DNA from: Roseiflexus sp.
GTDB lineage: Bacteria > Chloroflexota > Chloroflexia > Chloroflexales > Roseiflexaceae
Length of the DNA: 35,292 nucleotides
Reading direction: 5' to 3'
Assembly: GCA_025062325.1 (NCBI GenBank)
Contig: JANXAL010000098.1
Span: forward strand, 1-35,292
Shown: one piece after another, positions 1-35,292 of the stretch
How positions within the stretch are numbered: the first letter of the stretch is position 1
Layout: the number at the start of each line of letters is the position of its first letter
Notes under the pieces: generated by a model
Seen by the model: the letters and a program-made list of their open reading frames with translations, nothing else
What the model was told of the DNA's origin: nothing
The model's database searches: none
Program-made: the position numbers and the translations under genes

Positions 1-448
1 TTGGCGGCTGCGAACGCGCGAAGCGTTGCGTCAGCAGCGTGAACAACCCATCGGCAGAGCGAACCTCCTGCATGCGATAGGGATTGGCGTCGTACACCAG
101 TATTTCCGCGCGCGTTCCGGCGCTGCGCGCCATGCGCTCCAAGTCTTCTTGGAGCAGAATGGTCGAGCAACTGGCGCACACAACAATGAGGTCGGGCTGC
201 GCCTGCGCATCGACCTGACGGAGCGTTTCAGGGAGTCGCACGGTTCCCTGCGCCAGATCACGCCCGCTGACGACGCTGGTTGTCATGCGCGGAAAATCGG
301 GGGTGCGCTCGAGCATGGTGAAGATCGGGTTCACGTAGTCATCGCCCTGCGGCGCGTGGAAGACCGCATGCACCCCGCGCATACTATTGGCGATCCGCCC
401 GACGCCGTGATGGGCAGTGCCCTGATACATCCAGAGAGCCAGTCGCAT
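1..448 (-). CDS. bchB: Light-independent protochlorophyllide reductase subunit B (partial)
   Basis: Only the first 149 codons are in the window; the gene runs off the left edge. BchB pairs with BchN to form the catalytic component of dark-operative protochlorophyllide oxidoreductase, which reduces ring D of protochlorophyllide using electrons from BchL. The N-terminus reads [19 protein letters not shown] and continues with the family signature [16 protein letters not shown] and [17 protein letters not shown]. Asp36 in that signature is the residue known in this family to complete the BchN [4Fe-4S] cluster. The ATG at 448 is preceded by AGGAAA. It lies 389 bp downstream of bchN on the same strand. 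Assignment is firm; length and C-terminal half cannot be judged. Confidence 0.93.
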
Positions 449-837
449 AGCGGTTTCCTGATTAGGGGTTAGGGGTTAGATCGCTTGATTCGACCTGTAA
501 CCCATTCCACCTTTCACCTGCAACCTCACCACCTTCCACCCTTAACCTTCCCACCTTTCACCTTCCACCCTCCACCTTTCACCTGCAACCCCACCACCTT
601 CCACCTTGTCACGCGCCACCTTCCCCGAAGACCTTTGAGGTCGGGCGTCCCTGGCAGGGGCGCGACCCGTTCCGCCAGCGACGTTCAACGGCAGTACGTT
701 CCCCAAAGACCCCCAAGGTCAACCGGCGTCCTGAGAGTGAGCAGGAACCACGTCGCCAGTGATGTTCAATGGCAGAGATGCATCTCCGGCAAAGACCTCA
801 GGGGTCGGATACATTCTCACCCTTAACCTTCCCATTC
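449..837. other. bchN-bchB intergenic region: polypyrimidine tract and three GACC-N5-GGTC palindromes
   Basis: No gene is supported in these 389 bp. From about 500 to 620 the plus strand is an irregular polypyrimidine tract built from CCACCTTTCACCTGCAACC-like pieces. Three semipalindromes of the form GACC-N5-GGTC follow at 630-642, 708-720 and 794-806, each preceded by AA or AAA. Between them are variants of the phrase GACGTTCAACGGCA (about 680 and 760). The same palindrome and phrase recur in other intergenic gaps of this window. The gap separates two genes whose products form one complex. Confidence 0.6.
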
Positions 838-2085
838 TCACTGTCCTGGCATCATCCCCGCCACCCACAGCGGGTCGTCCATGAGCGGGTCGAGTTGCGC
901 ATGGCGTTGGAGCGGTCGGGTGAACATGCCCGCGAGCGTTGCGGCGCCGCTCCAGCCGTGGATCGGCATGAAACTGAACTCGGTGCTCCATTTTGCTACC
1001 ACGCCATGCCCCACGAGCGGGTTGGTCGTCGCCAGATTGCTGATCACCAGGTCGGGGCGCAACTCTTTGATATCGCGTAGTTGCCGGTTGAAGTTAGGTT
1101 GCTCAACGATGCGCACCCCTTCGAGCGCCGCCAGTTCGCGTGCGTGGAACTTGCGATTGATATATGGACTGCTGCACTCCAGAATGGTGCATCCCGCGTT
1201 CTTGAGGAAACGCGCCAGCGGCAGCTCCATCAGGTTGTCCGCTGTGAAGAACACCTTCTTGCCGCGCAGAATCTTAAGATGCGGTTCCAGGCGCTCCCAT
1301 GCCTGCCGCTCGCGTTCACGCAGATCGACCGGCTTTCCCATCGCGGCGGCCACATCTTCCCAGAATGCCCGCGTTCCGTCGGGACCGAAGGGGAAGAGCG
1401 AGGTGACTACTGTTGCACCGCGTTCGCGCGCCAGGCGACCGGCGACCTTCGCCAGGTAGGGTTGCAGCGGCGCAACCACCGTGCCCGGACCAATCGGCGG
1501 CAGGTCGCGGAAATGGCTTTCAGGAAGGAACCCGGCGACCGGAATGCCGAGACGCGCCGCTTCGGTGCGGAAATCATCGGCGATAGCATCATTGACCGAA
1601 CCAAGGAACACGACCCGCCGATCATCGGGAGGAGCGACCGGGCAGAAGGGAAGCAACGCCTGCAGCACTGAGTCCTCCGCCTGGCTGAAGGTATAGTCGA
1701 GACCGCTGGCAGGCACGAAGAGCACCGGCAGATCGGGGCGACTGACCGCGCGCGCCAGACCGTCGAATTCGACCTTCATTACCTCCGGCGTACAGGAGGA
1801 GAGCAGGAAAATGACTGACGGATGGTGATCGGCGACGATCTCGTCGATAATGGCGTTCAACTCGGGTTGCTGCTTCGACAGATCCGCCTCTTCAATCAGC
1901 GCGACGCCAAAGCGCGGGCGGGCGAACACCATCACGCCGAGCACATTCTGGAGCAGATGCGCGCAGGTATGCGTGCCAAGCACCAGAAAGAAACTGTCCT
2001 TAATCTTCTGGTACAGCCAGCCCACACACGTCAGCCCGCAGAAACTGTGGTAGGCGCCATCTTCCCGGATCACTGTCGCTGGCAT
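838..2085 (-). CDS. bchN: Light-independent protochlorophyllide reductase subunit N
   Basis: This 415-residue protein is the N subunit of dark-operative protochlorophyllide oxidoreductase, a nitrogenase MoFe-like heterotetramer with BchB that makes chlorophyllide in bacteriochlorophyll synthesis. The sequence shows the three cluster cysteines in their family contexts: [14 protein letters not shown] (Cys16), [11 protein letters not shown] (Cys41) and [11 protein letters not shown] (Cys98). The later stretches [17 protein letters not shown] and [15 protein letters not shown] are also characteristic. Length matches the family (about 410-430). The ATG at 2085 is preceded by AGGTG five bases upstream. 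The gene lies downstream of a methyltransferase and upstream of bchB on the same strand, so it is probably co-transcribed with them, though gaps of 335 and 389 bp leave room for separate promoters. Confidence 0.95.
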
Positions 2086-2420
2086 GGCATCACCTATTTA
2101 GGGATTAGCTAAGGGCTAGGGGCTATGAGAACCAAGAACCGCCTTGCCTTACCCCTTACTCTGCCTCTTCCCTCTCTCGCCGTGCTTACCCTTCCCATCT
2201 CTCCGCCTGCAACCCTGGACATTACGGTGCAACGCCCCTCCGACCCACTGCCCGTAATGTTCAACTTGCCAACCTCCTAACCTTCACAACCGCCACCTGC
2301 AACCTTCCCGCCTGCCTCCAAGACCCTTGAGGTCGAGACACATTCAATCAGGGTGCGGGGACTGTCCCCTCCGTGACGCGCCATCACCAAGACCCGCAGC
2401 AGAGACCCAAAGAGATATAT
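2086..2420. other. Intergenic region with polypyrimidine sequence and one GACC-N5-GGTC palindrome
   Basis: No coding region is supported here. The plus strand is rich in C and T from about 2140 to 2330, with CCTTCCC, CACCTGCAACC and CTCTTCCC phrases like those between bchN and bchB. A GACC-N5-GGTC semipalindrome is at 2332-2344, and an AATGTTCAACTTGCC phrase near 2255 resembles the companion motif seen elsewhere. GGGGACTGTCCCC at about 2357-2369 is a short perfect palindrome. I see no clear promoter. Confidence 0.5.
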
Positions 2421-3221
2421 TCAACGAGTAATCTCAACGCCTCGTCGCGCCGCTTGAAGAATGAAGCGCTGCTCAACCATTTCCGGTTGGTTCAGGTCGT
2501 CGTAGACGCTCGCCGCCCAGGCGCGCAACCGCTCGAGCGCTGCATTCAGGATGGCGTCGTCGAGCACCCAGGTTTCGGCGTCTGAGCGCGATGCCATCTC
2601 CTCCAGCACCTGCGCCGGGCTGATCGGCGCCACCCAGGATGCCGCCACCATCTCCGGCGCCACCGTCGCGCCGAGTTTTGCCAGCGCCTGCCCAATCGCC
2701 GCACCCGCACCCGGCGGACGCGAGCCGGGCAACAGCTCCATCACCGTTTCTCGCAACTTGCTGCGCAGGCGACCGACGCAACTCTGCGGATCGCGCCAGT
2801 CGCGCCCCTGAACGAAGATCCCGCCAGGGCGGAGAACCCGCAGCGCTTCGGCGAGTGCGCTGCGCCAGTCGCGCGCCAGATGGAGCACGTGCACTGCCAG
2901 CGTTGCGTCGAACACCCCATCGGCGAACGGCAGATGCTCGATATCGCCCTGCAGCAGCCAGAGCGCCTCACCGCCGTCCTTCGCACGCGCCACGCGCAGC
3001 ATCGCTGCAGAAATATCGATCCCGACGACCCGACAGCCAGCCAGGGCAACGGGCAGAGCGATGCGGCCAGTGCCGATGCCAAGTTCCAGGACGAGTGCAT
3101 CGTTCCCCGCAAGCGCCGCAATCGCCCTACCAATCTGCTCCGCGACTTCAGGCGGATGACCGCGCACCTGGTCATACACGCCAGCAATGGCATCGAAACG
3201 GATGGGAAGCACGCCGGTCAC
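2421..3221 (-). CDS. Class I SAM-dependent methyltransferase (UbiE/Methyltransf_11 type)
   Basis: The 266-residue protein has the class I methyltransferase Rossmann fold: motif I LVLELGIGTGRIALPVA binds S-adenosylmethionine, followed by VVGIDISAAMLRVAR (motif II), LLQGDIEHLPFADGVFD (motif III) and ALRVLRPGG (post-motif region). The substrate cannot be read from sequence. It lacks the N-terminal signature of Mg-protoporphyrin O-methyltransferase (BchM), so it should not be called bchM. Its stop-to-start coupling with the PucC-like gene and position before bchN suggest a role linked to pigments or quinones, which is inference. A GTG at 3227 opens the frame six bases from the transporter stop, but GAGG at 3229-3232 sits seven bases before the GTG at 3221, so I prefer 3221. 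Confidence 0.8.
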   Translation of the reverse strand: MTGVLPIRFDAIAGVYDQVRGHPPEVAEQIGRAIAALAGNDALVLELGIGTGRIALPVALAGCRVVGIDISAAMLRVARAKDGGEALWLLQGDIEHLPFADGVFDATLAVHVLHLARDWRSALAEALRVLRPGGIFVQGRDWRDPQSCVGRLRSKLRETVMELLPGSRPPGAGAAIGQALAKLGATVAPEMVAASWVAPISPAQVLEEMASRSDAETWVLDDAILNAALERLRAWAASVYDDLNQPEMVEQRFILQAARRGVEITR

Positions 3222-3233
3222 CCGCACACCTCA

Positions 3234-4607
3234 TCAGGCGACAGCGCCAGCCTCCATTGCGCGTGTAATGTCGGTGCGAGTCAGACCGCGGAAGGCTTCG
3301 ACGCTGACACCCGACAGCAGCGCAATGCCGATGACCATGAGCACCGCTTCGAGACCGAAGATCACGCCATAGCCAAGCGTCTGGCTAAGCGTCTGCGCCT
3401 CGATCAACACCGTGTGGAGCGCGCCTGCCAGGATATTCGCCGCGGCGGTGCCGAACGCCTGCGCCATGCCCCATATGCCCATATACAGTCCTGTAGCGCC
3501 TTCGACGGTCATATCCATCATCAGCGAGAGCGCGCCGACGTTGAACAGACCAGTGCTGACGCCCATCAGCATAATCGCCGGGTTAAGCAGCGCGCGCTGC
3601 TCACTGAGCGCACAGACTGCCAGCAACCCGAGACCGAATGCCGTGCCAATGCCGCCGATCAGGGCAATCAGTTTCTTACTGATCGGAAAGATCGCGCTGA
3701 GCAGGCCCATAATCAGCATGCCGCCAAGCACGGCGCCACCCCACATCTGCGTGAATGTCGTCGTCTCCTTCAGGGTCATTCGGAAGACCTCAGCGCCAAA
3801 GACTTCCAGGATCGAGTCCTGCAGGAAGACGCCGACAATCGAGAGGAAGACAAACCCGAAGAACGCGCGCACTTGCGGATTCTCACGCAGCAAGCCGAAC
3901 GCTGCACGCAGCGGGTTGCCAGAAGGCGCAGCAGCGCGCGCCCGCTCGAGGGCAATCGCCGCTTCCTCGCGGCTCAGGCGCTTTTCAATGCCCAACACAC
4001 CAAGGAGGGCAGAGCCGACCACCACCAGCGGCGTCAGGTTATAGAGCGCCTGCATCAACTCAGGCGTATACGTGGGCATGCGCGCCTTGATCACCGTCGC
4101 AGCGATGATCGTGCTCAGGATCGTAAACGTCCAGACCACCGCAATCACGCCGCCGCGCGTCTTGGAATTGGTCACCTCCGCAATCAGCGCGTGGTGGCAG
4201 TCACCCATAGCGGCAATGCCAATGCCAAAGATGATCAGCAGCACATACCCGGCGACAATCGCCAGTATTGAACCTTCGCCCATGGCCACGGCGACCGAAG
4301 GGAGCGCCAGGAATACCAGGCTAGCGACTGTTGCGCCGAGGAGCAGGTACGGCGTGCGGCGCAGCCCAAAGATGGGACGGCTGTCGGCGATGCGCCCCCA
4401 GATCACCTGGAACGGCGACAGGAAGTGGTGTAGACCGATCATCGTCGTCACGATGACCGCCATGACCCCCAGCTCGACGATCGACACACGATTGAAGTTG
4501 CTGGTGAGCAGGGCGAACATCCAGCCCACCCCCAGTTTGGGCAGCGCCAGGCGCACCACCTTGAGCGCGCCTAGCAAGAACCGACCGATTGCGCGAAGCA
4601 GCTTCAT
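3234..4607 (-). CDS. PucC/LhaA-family transporter (bacteriochlorophyll delivery, MFS superfamily)
   Basis: The 457-residue protein is a polytopic membrane protein with about twelve hydrophobic segments. It fits the PucC family (BCD transporters: PucC, LhaA, Bch2-like), which helps assemble light-harvesting complexes, probably by handling bacteriochlorophyll. Family-like stretches are FNRVSIVELGVMAVIVTTMI, HHFLSPFQVIWGRIAD, FGLRRTPYLLLGA and GLYMGIWGMAQAFGTA. The ATG at 4607 follows GGGAGG with seven bases spacing. It heads the minus-strand run with the methyltransferase (coupled), bchN and bchB, and has a long AT-rich leader. Which PucC-type paralogue it is cannot be decided here. Some members of this family act on other tetrapyrrole-linked steps, so the exact substrate is inferred. 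Confidence 0.88.
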   Translation of the reverse strand: MKLLRAIGRFLLGALKVVRLALPKLGVGWMFALLTSNFNRVSIVELGVMAVIVTTMIGLHHFLSPFQVIWGRIADSRPIFGLRRTPYLLLGATVASLVFLALPSVAVAMGEGSILAIVAGYVLLIIFGIGIAAMGDCHHALIAEVTNSKTRGGVIAVVWTFTILSTIIAATVIKARMPTYTPELMQALYNLTPLVVVGSALLGVLGIEKRLSREEAAIALERARAAAPSGNPLRAAFGLLRENPQVRAFFGFVFLSIVGVFLQDSILEVFGAEVFRMTLKETTTFTQMWGGAVLGGMLIMGLLSAIFPISKKLIALIGGIGTAFGLGLLAVCALSEQRALLNPAIMLMGVSTGLFNVGALSLMMDMTVEGATGLYMGIWGMAQAFGTAAANILAGALHTVLIEAQTLSQTLGYGVIFGLEAVLMVIGIALLSGVSVEAFRGLTRTDITRAMEAGAVA

Positions 4608-4724
4608 ACGTCGCCTCCCTCACAACGTTCTTGAATGTTCGCGTTTCCGGCAATCATCACGTGCGACGCCTTGTCGCCTCAAACATCACTGTTTGCACTG
4701 CCAGAACGGTGAACATTCCACAAC

Positions 4725-4844
4725 TTTGTAGTAAAATCTCTGAACTACGACTGCAAGATAAAAGAATCGAAAAGAAGCCCTAACTGCGCATGATAGACAT
4801 ACGCAGTGCGACACGGCAAAATCTGTAGTTCAGAGTTTGTAGTA
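4725..4844 (-). promoter_or_regulatory. Nested inverted repeats in the pucC leader (possible cis-acting RNA or operator)
   Basis: An 11-bp perfect inverted repeat, CTCTGAACTAC at 4738-4748 and GTAGTTCAGAG at 4825-4835, encloses a second, compact hairpin. That inner stem has arms at 4783-4792 and 4798-4807 (ten pairs including one G-T) and a five-base loop. The direct repeat TTTGTAGTA flanks the outer arms at 4725-4733 and 4836-4844. The right outer arm falls just after the predicted transcription start, so the whole set would lie in the 5' leader and could fold as a two-level RNA stem. It could instead be a pair of protein sites. I do not recognise a known riboswitch. Confidence 0.45.
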
Positions 4845-4846
4845 TT

Positions 4847-4874
4847 ACTATAGCATACGTGTTTCTAGTTTCAA
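4847..4874 (-). promoter_or_regulatory. Sigma-70-type promoter for the pucC-bchN cluster
   Basis: On the minus strand TTGAAA (4874-4869) is followed after 16 bases by TATAGT (4852-4847), with TGC directly before the -10 box (extended -10). The predicted start is near 4840, giving a leader of about 230 bases before the ATG at 4607. The box quality and the AT-rich setting make this the best promoter candidate for the cluster. Confidence 0.6.
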
Positions 4875-5222
4875 CATTATCTTTACTACACATTGCTTAC
4901 ATGTTCTCTGCGCAATTGCTTGAAACGAACTGAAGAAATTGCACTATTCTGCAAAATATGTTCAAAAACTGTGCAGATAGAAGAGAGAAAAAGCGAGAGG
5001 CAAGAGGCGAGAGGCAAGAGGAGTTAACGGCAGGAACGCCCTTGACCTTTGAGGTCTGCGCCGGGGATCAGGTTCCGCCGTTGAACGTCACGGTCGGAAC
5101 GGTTCACGCCTACGCTAGGGACGCCGCTCGACCTCAAAGGTCTTGGCGGAAAGTGGCATGTTCCTGCAGAGACATTGCAAAGCAACGTCTCGGCGGGGAC
5201 AGGTTGAGGGGGGATGTAGACC

Positions 5223-6245
5223 CTACGCTGACGACACCGCCTTTGGCGTGCGCAGCGAGGCGCCGATTTCGTGGAGATACCCCAGAATCTCGCGGTACGA
5301 CTGGATCATCGACGTTTCGTGGTACGAAATGCCGCGCTTCGCGCAGAACTCCTTGACAACCTTGCTGGCTTCGCGCAGGCGGTGCATCGGCAGCGACGGA
5401 AACAGGTGATGCTCGATCTGATAATTCAGCCCGCCGTACCAGAAGTCGGTGATCGGGTGACCGCTGACATTGCGCGCCGTGAGCACCTGGAGGCGCAAGA
5501 AGTCGATCGGTGTATTGTCATCGACAATCAGCATCCCCTTGTGATTGGGCGCGAAGACCGACCCAAGGTACGCGCCGAAAAACGCCTGACTGATCAGAAT
5601 GAATCCGATCCCCGCCCACGGTCCCAGCGCGATGATCGGTAGCGCGAGGTACCAGACCAGGTTGAGCGCCATCATTGCAATTTCGATGCCTCGTCGCCGC
5701 GAATCGGGACCCAACACAAAGCGATAGCTGACCTCACGCAGCGCGTACCCCTGCAACGTGAGCAGCGGAAAGAACAGAAACGCCTGATACTTCACCATCC
5801 AGCGCCAGATGCCGCGGCACGACTCCGCCTGCGCTGGCGTGAACGCCACCACCGGCACGTCCAGATCGGGATCTAGCCCGTCACGGTTTGGATGCGCATG
5901 GTGCGCATTGTGCTTGCCGGTCCACCATTCGGCGCTCAATCCTAAGAGCAGATTGCCCAGGAAGATGCCAATGGCATCGTTCCATGCGACCTTGTGAAAG
6001 ATCTGCCGATGGCAGGCGCTGTGCGACGTAAACCCGATCTGCGCCAGGACGAATCCCATAAAAACGGCGTTCAACGCCTGAATCCAGAGATTATCGACCA
6101 GAAACAGAATAACGATGCTGGCGACGAGCATGCCGACCTTGAGTGCAATGACTCCGATGAAAAACCAGGGGTGTTTGTCGAGCAGACCGCGTTCCTTGAT
6201 GAGTTTCTTGAGTGCGATGTACTCTGCGTTGCTGACTGAAGACAC
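5223..6245 (-). CDS. Membrane fatty acid desaturase (front-end/delta-6-like, without cytochrome b5 domain)
   Basis: The 340-residue protein belongs to the membrane di-iron fatty acid desaturases, which introduce a double bond into acyl chains using oxygen. All three histidine boxes are present: HSACH (75-79), HNAHH (112-116) and QIEHH near residue 275 within LNYQIEHHLFPSLP. Gln as first residue of the third box is typical of front-end (delta-5/delta-6) desaturases. Four or more hydrophobic segments surround the boxes. No fused cytochrome b5 domain is present. The open frame extends to a GTG at 6272, but AGGA with eight bases spacing precedes the GTG at 6245, which I chose. It stands alone between the photosynthesis cluster and a degraded region; substrate and regiospecificity are not readable. 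Confidence 0.88.
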   Translation of the reverse strand: MSSVSNAEYIALKKLIKERGLLDKHPWFFIGVIALKVGMLVASIVILFLVDNLWIQALNAVFMGFVLAQIGFTSHSACHRQIFHKVAWNDAIGIFLGNLLLGLSAEWWTGKHNAHHAHPNRDGLDPDLDVPVVAFTPAQAESCRGIWRWMVKYQAFLFFPLLTLQGYALREVSYRFVLGPDSRRRGIEIAMMALNLVWYLALPIIALGPWAGIGFILISQAFFGAYLGSVFAPNHKGMLIVDDNTPIDFLRLQVLTARNVSGHPITDFWYGGLNYQIEHHLFPSLPMHRLREASKVVKEFCAKRGISYHETSMIQSYREILGYLHEIGASLRTPKAVSSA

Positions 6246-6337
6246 GATGTCGATCCTCGTAGAACTTCGCACACTGACGTGACGCTTCCCGCTGAAACGT
6301 CCATTGCCGCCAGCGAGCCTGTTTGCTTGTTCTTTCC

Positions 6338-6367
6338 ACTATAGCGCACGTCTGAGGACGAACTCAA
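6338..6367 (-). promoter_or_regulatory. Promoter of the desaturase gene
   Basis: On the minus strand TTGAGT (6367-6362) and TATAGT (6343-6338) are 18 bases apart. The predicted start lies about 85 bases before the GTG at 6245. Confidence 0.45.
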
Positions 6368-6715
6368 GTGATCTGAACACATGTGATTGTGATGAACAGA
6401 ACTTTCACCGGAATGTGCCAGAGAGGGAGGAGCGGAGGACGGCGCGCCTTCCCGATGGGGCGGTTTCTTTGAGGTCCAGGAGGGCGCTCATCACGTGATC
6501 CATCTGTGCTCATTGCTCGCTAGCAGGATAGTCGAAGTATGCCACGAGCTACAACTGTGGTTTAGGGACGCTCCAGCAGATTGTGAATTGACAGCATCCT
6601 CGCCTGCGCGCTGCCTTGCTGGTACAGCTTCCTTCTGGGAACATAGGTTTCGAGAGAGATGGCTTCTCAAAAACCCGGATCAAGGCGAGTTAGGCGCAAG
6701 TAATAGACTTCAGCC
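6368..6715. other. Non-coding gap before the frameshifted gene
   Basis: I see no supported gene, hairpin or repeat in this stretch. A short open frame on the plus strand (6495-6746) has no recognisable protein features and no ribosome binding site, so it is not called. Confidence 0.4.
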
Positions 6716-7605
6716 TTATTTTTTGACTCCTCGAAGCTCCCGATGAACTGCTATTGGCGTCACCGCAATGTCGGGATATGAGACCGACGCCAACGTTTCT
6801 TGATACGCATTGAGTATTCCTACGAAGACTTTTACTATATCGGTAGTCGTATTGGATAAATACTGTTGTATGCTGGTCTTTGCTACTACTTGCTGGAGCT
6901 TTCCCAATTTATCTTCTGGCTCTGTTATCTGACCAATCTGAACCAGCACTGTCCATCCTGTTCGCGGAAAACCGCCGTACTTAAAAATAAAATCTCTCGA
7001 GTCCCCCCTTAAGAACGAACGTTCCAGATTACCGACAAAAACTACATCATCTGAGTGTTCAAATCTCAACTGAATACTTTCGCCCATTATGGCTTCAACG
7101 AACATCCATATTTTCTGCATCTCACTGTAATCTTTCTTATGATGTGAAGAGCTTGTAGGAGCGTGTCTCCCCTGCTTTGGGTTCTGTGCATTCGAAACCC
7201 GGGGATTAGGGGGCATAAATAGCGTATTTAGCATCTGTTCATTTTCAGCCGGGCGCTTGAGCAAGCTGTAATCTAATATTGACGCACTACCTTGTGCTTC
7301 GTTCTTGGAAGCTGTTTCCTCTCTTCGCCCGCAAGTTGAACGCACAGTCCTTCTCGATTGAGCGCCTCCAGCGCAATAGTGTACGCATAGTCGTGCAGTA
7401 CTTTACTCGAGTAGATATCGGTCCTTCGATTAACCGTCGCTTCAAGTTGAATTGGCAAAAATGACGAGAGGATTGCGGCAATGCCAGCCTTTCCTTCGAG
7501 TTCCTTACTTTTTCCTTCCAGGACCCGCTCCAAAACGCCCTTTTGGAGCTGGGCGATGATCGATTGTATTCTGTCAATGTCCAGGTACACGAAATCTCGA
7601 TACAT
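6716..7605 (-). pseudogene. Frameshifted gene of a DUF6414-like protein
   Basis: Two overlapping minus-strand frames together make one protein of about 296 residues. The first begins at the ATG at 7605 (AGAGGG six bases upstream) with MYRDFVYLDIDRIQSIIAQL and stops at 7273. The second continues from about 7330 through SILDYSLLKRPAENEQ to the stop at 6716. The junction is an AGAGAGG dinucleotide run near 7326-7331, where loss of AG or gain of one base would join the frames as GEE-ETASKNE. The start (YLDxxRxxSxxAQL) and SSKVLHDYAYT remind me of DUF6414 proteins, whose role is unknown. Base composition is less GC-rich than neighbours, which suggests transfer. Programmed frameshifting or a sequencing error are alternatives. 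Confidence 0.6.
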
Positions 7606-7747
7606 TCGATACCCTCTCGTACAACATTGCCCCAACCCAGGCGCGTCGGCTGCGCATGGCATGGGCTGACCGGATTGCTCCTGTTCGGTCCAATAGCAAC
7701 ACAGTCACATATCACCTCTCCTGCCGAAGGTAGACTGCTACATCCGC

Positions 7748-8080
7748 CTATCCCTGCCTGCATCGTGACACGGATAGCCGTCTTTTGAGCGCAGCAAGGA
7801 TGAGGACTTGCCGGGTATCGGACGGCGCCCGCAGTCGGGCCATCATATACGCATCCACGTATTGCCCATTCCGAAAGGCGAAGCGAACCAGCGTCCCTTC
7901 GATGCTGAAGCCAAACTTCTGATAGAGCCGGATGGCTGGTTCGTTGTCTGTAAAGACCTCCAGTTCTAAAGGCAACTGCACGGTTCCCCAAATGACCTTC
8001 GGGCCCGCATGCACCTGTCGCAGGGCTTCGTAATCACCCGGCTCAGCGCGGCGGATAGAGATAGTTGCAGGTTCAGGCAT
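7748..8080 (-). pseudogene. GNAT acetyltransferase with internal in-frame deletion
   Basis: The 110-residue reading frame starts like a GNAT N-acetyltransferase (ISIRRAEPGDYEALRQVHAG, then KVIWGTVQLP) and ends like one (LELEVFTDNEPAIRLYQKFGFSIEGT, then FRNGQYVDAYMMARLR). The middle, which in intact relatives of about 165-175 residues carries the acetyl-CoA pyrophosphate-binding motif A (Q/RxxGxG/A), is missing. The two halves are joined in frame at QLP/LELE. The C-terminal 20 or so residues look like read-through into flanking DNA. Without motif A it cannot be a working acetyltransferase, so I call it a remnant. It lies next to the frameshifted DUF6414-like gene, in what looks like a decaying segment. 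Confidence 0.7.
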
Positions 8081-8220
8081 ATGCTCGGTTGATCACGTCC
8101 GTCGCCGAAAATGACAACAAACGAAACACGACTCGGACTTCCACAGCGTTCTGTCCAGCGTAACAAGCACGTAATTAATTGCCTGCAAGCGACGTAAAGC
8201 CAGCCGGCTGCACGCAGTGG

Positions 8221-8832
8221 CTAGCCCGCAGAGATACCGCTGCTCGCCAGGAACTGAAACAGAAAAACGACTATTAACACAAGTACAAGCACCACGACGA
8301 GGACTGTCTGAACCGGATGACGCACCTGATTGGCAGCGCGGACATTGTGCTGTTGAAGTTTTTCACGTATGTAGGCAATGCCCCCCTGCGCCTCGAAAAT
8401 GCGCCTAGGAAGCATATAGTATGCGTAATCAGAACGATACAGCAGCACCATCTCTTGATTCTCCTTCCACTTGACGAAGTCCCCCCATGGAATGCGACTG
8501 CTCCCAAATTCATTTCGCCACTCAAAACCGGTATCGGTCAAATCGACGGTAAACGGCGCCGAAAGGTCTTTCTGTTGCTCAAATACTCGTTCAAGTTGAC
8601 GCGGCAGCAGATAGAACCTGTAGAACGCCCATACGCCGAGCGCGATCGCTGGCAAGAGGAGCAATGTCCAGGGCAATCGGCCTTGCAAGGCAAATGGGAT
8701 CCCAAGCACCGTCATACAGGCGACGAGCCCGACGACAAAGTAACCGGCCCATGTCGCAAGCCGACTCTGTTGGGCATGCAGCTTGTGGGCTGCTCTGACA
8801 TCCGCCAATTGATATTGCCCGTGAAACTGCAT
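8221..8832 (-). CDS. YcxB-like membrane protein
   Basis: This 203-residue protein has two adjacent transmembrane helices near the N-terminus (about 28-50 and 53-72), then a soluble segment with PFTVDLTDTGFEWRNEFG, SSRIPWGDFVKWKENQEMVL and YRSDYAYYMLPRRIF, and a C-terminal hydrophobic helix (about 172-195). The helix pair followed by a small beta domain with the IPWxDFxKWKE and YMLPRR motifs fits the YcxB-like family; function is unknown. The ATG at 8832 was chosen as the only good start. It is a lone gene on the minus strand, bounded downstream by the GNAT remnant and upstream by a MITE-like element. Confidence 0.65.
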   Translation of the reverse strand: MQFHGQYQLADVRAAHKLHAQQSRLATWAGYFVVGLVACMTVLGIPFALQGRLPWTLLLLPAIALGVWAFYRFYLLPRQLERVFEQQKDLSAPFTVDLTDTGFEWRNEFGSSRIPWGDFVKWKENQEMVLLYRSDYAYYMLPRRIFEAQGGIAYIREKLQQHNVRAANQVRHPVQTVLVVVLVLVLIVVFLFQFLASSGISAG

Positions 8833-8995
8833 CAGACTCTTTGTGTGTGGTCAAATGATTCGACCATGGCTATGGTGCAAATGCACCCTGAAACAATGGT
8901 TGGTGAGAACATGTTGCACTATGCAAAAGTATACATGACTACGCACTCAGCGAAAAAACTTCGCTCAGGAGAAAAACGCCTCCCGCTCCCCGCCC

Positions 8996-9170
8996 CTCAC
9001 AAGTGGAGAGTTTTTGGGGTGCGATGAATGTTTTCCGCGCCCTGACGCTCTTTTCCCCTCATCCCCCCGACCCCCTTCTCCCACAAGGGGAGAAGAGGGA
9101 GTTGGGGCGTCCTGTCGCCTGAAACGGGCAATGCAACGTGAGGGCTTGCTGAAACATCTACACTCGTGAG
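8996..9170. mobile_element. MITE-like element, copy with perfect 11-bp target duplication
   Basis: The 175-bp element begins CTCACAAGTGGAG and ends CTACACTCGTGAG, an imperfect terminal inverted repeat. The direct repeat GCTCCCCGCCC flanks it exactly (8985-8995 and 9171-9181). Its centre holds the hairpin CCCCCTTCTCCC...GGGGAGAAGAGGG. No open frame of note is present. The same ends and centre recur at about 17.9, 26.3, 27.2, 34.4-35.2 kb, so it is a non-autonomous family member moved by a transposase encoded elsewhere. Confidence 0.8.
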
Positions 9171-9473
9171 GCTCCCCGCCCTCCGTCGCGGCGACGGTCA
9201 CGTCCCGCGCGCCGTCCACCGCTGTCGTCGCGTTGGAGCGCCCACGAGGGTGCGCCCTTACAATCGACCCGCTAGGGTCACTGGCGGCGCGCCGCAAGCT
9301 AACCCCATCCTTACCGCGTGGGGAGGCGCGGAGAGCGTGCCGCCCCCCGCGAAAATCAACCAGCGGCGGGGCGTAAGGGGATCGCCCTGCTGCGCTGCAC
9401 TGCTAGCTCCAGAGAACCATTCGCCTCTGGCACACGGCAGATGCAACAGCCACGCCGACATCAATGAGACGAG

Positions 9474-9482
9474 TGCTATAAT
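9474..9482 (+). promoter_or_regulatory. Extended -10 promoter of sucA
   Basis: TGCTATAAT at 9474-9482 is a perfect extended -10 element. No good -35 box is seen at the right distance. The start would be near 9489, leaving about 27 bases of leader before the ATG at 9516. Confidence 0.55.
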
Positions 9483-9515
9483 AAGGTGATAAAAAGGACA
9501 AAGAACAGGTGCTTC

Positions 9516-12377
9516 ATGCCTATAGACTCACTGTTTCACGGACCGAACGCCGGGTACGTGATTGAACTCTACGAACGCTACTGCGCAAACCCTGAGTCGG
9601 TCGACCCGGCGACGCGCGCGTTCTTCGCGCAATGGTCACCGGAAGAAACCGCAGCGGTCGCAGTTGCGACGCCTCCGCCCGCAGCGCCTCCGACAATCGC
9701 TCCGCAGGCTGCGCCGGATATCGATCTCTCCAAAGCGCATATCGGTCCCCCATTGCCTATCGATATTACCCACACCGTTGCCGCCGCCCGTCTTATTCGC
9801 TCTATCCGTGAACTAGGGCACTTGGCAGCGCGGATTGACCCGCTTGGCAGCGATCCTCCCGGCGATCCGAGTCTCGATGCCGCCGGTCACGATCTGACCG
9901 AGGCCGACTTGGCGCTCCTGCCCGCCTCTATCGTGCGCGGACCGCTGGCAGCTGAGTCGCGCAATGCGCTGGAAGGCGTGCAGAAGCTACGCGCAGCCTA
10001 CTGCGGCACAATCGGCTATGAAACCAGTCACGTGCAGGTCTTCGAGGAGCGCGAATGGATCCGTGAAGCGGTCGAGAGTCGACGGTTCTTCTATGGCTTT
10101 GATAGCGTCCGCAAACGCGAACTTCTCGAACGCCTTACTGAGGTCGAAACCTTCGAGCGCTACCTGCACCAGACCTTCGTCGGGCAGAAGCGGTTCTCGA
10201 TCGAGGGGTGCGATATGCTGATCCCCATCATCGACTCGATCATTCGCAACGCAGCGGTGAGCGGCGTGCGCGAGGTGGTGATCGGCATGGCGCACCGCGG
10301 GCGCCTGAACGTGCTGGCGCACATCCTGGGCAAGCCGTACAGCGCTATTCTCAGCGAATTTTTGACCACCGGACGCGACGCGGCGCTCCCCCCAGCCGGG
10401 CGTGGCGCAGCCGGATGGGTTGGCGATGTTAAGTATCACCTCGGCGCACGGCGCGCTTTCCGCGAAGCCGGGATCGAGCAGATGCCGATCACGCTGGCGC
10501 CGAATCCCAGTCATCTGGAGTTCGTCAATCCGGTCGTCGCTGGGCGCGCGCGCGCCGCGCAGGAGCAGTGTGACCGACCAGGCCCCCCTCTGCAGGACAA
10601 ACGCGCCTCACTCCCCATCCTCATTCACGGCGACGCCGCCTTCCCCGGTCAGGGCATTGTCGCTGAGACGCTGAATCTCGCCAATCTTGCCGGATATAGC
10701 ACCGGCGGAACCATTCACATCATTGTCAACAATCAGATCGGGTTCACCACGTCGCCGCGCGAAGGTCGTTCGACCCTGTACGCCAGCGATCTGGCAAAAG
10801 GGTTCGAGATCCCAATCGTCCACGTCAACGCCGACGATGTCGAAGGGTGTATTGCTGTCGCGCGCATGGCATACGCCTATCGTGAGCGCTTCGGCAAGGA
10901 TTTTCTAATCGATCTGGTCGGCTACCGTCGCTGGGGGCACAACGAAGGAGATGAACCTGCCTTCACGCAACCGACGATGTACGCCGCCATCGCCCGACAC
11001 CCGACCGTCCGCGAGCAGTGGGCGGCGAAACTGATCGCCGAAGGCGTGGTGTCGGCTGACGAGGCGAACCAAATGATCACAACGGTGTGGGAGCGATTAC
11101 AGCAAGCGCGCAGCGAGGCGGAAGCGCGTCCGCATTTCGAAGAGCCGCCGCCGCTGCCGCCCCCCGGCATCGCCCGACGAACCAATACTGCCGTTCCAGC
11201 CGAACGCCTGGTCGCTCTCAACGAGGCGTTGCTCCAATGGCCCCCCGGCTTTCGGGTGCATCCGCGCCTGGAGCGCATGCTGGAACGACGCCGTACAGCG
11301 CTGCACATGCCAGATGCCATCGACTGGGCGCATGCCGAAATTCTGGCGTTTGCATCACTCCTGGAGGAGGGCATCCCCATCCGCCTGACCGGTCAGGACG
11401 TTGAGCGCGGTACGTTCAGTCAGCGCCATCTGGTGCTCCACGATGTGCAGACCGATGAGCGCTGGTGCGCGCTCCAGGCGCTGCCGCAGGCGCGCGCCTC
11501 GTTTGCGGTCTATAACAGCCCGCTCTCTGAGGCGGCTGCGCTTGGATTCGAGTTCGGCTACTCAGCGCACAAGCCGCAGGCGCTTGTGATCTGGGAGGCG
11601 CAGTTCGGCGATTTCGCTAACGGCGCACAGGTGATTATCGACCAGTTTATCGTGTCGGCGCGCAAGAAATGGGGGCAGACGCCAGCCCTCGTCATGCTGC
11701 TGCCTCACGGCTACGAAGGGCAGGGACCTGAGCACTCCAGCGCGCGCCTCGAACGCTTTTTACAGCTTGCCGCTGAAGACAACATTCGCGTGGCCAACTG
11801 CACGACGGCAGCGCAGTATTTCCATCTGCTGCGCCGTCAGGCGCTCCTGCTGAACGCCGATCCGCGCCCGCTGATCATCATGACCCCTAAGAGCCTGCTG
11901 CGTCACCCGCGTGCTGCCTCATCGCTCCGCGACCTCAGCGAAGGGCGATTCCAGCGCGTGATTGATGATCCTCAGGCGCGTGAGCGACCGGCGGACGTCG
12001 CACGCCTGGTGCTCTGTTCCGGAAAGATCTATGTTGACCTGCTGAGCGCCAGTGACACGCCCCTAACGAACGGCATTGCAGTAGTGCGGCTAGAGGAGCT
12101 GTATTCCTTCCCCGCCGATGAACTACGCGACGTGCTGGCAGGCTACCCCAATCTTCAGGAGGTCGTCTGGCTGCAGGAGGAGCCAGAGAACATGGGCGCC
12201 TGGCGCTATGTCGCGCCGCGGCTGCGCGAACTGATCGGACCCGATTTGACGCTCAGTTACATTGGGCGACCGGAATCGGCGAGTCCCGCAGAAGGGTCAC
12301 TGGCGCTCCATCTGATCGAGCAACAACGCCTGATTGCCGAGGCGCTGCGCGCGCCAGCAGTTGAACGATGCCGCTGA
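9516..12377 (+). CDS. sucA: 2-oxoglutarate dehydrogenase E1 component
   Basis: The 953-residue protein is the thiamine-diphosphate-dependent E1 of the 2-oxoglutarate dehydrogenase complex (TCA cycle), which decarboxylates 2-oxoglutarate and passes the succinyl group to the E2 lipoyl domain. It starts with the E1o N-terminal motif [20 protein letters not shown]. Core motifs are [33 protein letters not shown], the cofactor site [18 protein letters not shown], and in the transketolase-like half [16 protein letters not shown] and [20 protein letters not shown]. Length matches the family (about 930-960). The frame is open to a GTG at 9486, but the ATG at 9516 with AGG six bases upstream begins the conserved MPIDSLF. 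sucB follows after 13 bases; no E3 (lpd) gene is in the window. Confidence 0.95.
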
Positions 12378-12390
12378 GCACGAGGGTAGT

Positions 12391-13593
12391 ATGGCAGTTG
12401 AAATCAAGGTCCCAACGCTGGGAGAATCGATTGTCGAAGCCACGGTTGGGGCATGGCGCAAACACGAGGGCGACCCAATCGTCGCTGGCGAGGTGCTGGT
12501 CGAACTCGAAACCGATAAAGTGACTGTCGAGGTAACGGCGACGGAGTCGGGGGTTCTGAGTCGCATCCTCAAACCGGACGGCGCAGTGGTGACCATGGGC
12601 GAAACCCTGGGGATCATCACGGAAACTGCCGTAGCGCCTGTCACAGCGCAGCCGCACGACGGCACACCTGGCGCTCGAGTGGTGGCCACCCCGGTCGCGC
12701 GCCGGGTGGCAGAGACTCAGGGGGTGGACATCGCCGCCATCCCTGGCAGCGGTCCTGGCGGTCGGGTGACAAAGGAGGACGTGCTCAAACGTGAAAGTGC
12801 ATCCCGCCCGACACCGGCAACCTATGCTCCACCGCCACTTTCAGCCCCAGCGCCTCCATCGGCGCCGATCCCCGCGCCGGTTTCGAGCGAAGGACGACGT
12901 GAAGAGCGTGTTCGGATGAGCCGTCGTCGTCAGACGATCGCTGCTCGACTCGTTGAGGCGCAGCGCACGGCGGCAATGCTCACCACCTTCAACGAGATCG
13001 ACATGAGCGCCGTCATCGACCTGCGCAAGCGCCATCGCGAGCAGTTCCGCGAGCGTCACGGCGTCGACCTTGGCTTTATGTCATTCTTCACGAAAGCGGT
13101 CATTGGCGCACTGAAAGCCTTCCCGCTGCTCAACGCCGAAATCCGCGGCGATGAGATTATCATCAAGCGCTACTACGACATTGGCATCGCCGTCAGCACT
13201 GACGAGGGGTTAGTGGTGCCGGTGCTGCGCAACGCTGATCGCCTCAGTTTTGCCGAGATCGAGCGCGGCATTGAAGATCTGGCGCGTCGCGCCCGCGAGT
13301 CGAAACTCACGATTGCCGATCTGGAGGGCGGAACCTTCACCATCACCAATGGCGGCGTCTTTGGCTCATTAATGTCGACGCCGATCCTCAACACGCCACA
13401 GGTGGGCATCCTGGGCATGCATAAGATCCAGGAGCGTCCGGTGGCGCTCAATGGACAGGTCGTCATTCGTCCGATGATGTACGTTGCCCTTTCCTACGAC
13501 CACCGTCTTATCGACGGGCGCGAAGCGGTGTCGTTCCTGGTGCGGGTGAAAGAATTGGTGGAGGATCCGGAGCGACTGTTGCTGGAGGGATGA
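12391..13593 (+). CDS. sucB: Dihydrolipoyllysine-residue succinyltransferase (E2 of 2-oxoglutarate dehydrogenase)
   Basis: The 400-residue E2 core protein takes the succinyl group from SucA onto its lipoyl arm and transfers it to CoA. A single lipoyl domain (about 1-77) has the modified lysine in [13 protein letters not shown] (Lys43). The peripheral subunit-binding domain (about 100-140) reads [19 protein letters not shown] then [15 protein letters not shown] Pro/Ala-rich linker follows, then the catalytic acyltransferase domain with the active-site motif [16 protein letters not shown] (His371, Asp375). Pairing with sucA, rather than pyruvate or branched-chain E1 genes, supports the succinyl specificity. 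ATG at 12391 follows GAGGG. The gene is 13 bases after sucA and surely co-transcribed. Confidence 0.93.
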
Positions 13594-13596
13594 CGC

Positions 13597-13633
13597 AGCG
13601 ACGGTGAACGTTCTGCGTGGAACGTCCGACGCT
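13597..13633. terminator. Hairpin between convergent sucB and PH-domain genes
   Basis: ACGTTC at 13608-13613 and GAACGT at 13620-13625 pair around a six-base loop. The stem extends outwards through CGG/CCG and AGCG/CGCT with a three-base bulge. It fills the 42-bp gap between two converging genes, so a bidirectional terminator is likely, though no T-run follows on either strand. Confidence 0.45.
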
Positions 13634-13635
13634 CC

Positions 13636-14547
13636 TCACCAGAGAATTTGCGCAACGGCTACCAGAAACAGGAGTTGCACAACCAGCGAGGCGCCCTGGA
13701 GCAGACGCGCGCCCAGCGGCAGCCTCTGATATAGTGCGAGGCCAGCGGCGGTATTGAGCAGGCTAAGACCAAACGCTGCCAGGGGCAAAAAGAGGGTCTG
13801 ATAGCGTGGACGCAACTCGGCGACTTCACCGGTTGCATCGAAGCGCATCTCCACCATCGGTGCAAGCGATGGATAGGCGATGGCAATCAATCCCAGCATT
13901 AGCAGATTGATCATTACCGCCGCCACAACCAACGCTGCCACGATTCCATCGCGCCAGAACGCATAGTGAAACGCCCGACTGTAGCCGAGCGACGGCTGCA
14001 TCGGCAGAGTAGCGCCCAGATTGCGGCGCTGCTCCAGATCCTGAACAAACGCTTCCGGATCTTCCGGCGAGAGTGCATAAGCCGCTTCTGTTGTGTAAAT
14101 AATCAGGCACTCGCCAGGCGGTTGCGTTGCATACAGATAGAGCGGCGCTTCGCTGGCGAACGCCCGCCCCCAGTATGTGCCCACCCGCTGGAGGATACCA
14201 AGCGGCAGAAAGACCGGACCTGCGCCAAGATCAATCGTAACAATTCGTTCAAGCGGAATGATCGCCTGATTACCCGCCCAGCGGATGTACAACCCGTTCC
14301 GGTCGATATCATAGGTCAGCGTCATGGCTGCGATAAAACGATGCGCTAGCCATATCGCTGCGAGCAGGCTGACAACCAGCAGCAGCAGCCAGCCAAACGC
14401 ACCAATATCGATCTGCCACTGCTCAGGGCTGCCGCTGAGCCGACGAGCCAGTCCGACAACAGCCAGGGTCATGCCGCCAAGCGCGAGGATCAAGAGACCA
14501 AGAGCAATCCATCGTCCGTGAGCAGCCCGTGGTTTCCAGCGTCTCAT
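13636..14547 (-). CDS. PH-domain-containing multi-pass membrane protein
   Basis: This 303-residue protein has two N-terminal transmembrane helices (about 13-35 and 50-70), a soluble domain of about 120 residues, and two or three C-terminal helices. The soluble part (LTYDIDRNGLYIRWAGNQ, then IIPLERIVTIDLGAG and AYALSPEDPEAFVQDLEQR) looks like a bacterial pleckstrin-homology domain of the YdbS/YcxB-like kind, ending with the usual Y-xLSP-DPExF motif. The role is unknown. It is transcribed away from sucB's end and downstream of the foldase gene. A single reading with ATG at 14547 is used; the ribosome binding site is weak. Confidence 0.7.
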   Translation of the reverse strand: MRRWKPRAAHGRWIALGLLILALGGMTLAVVGLARRLSGSPEQWQIDIGAFGWLLLLVVSLLAAIWLAHRFIAAMTLTYDIDRNGLYIRWAGNQAIIPLERIVTIDLGAGPVFLPLGILQRVGTYWGRAFASEAPLYLYATQPPGECLIIYTTEAAYALSPEDPEAFVQDLEQRRNLGATLPMQPSLGYSRAFHYAFWRDGIVAALVVAAVMINLLMLGLIAIAYPSLAPMVEMRFDATGEVAELRPRYQTLFLPLAAFGLSLLNTAAGLALYQRLPLGARLLQGASLVVQLLFLVAVAQILW

Positions 14548-14688
14548 GGTTGCATATCTGCGCCGCGCGCCTCCTCCGCTGTCAGCGCATGGAGAAGCGA
14601 ATAAGCGAATGGCGTCGAATAACGAATGTGCGCCGCGCGCCTCTTGCCTCGCGCTTCCTGCCTCTTGCCGCGCACCTCACCTTTATGT

Positions 14689-16263
14689 TTATGGCGCCGG
14701 GGTTGCAACAGGAGGCCCCTGAGCTGGAATAGCAGTTCCCGTCGGCGTTGGCGTTGTCCCTGGCGTTTCTTCGACCGGAACAGTGGTTTCGGTCGGCGTC
14801 GGCAACGGCGTCGGCGTCGGCTCACCCCCTAAGTCCACCGTCGGCAGCGGAGTAGGCGTACCGGTTGGCAGCGGCGACGGCGTGGGCACGAGGGTCGGGA
14901 AGCGCTGGACGCCGATTGCGGCGCGTTGCTCTTCGAGCCAGCGCTCAAAGGCTTCCGACCGCGCCCGCTCAAGTTGCACCTGGCGCGAGTCGACCGTGCG
15001 GCGCACCAGTTGCACGACGTGCCAACCAAACGACGTGCGCACCGGACCGACGATCTCATTCTCTTTCGCATTTGCGACTGCCTGGACGATAGCCGGATCA
15101 ATCTGCCTGCCATCGGTCGTCTTGCCGTCTTTATCGAACAACGGCAACGTTCCTCCGTTCTCCTTCGTATTGAAGTCTTCGGAGCGTTCACGCGCGAGGT
15201 CTGCGAAATCGGCGGCTGCCCGCGCTTCCAGTAGCAACGCCTCGGCTTCGGTGCGGCGCGCAGCAAACGCCCGTTCGCGCTCTTCTGCCGTCGCCGTGAT
15301 CGGAACCGTCACTTTGAGCAGAATATGGCGCACCTCAATGCTACTTGGATCGGTTGTAGGCGTAAAGGTAGCATCGGGAACCAATCGCTCCTGCACTTTG
15401 CGAGTCAAAACCTGGCGGAGAAACTGGGCATACAATCCGCGCCGAAAATCATCGATTGTCAGATGAATGCGACGCTGCGGTTCGACTCGCCGCATTTCAT
15501 TCACATACTCATCGTAGAAGCGCTGCAACGCCGTCTGTTGTCGGGCAAGCGCCTCGTCCGGCAGCGGCGTGGGCGACGGGGTCTGGGTTGGTTCTGGCGT
15601 CGGCGAGGGTGTCGGGGTCGCCGTTGGACCGGCAGGAGTCGGCGAGGGTGTCCCTGCTCCGAGGGTCGGTTCCGGCGAGCTGAGCGGCGGCAGCGTCGGC
15701 GGAAGAACGGTCGTTGGCGTCACTGCGCCGGCAGGCGGTGCAAAGTTAGGCCCATACAGGTTGATGAATTCCTGCGCCACTTCGCCGTCAGTTGCCTGAA
15801 TTCCGAACCGGGTCTGCGCTCCCTGGCGGATCAATTGCAGGTCGATCCATTGTTGCACTAGCGTATCATCGACTGGCTCATTGCGCGCAGCAGCGGCCTG
15901 CGCGTCGAGCTGCGGAATCTGATCGAGGAATTGCTGTGCGAACTGCGGACCGAACGTGGCCAGATAGAGGCTCTGCGCAATCGAGCGTGCCGCCTCTCCC
16001 CGCCGCTCCGCCTGGTAGTCGCCGCGTGTCAGCACCACATCGCCGACCTGCGCCACCGGACGACTTGGCAACCAGACCCATTCATAGACCAGGCCAGCAG
16101 CAAGCGCAATCAACGCCAGCGCCACAACCACGGTCGTACCGACAATCACCCTGCGCTGACGGCGGCGTTCGATCTCGCTGCGACGCAAATGACGGCGAGC
16201 GGGGGCTGGCGGGCGCGCGCTGGTCAGACGCGGCGGCTGCGGTTTCCGTTGGTTGGAAGTCAT
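14689..16263 (-). CDS. Membrane-anchored PpiC/SurA-type peptidyl-prolyl isomerase (foldase)
   Basis: This 524-residue protein probably assists folding outside the membrane. After a basic, Pro-rich cytoplasmic stretch comes one transmembrane helix (about 38-60: VIVGTTVVVALALIALAAGL). A SurA-N/chaperone region follows (VAQVGDVVLTRGDYQAER). A Pro/Thr-rich low-complexity insert of about 60 residues (PTPSPTPEPTQTP style) interrupts it. The rotamase domain has SIEVRHILLKV, FADLARERSEDFNTKENGG and GPVRTSFGWHVVQLVRR, all parvulin signatures. A second Pro/Thr-rich tail ends the protein. ATG at 16263 was preferred to a GTG at 16284 because it precedes MTSNQRK; neither has a clear ribosome binding site. 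It follows rpsR by 108 bases and may share its transcript. Confidence 0.85.
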   Translation of the reverse strand: MTSNQRKPQPPRLTSARPPAPARRHLRRSEIERRRQRRVIVGTTVVVALALIALAAGLVYEWVWLPSRPVAQVGDVVLTRGDYQAERRGEAARSIAQSLYLATFGPQFAQQFLDQIPQLDAQAAAARNEPVDDTLVQQWIDLQLIRQGAQTRFGIQATDGEVAQEFINLYGPNFAPPAGAVTPTTVLPPTLPPLSSPEPTLGAGTPSPTPAGPTATPTPSPTPEPTQTPSPTPLPDEALARQQTALQRFYDEYVNEMRRVEPQRRIHLTIDDFRRGLYAQFLRQVLTRKVQERLVPDATFTPTTDPSSIEVRHILLKVTVPITATAEERERAFAARRTEAEALLLEARAAADFADLARERSEDFNTKENGGTLPLFDKDGKTTDGRQIDPAIVQAVANAKENEIVGPVRTSFGWHVVQLVRRTVDSRQVQLERARSEAFERWLEEQRAAIGVQRFPTLVPTPSPLPTGTPTPLPTVDLGGEPTPTPLPTPTETTVPVEETPGTTPTPTGTAIPAQGPPVATPAP

Positions 16264-16371
16264 AACAGAGCACACCCGACACACAAGAGCCGCCGCGGTT
16301 CATTCGTCCTGCCACATCGCGCAGACGGGGAACGAACCGGGCGGTTCTGCGGGGCTTGGATCAACAATTGC

Positions 16372-16644
16372 TTATGAGCGCATATGGGCCGCAACGAATG
16401 GAAGCAGCGCCATATGGCGCGCCCGCTTGATAGCCACCGTCAGCGAACGCTGATGGCGCGCGCAGACGCCGGTGCGGCGGCGCGGCAATATCTTGCCGCG
16501 TTCGGACAAGCAGCGCTGCAAGCGTTTGACATCTTTATAATCCACGACGCGGATCTGGTCTGCACAGAACATGCAGACCTTGCGCCGGGCGCCAAAGCGG
16601 CGGCGGGTTGTACTAGCGCTGCGACGAGCCTGATCGTCAGTCAC
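16372..16644 (-). CDS. rpsR: 30S ribosomal protein S18
   Basis: The 90-residue protein binds S6 and the central domain of 16S rRNA. It shows the S18 core [20 protein letters not shown] and [17 protein letters not shown], then [14 protein letters not shown]. The two paired cysteines and the later Cys and CxRH make it a zinc-binding (C+) form. A GTG at 16656 opens the frame, but GGTGAGG six bases before the GTG at 16644 points to the shorter form starting (V/M)TDDQARR. It follows ssb by 20 bases in the classical rpsF-ssb-rpsR order; rplI, often next, is replaced here by a foldase gene. Confidence 0.93.
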
Positions 16645-16664
16645 AAGAAACCTCACCTGACATG

Positions 16665-17123
16665 CTAGAACGGAATATCCTCATCACCAATCGAAAAATC
16701 GTCCTTCGTCTGTTGCCCGCGCGCTGGCGGACGGTGATCGGGCGGATGATAGGGCGGCTCATCACTATAGTGCGGCGCCTCGCGCGGACCGCGGCTGTCG
16801 AGCAAGATCATGTCACTCGCCACCACCTCGGTGCGATAATGCATCACGCCATTCTGGTCTTCCCAATGGCGAGTATGGAGACGCCCTTCGATATAGACGC
16901 GACTGGATTTACGCAGGTGCTCATGGCAGATCTCGGCCAACTTGTTCCACGTCACGACATTGAACCACTCCGTTTCCTCATGCACTTCACCGCTGCCGTC
17001 TCTCCATTGCCGTCCCGTGGCGACGCTGAACGTCGTGACAGGGCTTCCGCCCGGCGTGTAGCGCATCTCCGGGTCTTTGCCAAGACGCCCGATGATCATC
17101 ACCTTATTCAGATCCTTCGCCAT
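16665..17123 (-). CDS. ssb: Single-stranded DNA-binding protein
   Basis: The 152-residue protein coats single-stranded DNA in replication, repair and recombination. The OB fold spans about residues 1-107: [51 protein letters not shown] and [17 protein letters not shown] short linker rich in Pro, His and Arg leads to the conserved acidic partner-binding tip DEDIPF. It lies between rpsF and rpsR. Confidence 0.95.
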
Positions 17124-17160
17124 TGCTCGTTCCTCTCCCCTTCACAAGAACCAGCGTTCA

Positions 17161-17646
17161 TCAGTCTTCGTCGTCTTCATCATCCTCCGCGACGTCCTCT
17201 TCGTCCAGATCCTCGTCCTCCTCAAACTCCTCCTCGGTTTCCTCGCCCTCGGTTTCTTCACCATTGAGCGTTTCGACCGGCATGACTACAGCAGGCGCTG
17301 CACCGCGCGTTTCGACCAGCGTCAACAGGTAGCGCAGCACCGAGTCATTGAGTTTGAGCAGGCGTTCGAGCTCAGCGATGCGATCCGTCGCCATCTGAAA
17401 GTGCATCAGCACGTAGTACCCTTCCGTAAACACCCGGCGACTCGCCTCGCCCTCAACGTATGCGCGGATCGGATAGGCAAATTTCCGCCGACCCCAGGGC
17501 GGTGCGTGATTGGTGGATGTGACAACGCCGCCAAGATTGGTGATCGTTTGCGAGACTCGCTCGATAGTATTGCTAATCTCCTCGTCGCCAATTCGTGTTG
17601 GGGGAATAATGAATAAGAGTTCGTAGTTGCGACGACGCTCGCGCAT
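17161..17646 (-). CDS. rpsF: 30S ribosomal protein S6 with acidic tail
   Basis: The 161-residue protein is ribosomal S6, partner of S18. Conserved parts are RRNYELLFIIPP near the start, WGRRKFAYPIRAYVEGEASR, YYVLMHFQMA and IAELERLLKLNDSVLRYLL. After about residue 105 it carries a long, strongly acidic extension of Glu/Asp (roughly 40 acidic residues by residue 161), far longer than the usual S6 of about 100 residues. ATG at 17646 follows AGGAGG. It is the first gene of the rpsF-ssb-rpsR run. Confidence 0.93.
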   Translation of the reverse strand: MRERRRNYELLFIIPPTRIGDEEISNTIERVSQTITNLGGVVTSTNHAPPWGRRKFAYPIRAYVEGEASRRVFTEGYYVLMHFQMATDRIAELERLLKLNDSVLRYLLTLVETRGAAPAVVMPVETLNGEETEGEETEEEFEEDEDLDEEDVAEDDEDDED

Positions 17647-17745
17647 TAGTCCTCCTCTGGCCACAGGCCCTCTTTGTCAGACCCCGCACCGTGCGCGGCG
17701 GCGCGGGCGCAAGAGAGCAGAAGCTTTCTTCAATTGCAGACGGCG

Positions 17746-17774
17746 ATTATAACACAGACCTAACAGACTCGCAA
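17746..17774 (-). promoter_or_regulatory. Promoter of the rpsF-ssb-rpsR operon
   Basis: On the minus strand TTGCGA (17774-17769) and a perfect TATAAT (17751-17746) are 17 bases apart. The start near 17739 gives a leader of about 93 bases, which contains a GC-rich hairpin (17684-17698, CCGCGCACGGTGCGG on the minus strand). S6-S18 leaders that bind their own proteins are known in bacteria; whether this hairpin is one is only a guess. Confidence 0.65.
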
Positions 17775-18443
17775 CGTTGCTCGACAACCCAAGCGCCGCT
17801 GGAGAACCGCCGCTCATCATCTGCTGCTGACCGGCTTCCTAGCCCCAGACAGCGTCAGGGCAGGTCTCAGACCCGCTCCGACGCCCTGCCACCCCGCCGT
17901 AATTCCGCCAACAACGCCACCATCGCCCCTCCTCACAAGTGGAGCGTTTTTGAGTTGAGATAGATGTTGTCCGCATCTTGACGCCCTTTTCCCCCTCATC
18001 CCCCCTGCCCCCCTTCTCCCACCCCCCTTGCTCCCCGCATGCGGGGGGTTGGGGGGGAGAGGGGGGTTCTCAAGTGGAGGCTTTTTAGGGTGCGAAATGA
18101 GTTTGCCGCATCCTGACGCCCGTTTTCCCCTCATCCCCCTGCCCCCTTCTCCCACAAGGGGAGAAGGGGGAGTCGGGGTGCCCAGTTGCCTGAAACGGGC
18201 AATGCAATGAAAGGGCTTGCCGAAAAATCTACCCTTGTAAGCACCACCCCTCTCCTCAGACTAAGACCTGCCCCAACGCTTCGCCGTAATTCCACGTCCC
18301 GGACGCAGGCAACATGGACGGCCCCCCTCAGTCGCTTGCGCCAGTCGTCCAGCACGCCATGCCTAGTCCCCAACAACCTCATCCAAGTCGTGGTACACTT
18401 CGTTCTATACACAATGAAATCGCTTTCAGCCAAACATCAGGAT
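17775..18443. other. Intergenic region between the rpsF operon and the LmbE-type gene
   Basis: The gap is occupied mainly by a composite MITE-like element (17932-18241). Outside it, CGCCGTAATTCC occurs twice, at about 17896 and 18281, on either side of the element. I see no gene. Short open frames there overlap the repeat and show no protein family features. Confidence 0.5.
17932..18241. mobile_element. Composite MITE-like element (two left ends, one right end)
   Basis: The element starts CTCACAAGTGGAGCGTTTTT and ends CTACCCTTGTAAG. At about 18068 a second left end (CTCAAGTGGAGGCTTTTT) begins, so one copy probably inserted into or recombined with another. The flanking 11-mers (17921-17931 and 18242-18252) match at 9 of 11 positions, an aged target duplication. 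At 18027-18054, at the tip of the first copy's hairpin, is a reverse-orientation unit resembling the repeat of the CRISPR-like arrays at 26.6 kb. Confidence 0.65.
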
Positions 18444-19178
18444 ATGAGCCTCATAGAACGTTCTTCTCTCCGCATTTTGGGCATTTTCGCCCATCCCGAC
18501 GACCCGGAATTCAGCATGGGCGGCAGTGCTGCTCTTTGGGCGAACGAGGGTCACGAGGTGTACTACTGTATCGTGACCGACGGTTCAGCAGGCAGCAATG
18601 ATCCGAATCAGGACCTGCGCGAACTTGTGCGCATTCGTGAAGAAGAACAGCGCGCAGCCGCCCGTGTGCTTGGGGTGCGCGACGTTTTCTTCCTTGGATA
18701 CAAAGATGGCGTGCTCGAGCCAACGCTCGAGCTGCGCCGCGAACTGACGCGCCTGATCCGTCGCCTTAAGCCGGATCGCGTCGTCTGCGGCGATCCGACC
18801 GCATTCTTCTATGGCGACGCATATGTTAACCATGCCGATCACCGCGCCGCAGCCGAAGCCGCCGTCGCCGCCGTGTTTCCCAGCGCTCCGACGCGCCCGA
18901 TTTTCCCGGAACTGCTCGCCGAAGGCCTGGAGCCGCATCAGGTCAAAGAGTTGTACATCACTACCGATCAGGCAGGACCGTATACCCTGTATGTGGACAT
19001 TTCATCCACAATCGAGCGCAAGATTGAAGCATTGCGTTGTCACGCCAGTCAGGTGCAGGTCGGCGACGGGCAATGGCTGCGCGATTGGGCGGCGGAAACC
19101 GGCAAAGCCGCCGGTCTCGCGTATGCCGAGGCGTTCCGTGTCATACGCCTGGTGCGTGAGCATCAGGACGGGTCATAA
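18444..19178 (+). CDS. LmbE/PIG-L family deacetylase
   Basis: The 244-residue protein is a zinc-dependent N-acetylglucosaminyl deacetylase-type enzyme (LmbE, PIG-L, MshB, BshB family). The metal-binding AHPDDPEFSMGGSAA motif is near the N-terminus (about residues 14-28). The second metal histidine lies in YVNHADHRAAAEA at about residue 130. Substrates in this family include GlcNAc-phosphoinositol, GlcNAc-malate and sugar-antibiotic precursors; none can be picked here. The frame has ATGs at 18414 and 18444; I chose 18444 because it starts just before the conserved LRILGIFAHPDD. Neither has a convincing ribosome binding site. The next gene, a CBS-ACT protein, starts 143 bases downstream. Confidence 0.85.
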   Translation: MSLIERSSLRILGIFAHPDDPEFSMGGSAALWANEGHEVYYCIVTDGSAGSNDPNQDLRELVRIREEEQRAAARVLGVRDVFFLGYKDGVLEPTLELRRELTRLIRRLKPDRVVCGDPTAFFYGDAYVNHADHRAAAEAAVAAVFPSAPTRPIFPELLAEGLEPHQVKELYITTDQAGPYTLYVDISSTIERKIEALRCHASQVQVGDGQWLRDWAAETGKAAGLAYAEAFRVIRLVREHQDGS

Positions 19179-19321
19179 ATCTGCCGGTGCGCAGACCTGT
19201 CCTCTGCCGCGAGAATGATAACGCGATCCACAAAAATGGAGAGTTGCGCAGATCCGCCCGTGCTGCGAGAATACTACTGACACTCGCCTCAGTTTGACCT
19301 GAATAAATTAGGAGCGTTTCC

Positions 19322-19960
19322 ATGCTTGTCGGCGAACGTATGTCTTCTCCAGTCATCACACTGGAACCCAAAACGCCCGTGTCAGAAGCTCTAATGCTGT
19401 TCCGGGAAAAGCGCATCCGGCGCGCCCCGGTGATCGCCCACCATCGGTTAGTCGGCATTGTCGCCGAGCGTGACCTGCTATATGCGTCTCCGTCGCCGGT
19501 TTCCTCGCTGAGCGTGTGGGAATTGAACTATCTGCTGAGTAAGCTGACCGTTGACGAGGTTATGACCCGCGAAGTGATTACGGTCACAGAGGACGCCACG
19601 ATCGAAGAAGCGGCGCTTCTTATGGCGGACAAGCGTGTCGGCGGGTTGCCCGTCATGCGCGGTCACGAAGTTGTCGGCATCATTACCGAAACCGATCTGT
19701 TCAAAATCCTGCTGGAATTGATGAGCGTGCGCGATCACGGCGTGCGCGTGACGGCGCTGCTCGATGACCGTCCCGGCATGCTGGCGCGGTTGAGCACCGC
19801 CATCTTTCAGGCGAATGGCAACTTCATTTCATTTGGTCAGTTCGATAAAGAAGACGGGGCGCGCTTGATCACATTTAAGGTTAGCGGGTTGAGCCTTGAT
19901 CAGGTGAAAGAGGTCATTGCGCCAATTGTCAAGCAGGTGTTTGACATTCGTGAGGTGTAG
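19322..19960 (+). CDS. CBS-pair plus ACT domain protein (AcuB-like)
   Basis: The 212-residue protein has two CBS motifs (about 1-55 and 76-135; MSSPVITLEPKTPVSEAL and VMTREVITVTEDATIEEAAL), together one Bateman module that usually senses adenine nucleotides. A C-terminal ACT domain follows (about 140-210; VTALLDDRPGMLARLSTAIF), typical of amino-acid sensing. This order matches AcuB-like proteins, which have no known catalytic part, so a regulatory role is likely. ATG at 19322 follows AGGAG with seven bases spacing. The gene is single, with no obvious partner apart from the deacetylase upstream. Confidence 0.85.
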   Translation: MLVGERMSSPVITLEPKTPVSEALMLFREKRIRRAPVIAHHRLVGIVAERDLLYASPSPVSSLSVWELNYLLSKLTVDEVMTREVITVTEDATIEEAALLMADKRVGGLPVMRGHEVVGIITETDLFKILLELMSVRDHGVRVTALLDDRPGMLARLSTAIFQANGNFISFGQFDKEDGARLITFKVSGLSLDQVKEVIAPIVKQVFDIREV

Positions 19961-20279
19961 TTCCATCAACCGGAAAACGGCGTTTTCGTGCATGAACCAG
20001 GCGCCAGGTCCCGTTCGCCAGTTAGGTTCCATCATCGCGCCCGATCCTCAGCACAGACCTCAAGGGTCGGGCAGGTTTCTTCCCCAAGACCATTGAGGTC
20101 GGGAGACGCACCAACCGGGCGTCAGATCGTTTGCTGGTTAGGTTCCCGCATAGCGCCCGATCCCCGGCACAGGCCTCAAGGGTCGAGGACGTTCCTTCCT
20201 TCTCATCGCTCGTCCTTTGCCTCGCGCCCTCCTCCTCTTGCCTCTCACCGCTTGCCTCGCGCCCTCCTCCTCTTGCCTC
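19961..20279. other. Intergenic region with GACC-N5-GGTC palindromes and tandem repeat
   Basis: Just after the CBS-ACT stop, GAAAACG and CGTTTTC (19973-19987) form a tight hairpin that may terminate transcription. GACC-N5-GGTC palindromes lie at 20056-20068 and 20088-20100, with a GGCC variant at 20172-20184. A 35-bp pyrimidine-rich unit is duplicated in tandem at 20219-20253 and 20254-20288 with one mismatch. No gene is supported. Confidence 0.6.
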
Positions 20280-20288
20280 TCATCGCTT
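20219..20288. repeat. Tandem duplication of a 35-bp pyrimidine-rich unit
   Basis: Two adjacent 35-bp units starting GCCTCGCGCCCTCC differ at a single position (CACCG against CATCG). The second unit runs into the stop codon of the unknown membrane gene at 20280, so the duplication touches the end of that reading frame. Confidence 0.8.
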
Positions 20289-20843
20289 GCCTTGCGCCTC
20301 GCGCGCACACTCCGCGCACCAGAGGGCGCAATTCTGCACCGACCAGCGCCTGCCGCCGCGACGCGGATCGACCAAGTAGTAGACTTCGAGGGGGACGCCA
20401 GCGATGCCACAGCGCTCACACCTGTCTTGCGCCCGACGATAGACGCGCCAGTTGAAGCGCGGCAGATGCAGGTCGAGCGCCAGATGCACGGTCAATCCGA
20501 CAGCAAGTGGACGGAGAGGAGACCAGAGAGTCGCTGCAAGCCAGATCAGCGGCAGCGCCACCTGCGGCTCATGCGCCACCGAACGCAGCATGCCATAGCG
20601 GGGGCGCGTGTCGCCGCGTCGAGGCAGTCGATGACGCCGCCGGTCGTAGCGCAACGCGCCGACCGGGCTCCAATCGCCGCTGCGCAGGGCATACAAAAGA
20701 AAATGATCAATATCCAGCGCTACGCCGCCGAGGATCGCAAGCGCAGCGCGCACTGGCGAGCGCGGGTAAAGCGCCAGACTGATCGCCGCAGCCGCGAGAA
20801 GGTGATCACGAAAACGCACGGTATGCTCGCTCTCTACGCCCAC
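20280..20843 (-). CDS. Unknown membrane protein with C-terminal Cys clusters
   Basis: I do not recognise a named family for this 187-residue protein. The first half has hydrophobic segments with an LGGVALDIDHFLLYAL stretch resembling small membrane-bound metal-dependent hydrolases (YdjM/DUF457-like), followed by HEPQVALPLIWLAATLWS and LTVHLALDLHLPRFNW, with conserved-looking Asp and His residues. The last 50 residues contain RCERCG and CALWCAEC, a probable zinc ribbon. It starts at a GTG (20843) that overlaps the end of the FmdB-type gene by ten bases, so translation is likely coupled. It ends the efp-nnr-fmdB run. Confidence 0.6.
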   Translation of the reverse strand: MGVESEHTVRFRDHLLAAAAISLALYPRSPVRAALAILGGVALDIDHFLLYALRSGDWSPVGALRYDRRRHRLPRRGDTRPRYGMLRSVAHEPQVALPLIWLAATLWSPLRPLAVGLTVHLALDLHLPRFNWRVYRRAQDRCERCGIAGVPLEVYYLVDPRRGGRRWSVQNCALWCAECAREAQGKR

Positions 20844-21259
20844 CCCAGATCGTCCGGTCCCGTTGAACTCTTCTTTGAAGCGGAAGACGACTCCTCCTCT
20901 TCCTCAGCGGCACCCTCCTCTCCACCCTTTTCTTTGCGCTGCAATTCCTCTTCTAGCATCTCGTCCACCATCTCGTCCCAGTCGTCGCCCGCTTCCTCGC
21001 CGAGTTCCTTCCCCAGCTTCTTTGCCCAGCGCGCAATCGAGCGCGGGTCATTCTCATCGAGACCGGCGAGCATCGAGGGATCAGCAAGCGCCTCGAGGCG
21101 CGACTCTTCGGATTTGAGCACCGCCACGCGCGAAATCGCGCGGCGCACGTCCGTGGCGCCGCAGCGCGGGCAGGCAAGCCCATCCGGGTCACGGAACCCG
21201 TATACCAGTTTCTGGAACCGTCCATTGCACTGCGGGCAGAGGTATTCATAGATCGGCAT
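20834..21259 (-). CDS. FmdB-type zinc ribbon protein
   Basis: The 141-residue protein begins with the FmdB/CxxC_CxxC regulatory zinc ribbon: MPIYEYLCPQCNGRFQKLV and GLACPRCGATDVRRAISRVA, giving CxxC-x(n)-CxxC. The rest is acidic and low in complexity (EEEEESSSASKKSS), as often seen in these proteins. The molecular role is unknown. ATG at 21259 follows GGAGG with seven bases spacing. An upstream start in the same frame was rejected because the conserved domain begins at this Met. It lies 85 bases after nnr. Confidence 0.85.
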   Translation of the reverse strand: MPIYEYLCPQCNGRFQKLVYGFRDPDGLACPRCGATDVRRAISRVAVLKSEESRLEALADPSMLAGLDENDPRSIARWAKKLGKELGEEAGDDWDEMVDEMLEEELQRKEKGGEEGAAEEEEESSSASKKSSTGPDDLGWA

Positions 21260-21344
21260 GGCTACGCCTCCTCTGGCGTCTGTAGTCCGATATTTGGTTT
21301 GCCGTTGCTCTCTAGGTAGCGGATGCCCGGCGTCGTCATGGCCA

Positions 21345-23015
21345 TCACGACTGTTTGAGAGCGCGAATTGCCAGCGGCAGGCGCGGCAGCAGATCGCCAG
21401 CCAGCGCTCCCATATCTCCAAGCTCGTCGCGCACTCTGCGACCAGCAGCGCTGTGGAGGTAGACGCCAAGCGTAGCAGCGTCGAACGGCTTCAGCCCCTG
21501 CGCCATCAGACCCGCGATGGCGCCCGCAAGCACATCGCCGGTTCCGGCAGTCGCCAGCGCCGGGTTGCCGCCGTCATTCACCCGCACTCGTCCTTCCGGG
21601 TCAGCGATGACCGTGGTTGCGCCCTTGAACACGACAATCTGCTTCCAACGCGCAGCGGCGTCCTTCGCCACCTCAACCGGATGGTCGGTTATCTGCTCGA
21701 CGCCAAGGAGGCGACGCATCTCGCCGGGGTGCGGCGTCAGCACGCACCGGCCATGTGGCAGGCGATCCCAGATTGCGCCGGGCGACATATCCGATGCTTC
21801 GGAACGGTGGATCAGATCTGCCAGGATATTCAACCCGTCGGCATCTACGACCGTAAACGGCAGCTCTGGCCGCTGTTTTTCGACAGCTTTCTCGCTTCCC
21901 GCAGTAGCGATGCGGAACCCGATCTGCCCGCGATGGCGCGGCGATTGCAGCCCAAGCAACCGCTCGAAGAAGACGCGCGTCGCCTTTTCGCGTCCCAGGC
22001 CCGGACCCACGAGCAGCGCCTGATAGTTGCCAAGAATGGTAAGCAGCTCATCGGCAGCGGCATCGCCGAGCGTCCCCCATTCGGCTTCGGGCAGCGGGTG
22101 GAGCGTAACTTCCGGAATCCGACCTGGACCGTACCATTGACTGCGCCCAACTGCGAGGGTCACCAGTCCAGCGCCGACGCGCGCAGCGCCAGCGCTTGCC
22201 AGCGCCGCCGCACCGGGATAGTTCACCGATCCGGCGACCACCAGCACTTTGCCAAACGTCCCTTTGTGCGCGTCCGGCGGGCGGAGCGGCAGGAGCGAAC
22301 GCGCCAGGTTCGCGTCGATCAATTCGGTCATAATGCCCTCCAGGTCGCCTGGCGAAAGACCGATATCGACGCTGCGCAGTTCGCCAGCATATGCGCGCGC
22401 CGGGTAGAAGAGCAGCCCGCGTTTGATGAGACCGGTTGAAACAGTTAGATCGGCGCGCACCGCGTCGCCGAGGAGGGCGCCGCTGTCGGCGTGGACGCCG
22501 GTGGGAACGTCCACCGCGAGCACGAACAGTCGGTTCGCCTGGTCGCGCTGCGCAGTCGCTGCATTCAGCGTCGCAATAATTGTTGCCAGCTCGCCTTCGA
22601 CCGGACGGTTGGCGCCATATCCGAGGAGCGCATCGATCACCAGGTCGCTTTCGGCAAGCGCAGCACGCAGCGCCTGACCGTGCGGGTCATCGGCGGAGCG
22701 CACTTCGGCAATGGCGCGTTCGCGGCACAGTCGCCAGTTGTCATCTCCAGCGGCGTCGCTCCGCCGCCAGAGGTAGAGCGTCACCCGCACGCCAGCATCG
22801 TGCAGCAGGCGCGCCGCCACTAACCCATCGCCGCCATTGTTGCCGGGACCGACCAGCACCAGCGCGCGGCGACCCGCAGGTTTGCCAAGCGTGTCGAGCG
22901 CAACCTGCGCCACCCCAGCGCCCGCCTGTTCCATCAAGCCCGACCACGTCGCGCCGCGGGCAACCGCCGCTTCTTCGATGGCGCGCATCTCTCCCGCGGT
23001 GACGATCTTGCTCAT
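21345..23015 (-). CDS. nnr: Bifunctional NAD(P)H-hydrate epimerase/dehydratase
   Basis: The 556-residue enzyme repairs damaged NAD(P)H. The N-terminal YjeF_N domain (about 1-215) epimerises NAD(P)HX: GEMRAIEEAAVARGATW, VLVGPGNNGGDGLVAARLL, DLVIDALLGYG and VLAVDVPTGVHADSG. The C-terminal YjeF_C (ribokinase-like) domain (about 235-550) dehydrates S-NAD(P)HX using ATP or ADP: HKGTFGKVLVVAGSVNYPGA, LVGPGLGREKA, VVDADGLNIL, VLTPHPGEMRRLLG and NPALATAGTGDVLAGAIAGL. Length fits the fused form. It follows efp by 15 bases and probably shares its transcript. Confidence 0.93.
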   Translation of the reverse strand: MSKIVTAGEMRAIEEAAVARGATWSGLMEQAGAGVAQVALDTLGKPAGRRALVLVGPGNNGGDGLVAARLLHDAGVRVTLYLWRRSDAAGDDNWRLCRERAIAEVRSADDPHGQALRAALAESDLVIDALLGYGANRPVEGELATIIATLNAATAQRDQANRLFVLAVDVPTGVHADSGALLGDAVRADLTVSTGLIKRGLLFYPARAYAGELRSVDIGLSPGDLEGIMTELIDANLARSLLPLRPPDAHKGTFGKVLVVAGSVNYPGAAALASAGAARVGAGLVTLAVGRSQWYGPGRIPEVTLHPLPEAEWGTLGDAAADELLTILGNYQALLVGPGLGREKATRVFFERLLGLQSPRHRGQIGFRIATAGSEKAVEKQRPELPFTVVDADGLNILADLIHRSEASDMSPGAIWDRLPHGRCVLTPHPGEMRRLLGVEQITDHPVEVAKDAAARWKQIVVFKGATTVIADPEGRVRVNDGGNPALATAGTGDVLAGAIAGLMAQGLKPFDAATLGVYLHSAAGRRVRDELGDMGALAGDLLPRLPLAIRALKQS

Positions 23016-23030
23016 AGTTCGGATGGACGC

Positions 23031-23594
23031 TTACTTGATCCGTTCGATGTACTCACCGGTGCGTGTATCGACGCGCACATAGTCGCCCTGATTGACGAAG
23101 GCAGGAACCGAAATGACCGCGCCAGTCTCAAGTGTGACCAGCTTGTTGACATTAGTCGCTGTATCGCCGCGCACCGCGACGCTGGCTTCCGTCACCTGCA
23201 ATGTCACGAACAGCGGCGGCTCGACCCCCAGGATCTTGTTGTCGTCATAGAACAGGACGTCGGCCATTTCGTTTTCCTTGAGGAACTTTGCCGCTTCGCC
23301 AATCAGGTCTTCTGACACTTCAACCTGCTCAAACGTTTCGGTGTCCATAAAGTGGTAGATGGCGCCCTCGCGGTAGAGGAACTGCATCGGACGCTTTTCG
23401 ACGCGCACAATCTCGATTTCGGAACCGGCGCGCACCCGCTCTTCAATCGTTTTGCCCGTTTCCAGATTCTTCAGTTTCATGATCACCATCGCGCGCCAGT
23501 TGCCGGGGGCGTGGTGGTGGAACTCTATCACGCGATGCAACTGGCCATTGTAGCGGATGACCATGTTCGTGCGCAGATCTGATGTGGTCGCCAT
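23031..23594 (-). CDS. efp: Translation elongation factor P
   Basis: The 187-residue protein has the three EF-P domains: N-terminal KOW-like (MATTSDLRTNMVIRYNGQL), the middle OB fold (QFLYREGAIYHFMDTETFEQ) and the C-terminal OB fold ending GDYVRVDTRTGEYIERIK. EF-P relieves ribosomes stalled at polyproline. In the domain-I tip loop, which enters the peptidyl-transferase centre, the usual PGK reads PGN (Asn32), so the modified Lys of many bacteria is absent. The ATG at 23594 was chosen over an earlier in-frame start because it begins the conserved MATTSD. It heads the run efp-nnr-fmdB. Confidence 0.94.
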   Translation of the reverse strand: MATTSDLRTNMVIRYNGQLHRVIEFHHHAPGNWRAMVIMKLKNLETGKTIEERVRAGSEIEIVRVEKRPMQFLYREGAIYHFMDTETFEQVEVSEDLIGEAAKFLKENEMADVLFYDDNKILGVEPPLFVTLQVTEASVAVRGDTATNVNKLVTLETGAVISVPAFVNQGDYVRVDTRTGEYIERIK

Positions 23595-23670
23595 ACTCCT
23601 GATCTCCACAGAAAGCGCCGCTCGCCCCTGAGCGGCGCCGCATCAATCGGCTGATACGCTATGTGCGTCA

Positions 23671-23679
23671 ATTATAGCA
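23671..23679 (-). promoter_or_regulatory. Extended -10 promoter of efp
   Basis: On the minus strand TGCTATAAT (23679-23671) is a perfect extended -10 box. No clear -35 box is seen. The start would be about 70 bases before the efp ATG. Confidence 0.55.
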
Positions 23680-23782
23680 CAAGACGGATGCAGGTGAGTT
23701 GGTTCGAGAAGGTTCTCCTAATGGGAGATTGTAGGAAAGGCGCTGATGATCAGGCAGTTCAGCCCGCAGCGCCAGAACCCTC

Positions 23783-23811
23783 TTGACAGAAGCCCCCAAC
23801 CGAATTAGGAT
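23783..23811 (+). promoter_or_regulatory. Promoter of the Cys-rich zinc-ribbon gene
   Basis: A perfect TTGACA (23783-23788) and TAGGAT (23806-23811) are 17 bases apart. The start near 23818 gives a leader of about 88 bases. Confidence 0.55.
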
Positions 23812-23905
23812 GATTCACACAATCAGACGCACGTCTGGTTGTGCATTCAGTACAAACTGCGTGATGCTCGCACAACGGTGTGCAACTCAACGAGGAGGGC
23901 GACCG

Positions 23906-24319
23906 ATGAGTTACCAGGAACGCGCGCCATACGGACCGGTTGTGGTCTGTGATTGCTGCGGGAGCATTGGTGCAATTGGCGACCGTGACTGGCGTCAGGT
24001 ACGCGGCAGCAGGGTAGACGACGCCATGCACCTATGTCGGGCATGTCGGCAGCGCGCCGTGTGGTGTGAGGTGCATCAGACCTATCATCTGCCTGAGACG
24101 TTGCATCGCCGGCCATGCGCCGCCTGTGGCGGGTTATTTACTGCCCAAGTGGCTTGGAACCTCGAATTCTGTCCGTCGTGTCGTCGTGAACGTGGGATTG
24201 TCGTCTCACCACCAACACCGGCAGGAGGCAAACAGACTGGTTGGCGCGCGTGGCTCTGGCTCTTTCCGTGGCGCGTACTGCGGCAGCATCGTTCAATCCA
24301 CTCCGATCTTCGACGCTAA
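23906..24319 (+). CDS. Cysteine-rich (zinc-ribbon) hypothetical protein
   Basis: I do not recognise this 137-residue protein. It has five Cys/His pairs in order: CDCC, CRAC, CEVH, CAAC and CPSC. This suggests two or three zinc ribbons or treble clefts, followed by a short basic Trp-rich C-terminus (WRAWLWLFPWRVLRQHRS). The ATG at 23906 follows GAGGAGG with seven bases spacing. A consensus promoter lies upstream. Likely a nucleic-acid-binding or redox protein, but that is only from the metal motifs. Confidence 0.7.
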   Translation: MSYQERAPYGPVVVCDCCGSIGAIGDRDWRQVRGSRVDDAMHLCRACRQRAVWCEVHQTYHLPETLHRRPCAACGGLFTAQVAWNLEFCPSCRRERGIVVSPPTPAGGKQTGWRAWLWLFPWRVLRQHRSIHSDLRR

Positions 24320-24564
24320 CGCGCGCAGATTTCATCCAAGTCTATGCACCATGTGCCGTCAGGAGCGCAGACTCACGCGGGTGCAGCGGATTTGCGCAGA
24401 TCCTCATACTGAATCCAGGTCTGTCCGTCGCACTTCGTGCAAACCTGTGCGCTCCTTCGCGCTGTGCCAATGCACGTAAGCGCGTCGAACCGCTGGAGTC
24501 GTTCTGACAACTTATGACTGCACCTATGTCGTCCGGCACGTGCCGCTCTGGTTGTACTTTGTGG
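24320..24564. other. Non-coding gap with a possible zinc-ribbon remnant
   Basis: No gene is supported. On the minus strand a short frame ending at 24373 contains VCTKCDGQTWIQYEDLRK, which could be the leftover end of a zinc-ribbon protein, but it has no start signal and no upstream domain. Confidence 0.3.
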
Positions 24565-24570
24565 TATAAT
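24562..24570 (+). promoter_or_regulatory. Extended -10 promoter before the small membrane protein
   Basis: TGGTATAAT at 24562-24570 is a consensus extended -10 box. The start near 24577 almost coincides with an ATG at 24579, so either a leaderless mRNA or a downstream start (24654) is used. Confidence 0.5.
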
Positions 24571-24653
24571 GCACAATCATGGAGCAGGCACGAGCAGTAG
24601 CATTTCGTTTCCTTGCTGCACCCATCGGCAGACGTGCAGGAGCGGCATCTGTT

Positions 24654-25034
24654 ATGCGACGCGCCGGTCTGGCAGTGGCAATGGCGTTGCTGCTGGGGAT
24701 GTTCAATCCCCTGTTCTGCATTGTTCACTGCGCCGTGATCGATGCTCTGTCGCGTGAGCACACATCGTTTGGCAGGGCGCGATTTGTATGCTCCCTGATC
24801 GGCGCATCACACTCCTCTGCCGACGAGGGACACATCCCCGATCAGAATCCCGCCACGCCGCGTGCCGTTTACGACGGCGTTCTGACACTGCTCATCCTGT
24901 GCACGACGCTCCTCCTTATTGCTGCTCGCCTGATGCCACCTCCCCGACAGCGCTGGTGCAGTGAGTCGCTGGCGCCTCCTCCGCCTCCTCCCAAATCATG
25001 GCGTCCTCTGCCAGCCGGATTATACGGACGTTGA
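24654..25034 (+). CDS. Small membrane protein of unknown function (near copper gene)
   Basis: The 126-residue protein has a basic start followed by a hydrophobic helix (LAVAMALLLGMFNPLFCIVHC, up to about residue 26) and a second helix (VLTLLILCTTLLLIAARL) at about 78-96, ending with a Pro-rich tail. Cys and His residues (CIVHC) at the first membrane edge could bind metal. I do not recognise a family. AGGAG lies about ten bases before the ATG at 24654; a longer version from the ATG at 24579 would be leaderless from the promoter at 24562. The next gene, a PCuAC copper chaperone, is 443 bp downstream, so a copper role is only suggested by position. Confidence 0.5.
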   Translation: MRRAGLAVAMALLLGMFNPLFCIVHCAVIDALSREHTSFGRARFVCSLIGASHSSADEGHIPDQNPATPRAVYDGVLTLLILCTTLLLIAARLMPPPRQRWCSESLAPPPPPPKSWRPLPAGLYGR

Positions 25035-25477
25035 ACATCCGCTGTGCGCTTTGTTTTGAGACCCGGCGGCAGAAGAAGACAACGAACTACGTCGGATTTG
25101 CGGCGCGCTACGGGTGAGGCCCTGGCTACGATCCCGCACGTCTCTGCGGGACCTCCACGTCTGGAGCAAGGGCTTGAGCGGCCTAGAGCAGGCTTGATCG
25201 CAGAGCACGGGTATGCCAGTCTCACCAGGCTCTGGAACGCAAAGCCCCTAGCGCAAAGCTACGATGCAGTTCAGGTTTCAGATGCCATCGAACAATGTGC
25301 AACGCAACCGGCTTCGGAGTCACAATACGCGAACACGCCCGCAACTGGCGCTCGAATCCTGGCTCTCTGTTCTGAGTTGCCGGTTTTTAGTCCCCAGTTC
25401 CTGGCGGAGATCCATCCCAATGGCAGAGCAACCGTAATACACACAGTGACAAGATATCAACGAAAGGAGCACATCCG
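25035..25477. other. Gap between the small membrane protein and the PCuAC gene
   Basis: This 443-bp stretch holds no supported gene. A hairpin with arms TCCCGCA (25132-25138) and TGCGGGA (25145-25151) and a six-base loop lies inside it, without a T-run. A continuous plus-strand frame through the gap has no family resemblance and overlaps the next start, so it is not called. Confidence 0.4.
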
Positions 25478-26071
25478 ATGAATCTCTACCGACCCCTGTT
25501 CATTCTGGCAGGCGCGCTCGCGCTCGTAGCGTGCACAACAGCAGCGCCAACGCCGCCAGCGGCGCCAGCAAGCACCGGTGGCACGACGACGATTCAGATC
25601 AGCGATCCCTGGGCGCGCGCAATGAAGATGGAAGGCGGCGCAATGAGCGGCATGGATCAGCCAACGACGGCGCCAGCGTCTGGCGGCTATGGCGGCATGG
25701 AGCCGACCAAGATGCCTGAGCAGGGCATGGCGCACGGCGGCATGGATATGGGTGGCGCTAACAGCGCTGCGTATATGGTCATTCGCAACACCGGCAGCCA
25801 ACCCGACAAACTGATCGCGGCAAGCAGCGACGTCGCCAAGACTGTCGAACTGCACACCGTCGTTGAGGAAGGCGGCGTAATGCGCATGCGCCAAGTCGAG
25901 GGCGGCATCGAAATCCCTGCCAATGGCGAGGTCGTTCTGAAGCCGGGCGGCTTCCATGTGATGCTCATCGGCCTGACCCGCGACCTGAATGTGGGCGATA
26001 AGGTGCAGTTGACGCTCACCTTCGAGAAAGCGGGGCAGATTCCGGTCACGGCTGAGGTGCGCCAGCCGTAG
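25478..26071 (+). CDS. PCuAC-type copper chaperone lipoprotein with Met-rich insert
   Basis: The 197-residue protein has a lipoprotein signal peptide (LFILAGALALVAC, Cys19 as lipid anchor) and a PCu(A)C domain (DUF461 family). Such proteins carry Cu(I) in the periplasm to the CuA centre of cytochrome oxidase or related targets. The copper ligands of the family are visible as ELH...MRM...HVM: VELHTVVEEGGVMRMRQ and GGFHVMLIGL. Between the first strand (ISDPWARAMK) and the AAYMVI strand is an inserted Met/Gly/His-rich stretch of about 45 residues (MAHGGMDMGG), likely extra copper sites. ATG at 25478 follows AAAGGAG with eight bases spacing. Confidence 0.88.
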   Translation: MNLYRPLFILAGALALVACTTAAPTPPAAPASTGGTTTIQISDPWARAMKMEGGAMSGMDQPTTAPASGGYGGMEPTKMPEQGMAHGGMDMGGANSAAYMVIRNTGSQPDKLIAASSDVAKTVELHTVVEEGGVMRMRQVEGGIEIPANGEVVLKPGGFHVMLIGLTRDLNVGDKVQLTLTFEKAGQIPVTAEVRQP

Positions 26072-26251
26072 GAACGCCTTTTGTGCGCCCGAGCGCAGAT
26101 GCCTCTGAGGGGTGAGAGATGTGTTCTGCATCTCAACGCCCCTCTTCCCCTATACTTTCCTCTTCAGGCTCTTTGGTCGAGCCCTCACGTCGCATCGCCC
26201 ATCTCAGGCATGAGGATGCCCCACCTCCTCCTTCTCTCCCGGCATAGGAGG

Positions 26252-26421
26252 CTCAGTAGAGTTTTTGCGGCGCAATGGATGTTTTCCGCGTCCCCATGCC
26301 CTTTTCCCCCCATCCCCCCTGCCCCCTTCTCCCACCAGGGAAGAAGGGGGAGTTCGGGCGTCCTGATACCTGAAACAGATAGTCAGTACAGGAAATTGCC
26401 AGAACAATCTACCCTTATGAG
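26252..26421. mobile_element. MITE-like element with perfect 11-bp target duplication
   Basis: The 170-bp copy begins CTCAGTAGAGTTTTTGCGG and ends CTACCCTTATGAG, with the family's central CCCCCTTCTCCC hairpin. The direct repeat GGCATAGGAGG flanks it exactly at 26241-26251 and 26422-26432. It is inserted in an older, degraded copy of the same family, pieces of which are visible on both sides. Confidence 0.78.
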
Positions 26422-26595
26422 GGCATAGGAGGGGGGCCGCTCGCAAGGGCAGATTTCTCGGCCAGCTTACGTCGCATCGCCCGTTTTGGGCATCAGAATG
26501 CCCCACTTCCCCTTCCTCACAAGTGGAGATTTTTGCAAGCTCTTACGTCGCACCGCCCGTTTCAGGCGCCAGAACGCCCTACCTTCCCCTTCTCC

Positions 26596-26989
26596 TCCCA
26601 ACCTCCCGCATACGGGGGCACAGGCGCGTCGCGGTTTGAAACGCAGGTGCAACGCCCCCAACTCCCCGCACGCGGGAGGCGCAGGGATGCGAAACTCTCC
26701 GTCCACCTCGCGTAGCCCCAACTCCCCGCACGCGGGAGGCGCAGAGGCCCGCAGCCTTCAATGCGCGTTCGTAGCGCCCCAATCCCTCGCACGCAAGGGG
26801 CGCAGCGGTGCGCGGCGCGTGCGGCGGCGTGCGCGGCAACCCAATCCCCCGCACGCAAGGGGCGCAGTCGCGTCCGGCTGGATCGCCAGGCTCGTAGCGC
26901 CCCAATCCCTCGCACGCAAGGGGCGCAGCGCGTGCACGCTGCGCAGCGTGGAAATCACGTCCCCAATCCCTCGCACGCGGGAGGCGCAG
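26596..26989 (-). CRISPR. CRISPR-like array A: seven 28-29-bp repeats, six spacers of 31-33 bp
   Basis: Repeats start at 26596, 26656, 26716, 26777, 26839, 26900 and 26961. Spacers are 32, 31, 32, 33, 32 and 32 bp. Repeats begin CCCCAAT or CCCCAACT, have a palindromic core of the CTCCCCGCACGCGGGAG kind, and end GGCGCAG. Two sequence types alternate: the repeats at 26656 and 26716 are identical, as are those at 26777 and 26900. The outermost (26596) is the most decayed. Read on the minus strand, the 29-bp length, central hairpin and 32-bp spacers resemble type I-E CRISPRs. Against this, repeats vary, no cas genes are near, and two spacers share an end (CGTAGCG). It may be an orphan, decayed CRISPR or an unrelated palindromic tandem array. 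Confidence 0.5.
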
Positions 26990-27072
26990 GCTCACGCATG
27001 TAGATTTTTTGGCGAGCCCTTACGTTGCATCGCCCGCTTTGAGCGTTAGGATGCGTAAACTCCCCCTTCTCT

Positions 27073-27161
27073 CCCCAATCCCTCGCATGCGGGGGGCGCA
27101 GGCGCGTCGCGGTTTGAAACGCAGGTGCAACGCCCCCAACCCCCGCACGCGGGGAGCGCAG
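27073..27161 (-). CRISPR. CRISPR-like array B: two repeats around one spacer shared with array A
   Basis: Repeats at 27073-27101 and 27134-27161 surround a 32-bp spacer (27102-27133, GCGCGTCGCGGTTTG...) that is identical to the spacer of array A at 26624-26655. MITE left-end sequence separates the two arrays. Either the segment was duplicated or one array was split by element insertion. Confidence 0.45.
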
Positions 27162-27176
27162 GGAGGGTAGGAGAAG

Positions 27177-27350
27177 CTCACAAGTGTAGGTTTTTTGGCA
27201 AGCCCTCACGTTGCATCGCCCGTTTCAGGCAACCGGACGCCCCAACTCCCCCTTCTCCCCTTGTGGGAGAAGGGGGCAGGGGGATGAGGGGAAGATAGGC
27301 GTCGGGACGCCGAAAACGCCCTTGCACCTGAAAAACTCTACCCTTGAGAG
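27177..27350. mobile_element. MITE-like element copy
   Basis: This 174-bp copy starts CTCACAAGTGTAGG and ends CTACCCTTGAGAG. It is inserted next to GGTAGGAGAAG, which resembles the hairpin target of the copy at 35062, but no matching 11-mer follows its right end. A right-half fragment of another copy continues to 27465, ending CTACACCTGAGAG. Confidence 0.65.
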
Positions 27351-27511
27351 CCCCCTGCCTCCCCCTTCTCCCTTCGTGGGAGAAGGGGGTCGGGGGGATG
27401 AGGGGAAAAAGGGCGTCAGGATGCGGCAAATCCGCTGCGCACGTCAAAAAGCCTACACCTGAGAGAGAAGGGGAATGCAGGGGCAACAGCCATTCTGTCA
27501 TCCCTTCCCCC

Positions 27512-27540
27512 TTGCCGACTCCCGCGCTCCGTGCTACGCT
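27512..27540 (+). promoter_or_regulatory. Possible promoter of the EACC1-CHAT pair
   Basis: TTGCCG (27512-27517) and TACGCT (27535-27540) are 17 bases apart with TGC before the -10 box. The boxes are moderate matches; the site lies about 30 bases before the first ATG. Confidence 0.35.
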
Positions 27541-27570
27541 TATCTCACGTTTGAGCGCAGGAGGTCCGGC

Positions 27571-27927
27571 ATGACTGACGATCTCAGTTTTACCCTCGAC
27601 TTCCCGCCCCACGAACGCGAGACGCTGCTGACCGCGCTCCGCGATGCTGGCGCTGAGGTCCAGGGCGAACCAACCAGGGACATCGACTGGCAGACGGTTG
27701 TGGTGGTCATTGAAAGCATCGGCAAGGTGGCTGGCAGCGTGACGGCGACGATTGAGCTTGCCGAGAAGATAGCCGAGAAACTGAACGCATGGCGCGAGTC
27801 GATGCGCCGCCAGGGGAAGACGCCGCAAGGGGTGCTGCGCCGCCCCAATCAACCGCCGCTCGACCTTTCGATCGCAACCGATGATGAGGTGTTGCGATGG
27901 CTGCTGCGGAATCCGCCGCAACCGTAA
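27571..27927 (+). CDS. Small EACC1-like effector-associated protein
   Basis: This 118-residue protein has an N-terminal beta strand and helix (SFTLDFPPHERETLLTALRD), a central hydrophobic helical stretch (TVVVVIESIGKVAGSVTATI) and a helix ELAEKIAEKLNAW before a short C-terminal part. The size, the pattern and its place directly before a CHAT-STAND gene match the effector-associated constant component 1 (EACC1) of bacterial NTP-dependent conflict systems described by Aravind and co-workers. Sequence identity to that family cannot be checked here. It has no catalytic motif, so it is probably an adaptor or sensor. ATG at 27571 follows AGGAGG with six bases spacing; its end overlaps the next gene by 31 bases. 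Confidence 0.65.
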   Translation: MTDDLSFTLDFPPHERETLLTALRDAGAEVQGEPTRDIDWQTVVVVIESIGKVAGSVTATIELAEKIAEKLNAWRESMRRQGKTPQGVLRRPNQPPLDLSIATDDEVLRWLLRNPPQP

Positions 27928-30728
27928 CGCCGGTGCGCATGCTGGCGCTGATCGCCGCTCCACTGGTGAGTCGGCGCGGGAATGATCTCGTCCCGATCAC
28001 GCTTCTGCCGGCGCAGGAGGAACTGGAGACGCTGGCGGACACCTGCCGGCGCCTCGATGTAGCGCTGGAGATTCAGGCGGAGATTGCGACCGCCGAACGC
28101 ATCGGGCATGTGTTCGCAACCGGGCGCCTGCCCTTCGATCTGCTGCACTTCACGGGGCACGGCAGCCAGGAACTGGACGGCTCGAGCGTCCTGGCGCTCG
28201 AAGATGAGGTCGGCGCCGTCCGCCCGATGGATGCCGCCGAACTGCGCCGGTTGATCGGCAGCCACCCGTGCCGGCTGGCGTTCCTGAGCGCCTGCCACTC
28301 TGCAGGGCTGGCGACCGCGCTCATCGATGCTGGCGTGCCGCACGTCGTCGTGATCAATGCCGCCGATGCGGTGCTCGACCTTGCCGCCAGAGCCTTTGCG
28401 GAGCGCTTCTACGCGGCGTTGCTGGCGGGGCGCACGGTTGCACAGGCGTTCGAGGCAGGGCGCACCGCAGTGGCATCGCACGACGAGCTGCGCGCCTGGC
28501 GCGACCCGCAGACGCTCCAGCCGTACAACCTGCGCGAAGAACTCAAGTTTCGCCTGCTGCCGGAGGGCGATCCGGTTCACCAGCAACCGCTCATTCCGGC
28601 GCCGCCGCGCGGCGCGGTGACGTTCCGCCGCCCACCGTGGGACCGCACCAACCTCAGCCCGGTGAGCGCCGACCCGTTCGTGGGACGCGCGCGCGAACTG
28701 CACGAGATTGCCAGACACCTGCGCACCAACCGCTGCGTCGCCATCCACGGCATGGGCGGGATGGGGAAAACTGCGCTGGCGCTGGCGGCGGCGCGCTGGC
28801 AACGCGAGCGCGACCGCTGGAGCGACGGGGTCTGGCTGGTGACGCTGCGGAACATCGCCAGCGCGCACGAGGCGCGCAACCAGATTGCGCTAGCGCTGAA
28901 CCTGGACCCCAAAGCCGCCGAGAGCGATACGGCGCTCGCCGCAGCCCTGCGCGACCGCCACAGCCTGATCGTTCTCGACGACCTCGACGCGCTGCTGACG
29001 CACGACCGCAGCGGCGCAGCGGCGTTGCTCACGGCATTGCTCGGCGCGCGGCGCCTGACACTGATCACCACTGCACGGCGCGACCTGCCGGGAAGAGTGC
29101 ATCACCAACCGATCGAACTGACGCGCCTCGACCTGCACGACGCACAGATCGCTTTCACCACCTACGCCCCGCCGGTTGACGCCTGGGGAGAGTGGACGCC
29201 GGACGACTGGTTCAATCTCCACCGGTTCCTCGACGGCTACCCCTTCCCCATCCGCCTGGCGGCGACCGCCATGCGCCAGGCGCGCCTGGGGCTGCGCGAG
29301 CTGATCCGGCGGCTGCGGGAGAACCCGCAGGGAACCTTCCGCTACCCCGGCGACGAGGAAGATCGCGAGACGAGCCTGGCGGCGACGCTCGATCTCTCCT
29401 ACGAGCTGCTGCCCGGCGACGCGCAGCAGGCGTTTGCGTGGCTGGCGCTCTTCCCGGCGGGGCTGACGCGCGACGCGGTGCGCGCCATCCTGGGAGCGGC
29501 GAGCGAGACGGCGCTCGAAACGCTGGTGCAGCACAGCATGGCGGAATGGCGCGACGATGGCGGTTACCGGCGGTTCGCGCTGCCGGAACCGGCGCGGCGC
29601 TACGCCGAAGCGCGGCAACCGCCGGATGCGCTGGCGACGTATGCGCCATTGGCGCTGGCATTCTTCGCCGACCTGATCGACGCCGCCGACGACGCCATCA
29701 CCGGCGGCAGGATCGTCGAGGGACGGATGGTTCTTACCCTCGAACAGCCAAACATCGAGCGCTTTCTGGCGTGGGGGTACGACCACGAAGCGGGGAGCGG
29801 CGGGATCAGCCGCGCCGCGCACGCCACGGCGCGGCTGGGGAACTACTGGACGCTGACGGGTGAGCAGGGGCGCCCTGAGATCGAGCAGCGCCTCAGGCGC
29901 GCGCTGACAGCCGCGCAGCGCGCTGGCGACCAGCCCGGCGAAGCCAATGTGCGGAAGGCGATCGGCGACGTGCAGCAGTTCCGCAAGGAAACGACCGCCG
30001 CGCTGGCGAGTTATGAGCAGGCGCTGCGCCTCTACCGCGACGTCGGCGACCGGCTCGGCGAAGCCAATGTGCTGGCGGCGTTGAGTCGCCTGCGCCTCGA
30101 CGATGATCCAGCCGACTCGCGGCATCTTCTTGAACAGGCGCTGGCGCTGCGCCGCGCAATAGGCAGTGTTTACGGCGAAGGCGCCGACCTCGGCAACTAT
30201 GGGATTGCGTTGCTGCAGCGCGGGCGCAGCGCGGAGGCGCTGCCCTACCTGGAACGCGCCCGTGACCTCTTCGCGTCGCGGGGGTTGACGCAGTTGGTGG
30301 AGTATATGGAGCAATTGATTGCGAAGGCGCGTACTGCCGCGCTTCTCGGTCAACTGCCGCCAGCCGTGCGCGCTGCGCTTGAGGCGCAGGACCAGAGAGC
30401 ATTCAATGCCGCCGTTGCTGCCCTGCCACCTGAAGAGCAGCAGCGGATTGGCACAATCCTCCAGGCGCTTGCAGGAGCAGTATCGCTACCTGACCCGCTT
30501 GCACCGTTCGAGCCGCTGCTGGCAGCAATCGCCTCTGTTGCCCGGGGCGACGCAGAGCAGCGTCCGGCAGTCGAAGCAGCGCTCGCCGAACTGGAGACGA
30601 AGGGGTGGATGCTGCGCGCGCCGGTCACGCGTATCTGGCAGGGCGAACGCGATCTGGCATCATTGATTGCGGGTCTCGATGAGCAGGACGCCGCGCTTAT
30701 CCGGCGCGTGCTGGAATTGATTGGGTGA
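27897..30728 (+). CDS. CHAT protease-STAND (NB-ARC) NTPase-TPR protein (NLR-like conflict protein)
   Basis: This 943-residue protein joins three parts. The N-terminal CHAT caspase-like protease (about 14-225) has the catalytic dyad in LLHFTGHGS (His88) and LAFLSACHSAG (Cys133). The STAND/NB-ARC NTPase (about 258-620) starts at DPFVGRARELHEIA. It carries Walker A HGMGGMGKTALAL (285-292), Walker B LIVLDDLD (357-364) and a LTLITTARRDLPG sensor strand, then a winged-helix-like region ending in RFALPEPARRYAEA. The C-terminus has TPR-like repeats (GEANVRKAIGDVQQFRKE, ALASYEQALRLYRDVGDRLG, YGEGADLGNYGIALLQRGR). The design is that of a signalling NLR: TPRs sense, NTPase oligomerises, CHAT cleaves. 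ATG at 27897 with GAGG seven bases upstream overlaps the EACC1-like gene, so the two are translationally coupled. The target is unknown. Confidence 0.88.
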   Translation: MAAAESAATVTPVRMLALIAAPLVSRRGNDLVPITLLPAQEELETLADTCRRLDVALEIQAEIATAERIGHVFATGRLPFDLLHFTGHGSQELDGSSVLALEDEVGAVRPMDAAELRRLIGSHPCRLAFLSACHSAGLATALIDAGVPHVVVINAADAVLDLAARAFAERFYAALLAGRTVAQAFEAGRTAVASHDELRAWRDPQTLQPYNLREELKFRLLPEGDPVHQQPLIPAPPRGAVTFRRPPWDRTNLSPVSADPFVGRARELHEIARHLRTNRCVAIHGMGGMGKTALALAAARWQRERDRWSDGVWLVTLRNIASAHEARNQIALALNLDPKAAESDTALAAALRDRHSLIVLDDLDALLTHDRSGAAALLTALLGARRLTLITTARRDLPGRVHHQPIELTRLDLHDAQIAFTTYAPPVDAWGEWTPDDWFNLHRFLDGYPFPIRLAATAMRQARLGLRELIRRLRENPQGTFRYPGDEEDRETSLAATLDLSYELLPGDAQQAFAWLALFPAGLTRDAVRAILGAASETALETLVQHSMAEWRDDGGYRRFALPEPARRYAEARQPPDALATYAPLALAFFADLIDAADDAITGGRIVEGRMVLTLEQPNIERFLAWGYDHEAGSGGISRAAHATARLGNYWTLTGEQGRPEIEQRLRRALTAAQRAGDQPGEANVRKAIGDVQQFRKETTAALASYEQALRLYRDVGDRLGEANVLAALSRLRLDDDPADSRHLLEQALALRRAIGSVYGEGADLGNYGIALLQRGRSAEALPYLERARDLFASRGLTQLVEYMEQLIAKARTAALLGQLPPAVRAALEAQDQRAFNAAVAALPPEEQQRIGTILQALAGAVSLPDPLAPFEPLLAAIASVARGDAEQRPAVEAALAELETKGWMLRAPVTRIWQGERDLASLIAGLDEQDAALIRRVLELIG

Positions 30729-31011
30729 CCTTCATTAGTTGCTTGCAAGACCCTTGAGGTCGGGCGACGTTCTCGAAGCGCCCGCGAGTCCCTCCGCCGG
30801 TGACGTTCGGCGACGGGCGCCCACGGGGGGGCGCCCCTACGATGGCGCGGGCGCAGGGTTCACGGCGGGGATCTCAAGGGTCGGGCGGGGTTCCGGGTGG
30901 AGCCGTTGCGGTGCAACACCCTACAGAGCCGTTGCGGTGCAACACCCCATAGAGCCGTTGCGGTGCAACGGCTCTACCTGCAACCTTTCCACCTTCAACT
31001 TTCAACCTGCC
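30729..31011. other. Intergenic region with repeats between converging genes
   Basis: The gap contains a GACC-N5-GGTC palindrome (30749-30761), a relic GATCTCAAGGGTC near 30870, a GGGCGCCCACGGGGGGGCGC phrase at about 30815, the 26-bp triplicate repeat with hairpin (30900-30975) and a CACCTTCAACTTTCAACC pyrimidine tract at the right end. No gene is present. Confidence 0.5.
30900..30975. repeat. Triplicate 26-bp repeat ending in a perfect hairpin
   Basis: The unit GAGCCGTTGCGGTGCAAC occurs at 30900, 30926 and 30952 (period 26). The last copy continues into GGCTCT, making an 11-bp perfect stem (30951-30961 with 30965-30975, loop GGT). It lies between the converging CHAT-STAND and nucleotidyltransferase genes and could end transcription in both directions, though there is no T-run. 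Confidence 0.7.
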
Positions 31012-32385
31012 CTACCACCCATACCGTTCCGGTCCCCAGGGGCGGGTGGTGACCTGTTGTTCGACCATGACCAGCGTGCGGTCGGGCAGGTCGTCGCGCA
31101 GGATGACGCCGGGACCGCAGATGCTGTAGGCGCCCAGCCGGCGCCCCGGCATGATGATCGCGTTGACGCCGGTGCGGCAGAAGTCGCCGAAGTAGGCGGC
31201 GTTGGCGGCGGTCGTCGGGATTTCCGGGCGCCCGTTGATGCGCCAGACAGTCTCCCGGTCGTCGAAGCGCAGGTTGCCGCAGACCGTCGCCGCGCCAAAA
31301 TCGACTGCCATGCCCGCCACGCCCCAGATTTCGCAGTAGTGGTAGCAGTAGACGGTGTCGAGCGCCACGCCGCTGAACTCGGCGCCATGCCCATAGACGC
31401 CGCGCGCGCCGAGCGATGAGTTGCCGCCGATCTGGCAGTAGTCGCGCAGCACGGTCTCGCGCCCCACCACCGCGCGCCCCTGGATGATCGCCCCGTTCAG
31501 CGCCTTCGCGCCTGCGCCAAGCCACAGGTCGCCGTCCACCACCACGCGGTTGCCGATTTCAGCGCCCGGACCGAGCGCCAGCCGCCCGTGGATGTCGGCG
31601 CCGTCGTGGACGCGCGCCGTCGGATCGATGCGGTCGCCGTCCAGCGCCGCAGCCATAGCGCCGATCACGCGCTCGTTCGCTTCGAGAATGTGCCACGGCT
31701 TGTCGAGGTCCACGTGAAAGCCGGGCGCATCGACCGTCGCCACAGTTTCTCCTTCGTCCACCATCATCTGGAGCGACTGCACGATCTCAGCGTCGACCGG
31801 CGGCATCCCGCCGACGCCGACGCGCACGAGCGCCGGGTTGTCGCGCAGGAAGGGGATGGCTTCGGGGCGGAAGGCGTACACGCCGCAGAAGCGCCGGTCG
31901 CCGTCGCGGCTGTGCCCCTCGACGCCGCGCAAGACGCCATTTTCGACAAACGGGATCAACCAGTCGAGCGACGACTCGGCGCCGAGCGGTTGCACCAGCG
32001 CCGCCGCCAGCGGACGGTCGTGCTCGAAGCGGTCGCGCAGCGCCGCCAGATTCGCCCGGTCGGTCACGAGATCGCCTGCAACCACGAGGAAATCGCCGTC
32101 GACGCTGGCAGCGCCGAGGAGCGCGGCGGCTGCCGTGCCCTCGGGGTGCGCCTGGCGCACAAAGACGACTTCGGCGGCAGCGCCGCGCAGCGCCGCGCGC
32201 ACGCTGGCTTCCCCCGCGCCGACGACTACGACCTGCCGGGTGACGCCGAGGGCGGCGAGGTCGTCGGACAGGCGGCGAATGGCGGGGACATTCGCAATCG
32301 GAAAAGCGCATTTGTTGCGCACCACATTGTAGGGCCAGAAGCGCCCGCCAACCCCGGCAGCAAGCAGAATCGCAGTCTGGATCAT
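31012..32385 (-). CDS. Sugar nucleotidyltransferase with left-handed beta-helix domain
   Basis: The 457-residue protein has an N-terminal nucleotidyltransferase fold (about 1-235) with the start MIQTAILLAAGVGGRFWPY, close to the LxAGxGxR(M/L) nucleotide loop but with Phe-Trp after the Arg, and VVAGDLVTD for the metal Asp. The second half (about 255-440) has hexapeptide-like turns (DPTARVHDGADIHGRLALGP, GAEIGNRVVVDGDLWLGAG, GRETVLRDYCQIGGNSSLG), typical of a left-handed beta-helix. This combination is seen in GlmU and related NDP-sugar pyrophosphorylases; the sugar cannot be read. The ATG at 32385 begins the conserved region; earlier in-frame starts run through the IS-type hairpin and were rejected. 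A transposon-like hairpin lies just upstream. Confidence 0.8.
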   Translation of the reverse strand: MIQTAILLAAGVGGRFWPYNVVRNKCAFPIANVPAIRRLSDDLAALGVTRQVVVVGAGEASVRAALRGAAAEVVFVRQAHPEGTAAAALLGAASVDGDFLVVAGDLVTDRANLAALRDRFEHDRPLAAALVQPLGAESSLDWLIPFVENGVLRGVEGHSRDGDRRFCGVYAFRPEAIPFLRDNPALVRVGVGGMPPVDAEIVQSLQMMVDEGETVATVDAPGFHVDLDKPWHILEANERVIGAMAAALDGDRIDPTARVHDGADIHGRLALGPGAEIGNRVVVDGDLWLGAGAKALNGAIIQGRAVVGRETVLRDYCQIGGNSSLGARGVYGHGAEFSGVALDTVYCYHYCEIWGVAGMAVDFGAATVCGNLRFDDRETVWRINGRPEIPTTAANAAYFGDFCRTGVNAIIMPGRRLGAYSICGPGVILRDDLPDRTLVMVEQQVTTRPWGPERYGW

Positions 32386-32416
32386 CGACGTAATATCCTC
32401 GAGATCGCCATACATA

Positions 32417-32438
32417 GCCAGACGCTTTAGCGTCTGGC
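32417..32438. repeat. Left hairpin flanking the Y1 transposase
   Basis: GCCAGACGC, loop TTTA, GCGTCTGGC make a 9-bp perfect stem, preceded by CATA and followed by GTGCGAG. The phrase CGTCTGGCGTGCGAG occurs again at about 32451. It pairs in design with the hairpin at 33080-33101 and lies immediately upstream of the nucleotidyltransferase. Confidence 0.75.
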
Positions 32439-32547
32439 GTGCGAGGGTCGCGTCTGGCGTGCGAGCGTTTCCAATTCCCCCCTCGTGCGGTATACGAGTC
32501 AAATTCGTGGCTGGCAATCGAACCAGCGATAGCAAAAGGAATCAGCC

Positions 32548-32976
32548 ATGAGTTACCGGCGCCTGTACTACCACCTCGTGTGGGCGACATATCGGCGGCG
32601 CCCCACGATCACCAGGGACGTTGAGCGTTCCATCCACCGCGCCCTGCGTAACAAAGCCCGGGAGTTGGGCGTCTTCGTCTACGCCATCGGCAACGTCGAG
32701 GACCACATCCACCTGGCACTCTCCATCCCGCCCACCATCGCCGTCGCCGAGTGCGTCCGCCACCTCAAAGGCGCAAGCTCATACACCGTCAACCGGGAAC
32801 ACGCCGGGATCGACTTCGCCTGGCAGACCGGATATGGCGCATTCACCTTCAGTGACCGCGCCAAACCGATTGTGGTCGCCTACGTGCGCAACCAGAAGCG
32901 CCATCATCGCGCCGGAACCACGCACCCCGCCCTCGAGCGCACCCCCGACGACGAAAACGATGAATACCATGAATAG
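32548..32976 (+). CDS. Y1 (HUH) transposase, IS200/REP-associated (RAYT-like)
   Basis: The 142-residue protein is a single-domain Y1 transposase (TnpA/RAYT type) that cuts and joins single-stranded DNA at hairpins. The HUH metal motif is in EDHIHLALSIPP (His53 and His55); the catalytic Tyr is Tyr112 in VVAYVRNQKRHH. Other family stretches are YYHLVWATYRRRP at the start and HLKGASSYTVNRE before the Tyr. Length is typical. ATG at 32548 follows AAAAGGA with seven bases spacing. Matching hairpins at 32417 and 33080 bracket it; TnpB is absent. The ends suggest a REP-type element (or IS200-like) rather than a full IS605. Confidence 0.9.
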   Translation: MSYRRLYYHLVWATYRRRPTITRDVERSIHRALRNKARELGVFVYAIGNVEDHIHLALSIPPTIAVAECVRHLKGASSYTVNREHAGIDFAWQTGYGAFTFSDRAKPIVVAYVRNQKRHHRAGTTHPALERTPDDENDEYHE

Positions 32977-33101
32977 CGCGCCGATGCTAGCCAGGGGCCG
33001 CAGACGAAAACGATGAGCGCAATAAATAGAGCGCCAACCATAGCCAGGGGCTTCAGCAATAAATAGAGCGCCAACCATAGCCAGGGGCTTTAGCCCCTGG
33101 C
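32977..33101. repeat. Right-side repeats and hairpin of the Y1 element
   Basis: Downstream of the transposase, the phrase GAGCGCCAACCATAGCCAGG occurs twice (about 33027 and 33066), each copy preceded by AATAAATA, and a third partial copy (GATGCTAGCCAGGGGC) is near 32982. The last ends in the hairpin GCCAGGGGC-TTTA-GCCCCTGGC (33080-33101), followed by GTGCG. Stem bases differ from the left hairpin but remain paired. Confidence 0.7.
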
Positions 33102-33134
33102 GTGCGTGCGCGGATGGCCCCCGGCGTGCGAGTT

Positions 33135-34271
33135 TCACCCTCCAGCCACGAATTGCAACGGATTCGGCATAAACAGCAGCACAAAAACGATCAACCCGAG
33201 AATAGCAAGCGCAGTGTGCAGCGGTCCAATCCGCGACACATCATTCAACGGCGGCGGATGGCGCGGCCCGATCAGCAGCCCCAGCATCCCCCACAGCAGC
33301 CAGTTCGGCGCAACCAGGATGCCGATCAGCATGCACCCGCCAATAAACGCATACGCTAGATAGTGGGCGTACTCGCCGAGCAGCGCATACGCCACATGCC
33401 CGCCATCGAGCTGACCGATGGGCAACAGATTGATCATCGTCACCAGCAGACCGATCCACGCCCCCCAGGCGACCGCGTTCAGCTGGACATCCACGCCATT
33501 GCCCGGCAGAAATCGCCCGAACACCAGATACTTTGCCGCCGCGTACAGGATCGAGTTCCCTTCCTGAATGTAGCCCTCGGCTGGCGGCGGACCGACCGGC
33601 GACGTCGCCAGGCCATAGAGCAGCAACGGAATAGCGACAACCAGCCCGGCGAGCGGACCGGCAATGCCAATCTCCAGGATCGTCTTGCGGTCGAGCATCG
33701 GCTCACGCTGAACAATCACCGCGCCGAGCGTACCGGTAAAGGTGACAACTCCCAGCCCGGGAATCGGGATGGGCGGCACAGGAATGAAGTACGGCAGGCT
33801 AACCGGCGCGCGCCGCCAGCGCCCGACGATATAGTGCCCCATTTCGTGGACGAACAGAATGCCCATAATCGTCGCCGAAAAGGGGATGCCTGCCACGATT
33901 CCTGCCGGATTGCTGAATACGTTGACGCCATCGTAGAGCGCGCCGACTGCAAGCGTCGAAAGAATGGTGATGATGAACAGCACAACTGGTACCACGACAT
34001 TGGGCTTGGACGCCGAAACGACGAACGGCAGCGCCATGATTTCCACATCATTCCCGGATTTGCGCAGAAACGGGGTGAATCCCAGCGCTTCCATTCCTGC
34101 CCGGATCTGCGGATAAATCTTGTCGGCAGGAGCGTGGAGTTTGCCGGCCATCGTCAGCACGCCGCGACTATCCCAGGCGTACCGGTCGATAGTCATCAAT
34201 CCATCGAGCGCTAGCCGCACCCGTCCCATCAGTTCGAGACGGTCGAGCGTATCGGAAACCTGTGTATCCAC
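33135..34271 (-). CDS. Site-2 protease-like M50 membrane metalloprotease
   Basis: The 378-residue multi-spanning protein belongs to the M50 (S2P) family of intramembrane zinc proteases, which release membrane-tethered regulators. The zinc motif HExGH is at 142-146 (FVHEMGHYIVGRW) and the second metal motif is NLLPIGQLDGGH near residue 295. About six to eight hydrophobic segments are present. The N-terminal 90 residues are soluble. The frame opens at an ATG at 34307 without a ribosome binding site, while AAGGA precedes the GTG at 34271 by seven bases, so I use the latter. Target is unknown. It follows the Y1 element and is next to the large MITE cluster. Confidence 0.85.
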   Translation of the reverse strand: MDTQVSDTLDRLELMGRVRLALDGLMTIDRYAWDSRGVLTMAGKLHAPADKIYPQIRAGMEALGFTPFLRKSGNDVEIMALPFVVSASKPNVVVPVVLFIITILSTLAVGALYDGVNVFSNPAGIVAGIPFSATIMGILFVHEMGHYIVGRWRRAPVSLPYFIPVPPIPIPGLGVVTFTGTLGAVIVQREPMLDRKTILEIGIAGPLAGLVVAIPLLLYGLATSPVGPPPAEGYIQEGNSILYAAAKYLVFGRFLPGNGVDVQLNAVAWGAWIGLLVTMINLLPIGQLDGGHVAYALLGEYAHYLAYAFIGGCMLIGILVAPNWLLWGMLGLLIGPRHPPPLNDVSRIGPLHTALAILGLIVFVLLFMPNPLQFVAGG

Positions 34272-34384
34272 ACATCCATCCTTGTCTGTATGAGGAACCT
34301 GTAACATGTCATGATACCAGCCATTCGTGAGTCTTGGACTCGCCTGAAGGCCTCATTGATCGAAATACTAGGGGTAAGCCTTGC

Positions 34385-34801
34385 CTCACAGGTGTAGATT
34401 TTTTCCAGCAAGCCCTTGTGTGGCATCGCCTATTTTGAGGGTTGCGATGCGCACACGCCCCCTTCTCCCCGTGTGGGAGAAGGGAGCTAGGGGGACGAGG
34501 GGCACACAGGCGTCAGGACGCCCCAACGCCCCCTTCTCCCCGTGTGGGAGAAGGGAGCTGGAGGGATAAGGGGAAAAAGGGCGTCAGGACGCCCCAACGC
34601 CCCCTTCTCCCCGTGTGGGAGAAGGGGGCAGGGGGGATGAGGGGAAAAGAGCGCGTCAGGATGCGCACCCGCCCCCTTCCCCCCAACCCCTCGCATGCGG
34701 GGGGCGCAAGGGGGTGGGCGAAGGGGACCGGGGGATGAGGAAAAAAGGGCGTCGGGACATGGCAAACACCCATCGCACCCCAAAAACTCTACACTTGTGA
34801 G
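34385..34801. mobile_element. MITE-like element expanded by internal tandem repeats
   Basis: The 417-bp copy starts CTCACAGGTGTAG and ends CTACACTTGTGAG. Between its ends, the hairpin and flanking sequence are repeated about four times with 70-71-bp period (units starting at 34455, 34526, 34597 and 34667). The last unit has a CRISPR-like repeat at its hairpin tip (34681-34709). No matching 11-mers flank it. Confidence 0.7.
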
Positions 34802-34818
34802 AGGGGGCGGGGGGGATG

Positions 34819-34986
34819 CTCACAAGAGTAGATTTTTCCGGCAAGCTCTCACGTCGTATCGTCCACTCTGGGCATCAGGACGCCCCGATGCCCCCTTCTC
34901 CCCTTGTGGGAGAAAGGGGGATGAGGGGCAAAAGGGCGTCGGGACGTGGTACATCCGCTTCGCACACCAAAAAGCCTACACCTGAG
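34819..34986. mobile_element. MITE-like element copy
   Basis: This 168-bp copy starts CTCACAAGAGTAGATTTTTC and ends CTACACCTGAG. It has the usual CCCCCTTCTCCCC hairpin. No clear flanking direct repeat is seen. Confidence 0.65.
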
Positions 34987-35061
34987 ATGAAGGGAGAGGG
35001 GGAATGCAGGGGAAAGCACGTCAGGATGCGCACCCGTCCCCTTCTCCCCTGGTGGGAGAAG

Positions 35062-35238
35062 CTCACAAGTGTAGATTTTTCCAGCAAGCCCCTACCCGGC
35101 ATCGCCCGTTTCAGGCAGCAGGCCGCCCTAACTCCCCCTTCTCCCCTGGTGGGAGAAGGGGGTCGGGGGGATGAGGGGGAAAAGGGCGTTAGGATGCGGC
35201 ACATCCGCTTCGCATGTCAAAAAGCCTACACTTGAGAG
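35062..35238. mobile_element. MITE-like element inserted into another copy, perfect 11-bp duplication
   Basis: The 177-bp copy begins CTCACAAGTGTAG and ends CTACACTTGAGAG. GGTGGGAGAAG flanks it on both sides (35051-35061 and 35239-35249). That target is the right arm of the central hairpin of another copy, whose two halves lie on either side; its right half runs to the window end. Confidence 0.8.
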
Positions 35239-35292
35239 GGTGGGAGAAGGGGGCGGAGGAATGAGGGGAAGCAAAGTGCCGGAATGCGAAGT

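Follow-up and report, generated by a model that had tools for sequence, protein, structure and literature searches.

A putative operator box, paired in front of pucC, recurs before bacteriochlorophyll genes in two families of filamentous anoxygenic phototrophs

To our knowledge, the switching of bacteriochlorophyll synthesis by light and oxygen is poorly understood in filamentous anoxygenic phototrophs. In purple bacteria, PpsR/CrtJ represses bacteriochlorophyll and pigment-protein genes from operators of the form TGT-N12-ACA. LacI and GalR are looping repressors that use dual operators, and activators rarely work from sites downstream of a -10 element. The MarR-type protein ChlR of cyanobacteria regulates acsFII-ho2-hemN and is described, in the available excerpt of its report, as an activator at low oxygen (PMC4500134). 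For CarH/LitR, the known operators given in the accessible part of the source are tandem direct 11-bp repeats, TnnACA, and the targets are carotenoid genes (PMC9304148).

Here, we describe an element in front of a pucC-bchN cluster in a 35,292-bp contig of Roseiflexus sp. (the window, that is, the whole stretch of DNA that was analysed), which we read as a two-site DNA operator of a bacteriochlorophyll regulon, bound by a putative repressor; we give this reading a probability of about three in four. The site has the 21-bp consensus GTAGTNCAGA-N-TCTGNACTAC, a near-palindrome with the core GTAGT-N11-ACTAC. Like the PpsR/CrtJ operators, it would be a palindromic operator common to bacteriochlorophyll and pigment-protein genes and would presumably serve repression, but its half-site and spacing differ (TGT-N17-ACA at best); a PpsR-type site was rejected because TGT-N12-ACA is absent from 4600-4990. 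As with LacI and GalR, paired operators lie around the predicted transcription start, whereas looping of the box pair is something that we infer, and the spacing, 80-99 bp across six genomes, is not strictly phased. The targets acsF and hemN overlap with those named for ChlR in the excerpt, whereas ChlR is an activator at low oxygen there and the position of the box is repressor-like (PMC4500134). A likeness to CarH/LitR exists in that MerR/B12 genes are present, one clade of them beside pufLM, and that three 11-bp repeats lie upstream of the promoter; the box itself is a dyad, unlike the tandem direct repeats reported in the accessible part of the CarH source (PMC9304148). An operator with its regulon is a familiar kind of system; this regulon itself seems to be undescribed: a literature search outside most subscription journals returned no description of the box, the shared operator or its regulator in filamentous anoxygenic phototrophs.

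The original prediction had placed a promoter, a leader of about 230 bases and an AT-rich island in front of the cluster, and all three are present. GC content is 0.35-0.41 at 4700-4949 and about 0.6 in the flanks, and family models confirm both pucC and bchN, in the gene order pucC-family gene, methyltransferase, bchN:
4847-4874, minus strand: promoter, with -35 TTGAAA at 4874-4869 and extended -10 TGc-TATAGT at 4855-4847
4839-4841, minus strand: predicted transcription start of pucC, placed by the position of the -10 element
4608-4840, minus strand: leader of about 230 nt, from the predicted start at about 4840 to the pucC start codon at 4607
3234-4607, minus strand: pucC-family gene, first of the operon (PF03209, E 1.7e-66)
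2421-3227, minus strand: methyltransferase gene (PF08241)
838-2085, minus strand: bchN (TIGR01279, 629.5 bits)

The promoter, TTGAAA-16-TATAGT with TG before TATAGT, has 10 of 12 consensus bases and is the best of four promoter-like sites in 4500-5400. Its TTGAAA and extended -10 are kept in all six genomes of an alignment comprising five members of the genus and one genome of a sister genus. There, the extended -10 reads TGCTATAGT and is followed just downstream by an invariant TCTGAACTACA; further on comes an invariant GTAGTTCAGA with ACTAC, and the sequence between is poorly conserved.

The repeats and nested stems of the original prediction are likewise found: a 9-bp direct repeat, TTTGTAGTA, at 4725-4733 and 4836-4844; a perfect 11-bp inverted repeat, CTCTGAACTAC at 4738-4748 and GTAGTTCAGAG at 4825-4835, whose arrangement is found a single time in the window and in none of 100 dinucleotide shuffles; and a second, inner hairpin:
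4783-4807, minus strand: inner hairpin, 4783-4792 pairing with 4798-4807 (10 pairs, one G-U)

Do these stems act as RNA? A structured leader (an attenuator, a riboswitch or a protein-bound hairpin) working through the nested stems would agree with the fold of the coding, minus strand (-39.4 kcal/mol, z = -2.93, 1 of 200 shuffles equally good; z = -2.08 for the plus strand), with the weak covariation of the inner hairpin, where 3 pairs show two-sided changes in six sequences, and with the occurrence of boxes in or near leaders, often near start codons. We nevertheless consider it quite improbable. In the outer stem, 10 of 11 pairs are invariant across the six genomes and none shows a two-sided change, so that the arms, which are indeed conserved in related strains, are kept as fixed sequence and not by the paired changes that the prediction had hoped to see. 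Covariation over both helices together stays within shuffles (39 of 500 and 100 of 500 as high), and the inner hairpin is clear in only four of the six genomes, lost in G010 and doubtful in G005. No Rfam family matches, and no intrinsic terminator was found in 4500-5400. An RNA-level outer stem was rejected on three grounds: its arms do not co-vary, its distal arm is absent from four distant genomes, and the box occurs in both orientations. Of the earlier suggestion of regulation by RNA structure or a repressor, the repressor part is therefore retained and the RNA part, for the outer stem, is not. As a separate observation, pairing in the inner hairpin survives some changes in G000, G012, G013 and G009.

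The outer stem is best read, from its sequence and conservation, as two oppositely oriented copies of one 21-bp DNA site, the inverted repeat being the perfect halves of two putative boxes that face opposite ways:
4728-4748, no strand assigned: proximal box, GTAGTTCAGAGATTTTACTAC in coding-strand (minus) reading, best box match in the window, 20/23 on a 23-position score devised after the sites had been seen
4825-4845, no strand assigned: distal box, second-best box match in the window, 19/23 on the same post hoc score
The distal box combines one perfect half-site, GTAGTTCAGA, invariant in 6/6 genomes, with one degenerate half, and overlaps the predicted transcription start. Within the family, a PucC match was obtained for 25 of 26 genomes, and DNA resembling the region for 6 of 26. 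An exact GTAGT-N11-ACTAC lies downstream of the -10 element in all 11 pucC upstream regions examined, at a distance of 63 to 178 nt from the start of that element. In the more distant G008, G007, G004 and G001 the distal arm was not found and the proximal dyad is kept; in G006 two full dyads lie 137 bp apart. Because the outer pairs are fixed and the proximal dyad persists where its distal partner is missing, the conserved object is the dyad in DNA. An inverted repeat flanked by 9-bp direct repeats could also be the remnant of a mobile element with terminal repeats and a target-site duplication, but this is scarcely credible and was rejected: six genomes from two genera have the arrangement at orthologous positions, and in its own genome every other match to a 4600-5240 query starts at query position 380 or beyond, outside the element.

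The operator reading also draws on where else the dyad occurs. In the 4.7-Mb genome of the window, the exact dyad is present at three places, all beside bacteriochlorophyll genes (bch, acsF and bchE names resting on family models):
Site A, own genome: exact dyad before pucC-bchN
Site B, own genome: exact dyad between bchM and a small gene that is followed by acsF and bchH
Site C, own genome: exact dyad between bchJ and a radical-SAM gene that is followed by bchE
The pattern read backwards also occurs three times, and numbers per genome are no higher than this control; only the places are non-random. Of the 21 exact dyads in six genomes of the genus, 17 occupy the three orthologous places. Orientation differs between sites, site B being inverted relative to site A; by our own count, the reverse complement of site B, GTAGTTCATATTCGTTACTAC, shares 19 of 21 positions with G010 site A, GTAGTTCAGATTTGTTACTAC. 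Start codons follow sites B and C at 13-26 nt, and because the two sites are so placed and have no clear promoter, the box may have an RNA-level role there. No close pucC match was found in G011, a genome of 82% completeness, and the non-phototroph-like G014, which has no PucC match, has no exact dyad.

The pattern extends over the order. In an 82-genome set, counted as one locus per genome (the first-listed match), dyad loci were checked by tblastn against a photosynthesis and tetrapyrrole gene panel. In the family of the window, 12 of 23 loci (from the 23 of 26 genomes with a match) lie at most 400 nt upstream of a panel gene, a count that omits five loci preceding the gene of a 400-aa membrane protein, which joined the panel only once it had been seen, and that becomes 17 of 23 with them. 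In a second family, the figure is 21 of 30 loci, taken from further genomes of the order. A control dyad of the same composition, GATGT-N11-ACATC, stood upstream of panel genes at 0 of 30 loci, drawn from other places in the same order search. Roughly one in three of the exact dyads studied (6 of 23 and 9 of 30) has no panel gene next to it. Box targets are pucC, bchM, bchN, bchH, bchJ, acsF, rSAM-bchE and hemN, with hemN and bchJ carrying the box in some genera only; hemN, hemY and the second-family loci were named by panel tblastn or by reading of the sequence. The same site before chlorophyll-making genes in two families points to a shared control system.

The stretch between the two halves of the core also differs between targets and other dyads. 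The 33 target sites, from which the consensus was built, were picked for carrying GTAGT and ACTAC exactly, so that information comes from positions 6-16 only; the inner half-site CAGA scores on average 2.45 and 2.21 out of 4 on the two sides in target sites and 1.23 in 13 off-target sites. A sequence-only model recovered the boxes with E-values from 3e-4 and many weak matches near 1; in 5-Mb genomes its power is low. In the genus g9 (L127:1767-2966, L130, L131, L132, L136), the box precedes the gene for the 400-aa membrane protein, which has no strong Pfam or NCBIfam match, and two of the loci read have a second box-like copy about 75 nt further on.

What would a protein do at such a site? An extended -10-like element lies at most 180 nt upstream of 27 of the 33 target boxes (shuffle mean 5.9), and 11 of the 33, those of the bchM, bchN, bchH and bchJ promoters, start 19-24 nt after the start of the extended -10 (shuffle mean 0.22, maximum 3) and would thus begin at about +7. 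The pucC and hemN boxes lie further down the leader. Because the box sits just downstream of a strong extended -10, repression fits better than activation. The box, its conservation, its neighbour genes and its position after -10 elements are observed. From here on we infer: a dimeric transcription factor would recognise GTAGTNCAGA-N-TCTGNACTAC, with one copy at the pucC promoter over the predicted start and the better copy in the leader, about 100 bp further down. Once bound, the factor would stop RNA polymerase at initiation or immediately afterwards, possibly aided by bridging (looping) between both copies or by a roadblock within the leader. One such factor could control the acsF-bchH, rSAM-bchE, bchM, bchN, bchH, bchJ and hemN operons, and in one genus puf is probably under it as well. 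A signal of light, oxygen or pigment, such as a tetrapyrrole, is plausible.

Genome G031, which we take to be Chloroflexus aggregans, carries boxes at bchM (two), acsF, hemN and bchN, as read from the encoded sequences, and one further dyad at 538606 without a panel gene. In situ, according to the portion of the study available, acsF, bchH-III, bchM, bchN, bchB and bchL of C. aggregans share one diel pattern with a midday maximum, bchI, bchY and bchZ belong to the same group, and bchE reaches its minimum when light and oxygen are high (PMC8004040). The match between G031 boxes and this midday group, as far as that portion defines it, is good; it is not exclusive because no box was seen at bchY and bchZ. 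The co-peak of box-bearing operons would also be possible if the box were bound by a positive regulator (PMC8004040, same portion), and a conserved stretch upstream of the pucC promoter could be read in that sense; the boxes themselves lie downstream of the -10 element, and we regard a positive regulator as unlikely.

Which protein would be the repressor? The leading candidate is a putative MerR/B12 protein linked to puf. A MerR/B12 gene is next to a pufLM match in four genera of the family (L245, L241, L242, L246, L247, L248, L249, L222-L226 and L228), these clade-1 genes belonging to g1, g5, g7 and g9 genomes, and in G002 and G004 clade-1-like genes share a contig with pucC. The puf intergenic region carries tandem box-like sites in G022, G025, G017, G020 and G018, all five of genus g9, and a conserved half-box in G000, G009 and G005. 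That a MerR/B12 photoreceptor of clade 1, or of a sister clade linked to crtB, binds the box and makes this a light-controlled regulon is nonetheless rather doubtful. Clade 1 is missing from the second family, G001 and G006, all of which have boxes; the second family holds only the sister clade, whose neighbour was read as crtB. The sister clade is widespread, also in the non-phototroph-like G014, and no box was found before those of its crtB-linked genes that were scanned. Published CarH proteins, in the accessible part of the source, bind tandem 11-bp TnnACA repeats and not this dyad (PMC9304148). Repeats of that type do occur upstream of the promoter:
4943-4975, minus strand: three tandem 11-bp repeats, TGCACAGTTTT TGAACATATTT TGCAGAATAGT, whose resemblance to a CarH-type operator is suggestive only
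They lie in a conserved stretch, are partly kept in G012 and G013, and were as good in 0 of 100 single-base shuffles, this being 1 of 19 regions scanned. Because of them, the MerR protein may use the repeats and another factor the box. A single light-sensing, B12-bound MerR repressor beside the reaction-centre genes, controlling Roseiflexaceae bacteriochlorophyll and photosystem genes through the GTAGT box, the 11-bp repeats or both, is a tentative proposal with the odds against it; if true, it would take CarH-type photoreception beyond carotenoid protection and into the photosynthetic apparatus.

Other candidates were considered. A histidine kinase and a strikingly conserved NarL-type response regulator are divergent from bchJ at L112:8674-10503; the response regulator was rejected, as G014 has an 88% identical copy and g3 and g9 have none at E <= 1e-45. 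An Rrf2 protein occurs as one copy in many phototrophs, with a similar protein in the f3 genomes G069 and G073, in a partial tree (12 of 29 loci, G050 in the wrong frame). A protein near bchM in G031 was rejected as the binder, its sequence reading as GGDEF and not DNA-binding. For the putative repressor, the defined 21-bp box before pucC, bchN, bchM, bchH, acsF, rSAM-bchE and hemN in two families offers a bait, and it predicts which operons respond together.

Two minor observations concern the surroundings. A Chromatocurvus halotolerans contig (L080) encodes a PucC-family protein 54% identical to that of the window, with no strong box before its gene. Just upstream of the element, at 5044-5142, lies a dispersed repeat that recurs at 630-720, 20056-20184 and 30749-30882; it contains a perfect 13-bp inverted pair, GACCTTTGAGGTC and GACCTCAAAGGTC, 73 nt apart, its 13-mer, allowing at most 2 mismatches, has 11 copies in the window where 0.58 would be expected, and related repeats occur at other places in the genome, one of these next to site B.

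What the first reader, a model, noticed from the sequence alone, without database searches (positions are those of the whole stretch)
26596..27161. CRISPR-like arrays embedded in a MITE cluster
Nine 28-29-bp palindromic repeats with 31-33-bp spacers form two arrays (26596-26989 and 27073-27161). The geometry matches type I-E CRISPRs, and the repeat core is a hairpin as in that class. Yet the repeats fall into two alternating sequence types, no cas genes are near, and MITE ends abut the arrays on both sides. Either MITEs have invaded and scattered an old CRISPR, or the palindromes are part of the element and have amplified with CRISPR-like spacing. Both would be unusual.
Basis: partly seen in the sequence, partly recalled or inferred. 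Interest (0 to 1): 0.75.

Follow-up and report, generated by a model that had tools for sequence, protein, structure and literature searches.

The report
CRISPR-like arrays grown inside dispersed MITEs
In this Chloroflexota genome (closest named relative: Roseiflexus), dozens of copies of a small mobile element carry a palindrome that looks like a CRISPR repeat, and at about half of those inspected the palindrome has been copied around unrelated 33-base DNA fragments, as if the CRISPR memory-writing enzyme had started new arrays at mobile-element copies across the genome.

Summary
In detail: nine 27-28-nt palindromic repeats, 32-34-nt spacers, ~61-nt period. They do not look like an old CRISPR broken up by MITEs. 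The repeat is a regular part of a MITE family. This genome has 87 pattern matches, and at least 31 loci have grown arrays (2-7 repeats, about 56 distinct spacers); others hold one repeat. Repeat variants are locus-specific (0 of 500 permutations), so arrays grew in place. An orthologous MITE has one repeat in this genome and five in Roseiflexus SKYG45; the difference is four 61-nt units. Among the cas-linked arrays measured in the genus, only the type I-E array has the 61-nt period. Two spacers are exact copies of host genes, both with AAG (the E. coli I-E PAM) at one end, and nearly every cleanly bounded spacer has G first or C last. Best explanation: a type I-E-like Cas1-Cas2 used the MITE palindrome as an ectopic integration site, making neo-CRISPR arrays. 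Gaps: no I-E cas genes were found in this genome, no cas-adjacent array uses this repeat, and no viral protospacer was found. Activity today and immune function are unproven.

The parts
26516..26596 (+). left arm of the MITE carrying array 1: TIR-like CTCACAAGTGGAGATTTTT followed by the arm ending CCCCTTCTCCTC
   Evidence: same kind of arm precedes the repeat at dozens of loci
26597..26623 (+). repeat 1, the most degenerate copy (CCCAACCTCCCGCATACGGGGGCACAG)
26624..26656 (+). spacer 1, identical to the spacer of array 2
26657..26684 (+). repeat 2 (type A, CCCAACTCCCCGCACGCGGGAGGCGCAG)
26685..26716 (+). spacer 2 (32 nt), no exact 20-nt core match in viral contigs
26717..26744 (+). repeat 3 (type A, identical to repeat 2)
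26745..26777 (+). spacer 3
26778..26805 (+). repeat 4 (type B, CCCAATCCCTCGCACGCAAGGGGCGCAG)
26806..26839 (+). spacer 4 (34 nt)
26840..26867 (+). repeat 5 (type B variant)
26868..26900 (+). spacer 5
26901..26928 (+). repeat 6 (type B)
26929..26961 (+). spacer 6
26962..26989 (+). repeat 7 (left half type B, right half type A)
26991..27073 (+). left arm of the next MITE copy, TIR-like end at 26991-27009
27074..27101 (+). array 2, repeat 1
27102..27134 (+). array 2, its only spacer (identical to spacer 1 of array 1)
27135..27161 (+). array 2, repeat 2
27177..27350 (.). neighbouring MITE copy without the repeat: TIR-like ends at both sides, hairpin CCCCCTTCTCCC-cttgt-GGGAGAAGGGGG at 27248-27276
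34385..34801 (.). another MITE copy in the window with a single repeat (34682-34709), an unexpanded site

Best explanation
A MITE family in this lineage carries a CRISPR-like palindrome in its central hairpin loop (consensus CCCCAACCCCCCGCATGCGGGGGGCGCAG, 7-bp stem and 4-nt loop). Transposition spread single copies over the genome. A type I-E-like Cas1-Cas2 integrase then treated many of these palindromes as CRISPR repeats. Each event copied the local ~28-nt repeat and inserted a ~33-nt prespacer, sometimes of host chromosomal DNA, giving 2-7-repeat arrays with a 61-nt period. Shown here: the dispersed family, in-place growth with locus-specific repeats, the 61-nt unit, exact host-gene origin of two spacers, and one orthologous MITE with 1 versus 5 repeats. 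Inferred: that the enzyme is a Cas1-Cas2 of type I-E, that it was present in this lineage (perhaps since lost or missing from the assembly), and that the palindrome was recognised by its stem.
For: Dispersed family: 87 sites with at most 3 mismatches in the own genome against 0 for the reversed pattern; present in congeners G002 and G005, absent from the 34 genomes searched outside the genus. Arrays: 33 arrays and 29 single-repeat loci among the loci inspected (31 arrays in this genome, 2 in G002); period 61 in 39 of 64 gaps and 60-62 in 56 of 64. In-place growth: within-array repeat distance 3.43 against 4.86 when permuted, 0 of 500 permutations as low. Spacers are unrelated, best cross-array identity 19 of 32 apart from the split C141/C105 array. 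Ortholog pair: G000 C101 has 1 repeat and G002 C176 has 5, with 91.6% identity over a 764-nt flank; the interval is 61 against 302 nt, which is 4 x 61 after a 3-nt indel correction. Host-derived spacers: C97 spacer 1 is an exact 35-nt copy of an antiporter-like gene on C23 of the same genome and starts with AAG; the third spacer of G002 C176 is an exact copy of a 5'-nucleotidase-like gene of G002 and begins at the G of a genomic AAG. In E. coli I-E the prespacer is 33 bp with the G of AAG as position +1, and about 40% of naive spacers carry AAG (PMC6282206). Ends: of 46 cleanly bounded spacers only 2 have neither G first nor C last, against about 21 expected; first-G and last-C trade off (Fisher p 0.013), as if a PAM-derived G lies at either end. 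Period specificity: cas-linked arrays examined in G003 have periods of about 67, 74, 73 and, for I-E only, 61. Stem: 7 bp with a 4-nt loop in both the MITE repeat consensus and the G003 I-E repeat. Cas1 of Sulfolobus islandicus prefers stem-loops (PMC9456107).
Against: No I-E cas gene was found in this genome, G002, G004 or G005. I-E-like Cas1 and Cas3 occur only in G001 and G003, which lack the MITE arrays. The MITE repeat shares only the stem with the I-E repeat of G003. No viral or plasmid protospacer was found: six of seven 20-nt cores gave no viral contig and the seventh matched only 23 of 33. Only 2 of 62 spacers have a secure source. The AAG phase differs between the two (33 versus 35 nt). 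The G-first/C-last pattern could partly be inherited from the MITE, where the repeat is preceded by C and followed by G. The single ortholog pair is not polarised, so repeat loss in G000 is possible.
Confidence: 0.68

Rival explanations
1. Relic of a true CRISPR: the MITE captured a repeat or array of a type I-E (or I-F) system now lost, and transposition plus breakage scattered the pieces.
For: CRISPR geometry; no I-E cas genes found in the host; MITE ends inside the cluster.
Against: Spacers are not shared between loci apart from the two adjacent window arrays and the split C141/C105 array, so arrays did not travel with the MITE. Repeat variants are locus-specific. No cas-adjacent array with this repeat was seen at the cas loci examined in the genus. 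An exact degenerate pattern scan of 84,980 species genomes returned only three stretches, two of them from Roseiflexus sp. SKYG45 and one from a Chloroflexota MAG.
Confidence: 0.13
2. Non-CRISPR amplification: an unknown recombination or replication process of the MITE duplicates the palindrome with a constant ~33-nt gap.
For: Other hairpins of the same MITE family do form ordinary tandem arrays, with period 71 in the window and about 75 at C143.
Against: Those tandem arrays keep the same gap sequence, whereas the 61-nt arrays hold unrelated gaps, two of them exact copies of distant host genes. I know of no process other than Cas1-Cas2 integration that copies a ~28-nt target and inserts ~33 nt.
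Confidence: 0.11
3. One of the other adaptation modules of this genome (Cas1-Cas2-Cas4 on C29, RT-linked Cas1 on C7, Cas1 on C81) wrote the spacers.
For: These are the only Cas1 genes found in the assembly.
Against: Arrays measured beside Cas1 genes have other periods: 75-81 on C81 in this genome, and about 67, 73 and 74 at three Cas1 loci of G003; none is 61. The relation of the G003 loci to the modules of this genome was not tested beyond similar Pfam scores.
Confidence: 0.08

Closest known systems
Non-canonical (off-target) spacer integration / neo-CRISPR loci by E. coli Cas1-Cas2 (Nivala et al. 2018, cited in PMC11788318 and PMC9456107; the paper itself was not held here)
   Same: Spacers inserted outside the canonical array at genomic sites, potentially founding new CRISPR loci
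   Different: Here the off-target site is a repeated mobile-element palindrome, with at least 31 arrays in one genome and up to 7 repeats per array, in an uncultured lineage
Type I-E CRISPR array (local example: G003, repeat ATTGTCCCCACGCCCGTGGGGGTGAACCG)
   Same: 61-nt period, ~28-29-nt repeat with 7-bp stem and 4-nt loop, ~33-nt inserts, AAG at both known protospacers
   Different: Repeat sequence unrelated outside the stem, no cas genes or known leader nearby, dozens of loci, degenerate repeats
MITE with an internal minisatellite (Porphyromonas gingivalis, PMC4596501)
   Same: Repeat array inside a MITE
   Different: Judged from the abstract only; a minisatellite repeats whole units, while here the spacers are unrelated and partly host-gene copies
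Residual CRISPR interrupted by a MITE in Haloquadratum walsbyi HBSQ001 (PMC3119063)
   Same: MITE and CRISPR sequence together in a genome without cas genes
   Different: There a MITE inserted into one CRISPR remnant; here the repeat belongs to the MITE and arrays recur across the genome
Hypothesis that ancestral CRISPR repeats came from TIRs or target sites of casposons (PMC6452270)
   Same: Mobile-element DNA serving as CRISPR repeat
   Different: A proposed ancient event with another element type; here a present-day MITE, and no casposase was looked for or seen

Membership tests
Type I-E CRISPR array | 28-29-nt repeats with palindromic stem, 32-33-nt unrelated spacers, ~61-nt period | tested here: met
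Type I-E CRISPR array | near-identical repeats within an array | tested here: inconclusive
   identical in several arrays (C93, C143, C111 middle, G002 C457), but mean within-array distance is 3.4 edits
Type I-E CRISPR array | cognate I-E cas genes in the genome | tested here: not met
   no I-E Cas2, Cas1e or I-E-like Cas3 in this genome; I-E-like hits in G001 and G003 only
Type I-E CRISPR array | spacers from phages or plasmids | tested here: inconclusive
   no convincing match in the viral, phage or plasmid searches made, which covered a minority of spacers
Type I-E CRISPR array | processed crRNAs | not testable with these tools
   no RNA data
Neo-CRISPR by off-target Cas1-Cas2 integration | repeat-like site duplicated around an inserted spacer-sized fragment of known origin | tested here: met
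   exact host-gene copies at C97 and at G002 C176
Neo-CRISPR by off-target Cas1-Cas2 integration | unexpanded counterpart of the same site | tested here: met
   one pair, C101 versus C176, direction not polarised
Neo-CRISPR by off-target Cas1-Cas2 integration | PAM at protospacers | tested here: inconclusive
   AAG at both of two; end-base bias in 46 spacers
Neo-CRISPR by off-target Cas1-Cas2 integration | dependence on Cas1-Cas2 | not testable with these tools
   needs an experiment
MITE | short non-coding element with TIRs, dispersed, absent at orthologous sites of relatives | tested here: met
   TIR-like matches; a MITE copy at C143 absent at the orthologous site of congeners
MITE | mobilised by a transposase acting in trans | not tested
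   no autonomous partner was sought
Tandem repeat / minisatellite | whole unit including the gap is repeated | tested here: not met
   gaps unrelated except one duplicated unit in C111 and one shared window spacer

The most novel reading that the evidence does not exclude
A mobile element acts as a transposable seed for CRISPR arrays: its palindrome is good enough for a type I-E-like integrase to start arrays at dozens of genomic sites, including from host DNA, a present-day instance of CRISPR repeats arising from transposable-element sequence.
Probability: 0.45. Interest if true: 0.88.

Novelty: new variant of a known kind. Interest (0 to 1): 0.75.

Why it matters
How new CRISPR arrays arise is an open question. 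Off-target integration is known mainly from Cas1-Cas2 overexpression and a few natural cases, and a transposable-element origin of CRISPR repeats is a hypothesis. Here one genome offers dozens of arrays at defined single-repeat starting sites, with an unexpanded ortholog, so the sequence rules for array birth can be read and tested directly. It also warns that CRISPR finders may report these as orphan CRISPRs, and that MITEs could act as decoys for the adaptation machinery.

Tried and rejected
Rfam scan: only sub-threshold microRNA-like chance hits. Plasmid and phage BLAST with the array and with 14 spacers: nothing. Viral-contig scan for the repeat: nothing. Seven 20-nt spacer cores in viral contigs: one hit, rejected because only 23 of 33 bases match. 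Borderline spacer matches in relatives (81-88% identity, often across artificial junctions of the concatenated query) are treated as chance. Further self-protospacers for a subset of spacers in the own genome: none. Global MAFFT alignment of the C101/C176 pair was misled by the insert, so the interval comparison is used. Ordinary tandem duplication was rejected because the gaps are unrelated. The G003 sites matching the pattern lie outside MITEs and are single. A first repeat scan with looser limits timed out and was replaced.

Full report
OBSERVATION. The window holds nine palindromic repeats in two arrays, seven at 26597-26989 and two at 27074-27161, separated by 32-34-nt spacers at a 60-62-nt period. 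A degenerate 28-nt consensus gives nine sites in the window, including a further single one at 34682-34709, and none in 100 shuffles. TIR-like ends of a MITE lie at 26516, 26991, 27177 and 27332, so array 1 sits in one MITE copy, array 2 in the next, and a repeat-free copy follows. The repeat types come in blocks (2-3 type A, 4-6 type B, 7 a B/A hybrid) rather than alternating. The first spacer of array 1 equals the only spacer of array 2.

A GENOME-WIDE FAMILY. The 28-nt pattern with up to 3 mismatches has 87 sites in this 4.73-Mb genome and none for the reversed pattern. Congeners G002 (a 3-repeat array at the same spacing and contig length identifies it as Roseiflexus sp. SKYG45) and G005 have some, G001 and G004 none, G003 two single copies outside MITEs, and the 34 genomes searched outside the genus none. 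Most copies sit in the same context: a MITE arm ending CCCCCTTCTCCC, the repeat, then GGGGGTGGGAGAAGGGGG. Some MITE copies have the same hairpin with a short loop and no repeat (window 27248-27276). A MITE copy at C143 is absent from the orthologous site in congeners.

ARRAYS GREW IN PLACE. Among the loci inspected, 33 are arrays and 29 single repeats; 31 of the arrays are in this genome and two in G002. Repeats of one array resemble each other more than repeats of other arrays (3.43 against 4.86 edits, 0 of 500 permutations). Spacers are unrelated: apart from one duplicated unit at C111, the shared window spacer, and the C141/C105 pair that looks like one array split by the assembly, the best match between spacers of different arrays is 19 of 32. 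So the arrays neither travelled with the element nor are minisatellites. The same MITE family does form minisatellites, with period 71 in the window at 34455 and about 75 at C143, and there the gap sequence is repeated too.

AN EXPANDED AND AN UNEXPANDED ORTHOLOG. G000 C101:31790 has one repeat; G002 C176 has five repeats and four spacers in the same MITE, with 91.6% identity over a 764-nt flank. The interval is 61 nt in one and 302 nt in the other; corrected for a 1-nt deletion and a 2-nt difference this is 244 nt, four 61-nt units. Both share the locus-specific CCTCAAC variant. The direction is not polarised.

WHO WROTE THEM. The genus has several cas-linked arrays. G003 has a complete type I-E operon (Cas1e E 1e-113, Cas3, Cse1, Cse2, Cas7e, Cas5e, Cas6e) beside an array of period 60-62; its other Cas1 loci have arrays of period about 67, 74 and 73, and C81 of the own genome 75-81. 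Only I-E has the MITE period. The MITE consensus repeat and the G003 I-E repeat fold alike (7-bp stem, 4-nt loop) but share no obvious sequence outside the stem. Two of the diverged window repeats fold no better than shuffles, so the consensus stem, not every copy, carries this argument.

SOURCES OF SPACERS. Two spacers are exact host-gene copies: C97 spacer 1 (35 nt) from an antiporter-like gene on C23 of the same genome, and the third spacer of G002 C176 from a 5'-nucleotidase-like gene on C430 of G002 (gene names read from the translated sequence, not from a family search). Both have AAG at the 5' end, one as AA|G with a 33-nt insert and one as AAG plus 32. E. coli I-E prespacers are 33 bp with the G of AAG as +1, and about 40% of naive spacers carry AAG (PMC6282206). 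Of 46 cleanly bounded spacers, 44 start with G or end with C (about 25 expected), and the two features trade off (Fisher p 0.013), as if a PAM-derived G is kept at one end in either orientation. This test was chosen after seeing the data, and the MITE itself has C before and G after the repeat, so it is supporting evidence only. No phage, plasmid or viral source was found.

INTERPRETATION. A constant ~33-nt unrelated fragment with duplication of a ~28-nt palindromic target is the product of Cas1-Cas2 integration (established knowledge). Off-target integration outside arrays in vivo is known (Nivala et al. 2018, as cited in PMC11788318), IHF-like motifs and an inverted repeat have been reported to attract it, and Cas1 of S. 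islandicus binds stem-loops (PMC9456107). I therefore infer that a type I-E-like Cas1-Cas2 used the MITE palindrome as an ectopic attachment site, nucleating neo-CRISPR arrays at many MITE copies. Host-derived spacers fit adaptation without interference.

WHAT DOES NOT FIT. No I-E genes are found in this genome or in G002, and the two I-E genomes lack MITE arrays. The module may be lost, strain-variable, or missing from fragmented assemblies (143 and about 600 contigs). No immune function is claimed. The direct test is integration of prespacers into a single-repeat MITE by Cas1-Cas2e.

NOVELTY. CRISPR arrays and off-target integration are known kinds; a transposable element that supplies the target at dozens of sites is, as far as the papers found here show, undescribed. 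The literature available was open-access only.

Noticed in passing
window 34455-34660: MITE hairpin ACGCCCCCTTCTCCCCGTGTGGGAGAAGGG tandemly repeated at a 71-nt period, an ordinary minisatellite within the same MITE family; a ~75-nt version occurs at C143 (L073:2519-3128).
   Followed up: partly
window 27897-30728 (+): 943-aa protein with CHAT, STAND/NACHT-type NTPase and TPR domains immediately downstream of the arrays, a possible defence or regulatory protein.
   Followed up: no
L036 (C141) 3581-4034 and L037 (C105) 1-423: Two contigs share a spacer at their ends and look like one long array broken by the assembly, with diverged middle spacers; possible strain polymorphism of the array.
   Followed up: partly
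L109 (C7) 5212-7560: Cas1 gene next to a group II intron-type reverse transcriptase ORF; no array seen on the contig.
   Followed up: no
L110 (C29) 4502-4823: Ten copies of a 23-nt tandem repeat.
   Followed up: no
L073 2515-3140 against L225: MITE insertion junction suggests an unusually long, diverged target duplication (GATTGGCATCTT / GATTGACGTTTC).
   Followed up: partly
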